Below, in pieces: positions 1-64,000 of a stretch of 64,000 nt of DNA; position 1 is the first letter of the stretch, and each line of letters begins with the position of its first letter. Source of the stretch: Stentor roeselii (Eukaryota > Ciliophora > Heterotrichea > Heterotrichida > Stentoridae). A program made the position numbers and the translations under genes. The stretch is taken from assembly GCA_006503475.1 (NCBI GenBank), contig RSEH01000017.1, positions 124,001 to 188,000 on the forward strand, in the 5' to 3' direction. Below the pieces are notes generated by a model that was not told the DNA's origin, ran no database searches, and saw only the letters and a program-made list of their open reading frames with translations.

Positions 1-2230
1 CTCATTATTCGAATAATGAAACTGACAAATATTTAACTTCAATGTACTATAAAGGCACTCTCTATGCAGTTGAGCAGGCGAATGCAGAGTAAGAATCACT
101 AAATTTTGAATATAAACTTATTCCAACTAACTAGAGATCGTTGATTTAATATAAACGGGAGCAAGGTATATAAAATGTTTTGGCCTTCAACTTACTGAGT
201 TTTATAGTTTAAGGAGAAAAAATTTCACAATTTTCTCTTAAAGACTAATCAAGAATTAAATAATAAAACAGAATTCCCTGAGTTCTTGAAAATATCAGGC
301 CATCGAAATAGTACTGAAGACTACATCCTTTGTTTTCAACTTTACGGCTGGAAAGAACATTTCATTTTAATTGGTAAAGATAAAATGAGCATTTTAATTT
401 ATCAACTTACCAAAGATATAAAAATGAGACTATAATCACTCTTGAAGATTTTGTTTGTTCAGTGAATTATAGTCGTGAAGTCTTCGAGCAAACAGACATG
501 TTTTAGAGTTTAGAAAATTATATAAAAATCTGATTTCGCTATTAATAGTAAATGATCCTGGACTTATTTTTGAAGGACTTTACGTTGACCTTCGAAAACG
601 AGATATATGACGATATTAAATCTTTTAAATTACTTCTCACTGATTTCTGATATAGAGGAAAACTATTTAAAAAAAATGAATAAATATGGAATAAGTCTTT
701 ATCGCTAATATTTTGGAGTATATGGTAGATCTTGGAAATAGATGGAAAAAGAAATGACATAAAACTATAGTTAATAAATAATTCACTTATGATTGTTTTT
801 TAACTATTAAAAATTCACTCAAGTACCTTTTAGATAAAGGAGAAAATTATAAAACTCCGAGGTACTCATAAGAGTGATGAAATATCAAAGGTTTACAAGA
901 TGCTCTGGAGATTTTTTTACTCCATCAGAAAACTCTAGAAATTATAACTGGATTGGTGTGATCCAAATAATCATGAACTTAATTAATATAAATTTAAACA
1001 ACTCACAATCTTCGCTCTTAACATATTGGTTGTGAAACGCAGTTAAGGTGTTAAACAAACCTGTTTGGATTACAGGAGAAGAATCAGTCTCAAGCAACTA
1101 AAGAGAAAAGAAAAGATGTATTTTATACAAAAATAAACAGTTTTTAACATCAGGGATGTTCGATATTCAATTAATTTCAATTGATTTACGCTCTTGATTA
1201 TTTTAAAAGCTTTTTTATCATTCAAATTTCAACCTATACACTCCAGTCTGTCCCTAGAAAGATTCGATATTCCAACGATTTTTTCAACAATTTTTATTTA
1301 TTTGTGAGTTTTTCTGAATATTTTCTTTGGAACTTGCTGAATGACTTATGGAAGAATAGTTAAAGGTTTTCATTTAAGGCTTGGATTTGATATGATAAAA
1401 TCTTTTAAGTTATAATTTGAGAAGTATTAGAAATTTTTTGGATTTTAATATCTTTTATTAGAGCTCATTAATGGCAGTTTTTGTATTCTAATGAGAATAA
1501 ACTTAAGAAAAAATTATAAGTAGTTTAATTAATGAGGTTTTTATATGAATCAGTTTTACACGTAGTGAATTATTTGCTTTTTATACAAATTGGGAGTATG
1601 CTGCTTATTCAAATAAATAGATTTTTTTTTATTAATGCTGCTCAGTATTTGTAAATGTGAAGAGAGAATCAGTGATAGACTACTTCGATCATTTTTTATA
1701 CAGATTGTTAATTATTTTATTACTTCGATCATGATCATAACAAGATCCTTCCTATTTTCATATTAAAAATCTCAAGTTAATTTAAACATAAAAAAGATTT
1801 GTATCCCTATACACAGTTGCTTCAGTTTCTATTAATTAATGAAAATAAACCTCAAGATTTTTAATAGTATTTGAGAATGAACCCTATTAAGATTACAATA
1901 ATTGTGTTGATAGTGATAACAATAATGATACAACCATACAATTATGAAAAATTTCAAAAGCTCAAGTTACTTAATAATTTTATGGGTGATGATTCTAATT
2001 ACAATTTTGAGAATCCCATATGAAAATCAATTCAATATTTTTTTTGTGGAGTCTCTCTCATTCTTTTATTGAATTCAAAGCTTCGAATCTATGTCCTAAA
2101 AAGATTCCTAAGTGACTATAACGATGGTCTTCCTACTCTCATCAAGTTCCAATTTTCTAAAAGATTGAAATATCACACAATCTAAATATTTTAGAACAAT
2201 AAGCTACCTACTTGAATTTGAGCCAGGATT
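1..2230 (+). pseudogene. decayed tandem-flytrap receptor pseudogene, cut by the left edge
   Basis: This stretch is a degraded relative of the intact receptor gene that follows at 3369. The first ~110 bases match the gene around 4340-4450 almost base for base, and the match continues in patches to the C-terminal tail coding region near 2100-2215. Many in-frame stops and indels are present in all forward frames, and the copy is about 200 bp shorter than the matching part of the intact gene. It covers the second flytrap module and the membrane part; the first half lies outside the window. It is a host gene copy, tandem with and upstream of its intact relative. An expressed function looks unlikely. 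Confidence 0.85.
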
Positions 2231-3368
2231 TATTATTTAACTAATTAAAATCATCATTTTTATCATAATTAGCTTTAATTTTATATTCTAATGAAGTTGA
2301 AGTTATTCAAAATTAAATTTGCCGCACTTTTTTTTGTTTAGTTTAAGTATTACCAATTTCGTTGATTAAGTTTCTGATTTCGAAACTAGAGACTTGATGA
2401 ACTTAGTACTGAATGAAAAAGTATTTTTTGTGGGATTGAATTTTTCTAGCAGCTTTTCATGTAAATTTCGTTTCTATCATCATATCAATTGTTGATTTTA
2501 ATACAAGTGGATAGATGAATTGAATTCTTCTCTTTGTTTCAAGTTTAAACATATTCCTTAAACAATTTCTTTGATTAACCAATTAGTAGATAATTTTATT
2601 TAATGCAAATTGAATAATAATTGTCTAAAGAATAATCAATCAATTTAATCATCTAACTTATTCAATAGTAAATAATTTAATATTATTTCCAGGGAAACAA
2701 CTATATAAATACATGAAGATGAATATTAATGCACCTTATATTTATTGATTATTTTACAAAAGGTTTGATTGAAACTCTCTGGTTTGGTTGATTTCGTAAA
2801 TACTTTAGCTGAGTATATTAAAATGCATTATATATAAAATTTGATAATGATTCCTATATTCTCATTATTAAATATATCAACACTTTAAATGAATATTAAA
2901 ATACCTTATATTTATTGATTATTTAACAAAAGGTTTGATTCAAACTCTCTGGTTAGAAGATTTACTAAATACTTAAGCTAAGTATATTAAAATGTATTAA
3001 ATATGCAAACTTATCATAAATCCTATATTTTCAATATTAAATTCGCTACAATTTCTCCGATATATAAACATAAGATCCAAAAATCTATACCACAAAACCT
3101 ATGAGTGATAATCAACAAACCATGAATAGCACATCATCTGAGTTCTGCTGAAAAGAATAATATAAAAATCCCTATATAAATTCTTTATATATCTAAACTC
3201 TAAAAATTTCCTTAGCACTATGTGAGCTTGGAAGATTCTTTTTGGAAAACTTCAAAATTAGGTTGGGTAGACTTTCGGTTAATTATCTAACCTTAGATCG
3301 TTCTCACTATTATAAAAGTATTTCAGAAAGGTTTGAATATTTCTTAGTTTGAATTTCTGGTCTAATAA
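2231..3368. other. AT-rich intergenic region with a local tandem duplication
   Basis: No coding frame of note is seen. The middle holds a tandem duplication of about 153 bp, listed separately. The last ~150 bp before the receptor start at 3369 are the likely promoter region, but no motif there can be named. Confidence 0.6.
2721..3043. repeat. imperfect tandem duplication of ~153 bp
   Basis: Copy 1 is about 2721-2873 and copy 2 about 2891-3043, an offset of 170 bp. Both start with GAATATTAA, contain ACCTTATATTTATTGATTAT and AGGTTTGATT, and end in an ATTAAAT-like stretch. They differ at scattered bases and small indels. No target-site duplication or coding content is visible, so this reads as local duplication rather than a mobile element. 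Confidence 0.75.
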
Positions 3369-6300
3369 ATGAAGGTTTTTTTTATGGTCACCCAAATAGT
3401 TTTCTCTGCTTTTTCAGAAGATGTTCTTGCATTATCCGGATCAGGAACTCCAGAAGCTCTGAAATTAGCATACTCAGATTTCACCTATATGAATCTTTCT
3501 CTTCCAAAACCTAATACTAATCCTGACTTCATTCCATTCTTGATTCTTGACATCACATTCAACCCAAACAATTTCGCTTTGATCGATTCTATCGCAGAGA
3601 GTTTTAAAGTGCCTTATCTCACTTTAACCAATTCGAACTATCTCGGTTTTTCATCATTTAGACACTCAGCAGTTCCATCTTTGTCAGAAGAGGCAAAAGC
3701 TTTAACCCAAATTATTTTCGAATTTCAATGGCAAGATTTTACTATTTTCCTTTCAAACTCTCTTCAAAATATTCAGATTTCAGATATGATCAAAAAAAGT
3801 TTCAAAGAGTTTAAGGTGAAGACCTGTATTTATGATTCTCAAATCACAGAAGAAGGACTTGATATGATTGTAAAGAGATACTTAAAAGTCACAGCTGTTA
3901 AAAATTTACTTGTTTTGGATGAAGGAGAGTCTTTAGAGCTCCTCATTAAACTGATAAAAAAGAGAAAAATAAACTTATATGGAAGTTATTTATTGTTTGG
4001 TTCTTCAAGTATTTATTCAGTCGATCTTGAAGGAGCAGTGATTTTGTCTCATGAATTCGCGAAAGACTCGAAATCTTCAGAAGATTATCAGTTAAAACTT
4101 TTAGAGTATTTGATAGGCCAACCTCAGGAAATCGATTTACAAAGATTCAAGAAAAAATGCTTAGATTCGGTTTGTATAAAAGAATTTTCTATTCTCAATC
4201 AAATCGAAGGGAAAAAGATTGTAAAAGGGACCATCAGTGATTCAGTTAAAATCAATATTCCTTTGATGTTCCCCGGAAACAACAGCAAAGCAAGTTCAAT
4301 ATCAATTAAAACCGAAATACCAGTCATGATAGCAAACGGAACTCGTGAGCCGAATAATGAAACAGATAAATATTTAACTTCAATGTACTATAAAGGCGCT
4401 CTCTATGCAGTTGAACAGGTCAATGCAGAGCTAGAACCATTAAATTTTGAATATAAACTTATTCCGACTGATTGCGGAAACCTGGTTATTGATGTGGAAT
4501 GGAGCATTGGTTGTTTAAGTCAATTTTCAAAATATAATAGTGTTGCATATTTATCTGGTTTTTGGGCCCAATCAGTGTTATCGAACTATTTGAGTTTAAA
4601 AGCCTTAGGATTGAATATACCTCAAGTTTCTCCAGATGGACATTCGGACTTCCTCAACAATAAAACTGATTATCCAAATCTAGTGAAGTTATCAGGTAAA
4701 TTCGATATTGTAGTTAAAAACACTTTTTTTATATACAATGTTTACGGTTGGAAAGATATTTCAGTGATAGTCGATAGAGATGAAATAAACATTCTAATAT
4801 TTAAAATGGCATCAAGTATAATGAAAGAAATGGGAGTAACTGTTACGACTCCTGAAAAATATATGTACTTACCGATTAATTATTCAAGAAACGATTTCGA
4901 AGAAAACAAACATGTTTTCAACTTCATAAAAAAATCTGGTAATCGAGTATTGGTAATGTTTGCAAAAGATATCGGGCCGATCTTAGAAGGTCTTTATGAT
5001 ATTGGACTTCGAAAAGGAGATATCATGCTTTCTGGTAGCATGACTATTTACAAATCCATTACTGACAACAACATTGAAAAAAAGTATTTAAAAAAAAGAA
5101 TGGAAATCGCCTTCGGATCCTTAATAGCTGGAAATGTTGAATTCATAGGGGACTTGGGAAAGAAAGTAGGAAATGAACTGAAAAAAAAAAATAAATCGAT
5201 TATAAACATGTGTCCAACGTATAATGCTTTTTTAACTATCAGCAATTCAATTAAATACCTGATTGATAAAGGAGAAAACTATGATAATCCAGAGGCATTA
5301 ATGGAAGTTATAAGGAATATAAGATTTAATGGATGCTCTGGGGATGTCTTTTTTATTCCATCTGAAAACTCTAGAAACTATGACTGGATTGGTGTATATC
5401 AGATTGTAGTTAATTCTACTACAGATGAAGCAGAGCTAATTCAAATTTCTGCTTTGAATAAATTTGATGTGAATGCTGTTAAATTGTTAAATGAACCAGT
5501 TTGGGGAACTGGTGAAAAGACTGTCCCGAGTAACTATAGACAAAAAGATTTATGTGTTTATAATAATAATAAACAATATTCGATGTCTGGAATGTTCACA
5601 CTTCATTCAGTGTCTATTGTTTTTATGTTGATCATTTTGGGAGTTGCTTATGTGACCTTTAGGATTTTTAAGCAGAGATTACCATCTATGAATAATAAAA
5701 TTCATTTGACTTACAATGATGTGTTTCAACAAGTTTTTTTTATTTTTGAATTATTGCAAATACTGTCTTTAGAACCTGATCAAGGACTACTTGGAAAAGT
5801 GATGAACGATTATCATTTAAACCTAGGATTTGATTTTATAAAAGCCTTCAATTTAAAGTTTGATAATTATTGGAAATTTTTTAGAATTTTGATATCTATA
5901 ATTGGAGTTCACTCTATCCTAACAATCTTTTGTATTATTTTGAAAAAGAAACTAAGCCAGAAATCATATATCATTAACCAATTTCATTTCCTGTTTGATT
6001 CAGTTTTGCCTATAATCAATCATTTGCTTTTTATGCCAGCTGGCTTGATGCTGCTTAGTATATATAGATGTGAAGAAGGAATCAGTAATAAAATATCTGA
6101 ATCGTTTTTTTATAGAGATTGCTCACGATACTGTTATAAAGGAACTCACTTACGCTTTGCCGCGATTTCAGGTTTTATTATTGTTATTCACTTTGCAGCT
6201 TCCATTTTCTTTCGTCATTTCTGGGAAATATCTCAAGAAGATTTGAGTATCAGAACTAAGCCTTCTTATTTATCAATTTTAAGTATTTTCCAGTTTTTAC

Positions 6301-6755
6301 TGATATTAATTAAAGTAAACCTCGAATACTATAGCAGTATTATTGAAGGTTGCTTAATAAGTACAACTTTAATTGTGTTGATAGTAATAACGATGAGATT
6401 AAAGCCATATAACTACGAGAAATCGAATGTCATCCAGATTACCTTGCTAGCCATCTGTTTGATGGTAACTTCTATGACAACACTTTACTTAATCTTTCCT
6501 TATAATACACCATTTACTATCAGCATGTTTATTGGAGTTGGACTCATCATTATTACTGGAATTAAGATGTCAAATAGATGTCCTAGAAGATTTTTGAGTG
6601 ATTATAACGATGCTGTTCCTACACTCATTAAGTTTCAGTTTTCCAAAAGTCTTAATAAATCCATTACTCAGTCTAAGTATTTCAGGAAAATAAGCTATAG
6701 ACTTGAAGCTGAATCAGGATCTCCTGAACTTTTTAAAAGAGTTTCGCTTAAATAG
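3369..6755 (+). CDS. tandem Venus-flytrap multi-pass membrane receptor, intact copy 1
   Basis: A 1128-residue surface receptor-like protein. Residues 1-16 look like a signal peptide. About 17-305 and 317-740 each resemble the ANF-receptor/periplasmic-binding fold; the second starts at IPVMIANGT and contains the family signature IPTDCGN. About eight or nine hydrophobic segments lie between ~745 and ~1065. Near residues 916-927 sits a Cys-rich loop, DCSRYCYKGTH, conserved in every copy here. The C-terminal tail (about 1085-1128) is also conserved and is probably cytosolic. The ligand is unknown. Class C GPCRs and ionotropic glutamate receptors use such ectodomains, but the membrane part has more than seven segments, so neither label is safe; a channel or a new receptor type is possible. 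It ends with TAG. A decayed relative lies upstream in the same direction. Confidence 0.8.
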   Translation: MKVFFMVTQIVFSAFSEDVLALSGSGTPEALKLAYSDFTYMNLSLPKPNTNPDFIPFLILDITFNPNNFALIDSIAESFKVPYLTLTNSNYLGFSSFRHSAVPSLSEEAKALTQIIFEFQWQDFTIFLSNSLQNIQISDMIKKSFKEFKVKTCIYDSQITEEGLDMIVKRYLKVTAVKNLLVLDEGESLELLIKLIKKRKINLYGSYLLFGSSSIYSVDLEGAVILSHEFAKDSKSSEDYQLKLLEYLIGQPQEIDLQRFKKKCLDSVCIKEFSILNQIEGKKIVKGTISDSVKINIPLMFPGNNSKASSISIKTEIPVMIANGTREPNNETDKYLTSMYYKGALYAVEQVNAELEPLNFEYKLIPTDCGNLVIDVEWSIGCLSQFSKYNSVAYLSGFWAQSVLSNYLSLKALGLNIPQVSPDGHSDFLNNKTDYPNLVKLSGKFDIVVKNTFFIYNVYGWKDISVIVDRDEINILIFKMASSIMKEMGVTVTTPEKYMYLPINYSRNDFEENKHVFNFIKKSGNRVLVMFAKDIGPILEGLYDIGLRKGDIMLSGSMTIYKSITDNNIEKKYLKKRMEIAFGSLIAGNVEFIGDLGKKVGNELKKKNKSIINMCPTYNAFLTISNSIKYLIDKGENYDNPEALMEVIRNIRFNGCSGDVFFIPSENSRNYDWIGVYQIVVNSTTDEAELIQISALNKFDVNAVKLLNEPVWGTGEKTVPSNYRQKDLCVYNNNKQYSMSGMFTLHSVSIVFMLIILGVAYVTFRIFKQRLPSMNNKIHLTYNDVFQQVFFIFELLQILSLEPDQGLLGKVMNDYHLNLGFDFIKAFNLKFDNYWKFFRILISIIGVHSILTIFCIILKKKLSQKSYIINQFHFLFDSVLPIINHLLFMPAGLMLLSIYRCEEGISNKISESFFYRDCSRYCYKGTHLRFAAISGFIIVIHFAASIFFRHFWEISQEDLSIRTKPSYLSILSIFQFLLILIKVNLEYYSSIIEGCLISTTLIVLIVITMRLKPYNYEKSNVIQITLLAICLMVTSMTTLYLIFPYNTPFTISMFIGVGLIIITGIKMSNRCPRRFLSDYNDAVPTLIKFQFSKSLNKSITQSKYFRKISYRLEAESGSPELFKRVSLK

Positions 6756-7310
6756 ATATAGATGATTAAATGGTTATCGATTTTATTAGATACTTCAATG
6801 CATTTCTCATTAAATTATCCAAAAATGGTAAATTTTAAATGGTGAATTTCGATCAAGAAATGATGGAATCATAGCACATAATACCTCAAGAATAATAATT
6901 ATTTCACAACATTTAACTATATTTTTTTTAAAGTTTTTTATTGCTTAAACTACTCTATAATGTCTTTTTAATATTTCAAACATAAAGGGTGCTTTTAATA
7001 AACTTAAAAAATATTATGGCTCTGCATATATTATATATATTAACATCAAGAAGTTAAATTTTCTTATTTATATTGTTTATTTTCTTGAAGTTATGCCTCG
7101 AAGTGACATTCTGTTACTGTTGATTATATTGAGATTGTGAATGAAGTAAAAAATATGTTCAGCATTGATAAATCTTAAAAGTTGAAATTTTATCTCTTTA
7201 TAATCATTATATTTAAATACTTAATATCACTAAGTATTCCAATAAAGTAAAAATAAAAATAAACCATATCTAACTTATTAAGTCTAAATATATTTGAGTC
7301 TGTCTAAAAA
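6756..7310. other. intergenic, convergent gene ends
   Basis: AT-rich spacer between the 3' ends of the receptor gene and the EF-hand gene. No open frame, RNA gene or repeat could be recognised. Confidence 0.6.
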
Positions 7311-7811
7311 TTACATAGAAACAAAGTCCGAATACCCAATATTTTCAGTATCCCCTTCCAAAATATCTAAGATTTCGTTATCACTAACAGAAAATTCAAG
7401 ATTTTCCCTAAACACCTTCTGAATATCCTGAACATTCAAAATTCCTTTATTTTTCGTATCAAAAACTTCAAAAATTTCTCTAATTCTTTCGTTTTTTCCT
7501 CCAGAATAATACTTTTTAGTAACAAGCAACAAAATTTCTTCCCAGGAAAGTCTTTCTTTATTTGAATTTATATGATTTTCTTGAAGTGCTGCTTCAAACT
7601 GCTGTTTTGTAAGTTTCCAATATCCGAAATTCCAAAGAATAGACCTGGCTTCGACCATTGTTATGCCAGAAGATTCATCAGTTTCAAATAAGGAATATGC
7701 CAGTTTAAGATCCTCTTTCTGTTTTGGTCTTACCATGTATTCAGGGATTTTTAGCTCGACCACCTGAGGCCGGTCAAGCATGCTTCCTCGTCGATTGACT
7801 CCAGATTTCAT
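7311..7811 (-). CDS. EF-hand calcium-binding protein (calmodulin/centrin-like)
   Basis: A 166-residue protein with the layout of a calmodulin-type EF-hand protein. The best loop is residues 118-129 (DTKNKGILNVQD), with acidic or polar groups at the expected ligand positions but Asp in place of the usual Glu at position 12. A weaker loop lies at 43-54 (ETDESSGITMVE) and a degenerate one near 152-163. A basic ~30-residue N-terminal tail precedes the first hand, as in centrins. Only one loop looks fully able to bind calcium, so a structural role such as centrin partner or cytoskeletal light chain is possible. The protein ends with Met before TAA. Exact subfamily is unclear. Confidence 0.8.
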   Translation of the reverse strand: MKSGVNRRGSMLDRPQVVELKIPEYMVRPKQKEDLKLAYSLFETDESSGITMVEARSILWNFGYWKLTKQQFEAALQENHINSNKERLSWEEILLLVTKKYYSGGKNERIREIFEVFDTKNKGILNVQDIQKVFRENLEFSVSDNEILDILEGDTENIGYSDFVSM

Positions 7812-7973
7812 TTAAATAATACAACTTTCAATCAACTGACAAATTTATGAAGAAAGAACTTAAAGGTAGGGAATTTTTTGAGCAGTGGGGGAAATTATTA
7901 TGAATTTTCTATTTAAAGTTTGGGTGTTAGAAGTATTAAATATTCAGTCCATTCAACAATTCCACAGTTATAA

Positions 7974-8504
7974 ATGAACCGTCCAGACTGGGACAGCCGA
8001 TTCAATATTGTAAGCAGTCGAGACAACCCAAAAGTTCACGAATTTTTCAGAGAGTACTTCGACAAGCCCCATCGTCGAAAACAAGACCGCATTTCCTTGC
8101 CTTCAAATCCATCAAAATTTTACCCGAACCTATCCTCGACCCTAGACAACTTCAGCCACCGAATTCCCAAATTGAAAAAGTTGGGAGTTAAGAATAAAAA
8201 AAAGTTAGAAAAAGGTTGGAAAGCGAATTTTCAAATGAAAAATAGCAAAGACAACCATCGGTTCTACTCAACTTATCGTGAATACTTCGATGCTCCGAAG
8301 ACCTTCGACCATAACTCGAGCGTAGTCAGTACGATTCCAGCGACAGCCCACGGATTCAAAAGAACTCCCTTAAGACTTCGATCATCGGAAGATCATCACA
8401 GCTGGAGCGAGATATATTCTCCAGTATCCGAAAACAACCTCGTAAAATACAGAGCTTTGAGGAGTTACTTCGACAGTCCTGGACTAAACGTTCCTATTTC
8501 TTAA
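7974..8504 (+). CDS. unknown protein with three W-x-YFDxP repeats
   Basis: A basic 176-residue protein that matches no family I know. It contains three copies of a ~27-residue repeat, at about residues 5-32, 81-108 and 143-169. Each has a Trp near the start, an aromatic residue four positions later, a Ser/Asp/Asn-rich centre and ends in [RS]EYFD-[KA]P or RSYFDSP. The repeats are separated by basic, Ser/Pro-rich linkers that are probably disordered. No membrane segment or signal peptide is seen. It ends 9 bp from the convergent gene at 8514. A scaffold or cytoskeleton-binding role could be imagined, but nothing here shows it. Confidence 0.75.
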   Translation: MNRPDWDSRFNIVSSRDNPKVHEFFREYFDKPHRRKQDRISLPSNPSKFYPNLSSTLDNFSHRIPKLKKLGVKNKKKLEKGWKANFQMKNSKDNHRFYSTYREYFDAPKTFDHNSSVVSTIPATAHGFKRTPLRLRSSEDHHSWSEIYSPVSENNLVKYRALRSYFDSPGLNVPIS

Positions 8505-8513
8505 CATTTCTAA

Positions 8514-8894
8514 TTATTCATTAACACTTTCACTGCGACTTCTGGAATTAATAGTTTCGATGATACTTTGAACATTTTCCTTTTTCCGCCCAGTGAGCAA
8601 TTTTTCGTAGTCCTTTTGAAGATTTTCTATTTTCGCTTTCAATTTTTCTATTTCTTTCGCCTGGTCAAATGAAAGACGCTTCAAAACATCGATGAGGTAC
8701 TTGTCTTGCTCTTTTTCGCTTAACAGGTCTTTGATCAGTTTAGAGTTTTCCATCACGCTTGGAGACAGGGATATTGGAGGAGGGATTTCGAAGTTGTCGC
8801 AAGGTCGGAACTCAGGACTTGAATCGATTTTTCCTTTCCCATTCATGAATGAGACTAAAGAGTTGGCGCGGTCTTTGACGGCTGAGATGTCCAT
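8514..8894 (-). CDS. small coiled-coil protein
   Basis: A 126-residue protein of unknown function. A Pro/Ser-containing N-terminal half (1-50) is followed by a charged helix from about 50 to 110 with heptad-like Leu/Ile spacing, then a Ser/Arg tail. This fits a short dimeric coiled coil. It starts 14 bp beyond the stop of the ankyrin gene on the same strand and its end faces the 7974 gene, so the three genes are packed very closely. No homologue is recognised. Confidence 0.65.
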   Translation of the reverse strand: MDISAVKDRANSLVSFMNGKGKIDSSPEFRPCDNFEIPPPISLSPSVMENSKLIKDLLSEKEQDKYLIDVLKRLSFDQAKEIEKLKAKIENLQKDYEKLLTGRKKENVQSIIETINSRSRSESVNE

Positions 8895-8908
8895 TAACCA
8901 AGTTAGTA

Positions 8909-9976
8909 TTAATTAGTAAACCAAGGCTTATTTCCTATGAAACTACCTCCAAAAAAGTCCGTCATATAAGAATTCACAGAAATCGAGCTTCCAAGACTAC
9001 ACTTCTCATTACTCTCAACCCGATTCTGCCTTTTCACCTGCAAATAATTCCCAGAATGAGTTCCATCCTGATTCACTTCATTATCCTTATCAACTTCTCT
9101 TTTCCTCACCGAAATTCCATTTTTCATCAAAGTCTGTTCATAAAACTCAACAATTTCCTTATCCTGCAAAACAATTAAAATTTCCTCAAAATTCACTAAA
9201 GGATCAAGTCCAACCTCTTCAATCAAATAAACAAAAACTTCAAAATATCCACTTCCTCCACGTCTTGTACTGCAAATTGCGCAGATCTGTAAAGCAGTCT
9301 CATTAAAAATATTTCTAATAAAAAAGTTCTGTGAAAACTTTCGATGTAAAAGCTGCACCGCTTGAATAGATCCACTTCGAACTGATAGCAAAGCACAATT
9401 TTCTCCAGTTTCTTCATTCACCTTTTCCAAATCAAACATTCCTGAGTTCTTATTAAAACTGACCATATAGTCAACCACAGCGATAGACCCATAAAGACAA
9501 GCGATTTGAATGGAGGTGAAAGTGTCTCCACCTTCATCAAAACTAAGATTTTTATGAAAGTCAAGAGTTTCATTCACGTTTGTCACTGTTGCTGGACGTG
9601 AATTCAGGTATACTGGAAGAAAGACTTTTATCAACTCAGAGTGATTTTTTTCACATATCACGTTCAATGGGTTCATTTTGTATTTTGAGAAGTTGAGGAT
9701 CATTTCTTTCACTGATGCTTCGAACTTCTCTGTCAACACCCGAAAACTTTTAGAAGAGCCGACGACGACTGTGAAGGAAAGAAGAGAAAGTTGGAAGTCT
9801 TGAAGGGAAATTATCATGTCATTGATGGAGCCTTTTCTTTTTTTCGCGATTTGTCTCAAGTAGGTCCTTAGGATATAAGTGAGTTCATTTGGGGAATCGG
9901 TTTGAATGAAGCGAACTATTTCTTTAATCATCAATGCTTCATTTTTTTCAACACCCTGACAAGCCTTGCATCCCAT
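8909..9976 (-). CDS. Met-Gly-Cys membrane-anchored ankyrin-repeat protein
   Basis: A 355-residue protein beginning MGCKACQ, a likely N-myristoylation/palmitoylation signal. Helical repeats between about residues 120 and 260 include ankyrin-like pieces: IQIACLYGSIAVVDYMV, then CALLSVRSGSIQAVQLL and TALQICAIC. The N-terminal 110 residues are helical and unassigned, and the last 80 are polar and probably disordered. Such proteins usually act as peripheral membrane scaffolds. Its start is 53 bp from the start of the divergent kinase gene at 10030, so the two probably share a promoter region. The partner is unknown. Confidence 0.7.
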   Translation of the reverse strand: MGCKACQGVEKNEALMIKEIVRFIQTDSPNELTYILRTYLRQIAKKRKGSINDMIISLQDFQLSLLSFTVVVGSSKSFRVLTEKFEASVKEMILNFSKYKMNPLNVICEKNHSELIKVFLPVYLNSRPATVTNVNETLDFHKNLSFDEGGDTFTSIQIACLYGSIAVVDYMVSFNKNSGMFDLEKVNEETGENCALLSVRSGSIQAVQLLHRKFSQNFFIRNIFNETALQICAICSTRRGGSGYFEVFVYLIEEVGLDPLVNFEEILIVLQDKEIVEFYEQTLMKNGISVRKREVDKDNEVNQDGTHSGNYLQVKRQNRVESNEKCSLGSSISVNSYMTDFFGGSFIGNKPWFTN

Positions 9977-10029
9977 TTTTTATGATCTGTTGAGTTTTCT
10001 GCAGCTTTCTTCATTAAACCTATTTAAAA

Positions 10030-11424
10030 ATGAATTTAAAAGTGAAACGAGACCTTAGTGAAGAAATTCGGCCACAGGTCTGTAGGACTCCTTCTTCGAA
10101 TATAATTGACTTGATCAGAAGACTGAATGAGACTACTAAACATGGATCTAGCAATGGATCGGATGAGTCTAACAAAGGAAGGGCTAATAGCTTGAAGAGA
10201 ATGGAAGAGAGTAAAAATAGGATTGTTACGTCTAAACCGCCTATTGGAAGGAAACCCTCTTTGGGGTTAAATGCTACTGATGAACTTAGAAACAAATTAC
10301 CTCCTAAGGTACCGATGACTACCAAGACAGCATCCGCCTCCTCATTAAAGGCGATGCTAGGAAAAGACGACATAATCGGGACAGGCAACATAGAAAACTA
10401 CATCCTTGGCAGTCAAATCGGCCAAGGTGCCTACGCGATAGTCCGAAGCGCAATCCAAAAAGGTTCAAACCGAAAAGTGGCAATGAAGACCTACGAAAAG
10501 TCAAAACTTCTCGACCCTCACCGAAAACGATGCGTAAAGCGAGAAATTGACGTACTCGAGATCCTGGACCACCCAACAATCGTAAAGCTCTTCGAAGTGA
10601 TCGACGCAGGAAAACAACTTCATCTTTCCATGGAGTACATCGGAGGGTGTTCCTTGCACAGTTACTTGAAGCGAAGACCAAATCGAAAACTAGAAGAAAG
10701 TGAAGTTCGACGTATTTTTAAGCAAATCTTGCAAGGTATTGATTATTCCCATAAGAAAAACGTGACTCATAGAGATATTAAACTTGAAAATATTCTTCTT
10801 GATGAGTCAAACAACGTGAAAATCATTGATTTTGGCTTCGCGACTTGTTTTTCACATGAGAAGAAAGTAAAGCTTTTCTGTGGTACTCCAAGTTACATGG
10901 CGCCGGAGATTGTGAATAGAATTGAATACTCTGGCCCCCCTGCAGATGTCTGGGCTTTAGGAGTGCTTTTGTATGTCATGCTTTGTGGAACTTACCCTTT
11001 CAGGGCCCAGGTTGATAAAGAACTTTACAAGAAAATACAGTTCGGGCAATTCACTGTTCCTTCAAGTATCTCTCAAGGTGCAAGAAGTCTTATTTCTAGG
11101 ATTTTAAGGCTTAACCCTGATAAAAGACCAAGTGTTGCTGATATCTTGAAAGATGCTTGGGTACTTTCTAATGAAAATAATTTGTCTTGTGAACCTGTTG
11201 TGGAAAAATTACCGAAAAGCTCTAGCACTGGTGACCCTTTTGATGCGGAAATTATTTTTAGTCTTAAGAAGTTTGGGTATACTGAAGAGGAACTTAAAAT
11301 TGACCTGCAAAATGAAAGGAGTAGGGCAAGTTTACTTTATAGACATCTTAAGAGAAGTAAGGCTGAGTCGTCTACTGGAGGATCTATTACGAATAATAAC
11401 AATATGAGTGCTGGGTTTGGATAA
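10030..11424 (+). CDS. CAMK-like Ser/Thr protein kinase of the AMPK-related type
   Basis: 464 residues with a full kinase domain at about 122-382. Visible motifs are the glycine loop IGQGAYAIV, the ATP-binding Lys in VAMK near 153, the catalytic loop HRDIKLEN near 247-254, DFG near 268-270, CGTPSYMAPE in the activation loop, and DVWALGVLLY in helix F. All key residues are present, so it should be active. The GTPSYMAPE loop and the C-terminal segment IIFSLKKFGYTEEELKIDL (a UBA-like region as in SNF1/MARK kinases) place it among the AMPK-related CAMK family. The 115-residue N-terminal tail is Ser/Lys-rich and probably regulatory. Upstream kinases of this family phosphorylate the activation-loop Thr. 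Confidence 0.9.
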   Translation: MNLKVKRDLSEEIRPQVCRTPSSNIIDLIRRLNETTKHGSSNGSDESNKGRANSLKRMEESKNRIVTSKPPIGRKPSLGLNATDELRNKLPPKVPMTTKTASASSLKAMLGKDDIIGTGNIENYILGSQIGQGAYAIVRSAIQKGSNRKVAMKTYEKSKLLDPHRKRCVKREIDVLEILDHPTIVKLFEVIDAGKQLHLSMEYIGGCSLHSYLKRRPNRKLEESEVRRIFKQILQGIDYSHKKNVTHRDIKLENILLDESNNVKIIDFGFATCFSHEKKVKLFCGTPSYMAPEIVNRIEYSGPPADVWALGVLLYVMLCGTYPFRAQVDKELYKKIQFGQFTVPSSISQGARSLISRILRLNPDKRPSVADILKDAWVLSNENNLSCEPVVEKLPKSSSTGDPFDAEIIFSLKKFGYTEEELKIDLQNERSRASLLYRHLKRSKAESSTGGSITNNNNMSAGFG

Positions 11425-11703
11425 TTCTGAATGGTACTAATAAATCAATTAATTTAGTTAAACCACACACCCTCCAAAATTTCTTCAATTTTCATTCCAA
11501 ATCTTTCAACCCAAAAACCATAATCTTCTAACCCTTCAAAAATTCCAAACTTAAATCCAATCCAATAATCCAAATTCTCAATTCTCCTCCTTTCCATAAT
11601 AAATCCCTATCATTAAAAGCAAACTCTAAATTCACTCCAATTAAAAGAAACCCTAAAACTCCTCTCAATCCGATTCCCATATAATCCATTCAAAATTCCA
11701 AAA

Positions 11704-12888
11704 ATGCATCAACCCTACCCAGAGCCGATATTAAACGAGCGTCACGAGACAAGAATCAATTTCTTAAAAAAAGACAAAGACCGTCTAATAAAGCGAATCG
11801 AAGACATCGAAGAACGACTTGTTTCCACTAAAAACACTTTACAAGTACTTCTTTCCTACCAAGAAAACTCTTTACCAGACCAAGCAAAAAGCGCTATTTT
11901 AGACTACCTTCTAGAAGAAAAGAGCATCGTGACAAAGCGTCTCGTTGAAGTCGAATCCGAGAACTCTGAGTCTTTACAAAAATCGCTCGAGCAACGAAGA
12001 CGTATCCAAGAAATCCGAGAACGAGAAGAAAACATCGAAGCTGAACTCGAAGCGAAATTCGAGGCAGTTTTAAAAGAATCCAAAGAAAAAGAAGACACAA
12101 TTCAAAGACTCAGTGTCAAGTCTGATAAAGTCAACAAAGAATTTAAAGAACTTGCGAAAAATCGACTTAATTCTTCAATTAACCCGAAAAATGTCCCGGA
12201 TCTTCTGGAAAAGAAAGAAAATTCAATAAAAAGAGTCATGTTTAAAGTACATGAATACGCCAGGTACTTGGAAAATGAAAATAAAGAACTAGAAAGAAAT
12301 ATTGAAATTAATTATAAAGAACTATCAAAACTCAACAATAACACGAAATATCCTTTCAAAATCGTAAGGTCCCTCGAAGAATTCATCAGACCTCCTGTTA
12401 AAAACCTCGTCCAAGCCGACATCCGTGCAAAAGTCGAAGTCCCGCCTTCCACCCTGCCGACTCCACCACGAAAGTCTTCAAAATCAGGAAAAATCCACAA
12501 AATTGAAATGAAACTAGAAGAAAAATTCATAAAAATCGAAAGTCTCTGTAATGAGCTGAAAACAGCAGAAATCATTAACAACACCTTAAAAGAAGATAAG
12601 AACTTTTTGATATCTTCAATCAACCAGAGCCATCTTCGCAAGTCAGTCAAGCCTCAGACAGTGAAAACGAATTTTATCGACTCTTATTGTCGTTTACATA
12701 AAAGAGTTGTATCAAACCCGTTGGACTACTGCTCGAAGGAAGTGATCACTTTGCCTAATGTGAAAATTGGAAGTAAAAACGACCTGGACTTGAATCTTTC
12801 TAAAGATTTAGACGACTTTTCTAGTGTTGAGGACAATTTTTATGAAGCACCTGGAGACAGTATAATTGATGAGATTTTAGATATTTAA
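11704..12888 (+). CDS. long coiled-coil protein
   Basis: A 394-residue, highly charged protein with long heptad-like helices from about residue 10 to 170 and 185 to 220, a Pro-rich break near 245-260, and another helix near 265-305. The rest is polar with an acidic C-terminus. This is the pattern of a cytoskeletal or basal-body rod protein, but no named family can be given. It is the first of three same-strand genes separated by only 13 and 15 bp. The ~280 bp upstream are strikingly C-rich and G-poor on the coding strand. Confidence 0.65.
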   Translation: MHQPYPEPILNERHETRINFLKKDKDRLIKRIEDIEERLVSTKNTLQVLLSYQENSLPDQAKSAILDYLLEEKSIVTKRLVEVESENSESLQKSLEQRRRIQEIREREENIEAELEAKFEAVLKESKEKEDTIQRLSVKSDKVNKEFKELAKNRLNSSINPKNVPDLLEKKENSIKRVMFKVHEYARYLENENKELERNIEINYKELSKLNNNTKYPFKIVRSLEEFIRPPVKNLVQADIRAKVEVPPSTLPTPPRKSSKSGKIHKIEMKLEEKFIKIESLCNELKTAEIINNTLKEDKNFLISSINQSHLRKSVKPQTVKTNFIDSYCRLHKRVVSNPLDYCSKEVITLPNVKIGSKNDLDLNLSKDLDDFSSVEDNFYEAPGDSIIDEILDI

Positions 12889-12901
12889 AAATCTGATAAT
12901 C

Positions 12902-13327
12902 ATGGAAAATCGACTCTCGTGTCCAAATCTCAGCACTTCGAGGAACTTGGTTGATATCGGCGACTTGCTGAATGATAAGGAAGGGGATGATATGAAAGAA
13001 TATGGGCATCAGTATGTTGCTTTCAGGGATAAAGTCTTCGAGTCAAGTGACAGCTCTGAGTCTATTTATGACCTCATTCAAGAGTATGTAAAAAATCATC
13101 CTTATACTACTAGAAGAAAGGACAAAAAGAAGTCGAAACTTCAGTATTTGTTTGAAGAAAATCATTATCAACACCAGAGGACTATACATGGACCTGAACA
13201 CCCTTTTAGCATTAGAGATACTAAACAACCTTGGAATATGAACCCTGGAAGACTTTTCATCCCGAAACATGTTGGAGATCGACTCAGAGAAATCAAACTT
13301 GCCAATCCAAACATTCAAAATAATTGA
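12902..13327 (+). CDS. unknown 141-residue polar protein
   Basis: Starts 13 bp after the stop of the coiled-coil gene upstream and ends 15 bp before the next start. The protein is hydrophilic, rich in Lys, Asp, His and Tyr, with no signal peptide, membrane segment or recognised motif. The third quarter contains the basic run RRKDKKKSK. It could be a small partner of its neighbour, but this rests only on spacing. Confidence 0.55.
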   Translation: MENRLSCPNLSTSRNLVDIGDLLNDKEGDDMKEYGHQYVAFRDKVFESSDSSESIYDLIQEYVKNHPYTTRRKDKKKSKLQYLFEENHYQHQRTIHGPEHPFSIRDTKQPWNMNPGRLFIPKHVGDRLREIKLANPNIQNN

Positions 13328-13342
13328 AAAATTTAGTTATTA

Positions 13343-13855
13343 ATGAAAATTTTTCAGTTTTTCTTGATTTTTACTTTTTCTTTGGAATTTCAGGATTTTT
13401 TTTCAAATTCAGTTTTTTTACTTGATAGTTTAAATGAAAAAACTTTTTCAATTGACTTGGGAGATTCACTTGTTTACTTTAAGATCGGAGGAGTACTCAA
13501 GAGAAAATGTGGAAAAGACTCAGGCTCTGTCATCCGATTTCAAAAAGATTCAGGGAAATGCGAAGTTCTTGGAAAAGATGAGTCCAGTTACTATTCAAGC
13601 ATCATATCTTTAGGGAATCCTGGAATTGAAATTCAGTATCTTGATGGAAACTCTTGCTTTGAGACTTGGGAAGGGAAAATAGAAAAAGTTAGGTATTCGA
13701 GTGTATTTCTTATTTGGTGCAGTCAGGAAGAACATGACTTTCAACCTGTGAGAACTTCAGAGAAGTGCAAAGTTGTTTTTAAGAAATTTTCTAAAGCGGG
13801 ATGTCGATCTCAGATGGTTCAAAGTTTACTTGGAAAAGTGTTTATTTACTTGTGA
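13343..13855 (+). CDS. secreted protein with an MRH-like lectin fold
   Basis: 170 residues with a hydrophobic N-terminal signal peptide (about 1-17). The body holds six or more Cys residues in an order resembling the mannose-6-phosphate receptor homology domain: a C-containing strand, then YLDGNSC, then KVRYSSVFLIWC, then SEKC...C. The Arg and Glu that bind mannose in this family have plausible counterparts (R in KVRYSS, E in SEKC), but the usual Tyr two residues after the SEKC Cys is Val. A role in ER glycoprotein handling or lysosomal sorting would fit if the assignment holds. It ends with TGA, showing TGA is a stop here. Confidence 0.5.
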   Translation: MKIFQFFLIFTFSLEFQDFFSNSVFLLDSLNEKTFSIDLGDSLVYFKIGGVLKRKCGKDSGSVIRFQKDSGKCEVLGKDESSYYSSIISLGNPGIEIQYLDGNSCFETWEGKIEKVRYSSVFLIWCSQEEHDFQPVRTSEKCKVVFKKFSKAGCRSQMVQSLLGKVFIYL

Positions 13856-14079
13856 GGAGTAGGTAGTGTTTTTCTTTTGGCTTTTGGTTTCTTTTTGTGG
13901 ATTTTTATTGATTTAGTGTGCTGCTGGAGTGGGTCAGGAAAGGATGTTGCTGGAAGTGTTAAAGGGGTTGTGAGGTATTACAAAAATCTCAATCTCTCAT
14001 AATTCTATATGAAAAGGCTTAAACCAAATCATTTTCCATTCAATCATGCCCAAATAAATCTCATCCATCAATAAAATAA

Positions 14080-15981
14080 ATGACTTTCAACCCTCTAAAG
14101 ATCGATTGCCCGTCAGGGCAATCTCTTCATCTTTTCATAGAAAAAAGCTCAATACAAGCATCAGTCTTCGACCATTCATGCAGGGTGTTATTTTCAACTC
14201 AAGTATTAGGAATGTGCGAGACCGATTTAAGACATCTTCTCCTCATTCCCCCATCGACTATCTCCAAAAAGTTCCAGATAATCCCTTCAAATCAAAGAGT
14301 TATTTACATTAAAGGCCTATTAGGAGGAGGCTGCTGCAGTTCAGCCTGGCGAGACCTGGACCTGCCCCACCAGATGTTAATCAAATGCGAAGAAGACCAG
14401 TTCGGCCATTCGAAATGCTACGCGAAGCTCGGGTATCTTTATCTCAATCTGGGCGAGTTTAAAAAAGCAGAGCGTTGGTTTAACGAATGCTTGAAATCCC
14501 AGCAAAAAACTTTAAACCCCCTTCATTCTGACCTGTCCTTTACATATGGCAGTTTAGGAGAAATTCATAGAATTATGAGAGACTTTGGGAAAGCTGAGAA
14601 ATTTTTAATCAAGTCTTTAGGAATTCAAGAAAATTTTGACCCTTTACATCCGAGTCTTGCTGAAACTTGCAATAGTTTAGGATTTCTTTATAATGATTTG
14701 GCGCAATTTGAAAGGGCTGAAAAGTGGTATTTGAAGTGTTTGGAAATACAGGAAAAATGTTTGGAACCTCATCATCCTGACCTGGCGACAACCTTGAATA
14801 ATTTAGGAAGTTTGTATGAAGAAATGGGGATTTATGAAAAAGCTGAAAAATTTTACTTGAGATGTTTGGGGATTCAGAAAAAATCTTTGAATCCTTTTCA
14901 CCCTGACCTTTCAGTAACTTATAATAACCTTGGCAGTCTATATAATGACTTGGGGCTCTATGATAAGAGTGAAGAGTTTTTTATTAAATGTTTGCAGATA
15001 CAGCAAAAAAGTTTAGATCCAATGCACCCTGACCTTGCCACCACTTATGATAATTTAGGAAGTCTTTATAACTATCTCGGACAATATCAGAATGCTGAAG
15101 ATTGGTACTTAAAATGCTTGGAAATAAGAACTAAAACTCTTAACCCGCTTCATCCGAGTCTTTCAGTCACTTTTAATAACCTTGGAAGTCTCTATAATGA
15201 CTTAAACCAACACCAGAAATCTGAAGAATTTTACAAAAAATGCTTAGAAATTCAAGAAAAGATCTTGGAACCGAATAATCCAAGCCTTACATTGACATAT
15301 GGAAATCTAGGGATTCTTTATAATAACCTTGGAGATTTTGAAAAAGCTGAATATCTGTTAAGCAAATGTTTGAATATCCAGATAAATTCTCTTGACAAAG
15401 ACCATCCTGTCCTTGCGACGACTTATAATAACATTGGAAGTCTCAATATTTACCTTGGAAAATTTGAGAGGGCTGAGGAATGCTTCTTTAAATCACTAGA
15501 AATACAGCAAAAAAGTCTTGATCCCCTAAGTTCTAGTCTTGCTGTTACTTTTGATAACCTTGGAAGCCTTTATAACTACCTTGTACGACTTGATGAAGCT
15601 GAAAAATGGTATGTTAAATCTCTAGAACTAAGGGAAAAAACTTTAGATCCTATGAACCCTAGTCTGGCAACAACATATAACAATTTAGCTAGTCTTTACG
15701 GTTATATGAATAAGTACGAGAAGGCCAAAGAGCTCTATCAAAAATGTTTAATCATTCAGCAAAAATGTTTAGAGAAGTCAAATCCTAGTTTAGCTGTTAC
15801 TTACAATACCCTTGGAGCAGTTTGCATGAAACTTGGAAATTTACAAGAGGCAGAAGACTATCTTCAAAAAGGTCTATCAATCTTTTCATCATCATTTTCA
15901 AGTGAACACCCAGAAGTTCTTCGATCAAAAGACTACCTAACAGAAATCACTCAACTAAAAATCACTCCAAATCCAATCTAA
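14080..15981 (+). CDS. 12-repeat TPR protein, kinesin-light-chain type
   Basis: 633 residues. From about 112 to 615 there are twelve 42-residue tetratricopeptide repeats of the kinesin light chain/TPR_12 kind, each with a core like YNNLGSLY, then KAE.WY.KCLEI, then DP.HP.L. The repeats are so alike that recent internal duplication or strong constraint is likely. The N-terminal 110 residues, beginning MTFNPLKIDCPSG, form a separate Cys-containing region I do not recognise. TPR arrays of this type bind peptides from cargo or signalling proteins; no catalytic domain is attached here. No intron was needed to keep the repeats in frame. Confidence 0.85.
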   Translation: MTFNPLKIDCPSGQSLHLFIEKSSIQASVFDHSCRVLFSTQVLGMCETDLRHLLLIPPSTISKKFQIIPSNQRVIYIKGLLGGGCCSSAWRDLDLPHQMLIKCEEDQFGHSKCYAKLGYLYLNLGEFKKAERWFNECLKSQQKTLNPLHSDLSFTYGSLGEIHRIMRDFGKAEKFLIKSLGIQENFDPLHPSLAETCNSLGFLYNDLAQFERAEKWYLKCLEIQEKCLEPHHPDLATTLNNLGSLYEEMGIYEKAEKFYLRCLGIQKKSLNPFHPDLSVTYNNLGSLYNDLGLYDKSEEFFIKCLQIQQKSLDPMHPDLATTYDNLGSLYNYLGQYQNAEDWYLKCLEIRTKTLNPLHPSLSVTFNNLGSLYNDLNQHQKSEEFYKKCLEIQEKILEPNNPSLTLTYGNLGILYNNLGDFEKAEYLLSKCLNIQINSLDKDHPVLATTYNNIGSLNIYLGKFERAEECFFKSLEIQQKSLDPLSSSLAVTFDNLGSLYNYLVRLDEAEKWYVKSLELREKTLDPMNPSLATTYNNLASLYGYMNKYEKAKELYQKCLIIQQKCLEKSNPSLAVTYNTLGAVCMKLGNLQEAEDYLQKGLSIFSSSFSSEHPEVLRSKDYLTEITQLKITPNPI

Positions 15982-16031
15982 AAAAAATCCAAATAATTCC
16001 TCTAAAAACGAAAAAAATCTATTTATATAAT

Positions 16032-16997
16032 ATGATTAGAACAGCAGGCATTTTTATAGGGATAACTTGCTTATCCGTTTCTTTTTGTCAATCACTCTAC
16101 CTGATAATTCAGCATCTCCGTCACTTTTCCAAGCCAGACTACCAGCTTTACATTTGCAGAATAATCTTAATGGTTCCCATCTACTGTTGCACATCTTATC
16201 TGAGCATCCTCAACCCAGACATTGAAGAATTCCTGAACATGTTTCGCGACTGTTATGAAGCCTTCGTGATTTATTCATTTACCATGCTTTTAATAAACTA
16301 CGTGGGAGGCGAGAGGCGACTTTCAATGAACCTGGAGCTGAAAGATCGAATTTCACATCCATTTCCATTAAACTACCTTTTCTTAAGTTTCCACCCCGGG
16401 CCTTATTTTTTGCGTCTTGTGAAAATCGGGGTGCTTCAATTCGTGATTTTACGTCCTTTTCTCTCGTTCCTTTCAATTTTACTACAAGGAAACCGCCTTT
16501 ACCATGAAGGAAATTATTCATTTGAAGATGGGTATCTTTACATTTTGATATTAAACAACATCAGCTTTACTTTTGCTTTATATGGACTGGGAATGTTTTT
16601 AATTGCAACTGAAGAACTTTTAGAACCTTTTCGACCTGTTCCGAAGTTTCTCTGCATCAAAGGAGTTATTTTTTTTTGTTATTGGCAGGGCTTCGCTATT
16701 GGAATTCTTGAAGTCCTCGGAATGGTTCACAAGGAGGACGGGTTGAAAACTCGAGAAGTTGCATCAATGTACCAAAATCTTCTTGTTTGTCTTGAAATGC
16801 TTTTCGCTTCTTTTGCACATTCTTTGGCTTTTGGGTATTCAGAATTTGATGACGGGGTTGAAGATGTGATGAAGCCGATGAATATGAATTATGCGAATAA
16901 TATCAAAAGTATTTTAAGTGCTAAGGATGTGATTAAAGAAGTGAAGGACTCGATATCTCCGAAAGAGTACGACTTTGAACTGAAGAATGATAATTGA
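16032..16997 (+). CDS. TMEM184 / organic solute transporter alpha family membrane protein
   Basis: 321 residues with about seven membrane segments. The family signature is clear around residues 43-95: RIILMVPIYCCTSYLS, then FRDCYEAFVIYSF followed by LLINYVGGE. Later PGPYFL and FLCIKGVIFFCYWQ also match the family. Eukaryotic members include OST-alpha (bile acid and steroid export) and TMEM184 proteins of less certain role. Length is normal for a core family member without long tails. The cargo in this organism is unknown. Confidence 0.85.
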   Translation: MIRTAGIFIGITCLSVSFCQSLYLIIQHLRHFSKPDYQLYICRIILMVPIYCCTSYLSILNPDIEEFLNMFRDCYEAFVIYSFTMLLINYVGGERRLSMNLELKDRISHPFPLNYLFLSFHPGPYFLRLVKIGVLQFVILRPFLSFLSILLQGNRLYHEGNYSFEDGYLYILILNNISFTFALYGLGMFLIATEELLEPFRPVPKFLCIKGVIFFCYWQGFAIGILEVLGMVHKEDGLKTREVASMYQNLLVCLEMLFASFAHSLAFGYSEFDDGVEDVMKPMNMNYANNIKSILSAKDVIKEVKDSISPKEYDFELKNDN

Positions 16998-17171
16998 ATG
17001 TAATTAAATGCATTAGATAGAAAAAATAAGATTAATGATTTTTTTATGTAATGAATTTTTCTTCTGTAATATTTTAAGATTTCTAATTTACTTGATTGAA
17101 AAACGAAACGCTGAAATAAAAAATTCTTTCACTGTGGCAAAATATTGAAAACGATTAGAATTCGTTCAAAG

Positions 17172-17822
17172 TTAAAATATTAATGAATTCTTTTTCCTCA
17201 TTCTAAAAATAATCTCTCTTAAGGCAAACTTCCAGCTGAGGCCTTCACAAAGTCCGGATCTTTCCCGCTCACAGACAGCTCTAAGCACTATAAAAACCAG
17301 GAAACCCTGAAAACTCTCCAAAACAATTAAAGGAAAAGTCCAGGTTAAATAAGATCCGAACTCTGGAATTTTTTGATTTTTATTCAAACCTTCATCATCT
17401 TCCACAAGCATTGAGTGATAAAAGGCTGCAGTTGAAACTCTTGCGAGCCAAGAAGTTGCCAACAATGTAAAAAATCCAAGACTTGCCTTGAGATCCAATC
17501 TTGTCGTTTCCTTGAACCAACTCACTTCCAAGAGAATAAAGAAAAGAAACATAGAGAGCTCCAGTTTCCACAATGAAAGAATCATATAAACAATGAGGAT
17601 ACCTTTAAATGCACTTAGCACTTGTATCAGTGATACTAACGTCAAAGTCTCAAGTTTTGACAGGTCTTTCAAACTTTTTCCATTAAGAAACTGGAAAAGT
17701 CTCCTGGGCGAAAGACTGGGTTTCATGTCAAGTTCAGGGAAATCATTCTTGGGAAAGAATGCTCCATAATCTTTTTCAACTTCCATGTAAAAATAATAAG
17801 TTCCGCGCATTTGAAAGAACAA
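17172..17822 (-). CDS. unknown multi-pass membrane protein
   Basis: 216 residues with about four hydrophobic segments (near 60-85, 88-103, 115-135 and 160-185). Between the third and fourth segments is an acidic loop with EDDEGLNKNQK, and the C-terminus is basic, so a cytosolic tail is likely. No family is recognised. The start gives a 194-bp gap to the divergent coiled-coil gene at 18017. A second Met at residue 5 is an equally possible start. Confidence 0.55.
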   Translation of the reverse strand: MFFQMRGTYYFYMEVEKDYGAFFPKNDFPELDMKPSLSPRRLFQFLNGKSLKDLSKLETLTLVSLIQVLSAFKGILIVYMILSLWKLELSMFLFFILLEVSWFKETTRLDLKASLGFFTLLATSWLARVSTAAFYHSMLVEDDEGLNKNQKIPEFGSYLTWTFPLIVLESFQGFLVFIVLRAVCERERSGLCEGLSWKFALREIIFRMRKKNSLIF

Positions 17823-18016
17823 GTTTTTAGAAATATGATGAAATATCAGAAAGAATGAAATTTCGAATATAAATTGTAGAAGGTTGAAAATTTATCTTTT
17901 TCTTGTATTTGAGAGTTTTTTGAAATGCAAAAACCTGAAAAATAGTGAAAAATTTAAATTTTTGAAGAGAATAATTAGTGAAATAATAGTTTATTAAAAT
18001 CACTGAAAAGTCAATA

Positions 18017-18484
18017 ATGAAATCTCGAGGATATGTCACATTAGAAGAATATGAACAAGTTCTAGGAGAGCTTCGGAGACTCCAGGATGAGAATAACGAG
18101 TTAAAACATATGATGTTACAGCAAGAGTCGCTTATTTCTGAGCTTCGAGGTAGTGCATCCCATCTTCAGACAAGGCAAAGTTCAAGTGGCTGGTTCAGGC
18201 CTCCCATTTCCCCCCCTTGTTCAACATACGGTAAAAGTCGTTCCGGTTCCGCTCAAAGCCGTAGAAGTTTCCATTCAATCCGAATGTCAACCAACCTCAA
18301 CTCTCTCGAAGCAATCGAAGAAGAAATCCTAAAAGCAGAAGACCTTCGTGAAAAAAGCTACGAAGACCTAATGACCAGTCATTTTTCCCCATCTAAAGCC
18401 GCAAGACTAAAAAGCATCGTTGAAAGATGGGACCTAGAAATAGAATCCCTTCGAAAAAAGCGAGAAGAGATGCTAAGATATTAA
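18017..18484 (+). CDS. small coiled-coil protein
   Basis: 155 residues. A heptad-patterned helix at about 8-45 is followed by a Ser/Pro/Arg-rich linker (50-90) and a second charged helix (95-155). Function is unknown; the pattern fits a small scaffold or centrosomal/basal-body protein. It ends 13 bp before the PP2A scaffold gene on the same strand, so the downstream 5' UTR must be tiny or overlap this transcript. Confidence 0.65.
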   Translation: MKSRGYVTLEEYEQVLGELRRLQDENNELKHMMLQQESLISELRGSASHLQTRQSSSGWFRPPISPPCSTYGKSRSGSAQSRRSFHSIRMSTNLNSLEAIEEEILKAEDLREKSYEDLMTSHFSPSKAARLKSIVERWDLEIESLRKKREEMLRY

Positions 18485-18497
18485 CTTAACCTGATAA

Positions 18498-20198
18498 ATG
18501 GAAAACGATTCAGAATCCATTCTTTTCTTCATCGACGAGTTAAAGTCAGAAGACCTGAACACACGTCTTCACGCTGTGAACAGTTTAGACCTGATAACTC
18601 ACGCAATAGGGCAAGAAAAGGCTCGTCAAGAGTTGATCCCTTTCTTAAACGAGCTTGTAGAAGACGAAAACGAAGAAGTCCTTCTGGCCCTTGCCTCTAA
18701 ACTCCGTGAATTACCTGAGCACATCGGAGGAGTTTCCCATATCGCAAGTCTCTTGCCCCCCCTGATGACTTTATGCACTAGTGAAGAGCCTTACGTGCAA
18801 AACAAGGCAATTGCCAGTATTTTAAACCTTTCTGGACAAGTCAAACAACCTGAAAGGAACACCCTGGTCTTGCCAGTCATTGACTCCTTGGCGAGTAGCT
18901 CTTGGTGCTCAGGTAGAATCGCAGCTTGTAGTCTTTTTTTATCAGTCTTCCCTGAAGTCTCCCCTGAAGAGCAAGAAAGACTTGTTGATCTTTTTATTAG
19001 ACTTGGATGTGACGAGTCTCCTGCTGTCAGAAAAGCCGCTGCTCATAATTTAGGACCTTTCGCTCAAGTCGCATTTTGTGAGAAGCTACTTCGGCTTTTT
19101 CGTAATTTAATTGAAGATGAAAATGATAGTGTCAAGCAAATGACTTTGAAATGTGCGGACTTGTTGTTGAAAGACTTTCAAGAGGTTATCATTATTATGC
19201 AGAAGTTCGCTGTTGATAAAAGTTGGAGAATACGATTTACTCTTCTTGAAAATATTGACAGACTTATTGAAAAAATCGACTCACTTTCAATGATGACTGA
19301 AGAAATCCTTTCTTTGATGAAAGACCCTGAAGCTGAAGTACGTGCCTTGTGCATCAGTCAATTGCCTTTTATCCTAAGCAAACTTCCTAAAGACCTGATT
19401 TCCTCTCATATCATTCCTTCCTTCGAGGTACTTTCAACTGACAGTTCCTATCACGTTCGCCTAGCCTTAATGGAGACTTTATGCAGAACTGCCAAGTTCA
19501 TCGACCCTCCAACATCAATGCAAAAATTATTCCCAATCATTAACACCTTGATTCGTGATGAGAATTTCGAGGTCCGAATGAAATTCGCTGAAAATTTCGG
19601 ACTTTTCAATCAAGCCATAGGTGTTAAATGTGTTATTTCCTTCAGCATTCCCCTCAACATGCAGATGATGAACGACCCAAGATGGAGAATCAGGTTAAAA
19701 GTCGTTGAAGCTCTTCCAGCAATGGCGGAAATCTTAGGACTTGCAAGATTCACTGAACAACTCTCAGCTCCTCTCATGAAATGGGTGGAAGACCCTGTGT
19801 TCGGCGTGAGGGAAGCCGCTATTCAAGCAATTTTCGAAATTGCGAATGGATTTGGAAGGGAATGGACAAAGACTCATATTTTTCCTTTGATTGAAATGCT
19901 GGTGAAAAGCCCGGTTTTTATGAAAAGATTGACGGCTTTGAAAGTTATTAATCAACTTGCTGAACTTTTTGAATATCAAGTTATTTTTGTATTTTTGAAA
20001 ACTCTTGCTTGTGACCCTGTGCCGAATATTAGGTTTAATGTCATGAAAACTGTCAGGAATATGATGGTGGTTTTTAAGATTTGTAATGAGTTGATTAGGG
20101 TTGTTGAGAAGATGAGGAATGATGGTGATCCTGATGTCAGGTTTTATGCTTTACAGACTTTTAATGATATTAATAGGGATTCTCGTGGGGCTGGGTAG
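18498..20198 (+). CDS. PPP2R1A: PP2A 65-kDa scaffold subunit A
   Basis: 566 residues, close to the 589 of human PPP2R1A, made entirely of ~39-residue HEAT repeats. Typical repeat lines are visible, such as DPEAEVRALCISQLP, DSSYHVRLALMETL, DENFEVRMKFAENFG, DPRWRIRLKVVEALP and DPVFGVREAAIQAI. The protein is the scaffold that holds the PP2A catalytic subunit and a variable B subunit. Most of the expected ~15 repeats can be followed without a break or intron. The 3' end of the gene and the bases after it are strongly G/T-rich on the coding strand. Confidence 0.95.
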   Translation: MENDSESILFFIDELKSEDLNTRLHAVNSLDLITHAIGQEKARQELIPFLNELVEDENEEVLLALASKLRELPEHIGGVSHIASLLPPLMTLCTSEEPYVQNKAIASILNLSGQVKQPERNTLVLPVIDSLASSSWCSGRIAACSLFLSVFPEVSPEEQERLVDLFIRLGCDESPAVRKAAAHNLGPFAQVAFCEKLLRLFRNLIEDENDSVKQMTLKCADLLLKDFQEVIIIMQKFAVDKSWRIRFTLLENIDRLIEKIDSLSMMTEEILSLMKDPEAEVRALCISQLPFILSKLPKDLISSHIIPSFEVLSTDSSYHVRLALMETLCRTAKFIDPPTSMQKLFPIINTLIRDENFEVRMKFAENFGLFNQAIGVKCVISFSIPLNMQMMNDPRWRIRLKVVEALPAMAEILGLARFTEQLSAPLMKWVEDPVFGVREAAIQAIFEIANGFGREWTKTHIFPLIEMLVKSPVFMKRLTALKVINQLAELFEYQVIFVFLKTLACDPVPNIRFNVMKTVRNMMVVFKICNELIRVVEKMRNDGDPDVRFYALQTFNDINRDSRGAG

Positions 20199-20611
20199 GG
20201 ATAATAGTCGCTGGTTTAATTGAGTGGTTTTAGGACAGTTGAGTTTTAGAAGGTAGTACTTTGAAGATTTTTAGAGTTAGATGTTGGTCATTAATCTTGA
20301 AATATGATTTTTTCTTATTTGATTTACTTAAATGTTCTAACTTATCCAGATATTCTTAAAAAATTCATTTTTCCTTTCTCCTCATTTTACCTGTTTTTAC
20401 TATAATTTTCCATTTAACTTTCCCTTATAATTCTTACTTTTCCTGAAAAATTCTGAAAGTTGATGGCCTGTTCAAAATCTAACTTCAAGACACTTCAATC
20501 TTTCTCAACTTTATTATACCTTTCATCCTTAAACAAACCTACAAAATTCATATATGAGCCTTATAAAAATGATAATTTTCAGGTAATCCAAATAACAATT
20601 GATGAATATAA
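20199..20611. other. intergenic with a sharp switch of strand skew
   Basis: No gene is supported; a short open frame at 20460-20657 overlaps the next gene in another frame and shows no family resemblance. The first ~130 bp are G/T-rich and the next ~200 bp C/T/A-rich on the + strand, the same pattern as other gaps between + strand genes here. Confidence 0.6.
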
Positions 20612-21409
20612 ATGCTTTCTGATCCATATCATCTTACAAAACGACTCGATGTCCTAGCATCTCAAAGAAGAGGAAGCCTTGCAATCCTTGAAAAAATTCA
20701 TTGGCCGAATCCTCGAATGAAGGTGAAAAATCCGTCAATAGTCAAACTTCCAAGAGAACCTCAGAAAAAAAGTTTAACTCAAAGTAAAAACCTTTTGTTG
20801 GAACAAAAGTCAGTCCCTCAATTTAATATCCGATTATCTAAAGGAAGAAAAGTTTCTAATAAACCACTTTTATCAATGGAATCAAAGTTGGAAAATTCAT
20901 CATTTAAAACAAAAACGCTTGTTTTGGACCTGGATGAAACTTTAGTAAAAGTGACTAATGGAGAGTTTTTCGATGTCGTTCTTCCTGGAATTCCTGCTCT
21001 TTTTGTGATGATTCGTCCTTATTTGAAAGAACTTCTGGAATATGCTAGTCAGGTATTCAAAATTGTCATTTTTACTGCTTCTAGCAAAAGTTATGCTGAT
21101 AGAATTCTGAACTTTTTAGACCCTACGAACAGCTACTTTTCAGCAAGGTTCTATCGTGATGACTGCTGTAAAACTATCAAAGGGTTTGTTAAAGACCTGG
21201 AAATTCTTCATGCTGATCTAGCCAAGGTGATATTCGTTGATGATCAAATGGTATCTTTCGAAAGACAGCCCTTTAATGGTGTAAAAATAAGTCCATGGCA
21301 TGGAGAAAAAGAAGACAGTGAATTGAGAAATCTTATCAGCTTTCTTCGCATGGCTGAAAGGTCAGAAGATGTTCGAGTCAATATTCAGGCCTTGAAAATG
21401 AATTTTTAA
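20612..21409 (+). CDS. SCP/FCP1-like phosphatase (HAD, NIF domain)
   Basis: 265 residues. A ~95-residue basic tail precedes an NIF/FCP1-homology domain (about 98-255). The catalytic motif DLDET lies at 106-110, with Asp106 as predicted nucleophile. Further matches are IRPYLKELLEYAS, VIFTASSKSYADRILNFLDP and the metal-binding VIFVDD, all in the order seen in CTD small phosphatases. These enzymes remove phosphate from Ser in the RNA polymerase II tail or from other proteins; the target here is not shown. Its stop lies 7 bp from the stop of the convergent gene at 21417. Confidence 0.9.
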   Translation: MLSDPYHLTKRLDVLASQRRGSLAILEKIHWPNPRMKVKNPSIVKLPREPQKKSLTQSKNLLLEQKSVPQFNIRLSKGRKVSNKPLLSMESKLENSSFKTKTLVLDLDETLVKVTNGEFFDVVLPGIPALFVMIRPYLKELLEYASQVFKIVIFTASSKSYADRILNFLDPTNSYFSARFYRDDCCKTIKGFVKDLEILHADLAKVIFVDDQMVSFERQPFNGVKISPWHGEKEDSELRNLISFLRMAERSEDVRVNIQALKMNF

Positions 21410-21416
21410 CTAATTT

Positions 21417-22220
21417 TTACGAATTTAATACCTCGAAAAGAGTATTTTTCAGTCTCATATTTTCATCTTGAAGTTCTTTCAAGTAATTTTCTAATTCCAT
21501 GTTAAACTGTTTTTTTTCAAGTACTTGATCAAAATTTTGACTAGTTTTCACTGATTTGCAACTTTCTTCAAGTCTCTTGTTACAATCTTTAAGTACTTGA
21601 TTTTCTTCTTTTAGCCTTAAAGCTTCTTGACTCACATTTCCTCTGATTATTTCTTGTAACTCTTGATTAAACTGAATGATCTTCAGGTTTTCATCAATTA
21701 AAATCGAGACTTTTTCTTTCATCTCTTGTTCATTTTTCTACTTAGGACTTACCTTGCTATTACAAAGCGAAATCGAAAGTTCTGAGTTATTTTTTTGATA
21801 AACTCTAATCTTGTGCTCGTTATTTTCCTTCTCTTTTTTTAACTCGAAGAGATTTTGGGTAAGTTTCAGAAGTTCTTCTTTGAGATTTTCAAAATTGGTT
21901 AAAAGTTCGGAATTATTTGATTTTAAGATTAAGTTTTCGTGAAGTAACTGACCGATTTTAACTGAGTCTTTTGTTGAGGTATTATAAGTTCTATTAATTT
22001 TTAGAGAGGATTGTTTTTCAATGATTAAGATGTTTTGGGCATTTCGGACTTGCTTTATTTGAGGGATGGGTTCTGTTTCAGAAAGGCTTTGAATATGATT
22101 CAGGGAGGTTTCTGGGGTTATTCCCGGTACTGAAAATGGAAAAACAAAGACAGAATTTTGTCTGGATAGAAATGGGTTCGAAGAAGGTACACTTGAATTA
22201 GGAAATCCATTTTCACTCAT
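21417..22220 (-). CDS. coiled-coil protein with one 15-nt intron
   Basis: Two open frames join through a 15-nt intron (21738-21752), giving 262 residues. The exon junction reads CNSK then KNEQEMKEK and keeps one continuous helix. About 70 Ser/Pro-rich residues at the N-terminus are followed by a long charged coiled coil over the rest of the chain. No family can be named. Without splicing, translation would stop after ~160 residues at the intron's own TAG. It shares a ~260-bp region with the divergent gene at 22481. Confidence 0.75.
21738..21752 (-). other. 15-nt spliceosomal intron
   Basis: On the coding strand the intron is GTAAGTCCTAAGTAG, phase 0. Removing it restores the coiled-coil frame; keeping it brings TAG in frame. 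Confidence 0.85.
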
Positions 22221-22480
22221 ATCAAATATAATTGAGTAAAACTCAATTTTCTGGTATTATATAAAACTGAAAACATTAATTCATATCTTTTTCCAACAAA
22301 ACATCTGAATCAAAAACTGACCATCCTTAAATAATTCCTTCATAATTAAAACTCCTTAACCCATAACTTAAAAATTCAAACCTTTCACCTTCAAAACACT
22401 TTTCTACTTCCAATCCTCCCTCAATCATCAAATGCCAATCACTACTTTCTCTCCACCTTCTTAATTTCCTCTAATAAAAA

Positions 22481-23023
22481 ATGCAAAGCAAGGGTGTAAG
22501 AAAAACCAACTCAGAAAAATCATTATTCAAAAGTGAATATCGAAGCCTTCCTAAAATAAACCTACTAACAGTTGACACCCAACAGACAATAAACAATTCA
22601 TTCGACCTAAGCCAAGACTTAAAAAAAACCCAAGATTTGATTGACACTTTTGGGTTACTTCGGCTCAGTCCTTCTCCTTGCATCAGTCCAAGTTCATCAT
22701 GCAACAAATACAAAAGTGCGAAGATAAACTTTTCAGATTTGATGGGCGAGAGGAACGTGAAAAAAATAGTAAGCAAGAAGAAACTTTTTCCAATAAAAAG
22801 AAATTTAAAAAAAAAGGCTTTCATAGACCAGCTTAAGGAAAAAAGGTCTTTGTTTAGACCAACCACTCCGAATATCATGGACCAGAATACGAATTTAAGG
22901 CTTAGACTTGATGATATGAGGCAACATGTGAGAAGTAAAGAAAGGATGAGAACTGCTGCGGTCAGCTTGTCGCCGACACCTCATCAGAGAAGGAATAGGG
23001 TAGTTACAGTGATATTATGCTAA
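22481..23023 (+). CDS. unknown basic protein
   Basis: 180 residues, rich in Lys, Arg and Ser, with a short predicted helix near the C-terminus (NTNLRLRLDDMRQHVRSKER). No signal peptide, membrane segment or known domain. The ~200 bp before the start are C-rich and nearly free of G. The ATG follows a run of A, as for many genes here. Likely real because the frame is long and codon use resembles its neighbours. Confidence 0.55.
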   Translation: MQSKGVRKTNSEKSLFKSEYRSLPKINLLTVDTQQTINNSFDLSQDLKKTQDLIDTFGLLRLSPSPCISPSSSCNKYKSAKINFSDLMGERNVKKIVSKKKLFPIKRNLKKKAFIDQLKEKRSLFRPTTPNIMDQNTNLRLRLDDMRQHVRSKERMRTAAVSLSPTPHQRRNRVVTVILC

Positions 23024-23054
23024 GTTATAATCGTTAATTGAATGAACAAGTATT

Positions 23055-23537
23055 TTGAGATATTTCTTGATAATGTCTGTCTTAGTCACTGTTGGTACTA
23101 CGAAGTTTGATAGCTTGATTCAAGCTGTTGATGATCCTGCAGTTCAATCTCTTTTGAAGTCGCTTGGATATAACGAAATCATCTGCCAAATAGGAACCGG
23201 CAGCTACATCCCAAGTCTCTCCAATTTCCGACTAGTGCCTTCATTACTCCCCTTTATCCAAGACGCAGACCTAATAATATCCCACGGAGGAGCAGGAACG
23301 ATTCTCGAAAGTCTCCGTATGGGTAAAAAGCTAATCGTAGTAACAAACACCTATTTAATGAACAATCACCAATCAGAGCTATCATCTGAGCTATCTAAAA
23401 ACAACCAGATCCTTCTATGTCCAAGTCCATCCGACCTTCTCTCATTTCTATCCAATCTCCTCTCATTCCGGCCTTCACCCCTTCCACCATCAAACCGTAT
23501 CGAATTCTGGAAAACGATTCACAAACTGTTAGTCTAG
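23055..23537 (+). CDS. ALG13: ALG13, UDP-GlcNAc transferase catalytic subunit
   Basis: 160 residues, or 154 if translation starts at the second Met (residue 7), which directly precedes the family start VLVTVGTTKFDSLI. Later motifs LGYNEIICQIGTG, ADLIISHGGAGTILE and NTYLMNNHQSELS match ALG13/GT28 C-terminal domains and include the UDP-GlcNAc-binding HGGAGT loop. ALG13 works with membrane-bound ALG14 on the ER to add the second GlcNAc to dolichol-linked oligosaccharide. It is the short, yeast-like form without extra domains. ALG14 is not in this window. Confidence 0.9.
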   Translation: MRYFLIMSVLVTVGTTKFDSLIQAVDDPAVQSLLKSLGYNEIICQIGTGSYIPSLSNFRLVPSLLPFIQDADLIISHGGAGTILESLRMGKKLIVVTNTYLMNNHQSELSSELSKNNQILLCPSPSDLLSFLSNLLSFRPSPLPPSNRIEFWKTIHKLLV

Positions 23538-23552
23538 CTACATTTAATTCTC

Positions 23553-24782
23553 TTAACAATTAGGAACCTCCAAGAAAACAACGACACAAGTGATATCATC
23601 AATCACTTCTTCTTCCTACTTAAATCTTACCCTCATCCAAGCGGCCCTTGCCTCTTTAGCCAAGACTTCAGCAGCGCCTTCGACATCATTTCTTCGCCAA
23701 TAAGGCACTACAAGTTTAACAACGTCTTCATTATTCAAGAACTCAAAAATGCCGTCACTTCCAAGGACTACAAACTTGTCATCAGGTGTTAAGTCGAATT
23801 CCAAGATTTCTGGTTCACAAATGACTCCAACTGAACTTGCGACTTTATCGCCGAAGGACCTGGACATCGCTAGTCCTGGAATGTTTTGAGTCTTCAGCCA
23901 AACTCGTGAAGGACCGAAAGGGTTTCCTTGGTCGTCTTGATAGGCTTCTACCCGACCTCCGTTGGAATAGATTCGGTTTGACTCGTCGACTTCGTTTGGC
24001 TTGTGGTCACGGGATAAGGCGATTGACATCCAGTGGTTGCTCTGACCTTTTAAGGATGACTTGTCGTTCATTTGACGGCCGAGAAGAGCACGTGAGTCAC
24101 CGATGTTCGCGCACCATAGTTTCTTGTGACGCATTAATACTGAGATAAAAGTTGAACCGGAAAAATTCGTGTCGAATTCTTTGGAACAGATCTCACGGTT
24201 TAACTTTGATGCTGAGTTGAAGATCGCTCGGTTAGTGTTTGATAAGAGGTAGGGACTTGAGTTTAAGAGTTGGGGGTAACGGTCTTTTATGTAACCACTT
24301 ACGTGCTCCCCATTAACTCCATGTCCATCAGCCACAGCAAACAACAAATGATCAAAGTTCAGTTCTGCATTGAGAATAAAACTATCCTGGTTCTTCTTGT
24401 GAGGATTTCCAGGAACAAATCCAACATTCGATTTAACAGCAAATTTCTCAACAACCTTAACCTCTTTATTCACAGTTTTTCTTTGCGCATTTTGCAAAGA
24501 ATTCAAAACAGCTGAAATCGGTTTATCCGAGATAGAAGCCGATTTTTTATGTATCAAAGGACGTTTAGGTGTTTCTTTTGTTTTCCTTTCAGAGTTCTGA
24601 CTAGTTCCAAGCTTATTAGGAGCCTGTCTAACCATTTCAAGTCTTTTCTCAGAACTGGAAGACCCGCCATAAGAATTCGAAGGTCGATGTTTCGGTATAA
24701 CTTTTTGGCTTTTTCCAGTTTCCAAGTGCTTCGAAAGCGCCCTGGAATTGGGTTTCTTGTTCGGAGTTGCCATTCTTAGCAT
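23553..24782 (-). CDS. PP2C-type (PPM) Ser/Thr phosphatase with one 15-nt intron
   Basis: Two exons joined at 23616-23630 give about 404 residues. A ~110-residue basic Ser-rich tail precedes the PPM domain. The metal-binding motif VADGHGVNGE, then ANIGDSRALLG, SRDHKPNE, AMSRSFGD and LGSDGIFEFL are all present. The second exon supplies the last strand, EEEVIDDITCVVVFL, with the final metal-binding DD; without splicing this would be lost. The enzyme should be an active Mg/Mn-dependent phosphatase. Two starts are possible (Met1 or Met4). The gene ends 15 bp from the 3' end of the convergent ALG13 gene. Confidence 0.92.
23616..23630 (-). other. 15-nt spliceosomal intron in the PP2C gene
   Basis: Coding strand GTAAGATTTAAGTAG, phase 0. 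It separates the main PPM domain from the terminal IDDITCVVV strand. Retention gives an in-frame TAG. Confidence 0.93.
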
Positions 24783-24798
24783 TTTATTATTTGAACTA

Positions 24799-25281
24799 TT
24801 AAACTACAGATTTCATATCAACCATTTTGTAATGAGCTGTCAATCTTCGACGACGACTGCGACGTTGAAGGGTTAAAGATACTTCGAGAGTTAGTTTGAA
24901 GAGGCTGTAGATGGAAATAGTGAAAACTAACCACCAGATTAAAAAGCTTAAAGCGTAGATGTTAACGTGAAGGTTTTCTTCACTGTAAAAAGCGTAAAAA
25001 GATGTGATTAGGAGGTAGGGACCTGATAGGCTTAGGAAAAATATTTTCAGTGATTGAAGAAGTTTTAGGGATGGGTTGGTTATACAGAAGAGCAGTGTGT
25101 AGAGGAATATTGTTAGCCAGCTCAGGAAAGAATGGAGAAGCATCATTGTTTGCCAGATGTTTGAAAAGACTTGAAAAGAGGGGAGTTGTAGTGAGTAGTA
25201 AATGATTAGTGCTGTTAGGAGAATAGTCCAGGATATAAAGAAAAGCTTTAGTCTGTTCGAGATTACCTCATCTTGAAACAT
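24799..25281 (-). CDS. unknown four-TM membrane protein
   Basis: 160 residues with four hydrophobic segments (about 12-30, 40-70, 78-98 and 105-130) and a basic tail with RRSRRRR, so the C-terminus should be cytosolic. No known family signature. It starts and ends close to same-strand neighbours. The tail could carry an ER-retention-type basic signal, but this is speculation. Confidence 0.6.
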   Translation of the reverse strand: MFQDEVISNRLKLFFISWTILLTALIIYYSLQLPSFQVFSNIWQTMMLLHSFLSWLTIFLYTLLFCITNPSLKLLQSLKIFFLSLSGPYLLITSFYAFYSEENLHVNIYALSFLIWWLVFTISIYSLFKLTLEVSLTLQRRSRRRRLTAHYKMVDMKSVV

Positions 25282-25423
25282 GTTTATACAAATTCAACTA
25301 AATCACTAGAAGTCTTCTTTAATACCTCAAATATTACTCAAATAATCATCAAAAATCCTACAATCTTCCTTTATCAATCTCTTCAATCTCCTCCACTAAC
25401 CATTCACCATTCCTTTAACCTAT

Positions 25424-25921
25424 TTAAACGCCTTCAATAAGTCCACAGTCTTCTCCAAGGTACTGAAACTTTCGGCTAAGCATCTTATTCCTCAGGTTTT
25501 CAATGAAAAGTCCTAAGTTCTGAGCCAGGTGTTCAACGATTCCATCTTCGTTCCACTGAGAAACTTCTCCGGAAGCTAAAATAATCAGAAGGTCTCCGTC
25601 GTTGCTACTAGCGAAAGGAATTGAACCAGCTGGCCAGGCACTTTTTGAAGCATTCGATGACCTGCTTGAGTTTATTGAAGCCACGGATAAGGTCTTGAAG
25701 GTCTCGTGAAGCTGGATTCCACCATCGTGGTTTGATATCAGAAGTGAAAGAAATTGGGGGAAATCTGATGGACTTCCTCCTCCGTTGTTTGGTTTGTATG
25801 AAGGAATGTTCGTGTGAAGCCAGTTGTCCATGTCTCTCAATGCTTGATGGACTTCTTCTGATGTTATGTTTGAACCTCGGGCACTTCCTGAATCGACGAC
25901 GAACTTTTTGCTTGATTCCAT
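25424..25921 (-). CDS. SMI1/KNR4 (SUKH)-like protein
   Basis: 165 residues. The line-up resembles the SMI1/KNR4 fold: WLHTNIPSYKPNNGGG near the start, FPQFLSLLISNHDGGIQL, then IPFASSNDGDLLIIL, GEVSQWNEDG and a final helix LGLFIENLRNKML. In yeast, Knr4 is linked to cell-wall and calcineurin signalling; bacterial SUKH members are often immunity proteins. In a eukaryote a regulatory adaptor role is more likely. The match is by pattern only and is moderate. Its upstream region holds the GGGTGTTA array. Confidence 0.5.
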   Translation of the reverse strand: MESSKKFVVDSGSARGSNITSEEVHQALRDMDNWLHTNIPSYKPNNGGGSPSDFPQFLSLLISNHDGGIQLHETFKTLSVASINSSRSSNASKSAWPAGSIPFASSNDGDLLIILASGEVSQWNEDGIVEHLAQNLGLFIENLRNKMLSRKFQYLGEDCGLIEGV

Positions 25922-26026
25922 TTATTTTTAAGAGATAAAGTAGGGTGTGTGATAGGAAGGTTGTGAGGAGGAAGAGGTTTTGAAAAGAGTGAGTGATTAT
26001 TTTAAGGTGTAGAAGTAATTTCTATT

Positions 26027-26224
26027 GGGTGTTAAGGTTATGATATTATAAGACCAGGGTGTTATTTAAGGATTCAGGGTGTTAATATTTAAACGCTCAG
26101 GGTGTTAATATTTAAACGCTCAGGGTGTTAATTTTTTAACACTCAGGGTGTTAATATTTATACGCTCAGGGTGTTAAATATTTCAAACTCAGGGTGTTAA
26201 TTTATTTTAATGTTCAGGGTGTTA
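26027..26224 (+). repeat. phased array of telomere-like GGGTGTTA units
   Basis: Nine copies of GGGTGTTA occur in ~200 bp; eight sit in the longer unit CAGGGTGTTA starting at 26055, 26075, 26098, 26121, 26144, 26167, 26190 and 26215. Five successive gaps are exactly 23 bp. The rest of each unit is AT-rich and variable. All copies are in the same orientation. The array lies between two divergent genes. GGGTGTTA is one rotation of TGTTAGGG, which I recall as the heterotrich telomere repeat. Confidence 0.95.
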
Positions 26225-26305
26225 GTAATCAAAATCCATTTCACTTGTGATAATCTTTAACCCTTTATTAAATATTAGTATCATACTCCCTCATCTTGTA
26301 AAATA

Positions 26306-27487
26306 ATGAAAGGCAAAAATTTAAATAAGCAGTCCACAAAAGGTTCAAGTACAGGCTCATCAGCAGGTTCTCAGTCTCCAAGACTCCGAAACCGCTCTCC
26401 AAACGGTCGTGCTTTGAGTCCAGAAGCATCATATCAGTCCTCTCTGCTGATCCTTCACGAAAACAAATCCGAGCTATCCTCATACGAAGAAGACGAAATC
26501 CTTCTCTACGACAAAATTTACTACTTCGGTCAAGGCTCAGCGAAAATTTCCGGAAACTTTACCGACGATGACGGAAACTTCATCGGAATAATCGGAGACC
26601 ACATCGCCTACCGATACGAAATCAACTCACTCATCGGCCGAGGGTCATTCGGGCAGGTTTTCGAGTGTTTCGACCACAAAAGACAAGAAAAAGTAGCCCT
26701 TAAAGTGATTAATTCAAAACCGCGTTTCATGAAATCAGGAAAAAATGAAAGTAACCTAATCGACCTTTTAACAGACGTTGACGACAACGGCTGTATTTTA
26801 CAAAAATTTACAAGTTTTGACTTCCGGGGTCATTTTGTGATGGTTTTCGAGCTTTTCAGCCTAAATCTTTACCAATTTCTAGAAAGGGAAGGTTTTCAAG
26901 GACTTGCTTTAAGTGTGATTAAAAGAATAGCAGTTCAAGTTTTGATTACTTTGAAGACCATTCACAGTTTAAACTACATCCACTGCGACTTGAAACCTGA
27001 AAACTTGATGTTTAAATACGAAAGTAAAAGTTTGTTAAAGGTCATCGACTACGGGTCTGCCAGCTGCTCGACTGATGAACTTCTTGACTACATTCAAAGT
27101 CGGTACTACCGAGCCCCTGAAGTCGTTTTAGGCTGTTCTTACACTGAAAAAATCGACATCTGGAGCTTTGGCTGCATCCTTGTCGAGTGTTTCACAGGTG
27201 AGCCTCTTTTCCCAGCAGAAAGCGAAAAAGACCTTTTAATCCAAATTCAAGAAACAATAGGAAAGCCTTGCAAAACTCTTTTATCATGTTCAAAGTTTAG
27301 TGGAATTTATATAAACCGTGCAGGTTTCGTCATATCTCAAGTCAACTACGGAAGGAAGACTTTAAATGAAGTACTTTTGAATGCTGACCCAAGATTTGTT
27401 GACCTTGTTCAGAGTTGTTTGAAGTGGAACCCAGAAGAGAGGATTTCAGCGGAGTCGGCTTTGAACCACCCGTGGATGAGACGTTAA
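26306..27487 (+). CDS. DYRK-family protein kinase
   Basis: 393 residues with the kinase domain at about 103-392. The segment before it, GDHIAYRYEI, resembles the DYRK homology box. Core motifs: glycine loop IGRGSFGQVFE, VALK (Lys near 132), HCDLKPEN near 226, activation loop YIQSRYYRAPEV with the DYRK-type autophosphorylated Tyr, and DIWSFGCILVE. The metal-binding motif reads DYG rather than DFG. All catalytic residues are present, so it should be active. The ~100-residue N-terminal part is basic and Ser-rich. Closest to DYRK2/Pom1-type kinases, which act in cell polarity and growth. The region upstream holds the telomere-like array. Confidence 0.93.
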   Translation: MKGKNLNKQSTKGSSTGSSAGSQSPRLRNRSPNGRALSPEASYQSSLLILHENKSELSSYEEDEILLYDKIYYFGQGSAKISGNFTDDDGNFIGIIGDHIAYRYEINSLIGRGSFGQVFECFDHKRQEKVALKVINSKPRFMKSGKNESNLIDLLTDVDDNGCILQKFTSFDFRGHFVMVFELFSLNLYQFLEREGFQGLALSVIKRIAVQVLITLKTIHSLNYIHCDLKPENLMFKYESKSLLKVIDYGSASCSTDELLDYIQSRYYRAPEVVLGCSYTEKIDIWSFGCILVECFTGEPLFPAESEKDLLIQIQETIGKPCKTLLSCSKFSGIYINRAGFVISQVNYGRKTLNEVLLNADPRFVDLVQSCLKWNPEERISAESALNHPWMRR

Positions 27488-27506
27488 CTGATGGTGATAA
27501 TTACAA

Positions 27507-28679
27507 TTATGATAAAAGCTTTAATAATTGACCTCTTTCGCTCATTAGTCCACGATTTGTGATCTGTTCAGAAAGTAAATTTTGGTGAAGACCTGCAAGT
27601 TTTCTCTCTAAAATCGTGATTTTCACTGAAAGCTCGTAGTCTGATAAGTGGTCGATTGAGTACTTCTGCTTCAAACGGTCTAGACAGGGCTTTCGAGTTT
27701 TCTTTAAACAGGAAAAGGAAAATTTCAGAAGTGGGGTTGAAAGGGAATTGAATAGTTTTTCTAAAAATATTGACTTTTTCGTGGATTCCACCCAGATTTG
27801 AAGAGTTTTTGATTTTAAGTTCTTTTCGGCTCTGTTTTGAAATCTTTTTTTCATTTCGTTCAAATGGTTTCGCTTTCGCTGACTGAAGGGAATCTGTCGT
27901 TTGGGTTGATTTCTATTGAAAAGTTTTCCAGCAAAGCTATCCTCACTGTCACTTTTCTCACTTTTAAAAACTCTTTCCCTTCCAAAGTCTCTATTTTTAA
28001 ATTTCCTTTCTCCTGGTGACGATTTTTTCAAACTTTTAACCTGTTCAGATCTTTTTCCCTTTTCCTTGAAAACATCTCTCACATATTCAGCCCAAGTGAT
28101 TAAAACCTTCAACCTTAGATTCCATTTCCAGGTCTTCACAGCTAAAAAAAACTTGCCCTTGAAAAGTGCATCAAAACTCTTGGCTTTAATTTTTTTTTCA
28201 AAGAACTCATTCGCGATTTGATCAAGTCCCGCAGAAAACATATGCCACTTCCAGAACCCTTCAACAAATCTTAGCCTTAATCCAATCAAAGCAACTTTCT
28301 TTAAAGCTTTTCCACGACTTTCTTTATTTTTCACTTTTTTTTTCAATATTCCAAAAATTTTTCTTTTGACTTTTTCTTCATAAACATCAGGAAAATCATT
28401 TTGAAACTTTTTATGTTGTAAGAATTTTTTGAAGTCATTTGAATAGTCATTACTAAGAGGTCCAAAAGAATAAGAAGCCTGATCAGAAAGGCTCATATTG
28501 TCTAAAGTTTGAATAAAGCTTTGCCAAGTCGACCGCTCTTCCTGATCTTTAATTTTCGAGATATGAACAAGAAGTAAATTCTTAAAAATCGCTTTAACTT
28601 GTTCAGAATTATTCGGAAGTTGTTCTAAAAGTTGTTTCATCGACTCACGAAAAGGGTCACTTTCGAAGGAGTTGTCCAT
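27507..28679 (-). CDS. basic helical protein, possibly Sfi1-like
   Basis: 390 residues, strongly basic, with many spaced Trp/Phe-containing helices such as EGFWKWHMFSAG, AVKTWKWNLRLKVLITWAEY and LQIWVESTKKS. This spacing of Trp and Leu resembles the centrin-binding half-repeats of Sfi1 proteins, which are common in ciliates, but the repeats are too diverged to count with confidence. A C-terminal coiled coil (about 345-385) follows. A basal-body or contractile-fibre link would suit such a protein; this is inference. It ends 19 bp from the convergent DYRK gene. Confidence 0.5.
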   Translation of the reverse strand: MDNSFESDPFRESMKQLLEQLPNNSEQVKAIFKNLLLVHISKIKDQEERSTWQSFIQTLDNMSLSDQASYSFGPLSNDYSNDFKKFLQHKKFQNDFPDVYEEKVKRKIFGILKKKVKNKESRGKALKKVALIGLRLRFVEGFWKWHMFSAGLDQIANEFFEKKIKAKSFDALFKGKFFLAVKTWKWNLRLKVLITWAEYVRDVFKEKGKRSEQVKSLKKSSPGERKFKNRDFGRERVFKSEKSDSEDSFAGKLFNRNQPKRQIPFSQRKRNHLNEMKKRFQNRAEKNLKSKTLQIWVESTKKSIFLEKLFNSLSTPLLKFSFSCLKKTRKPCLDRLKQKYSIDHLSDYELSVKITILERKLAGLHQNLLSEQITNRGLMSERGQLLKLLS

Positions 28680-28709
28680 TTAAATTATTCCCGTTCAAGA
28701 AGATTACAA

Positions 28710-29840
28710 CTACGTTCGTACTGATAAGGCTAAACCTGTCAAAGCGAGAATAAAATACTCGAAGTTCTTCTCACTTGACAAGGTTTTTAAGCAGTCTTCC
28801 CAGGGGGAGTAGTTCGGCTCTTCTAGTATCGGGTTCGGCTTAAGAGGAACTTTTGTGAGTTCTTTTAAACTGACGCCTGGAGGTAGTGAGTCGATCGTCG
28901 TGAGGAGTGATTCGACTCGCATCAGTTCTTCAGAGATCACGTCTGAGTAAAGAGAAACTTGACGGGCTGGCATTGTTTTTATCATCATTTCAATGAAATT
29001 TTTGACTTCTTCTAAGTGACTTTCTGATGAAGTTTTTATCAAGTTTTTTACTTTTGATTGGGAATTTTTCAGCTGAGAGAAGTGCTTTGAAAGAGTTTCG
29101 TTTAAATTTAAGGATAAAGTCTCGCAGCGCTCGAAGTGACTTGATAAGTCTTTTTCTTGAGCTTCTAGTCGCTTTAGGTAAGTTTCAAGAGTACGGTCCC
29201 AGAGTTGGTATTCTTTTTGGAAATCTGAGGAATTTAGAAGTGTCGTCGGGTGCTTTGAATGGTCGCAGTCGTCGCAGGCTAGAACTTTGCAGGATGTGCA
29301 AAATATATGGGCTGGGGCTTGATGGGCTTCGCAGTATTGTCCGAGTTTTAAGAGTTTTGATTGGGTTAGAATATCGTTGTTTGTTTCTAGATTGTCTGGA
29401 GGATCTGAGGAAAGTGGTGGACAGAAAGAAGGACAAGGTATATACTTATCTTTCAAATAATACTTCTCACAACAATTCCTACAAAGACAATGACCACATG
29501 TCAACACCAAAGGAATTTCTTCTTCTTCATTAAATGAAATCAAACAGTCAGGACAGTAAAGATTTTCTGGAGATTCATTAAAAGTTTCAATATTTTTCGA
29601 AGACAAGTAAAAAGGAAGCATTCCAAGATTTTTCTGATAATCCGCTGAAGACTTTTGCCCTGAAACTAAAAATGAAGAAACCACTGAACTGAATGATTTT
29701 AAATATTCAACCTGACTGGAGAACTTTTTGGTTATTGTGTTTTGGTCTTTTATTGTGTACTTTCGAGCCAATGAATTCGACCGATGGTGAAGATTAGTCT
29801 GAACACTTGGAAGAGTTTCTTTTGCTTGACAACAACCCAT
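28710..29840 (-). CDS. Met-Gly-Cys anchored RING/B-box (TRIM-like) protein
   Basis: 376 residues starting MGCCQAK, a likely acylation signal. A RING finger follows (about 94-145: CPDC, then CGHCLCRNCC, then CPSFC), then a B-box (CEAHQAPAHIFCTSC, then CDDCDHSKH) and a long coiled coil (about 205-300). This is the tripartite order of TRIM-type ubiquitin ligases, here with an added membrane anchor. The C-terminus holds no PRY-SPRY or NHL domain. Its start is 31 bp from the start of the divergent dymeclin gene, whose product also begins Met-Gly. Confidence 0.8.
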   Translation of the reverse strand: MGCCQAKETLPSVQTNLHHRSNSLARKYTIKDQNTITKKFSSQVEYLKSFSSVVSSFLVSGQKSSADYQKNLGMLPFYLSSKNIETFNESPENLYCPDCLISFNEEEEIPLVLTCGHCLCRNCCEKYYLKDKYIPCPSFCPPLSSDPPDNLETNNDILTQSKLLKLGQYCEAHQAPAHIFCTSCKVLACDDCDHSKHPTTLLNSSDFQKEYQLWDRTLETYLKRLEAQEKDLSSHFERCETLSLNLNETLSKHFSQLKNSQSKVKNLIKTSSESHLEEVKNFIEMMIKTMPARQVSLYSDVISEELMRVESLLTTIDSLPPGVSLKELTKVPLKPNPILEEPNYSPWEDCLKTLSSEKNFEYFILALTGLALSVRT

Positions 29841-29871
29841 TTTTATTTGAGGTTGGAAACAAAGGGTATAA

Positions 29872-31860
29872 ATGGGAAATTCAATTAAAGAAACCTTTGA
29901 TCAGCAAGGAAGAATTAATTGGAAAATCTTTGAAAGTAGAGAATTTTATGTCTTGGCTTCGGAGAGGAACTTTAAAATTGAGAGGAAATTTTTTGTGGAT
30001 GTTGAGAGTAATTTGATGAAAGGGTTGATATTTGAATTGTTTTTAAAGAAAATTGTGGAGTTTTGGCAGAATGATTATTTTGTTGCGAATTTGTTGATCA
30101 TTTTAAAGCAGTTCTTAGAATTCAACCTGGAAGATCAAAAAGATCTTACTTACTTATATTTCACTAACTCAAATGACAAGCTCCAAGAAGCCCCAGAGTC
30201 AATAATGATTCCCCTAAACTTCCACTACAATTCAGAAAAAATTACTTTAACTTACGATATAGGAACAAGTAGTTTTTTTCATCTTGAAAATGAACCTCAC
30301 CTGATCCCTTCTCTTCTCTCTGAATTTCCCAGTCTCACCTCCGACCTAAAAGCCAAAAACGGTAGAATATGTTTAAAAACCCTTCAAAACGATATAATTT
30401 CAATAGAAACCCTTTTAAACTCCTCCTCATCACAGACCCTAGACACCCTAGTCAACCCATTCGAAGAACAACCAATAAAAAGCCCAATCGACATAAAAAT
30501 AGAAATAAAACAACAAGACTTCAACACAGTTTTTCACAATTTCCTGAAATCCATTCTTCATTCTATCTTCATTTCAAAATTAGGAGTTTTTTCAATCAGG
30601 TCTCACGCTTTAATCGATTTTTTACTCACAGCTCTTTCTCTTCATTTTTCCCCAAAAAATGAAAACGATTTATATTCATATAAACCTTTAGAACCTTCAA
30701 ATATTTTAAAGTATTTCAAAGAAATCGATGAACTGGATGGACTGAAAGTTTCTTTATCTTTGCTTGATTTTGTTGCAGATTTTTCAGACCCTCCTTCAAG
30801 GTTCACTTATTTCAGCTCGTTTTTTGCGAATAGCTTGGATTTGAGACTTGCTGAAATAGAAGCTGATGGACCGAAGTCTGGGTTGTTTTTATTGTTGCTT
30901 TTGAATTGTTATTCTAGCTTTGCTGATGTGTTTTTTATTCGAGATGTTGACTTGAAATGGGTGAAATTTCAAAAGTTTTTCAGTGGAATGATGAAGGATG
31001 AAGGAAAATTATTGCTTTTTACTGTTTTACTTGTGAGAAATTCGATGTTTTTAAATGATTTTGTGAATAGCTTAGAATGTGCTAGGGTGTTAAAAGAAAT
31101 AATTCAAGAAATCAGTGAAAACCCGGGTCAATGTTTTAAAAATGATTTGGTTTTAATAAGTTTTCTTAAGTTAACTGAAAATAAGACTTTTTTAATGAAA
31201 AGTTTCAAGGAAAAAGAAAATCTTAGTTATTGGTTGTCTTATGCGGAATTGTCTTGTGTGAATTTAGGATCTTTGTTGTTTTTGGCGATGATTAGGGTGA
31301 TTAAGGAGAACTTGAAAACTAAGCAATTTGATCATGTGCAGACATATACATCTTCGATTTTATTCAATTTATTGACATCGATGATTGATTTGCATGAAGT
31401 ATCAAGTAATGAATACTTGTTGTTTATCAAAGTCCTTTATTCAAACTACAGCAAAAATTATGGAATTAATCAACATTTAGCTGATCTTTTCAAAGATACA
31501 TGTCATGTTTATATTGAGTACTTAGGAAAAATATTTCAAAAAGGGTTAGATTTGAATCCGAATATTATTAAGAGTTGTTTGAATCATTCAGAATTCTTTA
31601 AATTTATTAATACACAAGATATTTCTTTTAATGTGGTGAAGGAAATAGTAAAGTGCTTGGAGGTTTTCGAGAAAAGCTTAGAAAGAGATGATGACTCAGA
31701 ATATCAATTAAAAATTACTTGTAAACTACAGGGATTCGGACCTATTAAAAGCCAATTTTGGAATTTTAATGAATGTAGATACTTGGATGAATTCAATAAG
31801 TGGGAAGCCTTTGCAGTTCCTCAAGTGTGGAAAATGATTTTGCAATACAGACAAAACTAG
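29872..31860 (+). CDS. DYM: dymeclin
   Basis: 662 residues, near the 669 of human dymeclin. The N-terminus is MGNS, matching the known N-myristoylation of this Golgi protein. The C-terminal half follows the family closely: NLGSLLFLAMIRVIKENL, then a run ending MIDLHEV, then LNPNIIKSCLNHSEFFKFI, and AVPQVWKMIL near the end. The N-terminal half is more diverged but helical throughout. Dymeclin is needed for Golgi organisation and secretory traffic in animals. The gene has no visible intron and begins 31 bp from the divergent RING/B-box gene. Confidence 0.85.
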   Translation: MGNSIKETFDQQGRINWKIFESREFYVLASERNFKIERKFFVDVESNLMKGLIFELFLKKIVEFWQNDYFVANLLIILKQFLEFNLEDQKDLTYLYFTNSNDKLQEAPESIMIPLNFHYNSEKITLTYDIGTSSFFHLENEPHLIPSLLSEFPSLTSDLKAKNGRICLKTLQNDIISIETLLNSSSSQTLDTLVNPFEEQPIKSPIDIKIEIKQQDFNTVFHNFLKSILHSIFISKLGVFSIRSHALIDFLLTALSLHFSPKNENDLYSYKPLEPSNILKYFKEIDELDGLKVSLSLLDFVADFSDPPSRFTYFSSFFANSLDLRLAEIEADGPKSGLFLLLLLNCYSSFADVFFIRDVDLKWVKFQKFFSGMMKDEGKLLLFTVLLVRNSMFLNDFVNSLECARVLKEIIQEISENPGQCFKNDLVLISFLKLTENKTFLMKSFKEKENLSYWLSYAELSCVNLGSLLFLAMIRVIKENLKTKQFDHVQTYTSSILFNLLTSMIDLHEVSSNEYLLFIKVLYSNYSKNYGINQHLADLFKDTCHVYIEYLGKIFQKGLDLNPNIIKSCLNHSEFFKFINTQDISFNVVKEIVKCLEVFEKSLERDDDSEYQLKITCKLQGFGPIKSQFWNFNECRYLDEFNKWEAFAVPQVWKMILQYRQN

Positions 31861-32325
31861 ATTTAGGAAATATAAACTTAAATTAATACCTATCAAAAGG
31901 CATACTTATTCTTTATTCATTTGTAGATTTGCTTATTATTTAATAATATCATAATACTCCTAGGTGCTCCTCTAAATTTTCTATAGTTTTCAGACGGTCC
32001 AGACGTCAAAATTTTAGGAAAGACCTAATGGATTCTATTGTAGTAGTTTGAAGTTAGAACCCTGAAATTGAGCATGATACTGAATTCCAAATTTACCAAA
32101 GAAAAATAGTGAACTTTGGTGAAGATTATTTAATTACTAGAGATTTATCAAACTTAACAGAAGTAAGGATAAATTAAAATGCTTAACTGTAATTAAAACA
32201 TATAGTTAATTATATCTTACTTTTACTCGCTTACTTCTAATTCTATAAAATCATCCTTGTTAGTTTTATAAAAGAGAATGCTAATATCTTATAATCATAC
32301 TTCTAACTATTAAGATATCTATTGT
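31861..32325. other. intergenic, convergent gene ends
   Basis: AT-rich; no gene, repeat or RNA recognised. Confidence 0.6.
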
Positions 32326-33291
32326 TTAAACCACCTTAGGAGGATTTGTAGGATATCCAGGATTCTCAGAATAAGCAGGATAAGCAGGATAACCAGTATT
32401 AGCAGGATAACCAGTATTAGCAGGATAACCAGTATTAGTAGGATAACCAGGACCAGGATGAGCAGGATAGACAGGAAGAGCTCCATGAGTTTGATCTAAA
32501 TTTCCAGGATTATGTGAATGATCTTCAAGATTCTTTTTAAATCCATCAGGGCCATGTTTACTCTTCAATTTGCAGCCGACGACACAGTAGGTGACTACAA
32601 TCAAAGGTATAATAATAGCAATAAAAAGTGCTAACCCAGGACCATCCGAAGCACAAAGTTTCGGGTTTTCTCCATCATCTTCAAAGTCCTCACAGTCCCC
32701 AAGATAGTTAGTCCTCGTAAAGATCATGAAGACAATAAAGGCAACATAATGGCCGAACCACACACATCCTGAGCAAACCATTGAAAATACCAGACAACAT
32801 TTCACTTTTTTCCAATACATAAACATTCCAATAGTCCATGAAACTAAGGCAGCCAAGGCGAGAATCTCAAAAGCCGTATAAACTCCGCTACCAACATACA
32901 GGGCAAAGTAAAGAATGCATACTGAACGAGCAGGGTCTTCAAGAGCTTTATTGAATGTTTGAGTAAATATATCATTACTTGAATCATCGGCTTCATCTTT
33001 GATATCGTCATAATAGTCACACCATTCTTCTGCTAGTTTTCCCCAACTCTCATCGCAGCTTTCGGTGCATCGATATAAACCTCCTTCGAATTTGTGGCCG
33101 TAGAATTTGTTGTTGTCGTAGTCATCCCATTTTTCGTTAGCAAATCCTACGCCTTTATCCATGTCGGTGTAAACCCATCTTTTAGCTCCTAGACTGCCGA
33201 TCATCAAGGCGAAGAGCAGGAGATGAAGGGCGAGGAAAATAAACCACCAGGCTCTGTAGGTTATCTTCAAGAACTTGGCAGGGTGCGACAT
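32326..33291 (-). CDS. claudin-like four-TM protein with GYPANT tail, copy 1
   Basis: I start this at the Met that gives MSHPAKFLK, because its paralogue at 34473 begins MSYPAKFLK; an upstream Met would add 8 residues. The protein (321 residues) has four membrane segments. The first extracellular loop has a Trp followed by GGLYRCTESC, which resembles the W...GLW..C..C signature of claudin/PMP22 proteins. A CC-containing stretch near TM3 could be palmitoylated. The cytosolic tail is Pro/Tyr/Gly-rich and contains an 18-nt minisatellite encoding GYPANT units. A role in surface or cortical membranes is possible. The two paralogues are tandem on the same strand. Confidence 0.75.
   Translation of the reverse strand: MSHPAKFLKITYRAWWFIFLALHLLLFALMIGSLGAKRWVYTDMDKGVGFANEKWDDYDNNKFYGHKFEGGLYRCTESCDESWGKLAEEWCDYYDDIKDEADDSSNDIFTQTFNKALEDPARSVCILYFALYVGSGVYTAFEILALAALVSWTIGMFMYWKKVKCCLVFSMVCSGCVWFGHYVAFIVFMIFTRTNYLGDCEDFEDDGENPKLCASDGPGLALFIAIIIPLIVVTYCVVGCKLKSKHGPDGFKKNLEDHSHNPGNLDQTHGALPVYPAHPGPGYPTNTGYPANTGYPANTGYPAYPAYSENPGYPTNPPKVV
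32386..32450 (-). repeat. 18-nt minisatellite in the tail coding region
   Basis: Three full and one partial copies of an 18-bp unit (AGGATAACCAGTATTAGC on the + strand), encoding repeated GYPANT. Units are nearly identical, implying recent slippage or strong constraint. Confidence 0.9.
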
Positions 33292-34472
33292 ATTTATAGC
33301 CGCAGGCATATACATGAGGAAAAGTACAAGTAACTGTAAGACTTTTATTAAAGAAATAGCCTAAAGGCTTATTAGGAGGCTTTTAGACTTTATAGAAAAC
33401 AGATGAAATCTTAGAATGAAAGAAATGAGTCATTTTGTATATTTTCTCCATGGCAGTTACACCAAATTTTACATAAAAACTCTGAAGTCGAATTCTTTTG
33501 ATCGTGAAATTGAAGGAGAATGTTTTATCATTACAGGCAGGCTTCAAACTGATTAAAAATTGAGTATTTGTTTAAGATAATCGAATTATCATATAATAGT
33601 GTGTTAAACTTTATAATTCTATATACTAGGTAATTAGTAAAGATTTAATTTTTAAGAATCGATCTGGTATATTGATAATTTAATGATATTCAATCATCAT
33701 AGTACTTATATGTTCATTCAGGATGATCTTTATTACAAATTAATATTATAGATTCTATAGCTTCACACTATATTGGCAATCAAAAATATGCAGTCGACAA
33801 TTACTTTTTCAACCCTAGAATTAATAAACCAAACTTTTTTCTTATAAAAAACACAATAGCATATATTAATTCTCCCTAATTATTTTCTTCGCCTAGATAT
33901 TAACTTACCATTTTCAAGACCCACCATAGCCCATTAGTCAAAAGTCACAACCTTGAGATACTGAAGATTATTCAAATAATTAAACGTATTCCTAAGCCTA
34001 ACCCTCTTCAAGAAATTTCAAAATAACACTCTTAATCATTATGCAGAATTCTCTAATAATTTAAAATCTTTGATGTTTTTTGGTAATGATATGGGCTATA
34101 TTTAAACCTTAAACACTATAAATTTTATTATAAGAATATATATTATAGAGTTTATTCAAATTAATTGTATGAAGTATTAAATAATAAGTTCATATGTTGA
34201 TCAAAGTCCTTCATAAAACAATTATGAGATTAGAAATCAATTATTTCTAGACTATGCAATATTTAAATCGATTTTCTTAGGAAAATAAATGAAAAAGATT
34301 AGATTTGAAAGAAATAATTATGAAGATTTAGTTTGATCTTTTAAAGTAAAACATCTCCTCATTCCCGTTACTTTAAAATAATATAAATGATTGAAGATCT
34401 TCAAACAAAAAATATTAAATATCCTAATTAGATCCTCTTCAATATAACTCCTCTAAATCTACTTAAATAAAT
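33292..34472. other. AT-rich spacer between the claudin-like paralogues
   Basis: About 1.2 kb with no open frame of note and no recognised RNA gene. It is unusually long for this compact region. No remnant of a third paralogue could be seen. Confidence 0.55.
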
Positions 34473-35459
34473 CTAATACTGGCCTTTATATTCTCCAGGT
34501 GGGTAAACCGAGGTGCCAGGATAACTCGGATTAACTGGGTAACTAGGATAACTCGGGTTCGCCGGGTAAGTCGGAAAAGTCGGATTCCCCTGGTAACCTG
34601 ACGAGTTACCAATAGGATAAGCTGCAGGGTAAGCAGCAGGATAAACCGGAAAAGCTCCCTGTACATGTATTTGATCTAAATTCCCATGATTCTCTAAATG
34701 ATTTTTTTTAAGCCCATCATGCCCATACTTATTGTTTAAATTGCAGCCAACAACACAATAGGTAACTGAAACTAAAGGAATCAAAATAGCAACAACTAAA
34801 GCTACCCCAGGTCCATCAGAAGCACAAAGTTTCGGATTTTCTCCATCGTCCTCGAACTCATCGCAGTTCCCTTGAAAGTTAGTCTTTGTGAAAACCATGA
34901 AGAAAATAAAAGCAGTGTAATGTCCGAACCAGACACATCCTGAGCAAATCATTGAGCAGACTAAACAACATTTGACTTTTCTCCAATACATGAACATTCC
35001 TAACGCCCATGAAACTATTGAGATTAAAGCGAGAATTTCGAAAGCTAGATAAACTCCGCTTCCGTAAAAAAGGACAGCGTAAAGGATACAGATCGAGTGA
35101 GCAGGGTCTTCTAAGGCTTTGTAGAATAATGGATCATGAAATCCGTTTGTGTCATCTGCTAAGTCTTTCACATCATCGTAAAAGTCACACCATTTACTTG
35201 CAAGTTTTCCCCAGGACTCATCACAACTTTCGGTGCATTGCAATAGACCTCCTTCGAATTTATCTCCATAGAATATGTTGTTGTCATTGTCAAGCCACTT
35301 GAAGTTGACTATAGTTCCGCCTTTATCGATTTCAGTGTAAACCCACTTTTTGGCACCGAAACTTGCGATCATCAAACATACAAGAAGCACTTGAAGGCCA
35401 AGAAATATGAACCACCAGTGCCTGTAGGAGATCTTTAGAAACTTGGCAGGATAAGACAT
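34473..35459 (-). CDS. claudin-like four-TM protein, copy 2
   Basis: 328 residues, paralogous to the gene at 32326 over its whole membrane part: MSYPAKFLKISYRHWWFIF, then GGLLQCTESCDESWGKLA, then the shared acidic loop EFEDDGENPKLCASDGPG. It has four membrane segments and the same claudin/PMP22-like first loop. Its tail is also Pro/Tyr-rich (NPSYP-type repeats) but the repeat unit differs from copy 1, so the tails have diverged or been re-made faster than the membrane part. Codon use matches neighbours. Probably a recent tandem duplicate. Confidence 0.78.
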   Translation of the reverse strand: MSYPAKFLKISYRHWWFIFLGLQVLLVCLMIASFGAKKWVYTEIDKGGTIVNFKWLDNDNNIFYGDKFEGGLLQCTESCDESWGKLASKWCDFYDDVKDLADDTNGFHDPLFYKALEDPAHSICILYAVLFYGSGVYLAFEILALISIVSWALGMFMYWRKVKCCLVCSMICSGCVWFGHYTAFIFFMVFTKTNFQGNCDEFEDDGENPKLCASDGPGVALVVAILIPLVSVTYCVVGCNLNNKYGHDGLKKNHLENHGNLDQIHVQGAFPVYPAAYPAAYPIGNSSGYQGNPTFPTYPANPSYPSYPVNPSYPGTSVYPPGEYKGQY

Positions 35460-36714
35460 TTTTTTAATGATAATAAATTCACCACTCTAGATGATTACAA
35501 GTCGTTTTTCTGATAAGGATAGAAGTGCATTTAGGTTATGGTTGAATCACGATATAAAGACTATCAGATACAATGATTTTCTTATAATTTTTCAGTAGTT
35601 ATTTGAGAAGGGGTAAAGTTAAGACAAATAACTGAAAAAATATGAAAATATTATTGAAAAAATTATTATGTGGTATACTTTGGTTATGAGAGTGATTGAA
35701 GCGATTCATTCTAGGAAATATCTACTGAATAAAGTATTAGATTTTGAATAATCATTTATTTTAGGGTATAGTTTAAAGAGTATATAATAATATTGGTTAC
35801 TTTATTCATAATACTAATATTAACACATGCATTTATCTCCAGTTTTTCTTAATCTTGTTAGAAGGGTTAGCCGAATAGTAAGTATGCGCAACAGACTGAC
35901 CATTAAAGGCATGAACCTTTATATAAAATTTGCACGATATATAGATATACTAAAAAATTTATTAAAATGATCAGAAGAATCTCAGTTTTAAGTCTGCATT
36001 CAATTACCCAATAAATGACCAGAACAAAAATTTAACCCAGTTTATTCGAAGGTGTTAACTTTTCCCTTTATCTTCAATAATTTAGTAAGACTTACATCTC
36101 AAAAAAAGGTAGTATAAGATGCACTCCACTCATATGAAGAAATAAATCATTCGATAAACAACTTTAACCTTATCTTTTAGATTATAAAATATTTCAAATG
36201 TTAGGAAACATGAAGCACTAAGAAAGGATAGAATAAGTCAAATCCCTTGTTAAGTTCACTATAAAGCGAAAAAATTGAATAAATTCAAGTTGATATAATT
36301 TTCTTCAGAAAATTATTTTAAATTAAGGTTCTATCTTCATCGAAATCAGAAAAATAGACATCCTAATTAAAGATTTTTTATAAGTAAACTTTCTTAGTAT
36401 TTAGGTATATTCCCTCCAAATCTACTTCAGTCAAGTATATTTTCTTTATCATCCCATAAAAAATTCACTATTCTAACCATTAACCATATCAATGAATATC
36501 CAATCCATTCTAAAAATCAAATCATTAAAGCTGAAGAATAAAATAAAAGGTAGAAAAATAAACAACCAGGCTGTAGAACTTAATACAGTTCATGGAAATT
36601 ATACTCAGCTGCTTCAGGAAAAGGGAGAATTCATTTACTTTCAAACCTCCACCCAAAAAACTCCAGATAATAAAATCCAAAACTTATTCTTCTATCAAAT
36701 CACTTCATATAAAA
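35460..36714. other. intergenic between divergent genes
   Basis: About 1.25 kb, AT-rich. An 88-codon open frame at 36492-36758 is not counted: it runs into the first exon and intron of the next gene in a different frame. No tRNA or snRNA could be supported. The last ~100 bp before 36715 are C-rich. Confidence 0.55.
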
Positions 36715-37863
36715 ATGGAATCAGAAACAATCTGCGACATCTGGTAACATTTACCTAGTGAAAAATCAGTCCCCAGCATGTCAATCCAGATGCACAAGAT
36801 CCACTGCGAGCGGAACACAGTAAAATGTTCCAAATGCGGTTTAAAGTTAAACAAATCCGAGCTTCAAGCCCACGAAACAGATCAGCACACTTTAAAAAAG
36901 TGCGAAAACTGTTCAGAGCATTTAGAAGCCCGGTTCTTTTCCGATCATGACTGTCCTAAAAAGCCAGTTTTCTGCGAATTCTGCGAAGCAACTCTTCCAA
37001 AAGACCAAATCAGCCGACATCGAATCGAATGCGGGAACCGGACAGAAAGATGTGACCGTTGTCGAGACTACATCAAAAAAAAAGACTTCTCTAAACATGT
37101 CAAAGACCGCACCTGCCAAGACTACCACGAGAAGCAAAGAGAAGCCGAAATGAAAAAAGCTCTGGAAAAACAAAGAGAAGCTGAAAGACAAGCTGAAATT
37201 TTTAAAGAACTTGAAAGAAAGCAAAGACAAGAAAGGCAAGAAAGGCAAGAAAGACAAGAAAGACAAGAAAGGCAAGAAAGACAAGAAAGACAAGAAAGAC
37301 AAGAAAGACAAGAAAGACAAGAAAGACAAGAAAGGCAAGAAAAACCTCTTTCAAAACCCTTCAATGAAGAAAAAATAAAAACCAAGGAAGAATCAAAAGT
37401 CCCTAAAGCCCTTAAACCCTCTCCTATCTCCTCAAAACAACCTGAAAAAAAAGAAACAATTTCTAGATCAAAGCCACAAAACTTCAACACGGGGATGAAA
37501 AAAGCGAACAAATCTCAAAGTGACGCTGGTCGAGTCTCTAAAACAGGAGCCTCAAAAAAAGACTTCAACCCGAAGCCTAGTTCGAAGCCTATCGGAAAGC
37601 CTGCCATTCGCCAAAACAGAGAAGTTCATGTAGATGACGGTTCTGGGATTCCAGATGAAATTCCTACAGGATTTGAAGAAAACTACTTTGATCGACCAGC
37701 TCGTTATTCACCGAATCCAGGAGAAAGTCAGAATTTTGATGATTATGATCATCAGATATTACAGCAAGTTATTGCTGAATCGAAAAAAGATTCAGATTTA
37801 AGTGAATTTGATGAGGACCAGTTGCTTAATCAAGCGATTTATGAGAGTTTGAAACGTAAATGA
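36715..37863 (+). CDS. TRAF-type zinc finger protein with RQE repeat and UIM-like tail
   Basis: A 29-nt first exon joins across a 15-nt intron (36744-36758) to give CDIC...HKIHC, completing the first TRAF-type zinc finger. Several further C/H fingers follow to about residue 130, as in TRAFD1/XAF1 proteins. Next come a charged helix and 13 nearly perfect RQE triplets, then a basic disordered region, and finally two ubiquitin-interacting-like motifs (DHQILQQVIAESKK and EDQLLNQAIYESLKR). Total about 377 residues. Fingers plus UIMs suggest a ubiquitin-pathway adaptor. The stop TGA overlaps the ATG of the next gene by 4 nt. Without the intron the first finger would lack its initial Cys pair. Confidence 0.85.
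36744..36758 (+). other. 15-nt spliceosomal intron in the TRAF-finger gene
   Basis: GTAACATTTACCTAG, phase 2 (splits a Cys codon TG|T). Its removal restores the first CxxC zinc-binding pair. Retention gives an in-frame TAA. Confidence 0.93.
37225..37341 (+). repeat. 9-nt microsatellite coding for RQE
   Basis: Thirteen units of AGRCAAGAA in a row, in frame, coding for Arg-Gln-Glu. Only the AGA/AGG wobble varies. The protein segment is a charged single-helix candidate. Long apparent open frames on the other strand here are by-products of this repeat. Confidence 0.95.
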
Positions 37864-38357
37864 TAGGAATAAATATTGGATATATGGACACTCATTTTTC
37901 CATTCATATCGAAGTGAAGAAAAAGAAGAATATTGAAAAAAAACTTGTTTTGTTTAACTGTGATAGAAACTTTGAAGAAGCTTTAAAGCCTGTTTATTCA
38001 GTTACTCCTCCTAGAAGGTCTGCGAAAAGATTTAAACGTGAAGAGCATTCGACTCCTAGAGTACCTCCTAGGATACACCTGCAGCCCATTGTTAGTAGTC
38101 ACCAGTTGATACAGATTCATAGATCGATCAGCCCCAAAAGTCAAATTATTGAAAAAAAACCAAGATCTTTAAAATTTTTCCAACAAAATCCTCAGAACAG
38201 ATTTCTTCCAAAGTACAGGTATAAGAAATTCACATCATCTTTGTTTAAATTGATCAACTCTTCAAAGTTCAAAAGTCAGAAAAGTAATGAGGAGACCATT
38301 GCGAGTAACTCACTGAATTTAAGTGAAAATAGGAATAAAAGAGTTTTGTTTGATTAA
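37860..38357 (+). CDS. unknown basic protein overlapping the upstream stop
   Basis: 165 residues from the first ATG, which overlaps the preceding TGA as ATGA; a start at the ninth codon (MDTHFSIHIEV) avoids the overlap and is equally plausible. The protein is basic, with KKKKNIEKK, and a Pro/Arg-rich centre; no domain is known. It ends 53 bp from the end of the convergent 5-phosphatase gene. The overlap raises the question of how its transcript starts. Confidence 0.55.
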   Translation: MIGINIGYMDTHFSIHIEVKKKKNIEKKLVLFNCDRNFEEALKPVYSVTPPRRSAKRFKREEHSTPRVPPRIHLQPIVSSHQLIQIHRSISPKSQIIEKKPRSLKFFQQNPQNRFLPKYRYKKFTSSLFKLINSSKFKSQKSNEETIASNSLNLSENRNKRVLFD

Positions 38358-38410
38358 GATTGTATTGTTAAGTCTTTAAATTTATAAATTATTCAAGTCA
38401 ACGTAATAAT

Positions 38411-39340
38411 CTATAAATAAAATAAGAATTGACTAAAGACCGGGAAATGATCTGAAAGATTATTTGGAATACTTGAATACGACTTCTGCTCAACCATCAT
38501 TTCATTCGTTTTAAACAAAATCCTATCAGTCCAGGAAGGTACTCTCTTCTCATCATACCCTTCAAGTTTTATCTTATAAGTAGGCCTAAACAAGATCTCC
38601 CCTTCTTTAAACCTCTCACAAATCAAACCAGCCCTCATCTGGTCAATAAGCTGATCCTTCTTAATCAAAACACTTCTTTCCTGAAGCTGAATCAATTCAG
38701 CAACTTCAGCCGGTTTTCCTTTAATCCGATAATTAAAATCTCCAAACAACAGCACAAAATTAAATTCATCATTAAACCCACTTAAAATCCTTGAAATCCC
38801 ATCATTTCTTTCAGTGATATTTTCATCCCCAGCAGCCAAATGACACCCAACAGTTAAAATTTTATATTTTCCAAGTTCGAATTGTAAGCAAACAGCTCCT
38901 TTATTAGGAATAAAATTGAAAAATCCGGTGGCGACAGTAGAAACTTGGGTGTTTTTAACCAAATGACTGATAGAAACATGTGAAATCAGCATCAAATGAG
39001 TGCCGCCGAGACTTTCCGCTGTTAAAAGTTGATAGTCAGGTCCTAGTTCGCTCATCACTTTTGCCTCCCATTCTTGCATCTTTGAATAAAACACTGAATA
39101 GGCCAAAGGACGCAGGCATTCTTGGGTTGATATTAGAAGAAGGTGGTGCTTTACTTGTAACAATAGAATGTCTGATATGTTTGATTGGAAACTTTTGCCT
39201 TGCATGTTCCAGGTCAGGCTTAATACACGGATCTCTTCGTTTGGAACTGGAAGGTCTTCACTTTGCCAGGATAGGTTCAGTGATTGCCAACCTAAACGCT
39301 TTGTTGGGCTTCGGGTTTCGAGGGAATAGGGTGAGGACAT
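38411..39340 (-). CDS. inositol-polyphosphate 5-phosphatase, catalytic domain only
   Basis: 309 residues that are almost entirely the IPPc domain. Motifs in order: WNMQGK (44-49), QE (73-74, metal-binding Glu), NKGAV (146-150), HLAAG (167-171), GDFNYR (200-205), FRPTYK (251-256), PSWTDRI (268-274) and SDHFPV (296-301). All catalytic residues of the Mg-dependent family are present. It removes the 5-phosphate from inositol phosphates and/or phosphoinositides; without SAC, SH2 or ASH domains the membrane target cannot be told. The fold is related to DNase I/AP endonucleases, but the PSWTDRI motif is specific for 5-phosphatases. Confidence 0.93.
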   Translation of the reverse strand: MSSPYSLETRSPTKRLGWQSLNLSWQSEDLPVPNEEIRVLSLTWNMQGKSFQSNISDILLLQVKHHLLLISTQECLRPLAYSVFYSKMQEWEAKVMSELGPDYQLLTAESLGGTHLMLISHVSISHLVKNTQVSTVATGFFNFIPNKGAVCLQFELGKYKILTVGCHLAAGDENITERNDGISRILSGFNDEFNFVLLFGDFNYRIKGKPAEVAELIQLQERSVLIKKDQLIDQMRAGLICERFKEGEILFRPTYKIKLEGYDEKRVPSWTDRILFKTNEMMVEQKSYSSIPNNLSDHFPVFSQFLFYL

Positions 39341-39544
39341 TTTTTATCACTTGATAGGAAGATGAGAGAATGTTTAGATGGGTTTATTATTTGTTTTAGA
39401 TGATTTTTTATTGGGAGGTTTGGAATAGAGATATTTATTATTTGAGAGTTTCGTTGTTTATTTTACTGTTTAAATAGATAACAAGGATTTGATTATTTTC
39501 AAGATTAAAACCTTACTATTTCTTTATCATCCTAGCTAGAAATA

Positions 39545-42500
39545 TTAAAAATGAGTGCTTTCTTTAGATTGATTTTTGATTCTATCTATATACTTCGACT
39601 TTGTAATATTTTCAGGAAGTTTTCTTGAGAATTGAAACTTCAAAAAAATTACCACAGAGTTTTCATCGTCTTCTTCAAACTTCGACACAAATATAGAAGC
39701 AAATTTCAGCCCTGAGAGTAAAATAAAAAACATTCCTATAAATAACAGAATCTGTAGTTCATAATCGTTTGAAACTAAATTCGAAATCGAGCTTATAAGT
39801 ATTCCCCAAAAGCCCATAGCCAAAACAACAACTTGATAAGCAGTCATTTTTTCATAGTTATAAGGTTTCATTCTCCAAGTAACAAAAATCATTAAAAGTA
39901 TTACTGCACATATTAAAAACCCAGTTGCTGCTTTACTATAGCTCTCTGTGTTCAGTTTTAGCAAAATCAAAGAAAATTGAAAGACACTTATAATTGACAA
40001 ATAAGAAACTTTTGTTTTTATCTTTAAGCTGGTCTGAGTAATCTCCCAATAAGGTCTGAAAAATGTAGATATTGAAACAAAAAAGGCAATAGTAGTACTT
40101 GATAAAATCATAAAAGTTTTATGTTTTCCTTGATAACAATACTGAGAACAATCTCTGAAGAAAAAAGAATCACTAAAATCATCACTTGTACTTTCTTCAC
40201 ATTTAAAAATACTCATCAACATTAAAGAAATAGGCATAAACAAAAAGTGGCCTATGATTGGTAAAACAAGCTCTAGCAAAAATTCAAGAAATTTCATGAA
40301 AAATCTATTCTTTTCTTTAAGTATCACAGAAATGCAGGCACCTATCACATATGTTAAAGAAAATCCAATAATAAACAAATAAAAATTCCAATAGTTACTG
40401 AACTCCAAATCAAACATCGTGATAAAATCAAGTCCAGCCTTATAATTCAATCCTTTCAGTGATTTTTCAATAAGCCCTCCCTCAGGTTCTAAAGCTAAAA
40501 TTTGAAAGAATTCACAAGCAAAGAAAAAACGAAAAAGAAAATCTTGATAACTTTCAATATTTTTTTCTGAAAGTTCACAAAGAGAGCGATTATAAATTTT
40601 TTTACTGAAAAATGCAGCAACACCCACAGTGATTAAGTAAAAACTTGAAACAATATGAAGAAGAATCAATCCACCCTTTGACTTCTGTTTGTTTTTACTA
40701 TGAACACACTGATTATCCTCTCTATAGTTCGTTGGAGTAGTTTTTTCCCCTGTTGCCCATTTCGGTTCATTAATTTCTTTAGCTGCAATGACAGCGAAAA
40801 TATTAAAAGCTGTGATTTGATTGACTTTTATCTTGCTTGAAGAGGAATTGATAGAGACTTGCAAGATACTCAGCCAAGGATTGCTTCTTGAGTTTTCATT
40901 AGGAATGAAAAAAACATCTCCAGAGCATCCAACAAATCTTTGATTTCTCATGGCTTCAATAAGTAAAATAGAATCATCATAATTTTCTCCTTTATTCATC
41001 AGGTACTTAACAGCATTATGAACAGTATTAAAACAGTCATATGTAAGGCACATATTTTCTATTGAATCATATTTTTTCAACATTTCTTTCTCAATTTTCT
41101 TTCCCAATTTTCCTTCATATTCAATTGTAGACGTTAGTAAAGCTCCATCAAAAATTTCTAATCTTTTTTTCATATAGTTCTCTTCAACTTGTTGATTAAC
41201 ATTCAGGTACTCCTGTAAACTGGTGATGATAATCAGGTCACCTCTTCTGAGCCCGACATCATAAAGTCCTTCAAGGATCATAGTAGGGTTGTTTATAGCA
41301 AGCATTAAAATACGGCATTTTGAATTTTTAATACTTTCGAATAAGTTTTTATAGATTTCGAATTCATGTCTTGAGTAGTTTTCAGGAATAAATCGGAATT
41401 TTTCAGGATTTATTATTTTTAAACCCATTCTTGTTATAACTTCATTTATTTGATCATGTATTATTCTTCCGATATTGTCGTCAGATGCTATGTACATAAT
41501 ATCTTTCCAGTTATAAAACCTGAAAAGAAAGACAGAGTTTTGGATGTATTCATCGAATTTTCCTGAAAATTTTAAGAATTCTGGGTATTCTGTCTTGTTG
41601 TTGATTAGATCTGAAATCGCGTATGGGGAAATCTGAGGAATAAAAAGATGCATTAGTTTGAGACTCACTATGTTTGAATATGCTGACTGAACTAAAAAAT
41701 TAGTTATATAAGCAATTCCAAGGTTGCTCAAATAGTTTGAAAAACATGCTATTGACCAAGTTATATTAAAAGAAATATTTCCACAATCAGTCGGAATCAA
41801 ATGATACTCGAAATTCTCTAAATTTTTATTTAATTCTTGCATAGCAAAAATTGCTCCATAATAGAAATTAGAAAACAAAGGATTCCCTATGACTCCTGCA
41901 GGCTCAGAAGTACCATTGGCAATCATAATCGGAATAATTTTCTTAGAAATAATTGGCTGCAGAAAAGGGTTATTTCCAGGAAAAACCATTTCAACATCAA
42001 TTTCAATAATTTCTTTAACTTTCCCAACACAAACTTTCTTATTATTTTGCTGATTAACAACAAAGTACTTATCAAAACAAACAGACCCTTGACAAGCATT
42101 TTTTAAGTTTTGAATTGAAAAAAATCCTATATTTTTCAAGATATTTTCAATCGCATTAAAGTAAAACTTTTCAATTGAATCTGGAAATTCATCCGCTTGA
42201 TTTGAAAGAATCACTGAACCTTCAAGGTCAACAGAGTAAATACTTTTCGGTCCAAAAAGGAAAAAGCTTCCAAATTGGTTGATTTTACTGATTTTCAAGT
42301 ATTTTATGAATTTTTCTAAAGAAGGACCTTCATCTAAAACAAGTAAATTTTTTTCTCCTGTTGTTTTTACGAATTTTTTTATTAAAGAATTTAAATTTTC
42401 TTCTGATGTATCCTGCCCATAAATAAAATTCTTGATTTTGTACCCGGGTAAGTTTTTTTTTATTATTTCAAAGATTTCTATGTTTTGCTCTGAATTCGAT

Positions 42501-42889
42501 AAAAAAACACTGAAAGAATCAAAAAAAAAGTATTTTATAAGAATTGTTAAAGAATCAGCTTCGTCTTTTTTTGGAGGGAAAACGTAAAACCGCCATTCAG
42601 ATTCATCGGATGAAGAGGCTTTAGTTATTGTTAGATATGGAATCTCATATATACTTGACAATGAGTCCAAAACTGCAAAAGATGCTAGATTCAGAGAAAG
42701 ATCAAGGATTAGGGAAGGTTGAAATTGTGAGGAATTTCGCAGAAAGTGGGAAATTTCTGAAATATCTACAGAGATGGATTCATGAAAGAGAGATTTTAGC
42801 AAAGGTGGAGTTTTGGGACTGGAAACCAGTAAAAGTGAATCCCATGTTGTTGATAGTGCCACGTGTGCTATCAGGATTAAAAATTTCAT
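39545..42889 (-). CDS. tandem Venus-flytrap multi-pass membrane receptor, intact copy 2
   Basis: 1114 residues, same plan as the gene at 3369: signal peptide (MKFLILIAHVALS), first flytrap module to about 300, second module from IPIMIANGTSEP through IPTDCGN to about 735, then 8-9 hydrophobic segments with DCSQYCYQGKH in a loop, and a conserved tail with VVIFLKFQFSRKL. No in-frame stop or intron was needed. It is the 3'-most of three same-strand copies. Its C-terminal coding region is nearly identical to the broken copy next to it (120 identical bases in one run), while the first flytrap module is clearly more diverged, suggesting gene conversion. Confidence 0.8.
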   Translation of the reverse strand: MKFLILIAHVALSTTWDSLLLVSSPKTPPLLKSLFHESISVDISEISHFLRNSSQFQPSLILDLSLNLASFAVLDSLSSIYEIPYLTITKASSSDESEWRFYVFPPKKDEADSLTILIKYFFFDSFSVFLSNSEQNIEIFEIIKKNLPGYKIKNFIYGQDTSEENLNSLIKKFVKTTGEKNLLVLDEGPSLEKFIKYLKISKINQFGSFFLFGPKSIYSVDLEGSVILSNQADEFPDSIEKFYFNAIENILKNIGFFSIQNLKNACQGSVCFDKYFVVNQQNNKKVCVGKVKEIIEIDVEMVFPGNNPFLQPIISKKIIPIMIANGTSEPAGVIGNPLFSNFYYGAIFAMQELNKNLENFEYHLIPTDCGNISFNITWSIACFSNYLSNLGIAYITNFLVQSAYSNIVSLKLMHLFIPQISPYAISDLINNKTEYPEFLKFSGKFDEYIQNSVFLFRFYNWKDIMYIASDDNIGRIIHDQINEVITRMGLKIINPEKFRFIPENYSRHEFEIYKNLFESIKNSKCRILMLAINNPTMILEGLYDVGLRRGDLIIITSLQEYLNVNQQVEENYMKKRLEIFDGALLTSTIEYEGKLGKKIEKEMLKKYDSIENMCLTYDCFNTVHNAVKYLMNKGENYDDSILLIEAMRNQRFVGCSGDVFFIPNENSRSNPWLSILQVSINSSSSKIKVNQITAFNIFAVIAAKEINEPKWATGEKTTPTNYREDNQCVHSKNKQKSKGGLILLHIVSSFYLITVGVAAFFSKKIYNRSLCELSEKNIESYQDFLFRFFFACEFFQILALEPEGGLIEKSLKGLNYKAGLDFITMFDLEFSNYWNFYLFIIGFSLTYVIGACISVILKEKNRFFMKFLEFLLELVLPIIGHFLFMPISLMLMSIFKCEESTSDDFSDSFFFRDCSQYCYQGKHKTFMILSSTTIAFFVSISTFFRPYWEITQTSLKIKTKVSYLSIISVFQFSLILLKLNTESYSKAATGFLICAVILLMIFVTWRMKPYNYEKMTAYQVVVLAMGFWGILISSISNLVSNDYELQILLFIGMFFILLSGLKFASIFVSKFEEDDENSVVIFLKFQFSRKLPENITKSKYIDRIKNQSKESTHF

Positions 42890-43780
42890 TATTAGGAAAT
42901 ATAGAAACTATTCTATTTTTGAAAATTGGGTTATTGTATTATTGCTACCTTTGATTATTAATCTTTTTCGATGATTAAAGGGTAATAGAAACGCTAGAAT
43001 CAAATATGATTTTTAAATTTTTAAGTAGGTACTTCAACTTTGAGATATTAAGAGTTTGATTTTACAGGAGAGGTTAAAGCAAGTAGATCTTTAAGTTTAC
43101 TTAATGATTTTTTATGGAAATTATTACAATTAAACATTTTTCATTTAAATTTGTAAATTTTTATAATATATTTTATATATTCAAACTAGAAAGATTCTTC
43201 ATATATATATTTTAATATCTGGATTATACAGAGTTTAAGGTGAAGATAGTGCTATAGATAATAAATTTAAGTATATGTTTATAAGATTATATCATCCTTG
43301 TATATTACTACAGTGTTAATAGAATAAAAGTTATAAAAAAATCTAGAAAACTCTTTAAACTAACTTCATCACCCATACTACTTAAAAAAACATATCAAAC
43401 TACTATTATCCTAAGAAAATTTGAATTTGAATTAATAATCGTAGACTATTTAAATCTGATCATTCTAATCCTATTCACTTGTCTAATTCACGTTAATGCA
43501 TATGTGCAATGGCATTACCTGTTATCAGAATAAAATACAGTTGATAACTATAATTGATTGAAAATTATTCACAAGTTTCAAGTTTTAATCAATAAAAGAT
43601 TGAAAATTTATCAGTCATTCTACAAAATCAATTATTCGATTCTTCTGTATCTGTTTATCAAGTGAAATAGAGTAATATTATCATATGTGAAAGCTATATT
43701 AAGTCAATTTTCCTATATTATAATTGAATGTACAATAAAATGAATAAAGAACTAAATAAATACTTAAGCCATAATTAACC
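42890..43780. other. AT-rich spacer between receptor copies
   Basis: No coding frame, RNA or transposon recognised. The part near 42890 should hold the promoter of the receptor gene at 39545, which lies on the minus strand. Confidence 0.55.
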
Positions 43781-46700
43781 TTAGCTAGAAATATTAAAGC
43801 GATTATTATCATCAGTTTCTATTTGGAAACTGATAAGCGTTCTCGATCTAGAAATAATCTCAGGAAGTTTGTTTGAGAATTGAAATTTCAAAAAATTAAC
43901 AACAGAGTTTTCATCGTCTTCTTCAAACTTCGACATAAATGTAGAAGCAAATTTCAGCCCTGAGAGTAAAATTAAAATCATTCCTATAAACAACAGAATC
44001 TTTAATTCATAATCGTTTGAAACTAAATTTGAAATCGAGCTTATAAGTATTCCCCAAAAGCCCATAGCCAAAACAACAACTTGATAAGCAGTCATTTTTT
44101 CATAGTTATAAGGTTTCATTCTCCAAGTAACAAAAATCATTAAAAGTATTGCTACACATATTAAAAACCCACTTGCTGCTTTACTGTAGCTCTCTGAGTT
44201 TAATTTTAGCACAATCAAAGAAAATTGAAAGACACTCATAATTGACAGATAAGAAACTTTTGTTTTTATCTGTAAACTGGTCTGAGTGATTTCCCAATAA
44301 GGTCTGAAAAATGTTGATATTGGAAGAAAGAAGGTAAGAGTAATACTTGATAAAATAACAAAAGTTTTATGTTTTCCTTGATAACAATACTGAGAACAAT
44401 CTCTGAAGAAAAAAGAATGAGTCAAAGCATCACTTGTACTTTCTTCACATTTAAAAATACTCATCAACATTAAAGAAATAGGCATAAATAAAAAGTGGCC
44501 GATTACTGGGAGAATAAATTCTGGAAAAATCTCAAGAAATTTCAATCTGTGACTAATCCAATTTTTAAATAACAAAAAAGCACATACCAAAACTAAATAC
44601 CCAAGAGAAAACCCAATAAGTATATGATGAAACTTCCAATAGTTACTAAACTTCAAATCAACCATTGTGATTAAATCAAGTCCTGCCAAATAATTCAATC
44701 GATTAAGTGACTTTTCAATGAGCCCTCCTTCATGTTCTAAAGCTAAAATCTGAAAAAACTCACAAAGAAAGAAAAAACGAAAGAAAAAATCTTGATAGCT
44801 CTCAATCGCTTTATCAGGCAACTCACTGAGTGGATGTTCATAAAATCTTCTACTTAAATACGCAACTACAACGAGTATAACTAAGTAAAAACTCGAAATA
44901 ATATGAATGGATAGTAATCCTGCCTTCGACATTTGTTTATATTTGCTATAAACACACTTACCTGACTCTCTGTAATTCGTTGGAATTGATTTTTCATCAG
45001 TTGGCCATTTCGGTTCATTTATTTTTCTCGCTGCTTTAACAGCTAACAAGTTAAAAGTAGTAATTTGAGTAGCCTTCATTTTATTAGTAGAATAGTCAAT
45101 AGTTACTTGTAGAGTACTACACCAAGAATTGCTTCTTGAATTTTCATTAGGAATGAAAAATACATCACCTGAACATCCAATAAATCTCTGATTTCTCATA
45201 GCCTCCATCAATAAATAAGCATCATCATAATTCTCACCTTTACTCATAAGATATTGTATAGCATAATGAACAACAAGGAAATTATCATAAGTAACACACA
45301 AATTTTCAATAGAATCAAATTTTTTAAGCATTTCTTTTTCAACTTCTTTCCCAAGTTCTCCATCATATTCAATAAGAGTATTCAGCAAAGCTCCATCAAA
45401 AATTTCTAATCTTTTTTTTAAGTATATCTCTTCACCATCTAAAGTTACTAAAAAATAATTCTCAACACTTGTCATAATAATTATATCCCCTCGTCTTAGT
45501 CCAACATCATAAAGGCCTTCAAGGATTGCAGAAGGATTACTTACTTGAAGACTTAACATCCGACATTTAGAGTTTTTTATAAACTCGAAAAAATCTTTAA
45601 ATTTTTCAAATCATTTCTTGTATAATTTTCAGGAATATATCTGAATTCTTCAGGAGTTATAAATCTTAAACCCATGTCTATTACAATTTTATTGATATAT
45701 TTAAATACTGACCTTCCTATATCATTGTCATTTGAAAGAATTAACATATCCATCCAGTTATAAAACCTTAATAAATATGCAGAGTTTTTTAAAAATTCAC
45801 CGAAATTTCCTGTGAATTTTAAAAATTCTGGATATTGAGTTTTATTGTTTAGATATTCAGAAATCGCATAAGGAGAAATTTGAGGAATAAACTGTTGAAG
45901 CATTCTGAGACTTATTAAATTTGCAAATGCAGAAGGGATCAAATAACTAGTTATATAAGCGATTCCTAGTTTATTTAAGAAATTCGAAAAACAAGCCACT
46001 GCCCAGGTGATGTTAAATGAAACATTTCCACAATCAGTTGGAATCATCTGATACTCAAATTTTTCCATTTTTTTATTAACTTGATCCATTGCGAAAGCAG
46101 CTCCATAATAAAACTTTGAAAATAACGGATTTTGAATGATTCCATCAGGTTCAGATGTGCCATTTATTATCATAACAGGTATCTTTGTCTTATTCATTAT
46201 TGGATCCAAAGAAGTGTTGTTGCCAGAGAAAATTATTTGGTTAAAAATTTCGATTTTTTCTTTTACTTCACCGACTTTGACCTTTTTATTATTCTGTTGA
46301 TTTACTAAAAAGAACTTTTTAGAACAAACAAAATTTTTACATGATTTTTTCAGGTTTTCAATAGAAAAAAATTTGATGTTGTCAAGTATCTTTTTTATTT
46401 CTTCGAAGTAAAACTTTTCAATGGATTCAAATTTTTCCTCATCTTCATGCATTAAAATCAGTGAACCTTCCAAGTCAACAGAGTAAAAACTATTTGCTCC
46501 AAATAAGAAAAAATTTCCAAACTGGTTAATTTTGCTAAGCTTTAAGCAATTTACGAATCTTTCTAAAGAAGAGCCATTATCTAAAATAAGTAAATATCTT
46601 TCACCAGTTGTTTTTATGAGTCTTTTGATTAATAACTTCAAATTTTTTTCAGCAGGGTTCGCATCATATATGAAACTTTTTATATTTATTCCTGGTAAGT

Positions 46701-47139
46701 TTTCTTTAAAAGCTTCAAGAAATTCTAAGTTTTGTACTGAGTTCGACAGAAAAACGCTGAAGGAATCCCAAGACAAGTATTTTATCAGCTTTGATAAAGA
46801 AAACGCTTCATCTTTTATTGGAGGGAAAACATGAAATCGCTACTTGGAATACTCATCTGAAGTGAGTTCTTTAGTTATGGTCAGGTAAGGAATTTCATAG
46901 GTCATTGAAATCGGGTCTAAAACTGCAAAAGAAGTGGGGTCTAGAGAAATATCAAGAATTAGCGAAGGCTGAAGATCGCTAGAATTTCGCAGATACTGTG
47001 AAATGGTGGATATGTTCACTGATAAACATTCACTGAAGAGAGAGTTAAGCAAATCCGGAGTTTTCGGACCCGAAACCAATAAAACAGAATCCCATAAAGT
47101 AGAAAGCGCCACGTGGGCTATCAGGAGTAAATATTTCAT
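43781..47139 (-). pseudogene. tandem-flytrap receptor, recently broken copy
   Basis: The three open pieces 46840-47139, 45577-46776 and 43781-45559 together cover the whole receptor plan and align end to end with the intact copies. The first break replaces the conserved Trp codon TGG with TAG after about residue 99. The second is a one-base loss in a run of A near 45605, which shifts the frame in the second flytrap module just before the ILEGLYDVGLRRGD segment. Everything else looks sound, so the loss is recent, or one of the two is a sequencing or allelic difference. A truncated or reinitiated product (membrane part alone from an internal Met) cannot be excluded. Confidence 0.8.
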
Positions 47140-47882
47140 TTATTTTTCTAAAGTTTCAAGTAAAATTCATATTGGGTTCAATTTCTTAATCTTTACTTTT
47201 ATATCTTAGAAGTTTGATTGAAAAATTAGTGGATGATAGAATCTAACTCATCTGGATTCCCCAATTGTTAAATTTTTCGATTATCGCTCGTTTATTTTTT
47301 TGAGTTCTGATTTATTTTTTGGCTTTCAAGAATGAAGAAAAATCTAAATTTATAAGTGATTATTATCTAGAATCACTTCTGAGGTACTCAATTAAGTAAT
47401 TGTTAAATCCAAATCTTGAAAACCTGAGATAAGATAAAATTTGTAGATTCTTAAGCCAGATGAAAATTCAATATTGGCACTTCTATTAAGAACTTTAAGT
47501 CTTTAAGTTAAGTCCTAGGCTAATATTTAAAATTTTACTTTAACTCACCAAGATGCTTGAGAAACTCAACCAAAATAAATAGAAATGAAAGCACTGAATA
47601 CTAAAATATTTACAAATCTTTAGATGTGAAAGAACCAAAAACTTAAATTTCATGAATTCTTTTAAAAATTTAGTGTTTCATAGTAATTTGAAATTTTTAC
47701 GAAAACTTTCTTGATATAATCTTGACTTTTTAGAGCATATTTGTTTTAGGTTGAAGCATAAACTATATTATACATCACAGCTTTGAAACGAATTAATATT
47801 CCACTGATCACATGCAAAGTTTAATTCATTTAAACCTTACTTTAAATCAATATTAAACATAAAACTATTATTAAGAATAGAT
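47140..47882. other. AT-rich spacer between receptor copies
   Basis: No gene or repeat supported. Contains the upstream region of the broken receptor copy and the downstream region of the copy at 47883. Confidence 0.55.
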
Positions 47883-50800
47883 TTATAATTCATTTTGATG
47901 ACATATAGGAATATGTGAAGTATTATTTCCTGTACTCCTTACACGTTCGAGATACTTCGACTTTGTTATTATTTCAGGCAGTTTACTTGAGAACTGAAAC
48001 CTAAAGAAAATACTTATGGAATTTTCATCATCTTCAATAAACTTCGCTGGTGTTCGAGCTGCGAGTCTTAGTCCAGCCAACAAAATAAAAAAAAGTCCTA
48101 AAAACAAACAAATTTTCATTTCATTATCATGAGATACAAGAGAATTAATAGTGCTTATCAACATTCCCCAAAAGCTCATAACTAGGATGATAACATTGAG
48201 AATATTTACTTTTTGATAATTGAAAGGTTTCATTCTTGAAGTAACAAGAATCATAAAAAATAACATTCCACAAATGAGAAATCCGCTGATTGCCTCACTG
48301 TAAGTCTCGAAATTTACCTTGATAAGAACTAAAGATAGCTGAAAAACACTCTTGATAGATAAAAATGAAGGCTTTGTGTTTATTTTTAAACTTGTTTGAG
48401 TAGATTCCCAGAAAGGTCTTAAAAATGTTGAAATCGAAATAAAGAGAAAAATAATTATAGTTGATAGTATCACATATGTTTTGTGTTTACCTCTGTAGCA
48501 AAACTGAGAGCAATCATAAAATAAGATAGAATCAGATAAATTTTCACTTGTGCCTTTTTCACATTTGAATATAGTCATTAGCATTAAACAAATAGGCATA
48601 AATCCAAAGTGGCCTATAACTGGTAGTGCAAGTTCATGCAACCAATCAAAATGATTAAAAAAATTCGAAAGCTGGTTAATCTTCTTGTTCCCAATCACAA
48701 AAACACATGCAAAACATAAAAAAACAAGTGAAAACCCAATCAACATCGAATAAAATTTCCAATAATAGTTAAACTTCAAATCAAACATCGTGATAAAATC
48801 AAGTCCAGCCTGATAACTGAACCCTTTAAATGACTTTTCAATAATTCCTCCTTGAGGTTCCAAAGCCAAGATCTGAAAAAACTCACAGAAAAAGAAAGCC
48901 CTAAACAAAAAATCCTGATAACTGGGAATAACTTTATCATTAATATCAAGAAGTGGTTTTTCATAAGTAACTTTACTTAAAAAAGCCACCACACCCGCCG
49001 TAATTAAACAAAACCCTGAAAAAACATGAAGAAAGTTCATAGCAGCTCTAGATATTTCCTTGTCTTTATCAAAAATACACCTGGTACTTTGTCGATAATT
49101 ACTCGGAGTGTCCTTTTCCCCAGTAGCCCACATTGGTTCATTTATTTGCTTCGCTGCAATAACTGCAAAAATATTAAGTGCAGTAATCTGAGTGATTCTG
49201 GTCTTACGAGTGACAGGATCAATAGAAACTTGCAAAATTCCCATCCAAGCGTTATTTCTAGAATTTTCATTAGGAATGAAAAAAACATCTCCAGTGCACC
49301 CGACGAACCTTTGACCTCTCATCGTTTGCATCAATAAAAAACGATCATCATAATTTTCCCCTTTTCCCATCAGATACTCAACAGCACTATGAACAACAAG
49401 AAACGAGTCATAAGTCAAGCACATATTTTCAACCGAATCATACTTTTCCATCAGTTCTCTTTGAACCCTTTTCCCTATCTCCCCATCAAATTCAATCAAA
49501 GACGTAAGAAGAGCCCCTTCTAAAATTTCAATTCTTTTTTTCAAGTACTTTTCCTGAACTTCTTCATTAACATTAAGATAATTCTGAATACTTGTAATGA
49601 TGACCAAGTCGCCCCTTCTCAATCCAATATCATAAAGTGCTTCTAAGATCATGACAGGATTATTAATAGCAATCATAAGAATACGACAACCAGATTTTTT
49701 CACAAATTCAAAAATTTCACGGAATTTTTGAAAGTCCTCTCTTGAATAGTTCTGTGGAACATACCTGAACTCCTCAGGTGTTAAGACATTGAGACCAAGT
49801 GCCTGAAAGATCTGATTTATCTGCTGAAAAATAATCCTTGAAATATTTTCGTCACTTGCAAGGTAAAGAACATCTTTCCAATTATAAAACCTAAACAAAA
49901 ACACTGAATTTTTTATGTATTCGTCTAACCTTCCTGAGAACTTCAAAAATTCAGGGTAAATTGTTTTGTTGTTAGTTAAATCTGAGATTCCATAAGGCGA
50001 GATCTGAGGAAGGAACTCCTGAAATGATTGAAAACTTAGTAAATTTGCAAGGGCTCCTTCAGGCCAAAAGCCTGAGACGTAAGCCAAGGCTGGGCTTTGA
50101 AAGAACTGAGATAAACATGAAGCTGTCCAGGAGATGTTGAAGTAGTTGTTTCCACAGTCTGTTGGAATTAAATTGTATTCAAAGTTTTTTAAATTTTTGT
50201 TTACTTCTTGCATTGCGTGAATCGCTCCGTGGTAGTAGTTGGATGTGAATGGACTTGATTTTAAGGAATTTCCCTCTGATGTACCGTTTGCGATTAGTAA
50301 TGGAATTGATGTTTTGGTTATAGAGGGCGAGATTGAAGTGTTGTTACCTGGAAAGATCATTTTTTCAGTTATTTTTAAGGAAGGGTTGAAAGAGCCTGTT
50401 GGTTTTTTTGATTTGTTTTGTTGATTTATGATTAAAAATTTACTTGAACAGAAAGAATCTTGGCAAGTTTTTTTTAATGCTTGAATTGAAAAATGAGTGA
50501 ATTTGTTTAAGATAATTTTCAATACTTCGAAGTAAAAACTTTCAAGTGATTCAGGAAAATTTTCAAGTTCATTTGAAAGAATCACTGAACCTTCAAGGTC
50601 GACAGAGTAAATACTTCTAGTCCCAAACAAGAAAAAGCTTCCAAATTGGTCAATTTTTCTGATTTTTAAGTATTTCACCAGTTTTTCCAAAGAAGACCCT
50701 TCATCCAAAACAATTATCTTCCTTTCCCCAGTGATTTTCAAAAACCTTTTCACTAAAGTATCAAGGTTTTCTTCAGACACTTCCTCATTGTAAATAAAAC

Positions 50801-51260
50801 TTTTGACCTTTTTTCCTTTCAGTTCTTTTTTTATCATGTCAACCATTTCAAGGTTTTCTTTTGAACTTGATAGAAAAACACTGAAAGAATCCCAAGAAAA
50901 GTAATTCAAGAGCTCGACCATCGCTTTAGCCTCATCATCTTTTGGAGGGAAAACAGAAAATCGCCATTCGGAATACTCTGAAGAGAAGGACTTTGTGATT
51001 GTCAAGTAGGGAATCTTGTAGATTTGTGAGAAAATGTCGAGAACTGCAAATGAACTTGGGTCCAGCGAAATGTCGAGAATCAATGTTGGAAGAAGAAAGG
51101 TAGAATTGGAATAAAACTGAAAAATGTTGGAGATGTCTGTTGAAGGGCTGAAGGGAAAGTGACGGGTTAGCTGAGGTGGAGTTTTGAGACTGGTGAGTAA
51201 GAGAATTGAGTCCCATGGGATAGAAAATACGAAGTTGAGTAGGAAAATCAAGAATTTCAT
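47883..51260 (-). CDS. tandem Venus-flytrap multi-pass membrane receptor, intact copy 3
   Basis: 1125 residues, full plan: signal peptide (MKFLIFLLNFVFS), first flytrap module, second module starting IPLLIANGTSEG with IPTDCGN, 8-9 hydrophobic segments, loop motif DCSQFCYRGKH and tail ISIFFRFQFSSKL. It is the most distant of the three copies in this cluster by eye, but every conserved Cys and the GENYDDRFLLM / GCTGDVFFIPNENSR segment are kept. No intron was required. Ligand unknown. The same-strand, head-to-tail arrangement with the two other copies shows origin by tandem duplication. Confidence 0.8.
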   Translation of the reverse strand: MKFLIFLLNFVFSIPWDSILLLTSLKTPPQLTRHFPFSPSTDISNIFQFYSNSTFLLPTLILDISLDPSSFAVLDIFSQIYKIPYLTITKSFSSEYSEWRFSVFPPKDDEAKAMVELLNYFSWDSFSVFLSSSKENLEMVDMIKKELKGKKVKSFIYNEEVSEENLDTLVKRFLKITGERKIIVLDEGSSLEKLVKYLKIRKIDQFGSFFLFGTRSIYSVDLEGSVILSNELENFPESLESFYFEVLKIILNKFTHFSIQALKKTCQDSFCSSKFLIINQQNKSKKPTGSFNPSLKITEKMIFPGNNTSISPSITKTSIPLLIANGTSEGNSLKSSPFTSNYYHGAIHAMQEVNKNLKNFEYNLIPTDCGNNYFNISWTASCLSQFFQSPALAYVSGFWPEGALANLLSFQSFQEFLPQISPYGISDLTNNKTIYPEFLKFSGRLDEYIKNSVFLFRFYNWKDVLYLASDENISRIIFQQINQIFQALGLNVLTPEEFRYVPQNYSREDFQKFREIFEFVKKSGCRILMIAINNPVMILEALYDIGLRRGDLVIITSIQNYLNVNEEVQEKYLKKRIEILEGALLTSLIEFDGEIGKRVQRELMEKYDSVENMCLTYDSFLVVHSAVEYLMGKGENYDDRFLLMQTMRGQRFVGCTGDVFFIPNENSRNNAWMGILQVSIDPVTRKTRITQITALNIFAVIAAKQINEPMWATGEKDTPSNYRQSTRCIFDKDKEISRAAMNFLHVFSGFCLITAGVVAFLSKVTYEKPLLDINDKVIPSYQDFLFRAFFFCEFFQILALEPQGGIIEKSFKGFSYQAGLDFITMFDLKFNYYWKFYSMLIGFSLVFLCFACVFVIGNKKINQLSNFFNHFDWLHELALPVIGHFGFMPICLMLMTIFKCEKGTSENLSDSILFYDCSQFCYRGKHKTYVILSTIIIFLFISISTFLRPFWESTQTSLKINTKPSFLSIKSVFQLSLVLIKVNFETYSEAISGFLICGMLFFMILVTSRMKPFNYQKVNILNVIILVMSFWGMLISTINSLVSHDNEMKICLFLGLFFILLAGLRLAARTPAKFIEDDENSISIFFRFQFSSKLPEIITKSKYLERVRSTGNNTSHIPICHQNEL

Positions 51261-51669
51261 TTATAAAAAAGGATTAATGATTAATAATTAATTGGTATTG
51301 TTGTCAAGGCACTGAACGTGGTTTTTTATTATTCGGCGTTTAAGGTGTTAATTTATTTAGATTTATTAAATAATAATACAAAATATTACTTTTTATCCTT
51401 TTTATACTTTGAATTCATTAATCATTAATAAAATATGTAAAATCTAAATGTTCCCAAAGGTAAATTTTGTGAATAAGTAAATGATAATAAATTACTTTCT
51501 CAAATACATCTCGCTCATTCTTAAAATATCTAAAGTTTCAATAACTCCAAATCCTCAGCTTCTTAATCGAAATTCATCTCCTCAGCGACTACATCACAAT
51601 TCATCTAAATTCAACCTTCTAAAAAAAAGACCTTGAACAGTCAAATCTTTCATATTTAGTTGACTCATA
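51261..51669. other. intergenic between divergent genes
   Basis: AT-rich near the receptor start, becoming C-rich over the last ~170 bp before 51670. No motif or RNA gene named. Confidence 0.6.
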
Positions 51670-52227
51670 ATGTTAACTCTCCTATATCTACTTAGCATAA
51701 CATTAGCTAACGCGAAACAAGGAGACTTCCCAAAGACCAACAAGCAGACACTTTTCAACGCTTGCTACTCTCTCTACAGAGCTCATTTTTCAAGTGAATC
51801 CAAAAAACTCGAAGAGTTTTTTGCTTCTTTTTCAGAGCCAGACAAAGCGAAAAGTTTTTACACGGCTGAGGCCTTGTTGAAGTGTTATACAAACATAGAT
51901 CTAGCTACTGCTAAGACTTTAAATGAACAACTTTCGAATGAAGCACTGAAAAAACATTCTTTACTTTTGCAGGTCGATAGAAAAGTTATGCAGGCTTCTG
52001 ATTTGAAAGCAACTAAACAACATGTCTTGCTTTATGAAGAAATTAAACAGATTAAGGAAAAAGCGGAGATAGAATATGGGAAATATAGTAGAGAAAGCAC
52101 TGGAGATTTGAATTATAGTGGGTTTTTTATTCTTGCTGGGGTACTTGGAGCTATTTTTGTTTTATTTTTGATGTTTAAGGGTGCTAGATCTTTATTTAAG
52201 AAATACAAAAAGAGGAAGTATTACTAG
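51670..52227 (+). CDS. single-pass type I membrane protein, unknown
   Basis: 185 residues. An N-terminal signal peptide (MLTLLYLLSITLANA) is followed by a ~130-residue helical, charged ectodomain with two Cys, one membrane segment (about 148-170) and a short basic tail (KKYKKRKYY). No known domain. The size and topology resemble cargo-receptor or cell-surface stalk proteins, but there is no specific signature. It lies next to the receptor cluster and is divergent from copy 3; a link is possible only by position. Confidence 0.65.
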   Translation: MLTLLYLLSITLANAKQGDFPKTNKQTLFNACYSLYRAHFSSESKKLEEFFASFSEPDKAKSFYTAEALLKCYTNIDLATAKTLNEQLSNEALKKHSLLLQVDRKVMQASDLKATKQHVLLYEEIKQIKEKAEIEYGKYSRESTGDLNYSGFFILAGVLGAIFVLFLMFKGARSLFKKYKKRKYY

Positions 52228-53261
52228 ATAATAGTTTAGATAGGGTGGTAAATAGTGAAATTTGTTTAGTGTTGAACTATGAATGAACTCGGATTTATAT
52301 TCAATCATTTCTTTTTTATATTGTTTTGTCTTATAAACTTGGCTTTATTGCATGCTACTCTCTAATTATTAGATCCACATCTCTATACCCTTTTCCAGCT
52401 GCAAAACTAATCAAAAGCAACTAAGTATGAAACAGTAAGAAATGATTTCTAAATTACATGTCAAATGATAGTAAACAAAATTTCAGAGATAATATTACTG
52501 CTTCTATAATAATTTATTATAGGCTTATTAATTTTCTAAGAATAAATAGTAACTTTTCATGATTTTCTGTATTACTTGCTCAGCACCAGATAAAATATTT
52601 TGGTTGCTTAATGACTGCCAGAATCAATTAAAAAACATCAAAATAAGTTAAAATCTTTTATTTCCTTCTTTAGTGAGGATGAAATATTTTAGTACCATGA
52701 AGTCAAGTTATGTCTTATGGGTATACGAATTGGGCACTAATACATCCTAAATGAAAGTCAGATCAAGTAGTTTAGATTCACTTGAGATCAATTAATAAAA
52801 CCGGTGGATCCTTTGCCAATAATCGGATAACTACATTAGATTAATAAACTATACAAAATTCATGATTTATTTAGTCTAAGCTTAATCGCGATTCTGTGAT
52901 TCTCGATGAGTTTCAAGAACTCAAGCCAATTTTTTATAATACCAATTCACGAAGAAGTTCTCTGTATTCAAAACAACACGATTGAATTTTGTTATAAATT
53001 TCTAGATTTGCTAAGATTTGAAAATTATTAATTTTTTAACTCTTTTAACTTGCCCTACTAATTAACACCAAGTGTAAGCAATGATACACCCAGTAACAAT
53101 TACAATAAGTTACAAATCATCAGTAACGATATCAAGTAAACCAAAAGTTAATCATTATTTAACCATCATTAAAATCACCCAAAGAACATCTCAATTTCTT
53201 TCCCAAATAAAAAATCAAACTTCTAACACTAATACTCAACTAACTTCAATCTGATAAGAAA
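52228..53261. other. 1-kb intergenic region
   Basis: AT-rich, with C-rich sequence over the last ~200 bp before 53262. I looked for tRNA box motifs and snRNA-like sequence and found nothing that holds up. One of the longer empty stretches in the window. Confidence 0.55.
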
Positions 53262-53489
53262 ATGTCAGAACATTCAAAACGAGTCCTTCCCTGGAAGAAA
53301 TTCCAAGAAAAGCACAAAGCCTTCCCTCTATCAAAAAAGCAAGTAACCCTAAAACGATTAGATTTTCATTTCAAAAGCCCAAAGCCCAAGCCCCTTCTAA
53401 TCCTCCACCCAGTGAGCGATATGAAAAGCCTTTTAACCCTATCATCCCAACCCAAACTAAATAATGCCCCTGGGGGGGGATCTCCATAA
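53262..53489 (+). CDS. small basic open frame directly abutting the next gene
   Basis: 75 codons, Lys- and Pro-rich, no known domain. It is in the same frame as the next gene and separated from it by only its own stop codon: the sequence reads CCA TAA ATG. A GT...AG intron of 15 nt that would remove the stop cannot be placed. It may be a separate small protein, an upstream frame in the leader of the next gene, or the first part of a readthrough product. A run of eight G near its end is an assembly-error risk. Confidence 0.45.
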   Translation: MSEHSKRVLPWKKFQEKHKAFPLSKKQVTLKRLDFHFKSPKPKPLLILHPVSDMKSLLTLSSQPKLNNAPGGGSP

Positions 53490-54167
53490 ATGCGAGACGT
53501 AGCAATCCTAGCCCTTCTCTACGGAGTGACTCAAATATCCCAGTCCTTCAACCTAGACGAATCAATCCTTCTCTCCTGGATCAGCGAATTAGGTTCCGAC
53601 ACTTTTTTCAAGTCACTTCGAACCTTCATCCTTTCCCAAAACAAGAACAACGACCGTTCTTTTTTCCTTCGAAAATACTCCTTATCACCGAACGTAGTTG
53701 AAAAAATCCAAGCCTACCAAGAAAATTCCTTCAACGACAAAGTCGAGATCAACAAAATGATCCTAAACTACCAGGAACAAAAAACAGAAAAAGAAATGAC
53801 AAACGAAGAAATCAAGTCTTTACTGTTGAAAGTCACAGACTACTCCGTTGAAGAATGGTTCATGTCCGACGACATCCACATCGTGAACTACGAGCATTTC
53901 TTAAACGACCTGAAAAATTCAAGCGCAAAGCAAAATCGCTACATCAGAGTGAACAACAAGGAAGAAACTATTGCAGAGGTCATCAAGGAAGGTCTTCCAA
54001 TGTACAAAGAAACAGCGAGAAAATTAGGAGAAAATCCTCGTCGCATCAAGGAATGGATCAACAGTTACAAGAGCCAAGGTCGTATTCGAGCTGTCAACAC
54101 TGAGATCCGTCCAGCATCTTCTCTTCTTTCAAAAGCTTTCGACGAGATAAAAAGCGAATTTAGTTAA
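53490..54167 (+). CDS. unknown helical protein with an HTH-like segment
   Basis: 225 residues, all predicted helical. Residues near 165-205 (IAEVIKEGLPMYKETARKLG, then RRIKEWINSYKSQGRI) have the spacing of a helix-turn-helix, but no family is recognised and a DNA-binding role is only a guess. There is no signal peptide. The ATG follows the preceding TAA without a gap and the stop is 4 nt before the NDUFS4 start, so these genes may be transcribed together or use extremely short UTRs. Confidence 0.6.
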   Translation: MRDVAILALLYGVTQISQSFNLDESILLSWISELGSDTFFKSLRTFILSQNKNNDRSFFLRKYSLSPNVVEKIQAYQENSFNDKVEINKMILNYQEQKTEKEMTNEEIKSLLLKVTDYSVEEWFMSDDIHIVNYEHFLNDLKNSSAKQNRYIRVNNKEETIAEVIKEGLPMYKETARKLGENPRRIKEWINSYKSQGRIRAVNTEIRPASSLLSKAFDEIKSEFS

Positions 54168-54171
54168 TTAA

Positions 54172-54858
54172 ATGGCAGTCTTGAAACATGCCCAGAAGAT
54201 CATCGATGAAGTCCTTCAAGCGACTCGTGTGCGACCTGTGAAGCTTCCAGAGACCAGTGAATATTTCGCAGCACAGGCAGAACTTCCTAATTCCTTCGAA
54301 CCTGCGCCTCCACCGTCAACAGGCATCGAGTTTCAATTGAAGACTGGCATGGCGCAGACGTTTAGAGTGAATAATCCTTACAGATACTCAAAAACTGATG
54401 AATTCGGATTTTTAGATAATCCTTCAACACCCTGGGGCACTGTCAAAGCGCAGGAAATCGGAGGGAATCGAGTGGCTAATGGAGGAAACTATTACGATCA
54501 GATGTACACCAATGTCGCTATCGGCCCTAATGAAAAGAAGCTGCCGAATGCGAGGATTTATTATGTTCAACAGACTCACATGCATAGAATGGCAAGTATG
54601 AGAAGGTACGGCGCCAGTGGAGGCAACTATCAAATATTGTTTGAAGAAGATGGAGGATATAAACATCCCCTTGATGGCTTCAATCGAAGTCAAAATTGTG
54701 GATTTTGGGTTGTTAAAGGATTTAAAAGTGCGGAAGATGCTGTCGCCTTCTGTGAAAGGCATGGGTTTGGGTTTGAAGTTGAAGTCCCTCATTTCAGGAA
54801 TTGGGTTAGGAAAAGTTATAGTGATAACTTCAAGTATAAGCTACCCAGAAGTGAGTAG
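54172..54858 (+). CDS. NDUFS4: NDUFS4-like mitochondrial complex I subunit
   Basis: 228 residues. The C-terminal ~60 residues match the NDUFS4 (18-kDa, AQDQ) domain: FKSAEDAVAFCERHGFGFEV, then KSYSDNFKYK near the end, which is the family's signature ending. The N-terminus is helical, basic and could be a mitochondrial targeting sequence. Between them is about 130 residues rich in Gly, Asn and Tyr not found in animal NDUFS4, so this is an enlarged ciliate form. The subunit sits in the peripheral arm of NADH dehydrogenase and helps assembly. Lies 4 nt after the previous gene. Confidence 0.72.
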   Translation: MAVLKHAQKIIDEVLQATRVRPVKLPETSEYFAAQAELPNSFEPAPPPSTGIEFQLKTGMAQTFRVNNPYRYSKTDEFGFLDNPSTPWGTVKAQEIGGNRVANGGNYYDQMYTNVAIGPNEKKLPNARIYYVQQTHMHRMASMRRYGASGGNYQILFEEDGGYKHPLDGFNRSQNCGFWVVKGFKSAEDAVAFCERHGFGFEVEVPHFRNWVRKSYSDNFKYKLPRSE

Positions 54859-54886
54859 ATAGAATAGGATATTTCTTTATAGTCTT

Positions 54887-55807
54887 ATGGAAAATATAAA
54901 CATTCGGATTTACTGTGAATTCCTTTTTCCGGAATTTTTGGTTTTTGGAGAAAGGGTTGATGGGAAGATCAGGGAACAAATTAATTCGTTGAAAAGTGGA
55001 TGTTTCTGGAAATCACTGATGGACTGGAGAAATTTGAAGGATTTGGAGAGTTTTGTTAGAATTTTGAAGGATGAATGTGAGGATAATGAAGAAACTTGTG
55101 TTTTTGATTGTTTTCTTTATGTTGATGGTCTTTCCTTTGCTTCTTGTCAGTGTCTAGGAAAGAAACTGGAGATTTTCACACTTCCTGTGAAAATCGACCT
55201 TTCTACTTTTAAGGATCACGAAGACTTCAAAAGTAATAAAAAGTTTTACAAGTACTCTTTTAAAGGATTCGATATGACTGATCTTCTTAGAACTTCTTGT
55301 GAGTTCTGCTCAAATGACTCTCTTACCAAGTCCTTCGAAATATTCCAAGATTCCATAAAAATTCTAACCTTTTCAATAACAGGAGTCTACAAAAAAAACA
55401 TCGAAAGACTAAAAATCCTGAAAAGTTTTCCAGATGATTTAAAAATCGACCAACTTTCATTCAAAAGATTTAAACTTTACAGTCTTTTATTCGAAAAAGA
55501 AGGAAAAATGGTAGTTTTAAGCCACAATACTTTCTGGATGAAGCAAAACACTAAAGTAAACTTTTTAACTGAACTTCATTCTTTACTCGATGAAAAGTTC
55601 GACCTCCGTTACGTGAGTTACCATTCAACAATCGACGACTTTCCAATAGTCCCAAGTCTTTCATCACGATCATGGAGGTCACTTTTATTCGAATACTACG
55701 AAAAGCCCTCTCCATTAAAAAATTTTAAAATTCTTTCTGATCCTTATTACGACCAGTCACTTTCCGAGTCCCATTTGCAGCCTTCAAGAGAATCAGACAA
55801 TATCTGA
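54887..55807 (+). CDS. unknown 306-residue protein
   Basis: A soluble, Phe/Leu/Ser-rich protein with several Cys (CEFCSNDS near the centre) and no known domain. Begins 28 bp after the NDUFS4 stop and ends 20 bp from the convergent RAD51 gene. Predicted mixed alpha/beta; the end (from about 285) is Ser-rich and likely disordered. I found no motif that suggests a function. Confidence 0.55.
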   Translation: MENINIRIYCEFLFPEFLVFGERVDGKIREQINSLKSGCFWKSLMDWRNLKDLESFVRILKDECEDNEETCVFDCFLYVDGLSFASCQCLGKKLEIFTLPVKIDLSTFKDHEDFKSNKKFYKYSFKGFDMTDLLRTSCEFCSNDSLTKSFEIFQDSIKILTFSITGVYKKNIERLKILKSFPDDLKIDQLSFKRFKLYSLLFEKEGKMVVLSHNTFWMKQNTKVNFLTELHSLLDEKFDLRYVSYHSTIDDFPIVPSLSSRSWRSLLFEYYEKPSPLKNFKILSDPYYDQSLSESHLQPSRESDNI

Positions 55808-55827
55808 ACATAACTCAATAAGATTAA

Positions 55828-56880
55828 TTATTCAGAAGCGTCAATAATGCCTCCTTCGCCTATTGCATAAATAGCTTCAGCTTCAGGTAAATTCGGCGCG
55901 TCATAAACCTTCATCGCCCTTGAGTCGCCTCGTCCTTTTCTTAAACTGAGGCGAATGGTGGAAGCGTGAGCCATGATGTGCCCTCCGATTGGTTTTTTCG
56001 CATCTGCTACGAACATCGCCCCGCCGTCCACCTGAGCAACGACTTGGTTCGTGTAAACTACTGCGACTCCAAATTCGTCTGCTAGTTTTTGAAGGCTTCT
56101 TAAAAACTTGCCGAGACTGTTTTGACGACTTGCTAATTCACCACGTCCTATGAAGTCTGTCCTGAATAAAGCTGTTGCTGAATCGACTAGGATTAAGGAG
56201 TATTTGGTTTCAGACATTATTCCAGCTACGTGAATTAGAAGTTGCATCTGGTGCTCGGAGTTATAAGCTCGGGCAACTGCAATATTTTCCAAAGTCACTG
56301 ACGGGTCAAGCTGAAATCGATTAGCTATTGAAACAATTCTCTCAGGTCTAAAAGTTCCTTCCGTGTCAATATAAATCACTTTTCCTTCAGAGCCCCCCAT
56401 ATTGCTGGGCAGTTGGGCAGTCACAGCCAAAGTATGGCAAATCTGCGTTTTTCCAGTGCGAAACTCTCCAAAGATCTCTGTGAGTGATCCTGATTCAATG
56501 CCTCCTCCAAGAAGCCTATCGAGACAAGAAGCTCCAGTCGTGATATAGACGAGATGTTTTCTGTCTTCATGAATTGATGACGCTGTTTTAAACCCCAAAG
56601 GCAGGATTTTCGAGACAATGTCCTGAAGTTTGTCGGCTTTTGAATCAGAAATTCCTTTCACTGAGACCAGAGTCTTGCGAGTCGCCATCGCGATTGACTC
56701 TATTGTGTTGAAACCTCCTTCTATCAGTTTCGAGATGTCGGACTGGGGAATGCCGTGTTCTTTTAGTAGAAGGATTGGGTGTGGACCGGAATCTTGCATT
56801 TGGTTTTCTTTGTTTTCTTTTAGTTCTTGATGGACTTTTGACTCTTTTTTTGGTTTTGACTTCTCCCGGGTTGCTTGCAT
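55828..56880 (-). CDS. RAD51: RAD51 recombinase
   Basis: 350 residues (human 339). An N-terminal helix-hairpin-helix region (about 35-95) is followed by the RecA core. Walker A GEFRTGKT is at 138-145, then [12 protein letters not shown], Walker [16 protein letters not shown], and the DNA-binding loop region [13 protein letters not shown], ending in [10 protein letters not shown] and RKGRG. IDTEGTF and QVVAQVDG favour RAD51 over the meiotic paralogue DMC1. It should form filaments on single-stranded DNA for homologous recombination. A basic, Lys/Glu-rich extra N-terminus (1-30) is the only unusual part. No intron is needed. Confidence 0.95.
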
Positions 56881-57215
56881 TTAAATTATGGAATATGGAG
56901 ATTTTTGTAGTGGAAGAGTCTGAAGGAAGGATTCGGGATAAAGACTTGGATTTAAGAGACTTTATTTATTGTTAGAAAGACTAAACTCAAATTTGTTAAA
57001 GTAGATGATCCAGAACTTTACTTAAAAAAGAACAGAAAAAATGTAAGATAAACCCAATTAATCATCCTTCCAAAAAACCCCTTTTTCCCTAAAACAAATC
57101 CCTTAACCCAAAGCCAACCAAAAAAAGCCTCCCCATTCTCCACACCCAGTTCTTTCCCTCCCTAAAAAATCCTCTCCACTTCCAGAAATCATCTCATATA
57201 TTACTCATTACCATC
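56881..57215. other. intergenic between same-strand genes, strong skew switch
   Basis: No gene. The half next to the RAD51 start (56881-56970) is G-rich on the + strand; the half next to the ARL2BP end (57040-57215) is C-rich and almost free of G. On the coding (minus) strand this means C-rich before a start and G-rich after a stop, the same as other gaps here. Confidence 0.65.
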
Positions 57216-57764
57216 TCACTTCTTTCCCTTAATCCCAGTAATAACCAATCCAAATCCCTGAAACTCTTCTCCATCCATGACCTCATCAGTATGAATAATC
57301 GAAGCAGTTCCAGAAATTTCAAGTTGGTCTCCCCCAGAATAGCTGATCATGAGTTCTTTGAATACTTGAAAATCACTAAAACTAAGAAGCATCTCAAACA
57401 AAGGTCCATCAATTTCATGTTGTCTGTATTTGAGCATGGACATAAAATGGTTCATATCCACATCCGCGAGTTTCCTTTCAATGTAATTTTCGATTTCATT
57501 CTGATACTTCTGGAAGATCTCCATATAAATCAGTTTGTTCTCCTCGTCTGATGTGAACTCGCCGCTGTAGGTCTTTACGAAGCGCTCTTGAAGCATGGTG
57601 AACTCTTCTGACATGACTATTTCTTCAAGTCGACCCACGACTGTGTCGAATAAGTCCTCGTCGGCTGACTGGCCGAAAGCGGTTATTTCGAACTCGTCTT
57701 CTGATTCGATCTCCATCGCCTCGTCTTCTATGAAAATTTCTTCTTCGATCTCCTCGCTGTCCAT
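57216..57764 (-). CDS. ARL2BP: ARL2-binding protein (BART)
   Basis: 182 residues from the Met of MDSEEIEEE; an upstream Met would add nine unconserved residues. The BART domain is clear: DLFDTVVGRLEEIVMSEEF, then TSDEENKLIYMEIFQKY, then VDMNHFMSMLKYRQHEIDG, and ending LLSFSDFQVFKELMISY. In animals this all-helical domain binds ARL2/ARL3-GTP and is found at mitochondria, centrosome and cilia. In a ciliate a role in ciliary or basal-body traffic would be natural. The acidic N-terminus (about 1-25) is typical. Confidence 0.92.
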   Translation of the reverse strand: MDSEEIEEEIFIEDEAMEIESEDEFEITAFGQSADEDLFDTVVGRLEEIVMSEEFTMLQERFVKTYSGEFTSDEENKLIYMEIFQKYQNEIENYIERKLADVDMNHFMSMLKYRQHEIDGPLFEMLLSFSDFQVFKELMISYSGGDQLEISGTASIIHTDEVMDGEEFQGFGLVITGIKGKK

Positions 57765-57906
57765 ATGTTTTTTATTGAGTTGTGATTGCAATGGCTCTGG
57801 ACTTGAACCGGGCTTTTAAATTAATCACGGGCCCTACCCGGTAAGAAATAGAAAGAGTTAGCTACCGATGGAATAAATACTAAAAAAGTTAGTTCAATCA
57901 ATTATA

Positions 57907-58404
57907 TCAAATCACAGGAGTCATTGATTTCAGCTTGATAGCTTTAATATTCGGTGAAAAAATATAGCTCGGATAAGCAACCTCAATTTCTTCTTCTTCA
58001 CCATCCGAAAGTTTAACACTTTCCAAAAACCTTTTTCGTGCCTTTTTGATATAAGGTAATCTTTCTACTTTTGAAATCGAATTTCGAGGTTTTCGAATGA
58101 TTTTAGACTCCTGTTCAATGAGTTGTTTTATGACTTTTCTATGCAACGCGATGCTTTCCTGTAATTTTTCAGTTTGATTCTTGACTTTCCTCATCAACTC
58201 TTTCTGTTTATTTTTGTTGTACTGTTCAACCAACAGGTCCTGCATTTCATTTATTTTTTTCGAGTTTTCTTCTAACTTGATAGAATTTTCCATTCTTTTT
58301 CGTCTCAGGTCATCTTTTATTTTCATCTTCAAGTTTCTTTCTTCTTCTGCAACGAGAAACTTCTGCAAAATGACTTTTTCCCTGTTCTTGATGATGTCGT
58401 CCAT
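57907..58404 (-). CDS. charged coiled-coil protein
   Basis: 165 residues, mostly one long charged helix (about 1-110) with heptad-like spacing, then a basic stretch (SKVERLPYIKKARKRF) and an acidic patch (DGEEEEIEV). No known family. Its start is 37 bp from the start of the divergent exportin-7 gene. A basal-body or axonemal part is possible given its shape, but no motif proves it. Confidence 0.6.
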   Translation of the reverse strand: MDDIIKNREKVILQKFLVAEEERNLKMKIKDDLRRKRMENSIKLEENSKKINEMQDLLVEQYNKNKQKELMRKVKNQTEKLQESIALHRKVIKQLIEQESKIIRKPRNSISKVERLPYIKKARKRFLESVKLSDGEEEEIEVAYPSYIFSPNIKAIKLKSMTPVI

Positions 58405-58441
58405 GGATTAATAATAAGTGAATTGATTCACTCGGATAAAT

Positions 58442-61400
58442 ATGAACGGTTTAGACCTACTTCAACTTGAACGACTTTCAAACGATCTTTATTCCTCTAC
58501 TTCAGCAAAGGTAAGATTTAACAAGGCTAGACAAGATGCGAGTGAATCTTTGCAGGCTTTCTTGGAAAGTCCTTCTAATTTGACTTTGATTTTCGATATC
58601 TTGTCGACCAGTCGCAACTCGCAACTTCTCTACTTATCCCTGGCTTCAATAACAAGACTAGTCCCAAACGAGTGGTTCCGCCTAAACCTCAACGAAAAAA
58701 AAGTAATGCATTCAACTTTATGGTCTCTTTTAACTTCCTCAACCGATTCAAACTACTTAACAAGCGGGGTCTGCAAAGCTCTTGCACGGGTCTCAAGATT
58801 AGGTTTTTCTGAATTCGAAGAAGCGAAAAAAATAGTCTCAAACGTCGAAGTCCTTCTTCAAGAAAACCCATCATTCTTAGAAGTGGGTCTTAAGTTCTTT
58901 TTCGAAATGATACATGAAATAAATGAACCGATCAAAGCGAGAATCGGGTCTGCAGGGAAAAAAACTGCTCAGCTTTTTCGAGAAGAGCCTCTTGGTCGGA
59001 TTTTTTTATTTGTGGTGAATTTTTTGAATAGTTCTTTACAGAAAATATCAAAAGAGCAAATCTTTAGTAGTTTATCAGTGATGAACGCGGCTTTGGGATT
59101 TGATTTTATGGGGATTCAAGCTGATGATACTGGAGAAGATACGAGTTGTCTGCAGATTCCACTTTCCTGGAAAGAGTTATTCGAAAAGCCAATTTTTTTC
59201 GAATTTCTCCAATTCTTAATCATTCATTCAGATGAAGAAGTCGAGTTATTAGCCTGCCGAGCTTTAAACCACGTAGGGGCAGTTCGAAAAAGCATATTCG
59301 CCTCATCAGTCGATCTTCGAAAGGTTTACATAAAAAGATTCTTAAGTGCCAGCCAACAAATAATGCAATCAAAACAACTTCAAACCATTAGTTTACAAGA
59401 GTTCATTCAAGGACTAAAGCGCTTTCTCTGCAACTTCGGCTTAAAAGAAATAAGTGAAACTGAAGACTTAATCCCTTGGCTTGAAGTTCTAGCAAACTAT
59501 TCTCTAGAAACCTTTAAAAGGCCTTCATCGCTTACATCTTCCATTGAAAGTACTCTAATCGTTTGGAACTCAATCATATTCGACTGCAACTTACAACTAA
59601 CTGAAAGTTCAACTCCTCTCAATTCTTACGCAAAAGGACTTTTCAGTACTTTTTTAACCCGTTCACTAGACCTAGTGACTCAAGAAGTATTTGAAAGTAG
59701 CAAAGAACAGGAAGTACGTGAAAATCTTGAACAACTTGCAAATATTTCTCTTTGTTTTTACCCTGAAATGATTAGAAATTTTGAAGAAACATTTTTGGCA
59801 ATAGAAAGAAACTCAAGAGAAAAGGTCTCTTTAAGATTGGCCTGGCTTGTTTTAATTGCTTCGGCATTGATTTCGTTGAAAGATGGGAAAAATGATGAAG
59901 TTGACCTGATGTCGGACGTGACAATCACGCGTCTTGTGTTTGAGTCACTTTCGAAGATGCAGGGTGGATTCTCTTATGTGACGCAAGCGTATTTGTCCTT
60001 CATGCTGGGATTGAGTAAGGTTTATATCAACTGCGCCAATGAGAAGTTCTGGGTGTTGCTGGATAACACCCAGGATTCACTTGATACTACACTTGACTCT
60101 TGTTTAAACTTGATACTTGACTATTGCTTTCAGGTCATGTCAAATGATGAGGAGCGAATTGTGAGTAAGGCTCTGCAAGTCTTGGAACTACTGGCAAAAG
60201 GATATTATTCGAATAAGTATATGATGAAAAATGAAAGAGTTCAGACATTGATGACACGGTATTTGTCGTTTCCGCTTTGTGTCAGTTTTCCTAAACATAG
60301 GAGTAGACTTTTTTTTATACTTGTTCAGCTTTGGCTTAATGAAGACCTATCAACCCCAATCGAAGTTTTTTTAACCCCACTCCAAGACAATCTAAAACAA
60401 CTAGCCAAGACCGGTGAATCCTCCCAATTCGTCCTAACATTCAAAGAACTCGAAGGCATAACCTCAGGCCTAACCAACAGCAAGAATTTTTTAGAGTTTT
60501 TCGAGTGGATCTTTTACAAGTTCCAAGTCGTGATGTCTGCCTGTTCATTTCACTTATACAACCCCAGCGTGATGCATGCCCTTCTAAGTTTTTTACACGA
60601 AATAACTCAAAATCGCAATTCCCGTATAAGATTTGACATAAGTTCAAACTACGGAATCGTTTTTTTCAAGAACATCAGCGCAGTGGTCATCGGTTACGGT
60701 AAAATCGTTCTTGAAAATCGAGAAAGTTCTGATTATTTCAAGCAATTTTACAGTAGCATTAAAAGAATCCTTGGAATCTGCAACAATTTATTCAATGGCG
60801 GGTATGTTCCCTTCGGTGTTTTCGATGTTTTTCAAGATGGCTCATATCACGAGACACTTTCTCTTTATTTTTCGATGCTTGACAGTATGGCGATTTCTGA
60901 AATGTCAGTACTTTCCATTTAGAGTTACCAGAAACTATTAGACATTATTTACGAATTTATTGAAACTTTATGTAAATCACATTTGAAGACTCTTTTCACT
61001 GTTCTCGACATTTCTTGCTTCGTGAAGGTCCTTTTTTACCTAATCCAAGGCATTCGAATCACAAGTAAAAACTATTCAGACATGAAGCACTGCTCGTCAA
61101 CATCAGCGTCAATAAGCCTTCTCTGCGAGTACATCATTAAAGTGAACCAAAAGGACTTCCCTGAGCGAGCTCTCGTCCAAAGTCGCCTAAATCAAAGCGA
61201 GTACTTGCTTTTAGAGCTTTTTCGCAATGTAGTTGAAGTAATCGTTCTAGAAGATAGCAATTATATGTGGTCACTTAGCAAACCGCTGCTCGGACTGATG
61301 ATCATCAACGAACAGCATTTTGAAGAGGTGAAAAATGCTGTCTTAGCGAAGGTTAACTGTTCCGCAGATCTCTATGAAAAGTTGTTTAAAGCCATTCAAG

Positions 61401-61504
61401 ACCTGATGAATGGAGTTTCCAGGACTCTTGATACAAAAAATCGTGACAGGTTCGGAAAAAACTTCGCAACTTTAAGACAAGTACTCGGCCTGGTCTACGC
61501 TTAG
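58442..61504 (+). CDS. XPO7: exportin-7 (RanBP16) with one 15-nt intron
   Basis: Two frames join through a 15-nt intron (60908-60922) into about 1015 residues (human 1087). Helical repeats span the protein. Family-specific lines include QIPLSWKELFEKP, FLEFFEWIFYKFQVVM, NGGYVPFGVFDVF and, after the intron, EDSNYMWSLSKPLLGLMIIN followed by LMNGVSRTL and TKNRDRFGKNF. The second exon restores the last ~190 residues of the exportin fold. Exportin-7 is a Ran-GTP-dependent nuclear transport receptor. The N-terminus is short and matches the family start with LLQLERLSNDLY. No second intron was required. Confidence 0.93.
60908..60922 (+). other. 15-nt spliceosomal intron in the exportin-7 gene
   Basis: GTACTTTCCATTTAG, phase 0. 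The 5' site is GTAC rather than GTAA. Retention gives an in-frame TAG; removal joins two conserved parts of the protein. Confidence 0.93.
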
Positions 61505-61531
61505 GAGAAACACAGTGAATAGTTATATAAT

Positions 61532-62881
61532 ATGGAAGAAGTCACCGACCAAATCGACAGGCTTAATTTAGCCTTACAGCAGGTGATGGACGGTATCGCA
61601 AACGGTTCTTATGAAAGACCTCCTCGACTCTCAGTCACTTCAGCTGACTGGATGGAGCAGGACTCAGAAGATTCTCTTGACATTCCTGACACTTATGAGA
61701 CAAAAGTAGAAGAACTCATGATGGAACTCGATAGATTCAAAATGGTCTCTGAAGACTTCTGGGCTGAACAGGTACGTGGCCAGGTCAAACTCGTCCTAGG
61801 CAAGGCTGAGGTTGCTTCGTTCATCTCGCAGTTGCAAAGCCTTTCAAGTGACGTCCCCTGCACTTTGAAACTAGGGAAAGAGACCTACTCGATTACTTTA
61901 GACAAAGCTGAATGTGGAGGATTCCGTGATGTCACAGTGATCGAAAATAGCATTATTGACTGTGGACATGATATCATGAAAATAAGAAAAGAAATCGCTT
62001 TTGACGTTGAAAGGTCTCTTAAAGCTAAAAAAAATCAACTTATTGATGAAGCTCGAAGGAACTTTGAAGTACAACTTGACAAGTTCGAACAGGTCAAGGC
62101 GGAATACGAGGAAAAACTAAAAGAATGCATTTTATACAGCAATCAACTTGAAATACGTGAAAAAAACATCGAACTTAAAGAACTCGAGTTCAAAAAAACA
62201 GCAAATCAAGGAGAAATCGGTGAAGAAATCGAGAAAAAAATAGAAGAACTTAAGAAAATCGTGGATTCCAGTGAAATAGTTGAACAACCGAAAATCGCTC
62301 TTCAAATCGAACAGTTGAAAAACAAACAGGTTAACTTAAGGACTGAAAAAGTGATAAACGAGTCAAAACAAACCACTTCAGTACTTTCAAGACTCACAAA
62401 AGCAATGGAAAAAGAAGCTTCTCACGATGAAAAAGAAAGAAAAAAACAACTAGACAAGCTTCACGCTGCTCATAATCGAATTCCTTCTGATTTCGACAAA
62501 CCAAGTCTAGCAAGTCTTCGTAAACAAGAAGAAAACTTCAAGATTTACATGGAAAAAGTAAAATCTAAACTAAAACTAAAAGAATCCGAATTAAACGACC
62601 GTGAAAAAGCCTTCCAGGACAAATGGGTAAAAATCACAGCAAGTCAAGATTTCGTTGAATTCATGCGACTTTCAGTTGAAAAGATAAATTCAATGAAAGC
62701 TGAAAACGAGCAAGAACGTGAAGTCCTCGAAAGAGAAAAACTCGACATCATCAACTGGAATGAAAAAATCAGAAGAGTCTGGGCATCGATCGAGTCTTAT
62801 AAAAAGTCCCGTTCGACAGCTGAAATAAACGAGCAGATTCGAGGCCTGGGCATCGATGCGAAGAAATTAGGATTTAATTAA
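61532..62881 (+). CDS. coiled-coil protein with an acidic start
   Basis: 449 residues. An acidic N-terminal region with a globular-looking segment (about 60-150, including FISQLQSLSSDVPCTLKL) is followed by long charged coiled coils (about 165-250, 270-310 and 325-430). Function unknown; the build suits a cytoskeletal or ciliary rod. It ends 19 bp from the convergent RING/TRAF gene, so the 3' UTRs must overlap. Confidence 0.65.
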   Translation: MEEVTDQIDRLNLALQQVMDGIANGSYERPPRLSVTSADWMEQDSEDSLDIPDTYETKVEELMMELDRFKMVSEDFWAEQVRGQVKLVLGKAEVASFISQLQSLSSDVPCTLKLGKETYSITLDKAECGGFRDVTVIENSIIDCGHDIMKIRKEIAFDVERSLKAKKNQLIDEARRNFEVQLDKFEQVKAEYEEKLKECILYSNQLEIREKNIELKELEFKKTANQGEIGEEIEKKIEELKKIVDSSEIVEQPKIALQIEQLKNKQVNLRTEKVINESKQTTSVLSRLTKAMEKEASHDEKERKKQLDKLHAAHNRIPSDFDKPSLASLRKQEENFKIYMEKVKSKLKLKESELNDREKAFQDKWVKITASQDFVEFMRLSVEKINSMKAENEQEREVLEREKLDIINWNEKIRRVWASIESYKKSRSTAEINEQIRGLGIDAKKLGFN

Positions 62882-62900
62882 GATGCTAGACTTACGCTTA

Positions 62901-63287
62901 TCAGACCAACTCCGCATAGTCCCGAATTAACAGGTTTAGATGAACATCGAGGAAGTGCTTGATACGCTCTTCTAAATTTCCTTGAAATCTGCATTCACTG
63001 CAGTTTTTTATGACTTTTTTGCAGGTCTTTCCATGTTCTTCTCGTTGTTTTCGTAGAGGAGACTCGCCACATATGCAGTCGTAAGGAAGTTCTTCGATCA
63101 TTGTTTCGACTATTCGGTTTGGGGTGAAGTGGCAGGTCTTCTTGTGAAGAGGACATCTGCTTAAGTTACCCACGCAGGTTATGCAGAATGTGTTGTTGCA
63201 GCAGGAGGCGATCACTGGAGAGATGAAAAGGTTTTGACAGGTTGGACATGTTAAGTTCTTTCGAAGAGCGTCGCCGAAGGATGACAT
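62901..63287 (-). CDS. small RING plus TRAF-type zinc finger protein
   Basis: 128 residues. A RING-like finger begins at Cys14 (CPTC, then ASCCNNTFCITC, then CPLHKKTC) and is followed by a TRAF-type finger (CICG, then KTCKKVIKNCSECRFQG, then HFLDVH). This two-part start is typical of TRAF-like or RNF41-type ubiquitin ligases, here without any C-terminal domain. Because the first zinc ligand is at residue 14 and there is no other Met before it, the start is fixed. That start is only 8 bp from the start of the divergent HAD gene. Confidence 0.8.
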   Translation of the reverse strand: MSSFGDALRKNLTCPTCQNLFISPVIASCCNNTFCITCVGNLSRCPLHKKTCHFTPNRIVETMIEELPYDCICGESPLRKQREEHGKTCKKVIKNCSECRFQGNLEERIKHFLDVHLNLLIRDYAELV

Positions 63288-63295
63288 TGTTATAA

Positions 63296-64000
63296 ATGAA
63301 GATTAAAGGAGTCATTTTTGATGTTGGACAAACACTCTCTAATCAACTTGATAAGGAAAGATTGGTTGAAAGGAATAAGAAGTACTATGGGTATGTTTAT
63401 GATGAAATATTGGCTAGGGGACTTGACCGGCATTTCCCCAGCCTCTCCTGCACTTCCCGCGAAACCTTCATAGAAGATCTAAACACCTTAAACCTAAGAA
63501 CCCGTTCGGAAAAGAACGAATCAACCGAAGTCTTAAAAGAATACCGAATGAGTGAGCAAACTCTGGACATCTTACTATCAATCGAAGAAAAATCAAACAA
63601 CCCTGTAGAAAAGTCCTCAATAGAATCTTTTTCTCTAAAAGTCCTCGACGAGATCTACTCGGGCACATCAGCTCTCGACGAAGGAGTTTACGAGTTATGG
63701 CCCGACACGAAATCAACTCTTGAGTACCTTCGAAGCCAAGGGTACATTTTAGGTTTAGCATCAAATACAGCACATCCAGTAAAACACGAACACATGTTAG
63801 CAAGACTTGGAATAACTCCTTTAATCGACCATTTCGCAGTCTCTTCTTACATCGGCGTCAGAAAGCCTAACCCTGCAATGGTTGAAAACTTGTTGGAAAA
63901 GATGAAACTTCGGAAAGAAGAAGTCATTGTTGTAGGTGACTTACTTGATAGAGATATTCTGATGGGGAACCTTGCAGGTACTCGCACTGTCTGGATCAAT
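63296..64000 (+). CDS. HAD-superfamily hydrolase, cut by the right edge
   Basis: 235 codons are visible; the gene runs off the window. Motif I is FDVGQTL with nucleophile Asp9 and Gly where many HAD phosphatases have the second Asp. Motif II is LASNTA, motif III GVRKPNPAM with the Lys, and motif IV VVGDLLDRDI with metal-binding Asp residues. A helical cap lies at about 15-130. This is the haloacid-dehalogenase/phosphatase type with cap C1; the substrate is not evident. Replacement of the second Asp of motif I may alter phosphatase activity. The start sits 8 bp from the divergent RING/TRAF gene. Confidence 0.85.
   Translation, partial: MKIKGVIFDVGQTLSNQLDKERLVERNKKYYGYVYDEILARGLDRHFPSLSCTSRETFIEDLNTLNLRTRSEKNESTEVLKEYRMSEQTLDILLSIEEKSNNPVEKSSIESFSLKVLDEIYSGTSALDEGVYELWPDTKSTLEYLRSQGYILGLASNTAHPVKHEHMLARLGITPLIDHFAVSSYIGVRKPNPAMVENLLEKMKLRKEEVIVVGDLLDRDILMGNLAGTRTVWIN

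Follow-up and report, generated by a model that had tools for sequence, protein, structure and literature searches.

Tandem repeats in which one short motif recurs many times in the vicinity of a regulatable gene are already known to work as homotypic clusters of sites, as exemplified by the MORC3-regulated element of IFNB1; according to the available part of its description, this human element is larger than the array presented here, contains 45 PU.1/SPI motifs with up to five per repeat unit, and was demonstrated experimentally (PMC13373173). Telomere-like motifs upstream of genes are known from the Tbf1 and Rap1 sites of yeast promoters, with several clustered TTAGGG motifs in Saccharomyces cerevisiae, and the accessible text on Tbf1 describes no orientation or spacing requirement for this species and a palindrome with N6 for Candida albicans (PMC2834713). 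In plants, the telobox is a short telomere-like motif that recruits the Myb-type protein TRB to genes, as far as the available excerpt describes it (PMC10049986). Among ciliates, upstream elements have been inferred from sequence for Pseudokeronopsis, and the available portion of that paper characterizes these 5′ cis-elements of nanochromosomes as AT-rich and subtelomeric, and as occurring at many genes with a link to expression (PMC8899921).

Here we describe an array in the heterotrich ciliate Stentor roeselii that resembles these systems in part. It lies in a window of 64,000 nucleotides, by which we mean the whole stretch of DNA that was analysed, and it consists of nine exact copies of GGGTGTTA within 198 bp, all on the + strand (Table 1). 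The array shares with the IFNB1 element the organization as a tandem repeat of one motif, but it has nine motifs, one per unit and mostly 23 bp apart, and it is known here from sequence alone. Unlike the Tbf1 and Rap1 sites, the motifs have one orientation and a mostly constant 23-bp spacing, and they lack TTAGGG; in contrast to the plant sites, where TRB binds, the link to a protein consists in a sequence likeness; and whereas the Pseudokeronopsis elements are AT-rich, subtelomeric, and present at many genes, the array contains G residues, is internal, and represents one locus. No report of such an array in a heterotrich was found in the literature searched, in part among the matches listed.

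Genomic setting of the array

The window is gene-dense: when ORFs were mapped from ATG to stop under the standard code, with a minimum of 90 codons, greedy selection by length, and tolerated overlaps of up to 10%, 48 ORFs were obtained that cover 78% of the sequence, and long ORFs are terminated by all three stop codons. Two divergent ORFs are separated by 384 bp, of which the array takes up about half, and this gap is exceeded in length by two of the ten divergent gaps in the map, whose median is 184 bp. A single ORF of at least 20 codons lies wholly within the gap, and it is just 20 codons long. A sequence-only reading of this DNA had placed an array of nine units of one direction between an SMI1/KNR4-like and a DYRK gene. 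The array itself is borne out by the exact copies on the + strand and by the rarity of the motif in shuffled sequence (see below), and the DYRK label is well founded, with DYRK3 as the best solved-structure match (Table 1). The other gene is present as well, but its label is weak, as the score remains below the Pfam cut-off. For the cognate kinase family, 142 members are predicted in Stentor coeruleus according to the available part of a previous study (PMC9371601).

Searches of the window gave no Rfam match at gathering scores and no tRNA; likewise, no phage match to the 384-bp gap was found, and no relatives of the SMI1-like, DYRK, and Dymeclin-like proteins were confirmed in viral contigs. 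Elsewhere in the window, an NDUFS4-like complex I protein (54172-54858) has two matches, the better of which is chain 7tgh_S4 from a structure entry that we take to be that of Tetrahymena. In an Exportin-7-like gene, of which the first half was searched against Pfam, a 15-nt GT...AG stretch (GTACTTTCCATTTAG, 60908-60922) ends exactly at the sole stop between two in-frame halves. There are 14 intron-like candidates of 15-24 nt, three of them with 15 nt (60908-60922, 36744-36758 on the + strand, and 21738-21752 on the − strand), which is not a clear excess over other lengths, as 19 nt is also represented three times; the intron evidence in the window rests mainly on the Exportin-7-like gene. Work by Slabodnick from 2017, said to have ‘tiny introns’ in its title, reportedly describes 15-nt introns in Stentor. 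Together with the use of the standard code, such tiny introns are indicative of a Stentor-like heterotrich.

Table 1. Features of the array locus, with positions in the window
Feature	Position	Strand	Evidence
Gap between divergent ORFs, 384 bp	25922..26305	.	ORF map
Divergent gene, weakly SMI1/KNR4-like	25424..25921	-	PF09346 E 1.5e-4, 22.8 bits, Pfam cut-off 25.4
Divergent gene, DYRK-type protein kinase	26306..27487	+	Pkinase E 8.7e-53; DYRK3 E 2.2e-82, DYRK2 E 6.7e-81
Whole array, nine GGGTGTTA cores (198 bp), spacers of 22, 12, 15, 15, 15, 15, 15, and 17 nt	26027..26224	+	
Regular part, 23-bp tandem repeat TCAGGGTGTTAATATTTAAACGC, 6.5 copies	26074..26224	+	Tandem Repeats Finder
Core 1, TT before the core instead of CA; next core 30 bp on	26027..26034	+	
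Core 2, next core 20 bp on	26057..26064	+	
Core 3, first of five exact 23-bp units	26077..26084	+	
Core 4, spacer identical to that of core 3	26100..26107	+	
Core 5, spacer with TTAACACTC, 8/9 bases complementary to GGGTGTTAA	26123..26130	+	
Core 6	26146..26153	+	
Core 7	26169..26176	+	
Core 8, next core 25 bp on	26192..26199	+	
Core 9, last core; 81 bp between it and the first kinase ATG	26217..26224	+	

Copy number, spacing, and helical phasing

On both strands together, the window contains 13 copies of GGGTGTTA, as compared to a mean of 0.67 and a largest value of 4 in 100 shuffles of the whole window. The distances from core to core are 30, 20, 23, 23, 23, 23, 23, and 25 bp; the view that most units are exactly 23 bp apart is thus correct for five of the eight spacings. 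In 30 Markov-1 windows of 64 kb, the clustering of any 8-mer within 200 bp did not exceed 3 copies, versus 9 in the array, when words with fewer than four copies per window or fewer than three different letters were left out. Apart from the array, the real window reaches five or more copies of a non-homopolymer 8-mer in 200 bp only for words that begin at 32374-32375 and 37183-37248, and these positions are inside ORFs (32326-33315 on the − strand and 36778-37863 on the + strand), which leaves the array as the sole one with at least five copies outside ORFs. What defines a homotypic cluster, namely several copies of one motif in a short non-coding stretch at a frequency above chance, was found in the array. 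Tandem repeats were also seen inside ORFs at 32341-32481, 34518-34644, and 37213-37342, with units of 18, 27, and 9 bp among others, and the last of these comprises 14 copies of GAAAGACAA.

The sequence-only reading had equated 23 bp with about two helical turns and had suggested that bound proteins would line up on one face of the DNA. The former is inexact, as 23 bp correspond to 2.19 turns at 10.5 bp per turn, and one-face binding had to be rejected for ordinary B-DNA: each step rotates the site by 69 degrees, the mean vector R amounts to 0.29 with all nine sites and to 0.13 with the six evenly spaced ones, and random spacings of 20-30 bp equal or beat the phasing of the array in 51% of trials. 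The best of eight helical repeats tried (10.0-12), and the only one to align the six sites, was 11.5 bp per turn, with an R of 1.00 for the six and 0.66 for the nine sites (p 0.018). The period of 23 bp is explained simply by tandem duplication.

Telomere likeness of the motif

All eight columns of the core are invariant in the nine copies. The two preceding bases are CA in all copies except core 1, which has TT, such that eight copies read CAGGGTGTTA. A T precedes these two bases in 7/9, and the conserved element is approximately TCAGGGTGTTA. Nine of its bases coincide with the telomere repeat. In the available part of a study on the heterotrich Blepharisma, the telomere repeat is given as permutations of TGTTAGGG/CCCTAACA (PMC9942806), and the idea that GGGTGTTA is a rotation of the heterotrich telomere repeat fits well with this. 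Binding of the motif by a telomere protein is a candidate function, suggested by the likeness to this one telomere repeat. The base before AGGG is a C in 8/9 copies, where a telomere would have a T, and core 1 has TTGGG. As the two bases before the cores are always CA or TT, the TTAGGG that is named in print as the core of Tbf1 and TRB sites is absent from the array. Neither TGTTAGGG nor GTTAGGGT occurs in the window, and the longest telomere-phase match is 10 nt there. Outside the array, 13 of 63,579 12-mers match the telomere repeat over 9 nt, and 59 over 8 nt; the nine-base coincidence is uncommon, and it was noticed after the fact.

Four copies of GGGTGTTA are found outside the array, three in ORFs (14183, 31085, and 60064) and one in a 162-bp divergent gap (7922). 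The latter, a lone copy at 7919-7930, lies between the ORFs 7311-7811 (−) and 7974-8504 (+). As three of these four copies are in ORFs, a general promoter motif is not indicated in the window. No canonical G-quadruplex motif was detected, but a match was obtained with a pattern that allows loops of up to 25 nt.

Sequence variation in the core and the spacers

Variation within the five exact 23-bp units is restricted to 7 of 23 columns (8 changes), and the longest run without variation, with the unit treated as circular, spans 13 columns (permutation p 0.0075, uniform-throw p 0.017). When a spanning tree was laid over all eight spacers, 25-30 changes were required, none of them in the core, and the probability of zero core changes under a uniform spread is 6e-5 to 5e-4 (× 23 windows; all eight spacers). 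The spanning-tree bound is not significant when restricted to the five strict units (8-column window 0.75-0.93, 12-column run 0.063-0.091), and the constraint therefore draws its strength from units 1, 2, and 8, which account for 21 of 29 changes at unit gap cost. These estimates describe divergence within one array of one species, and they are inflated by ascertainment, as the units were recognized by their core. Spacer 1 may lack homology with the other spacers. The spacers resemble each other more closely than do shuffled spacers, with 29 changes versus a shuffled minimum of 45, and there is no spacing of about 46 bp, as would have been left by the loss of a core inside the array. A PSSM scan of the gap revealed weak core-like words at 26005 and 25943, which are equalled by 229 and 261 places in the window and which could be decayed outer units, and one strong match on the reverse strand inside the array (26144, 11.9 bits, with 23 places in the window scoring as high).

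The spacers are also partially complementary to the core, with the nine bases before the last one matching the reverse complement of GGGTGTTAA at 4, 4, 6, 6, 8, 5, 6, and 5 of 9 positions. Unit 5 (26123-26145) is a near-perfect inverted repeat, GGGTGTTAA-TTTT-TTAACACTC. A dyad test with independent shuffles (0/20,000) was discounted, as the units are not independent. The complementarity may represent a palindromic binding site or hairpins of a leader RNA, or it may have been present by chance in the founder unit.

Discussion

Our analysis suggests, with about an even chance, that the tandem repeat acts as a homotypic cluster of sites for one sequence-specific DNA-binding protein, and the gene under its control would most likely be that of the DYRK-type kinase. 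This reading is supported by the invariance of the core in 9/9 copies, including cores 1, 2, and 9 with their deviating spacings or flanks, by the tree over all spacers in which none of the 25-30 changes is in the core, and by the run of 13 in the five strict units (p 0.0075). Further support comes from the gap itself, whose one ORF of at least 20 codons has just 20, and which is long for such a gene-dense window (384 versus a divergent median of 184, n=10), as well as from the fact that tandem repeats are known to work as such clusters, as the available text on the IFNB1 element indicates (PMC13373173). The reading is weakened by the lack of a concentration of the motif in other promoters, as evidenced by the copies in ORFs, and by the non-significant bound for the five strict units, together with the ascertainment by the core. 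The sequence-only reading had considered a telobox-like regulatory array; the regulatory array is the best remaining reading, whereas its telobox version has become a lesser rival, as there is a C and not a T before AGGG in 8/9 copies. We propose that tandem duplication of the 23-bp unit gave rise to the regular copies, while the core would have been maintained by selection. The factor would then bind side by side in several copies within the shared upstream region of the divergent pair, and it would raise or repress transcription depending on the number of sites rather than on their helical phasing. Among the possible factors, a telomere-type Myb protein is one candidate.

It is rather unlikely that the array is a passive minisatellite, i.e. 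a 23-bp unit without function that has grown by slippage or unequal exchange and whose shared core simply reflects recent copying. There is no difference between units 3 and 4, five of the eight spacings are exactly 23, the likeness of the spacers (29 changes versus a shuffled minimum of 45) is what common descent predicts, and on the five strict units alone the constraint is modest. Moreover, pairs of CAGGGTGTTA at distances of 20-26 bp occur without any telomere link in 12 prokaryotic and three viral-contig stretches. Exactly 23 bp separate the motifs in 8 of the 17 pairs from these public contigs; six of these pairs are in Treponema MAGs and two in near-identical viral contigs, and the counts are partly dependent, as L002 and L003 are near-identical and several are from Treponema. 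Motif and spacing alone thus prove little, since 8/17 unrelated pairs also have the 23-bp distance. As relatives of the array these stretches were rejected; by eye, they were judged to be unrelated repeats or chance pairs. Four Treponema MAG contigs (L005, L010, L011, and L013) contain 23-bp-spaced CAGGGTGTTA repeats that appear to be a dispersed minisatellite, and these serve as a control for coincidence. What argues against passive copying is that the core is identical even where the spacers have diverged or changed their length (12, 17, and 22 nt), and that no second array of at least five copies exists outside ORFs in the window. A functional alternative, which we regard as improbable, is a structured RNA: the kinase mRNA would carry the array in its 5′ leader, and hairpins of GGGUGUUAA with UUAAxRCUC would control translation or bind an RNA-binding protein. 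The + strand has a fold of −58.2 kcal/mol (z −5.27 relative to dinucleotide shuffles, as compared to −0.70 for the − strand), and with fixed cores and singly shuffled spacers, 4/500 sequences were as stable. The 3′ ends of the spacers form 31/45 Watson-Crick matches with the core in five units (column-permutation p 0.0019), a count that covers the five 15-nt spacers. However, the result becomes borderline once the repeat architecture is kept too (23/500 and 10/500 permutations as stable), the register and the arm length were chosen after inspection of the data, the first two spacers match at 4/9 positions only, the invariant core does not permit two-sided covariation, and the leader would have to be about 280 nt long to span the array.

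The telomere likeness bears on the remaining alternatives. If each core were bound by the telomere-repeat-binding Myb protein of the cell, the situation would be analogous to Tbf1 and Rap1 in yeasts and TRB in plants, and we consider this doubtful. It is favored by AGGGTGTTA, which represents nine contiguous bases of the heterotrich repeat as published in part for Blepharisma (CCCTAACA permutations, PMC9942806) and has few matches of this length elsewhere (13/63,579 outside 12-mers), and by the known binding of Tbf1 to clustered TTAGGG in S. cerevisiae and to TTAGGGN6CCCTAA in C. albicans, as stated in the available text (PMC2834713). Yet TTAGGG is absent from the array, with C instead of T before AGGG in 8/9 copies and TTGGG in core 1, the near-invariance extends into bases that are not telomeric (the C in 8/9, the T before it in 7/9), and the resemblance was noticed after the fact. 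It would be a long shot to assume that the telomere-repeat-binding protein of the heterotrich has been recruited as a promoter regulator that recognizes single, spaced telomere units, and that this one protein links the telomere state with the expression of the DYRK kinase. An iteron-like replication origin, at which a protein would bind the direct repeats and open AT-rich DNA, is very improbable: the direct repeats measure about two helical turns, combine a conserved core with AT-rich spacers, and lie between divergent genes, which is reminiscent of plasmid iterons, but to our knowledge no iteron-type origin is known in ciliate macronuclei. Least credible, indeed hardly to be expected, is a signal for chromosome breakage or telomere addition, or the remnant of a former telomere, although the core is telomere-like and Blepharisma has internal telomere addition with 46,705 potential sites, 38,686 of which were seen in one read, according to the available part of the report (PMC9942806). 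The window is unbroken through the array, with genes on both sides, and the same text describes the telomere-bearing reads of Blepharisma as spread over the whole genome (PMC9942806). The earlier suggestion of a former telomere end or a telomere-addition site is not supported, given the lack of any telomere-phase run of more than 10 nt, the 12-22 nt of other DNA in each unit, the C for T in 8/9 copies, and five spacers that are variants of one 15-mer rather than decayed telomere. An interstitial telomere was rejected as well, as contiguous repeats are absent. In viral contigs, four stretches with three telomere units were found (GC 0.41-0.58), none with a run at the end of the locus (270 nt inward in L016).

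Cis-regulatory elements in ciliates have been called poorly understood, in the available part of the Pseudokeronopsis paper (PMC8899921). A dense array of one motif beside a DYRK-type gene, as described here, would be a convenient bait for a heterotrich transcription factor. If this factor should be telomeric, then the theme of telomere proteins at promoters, as seen in yeasts and plants, would reach a distant lineage.
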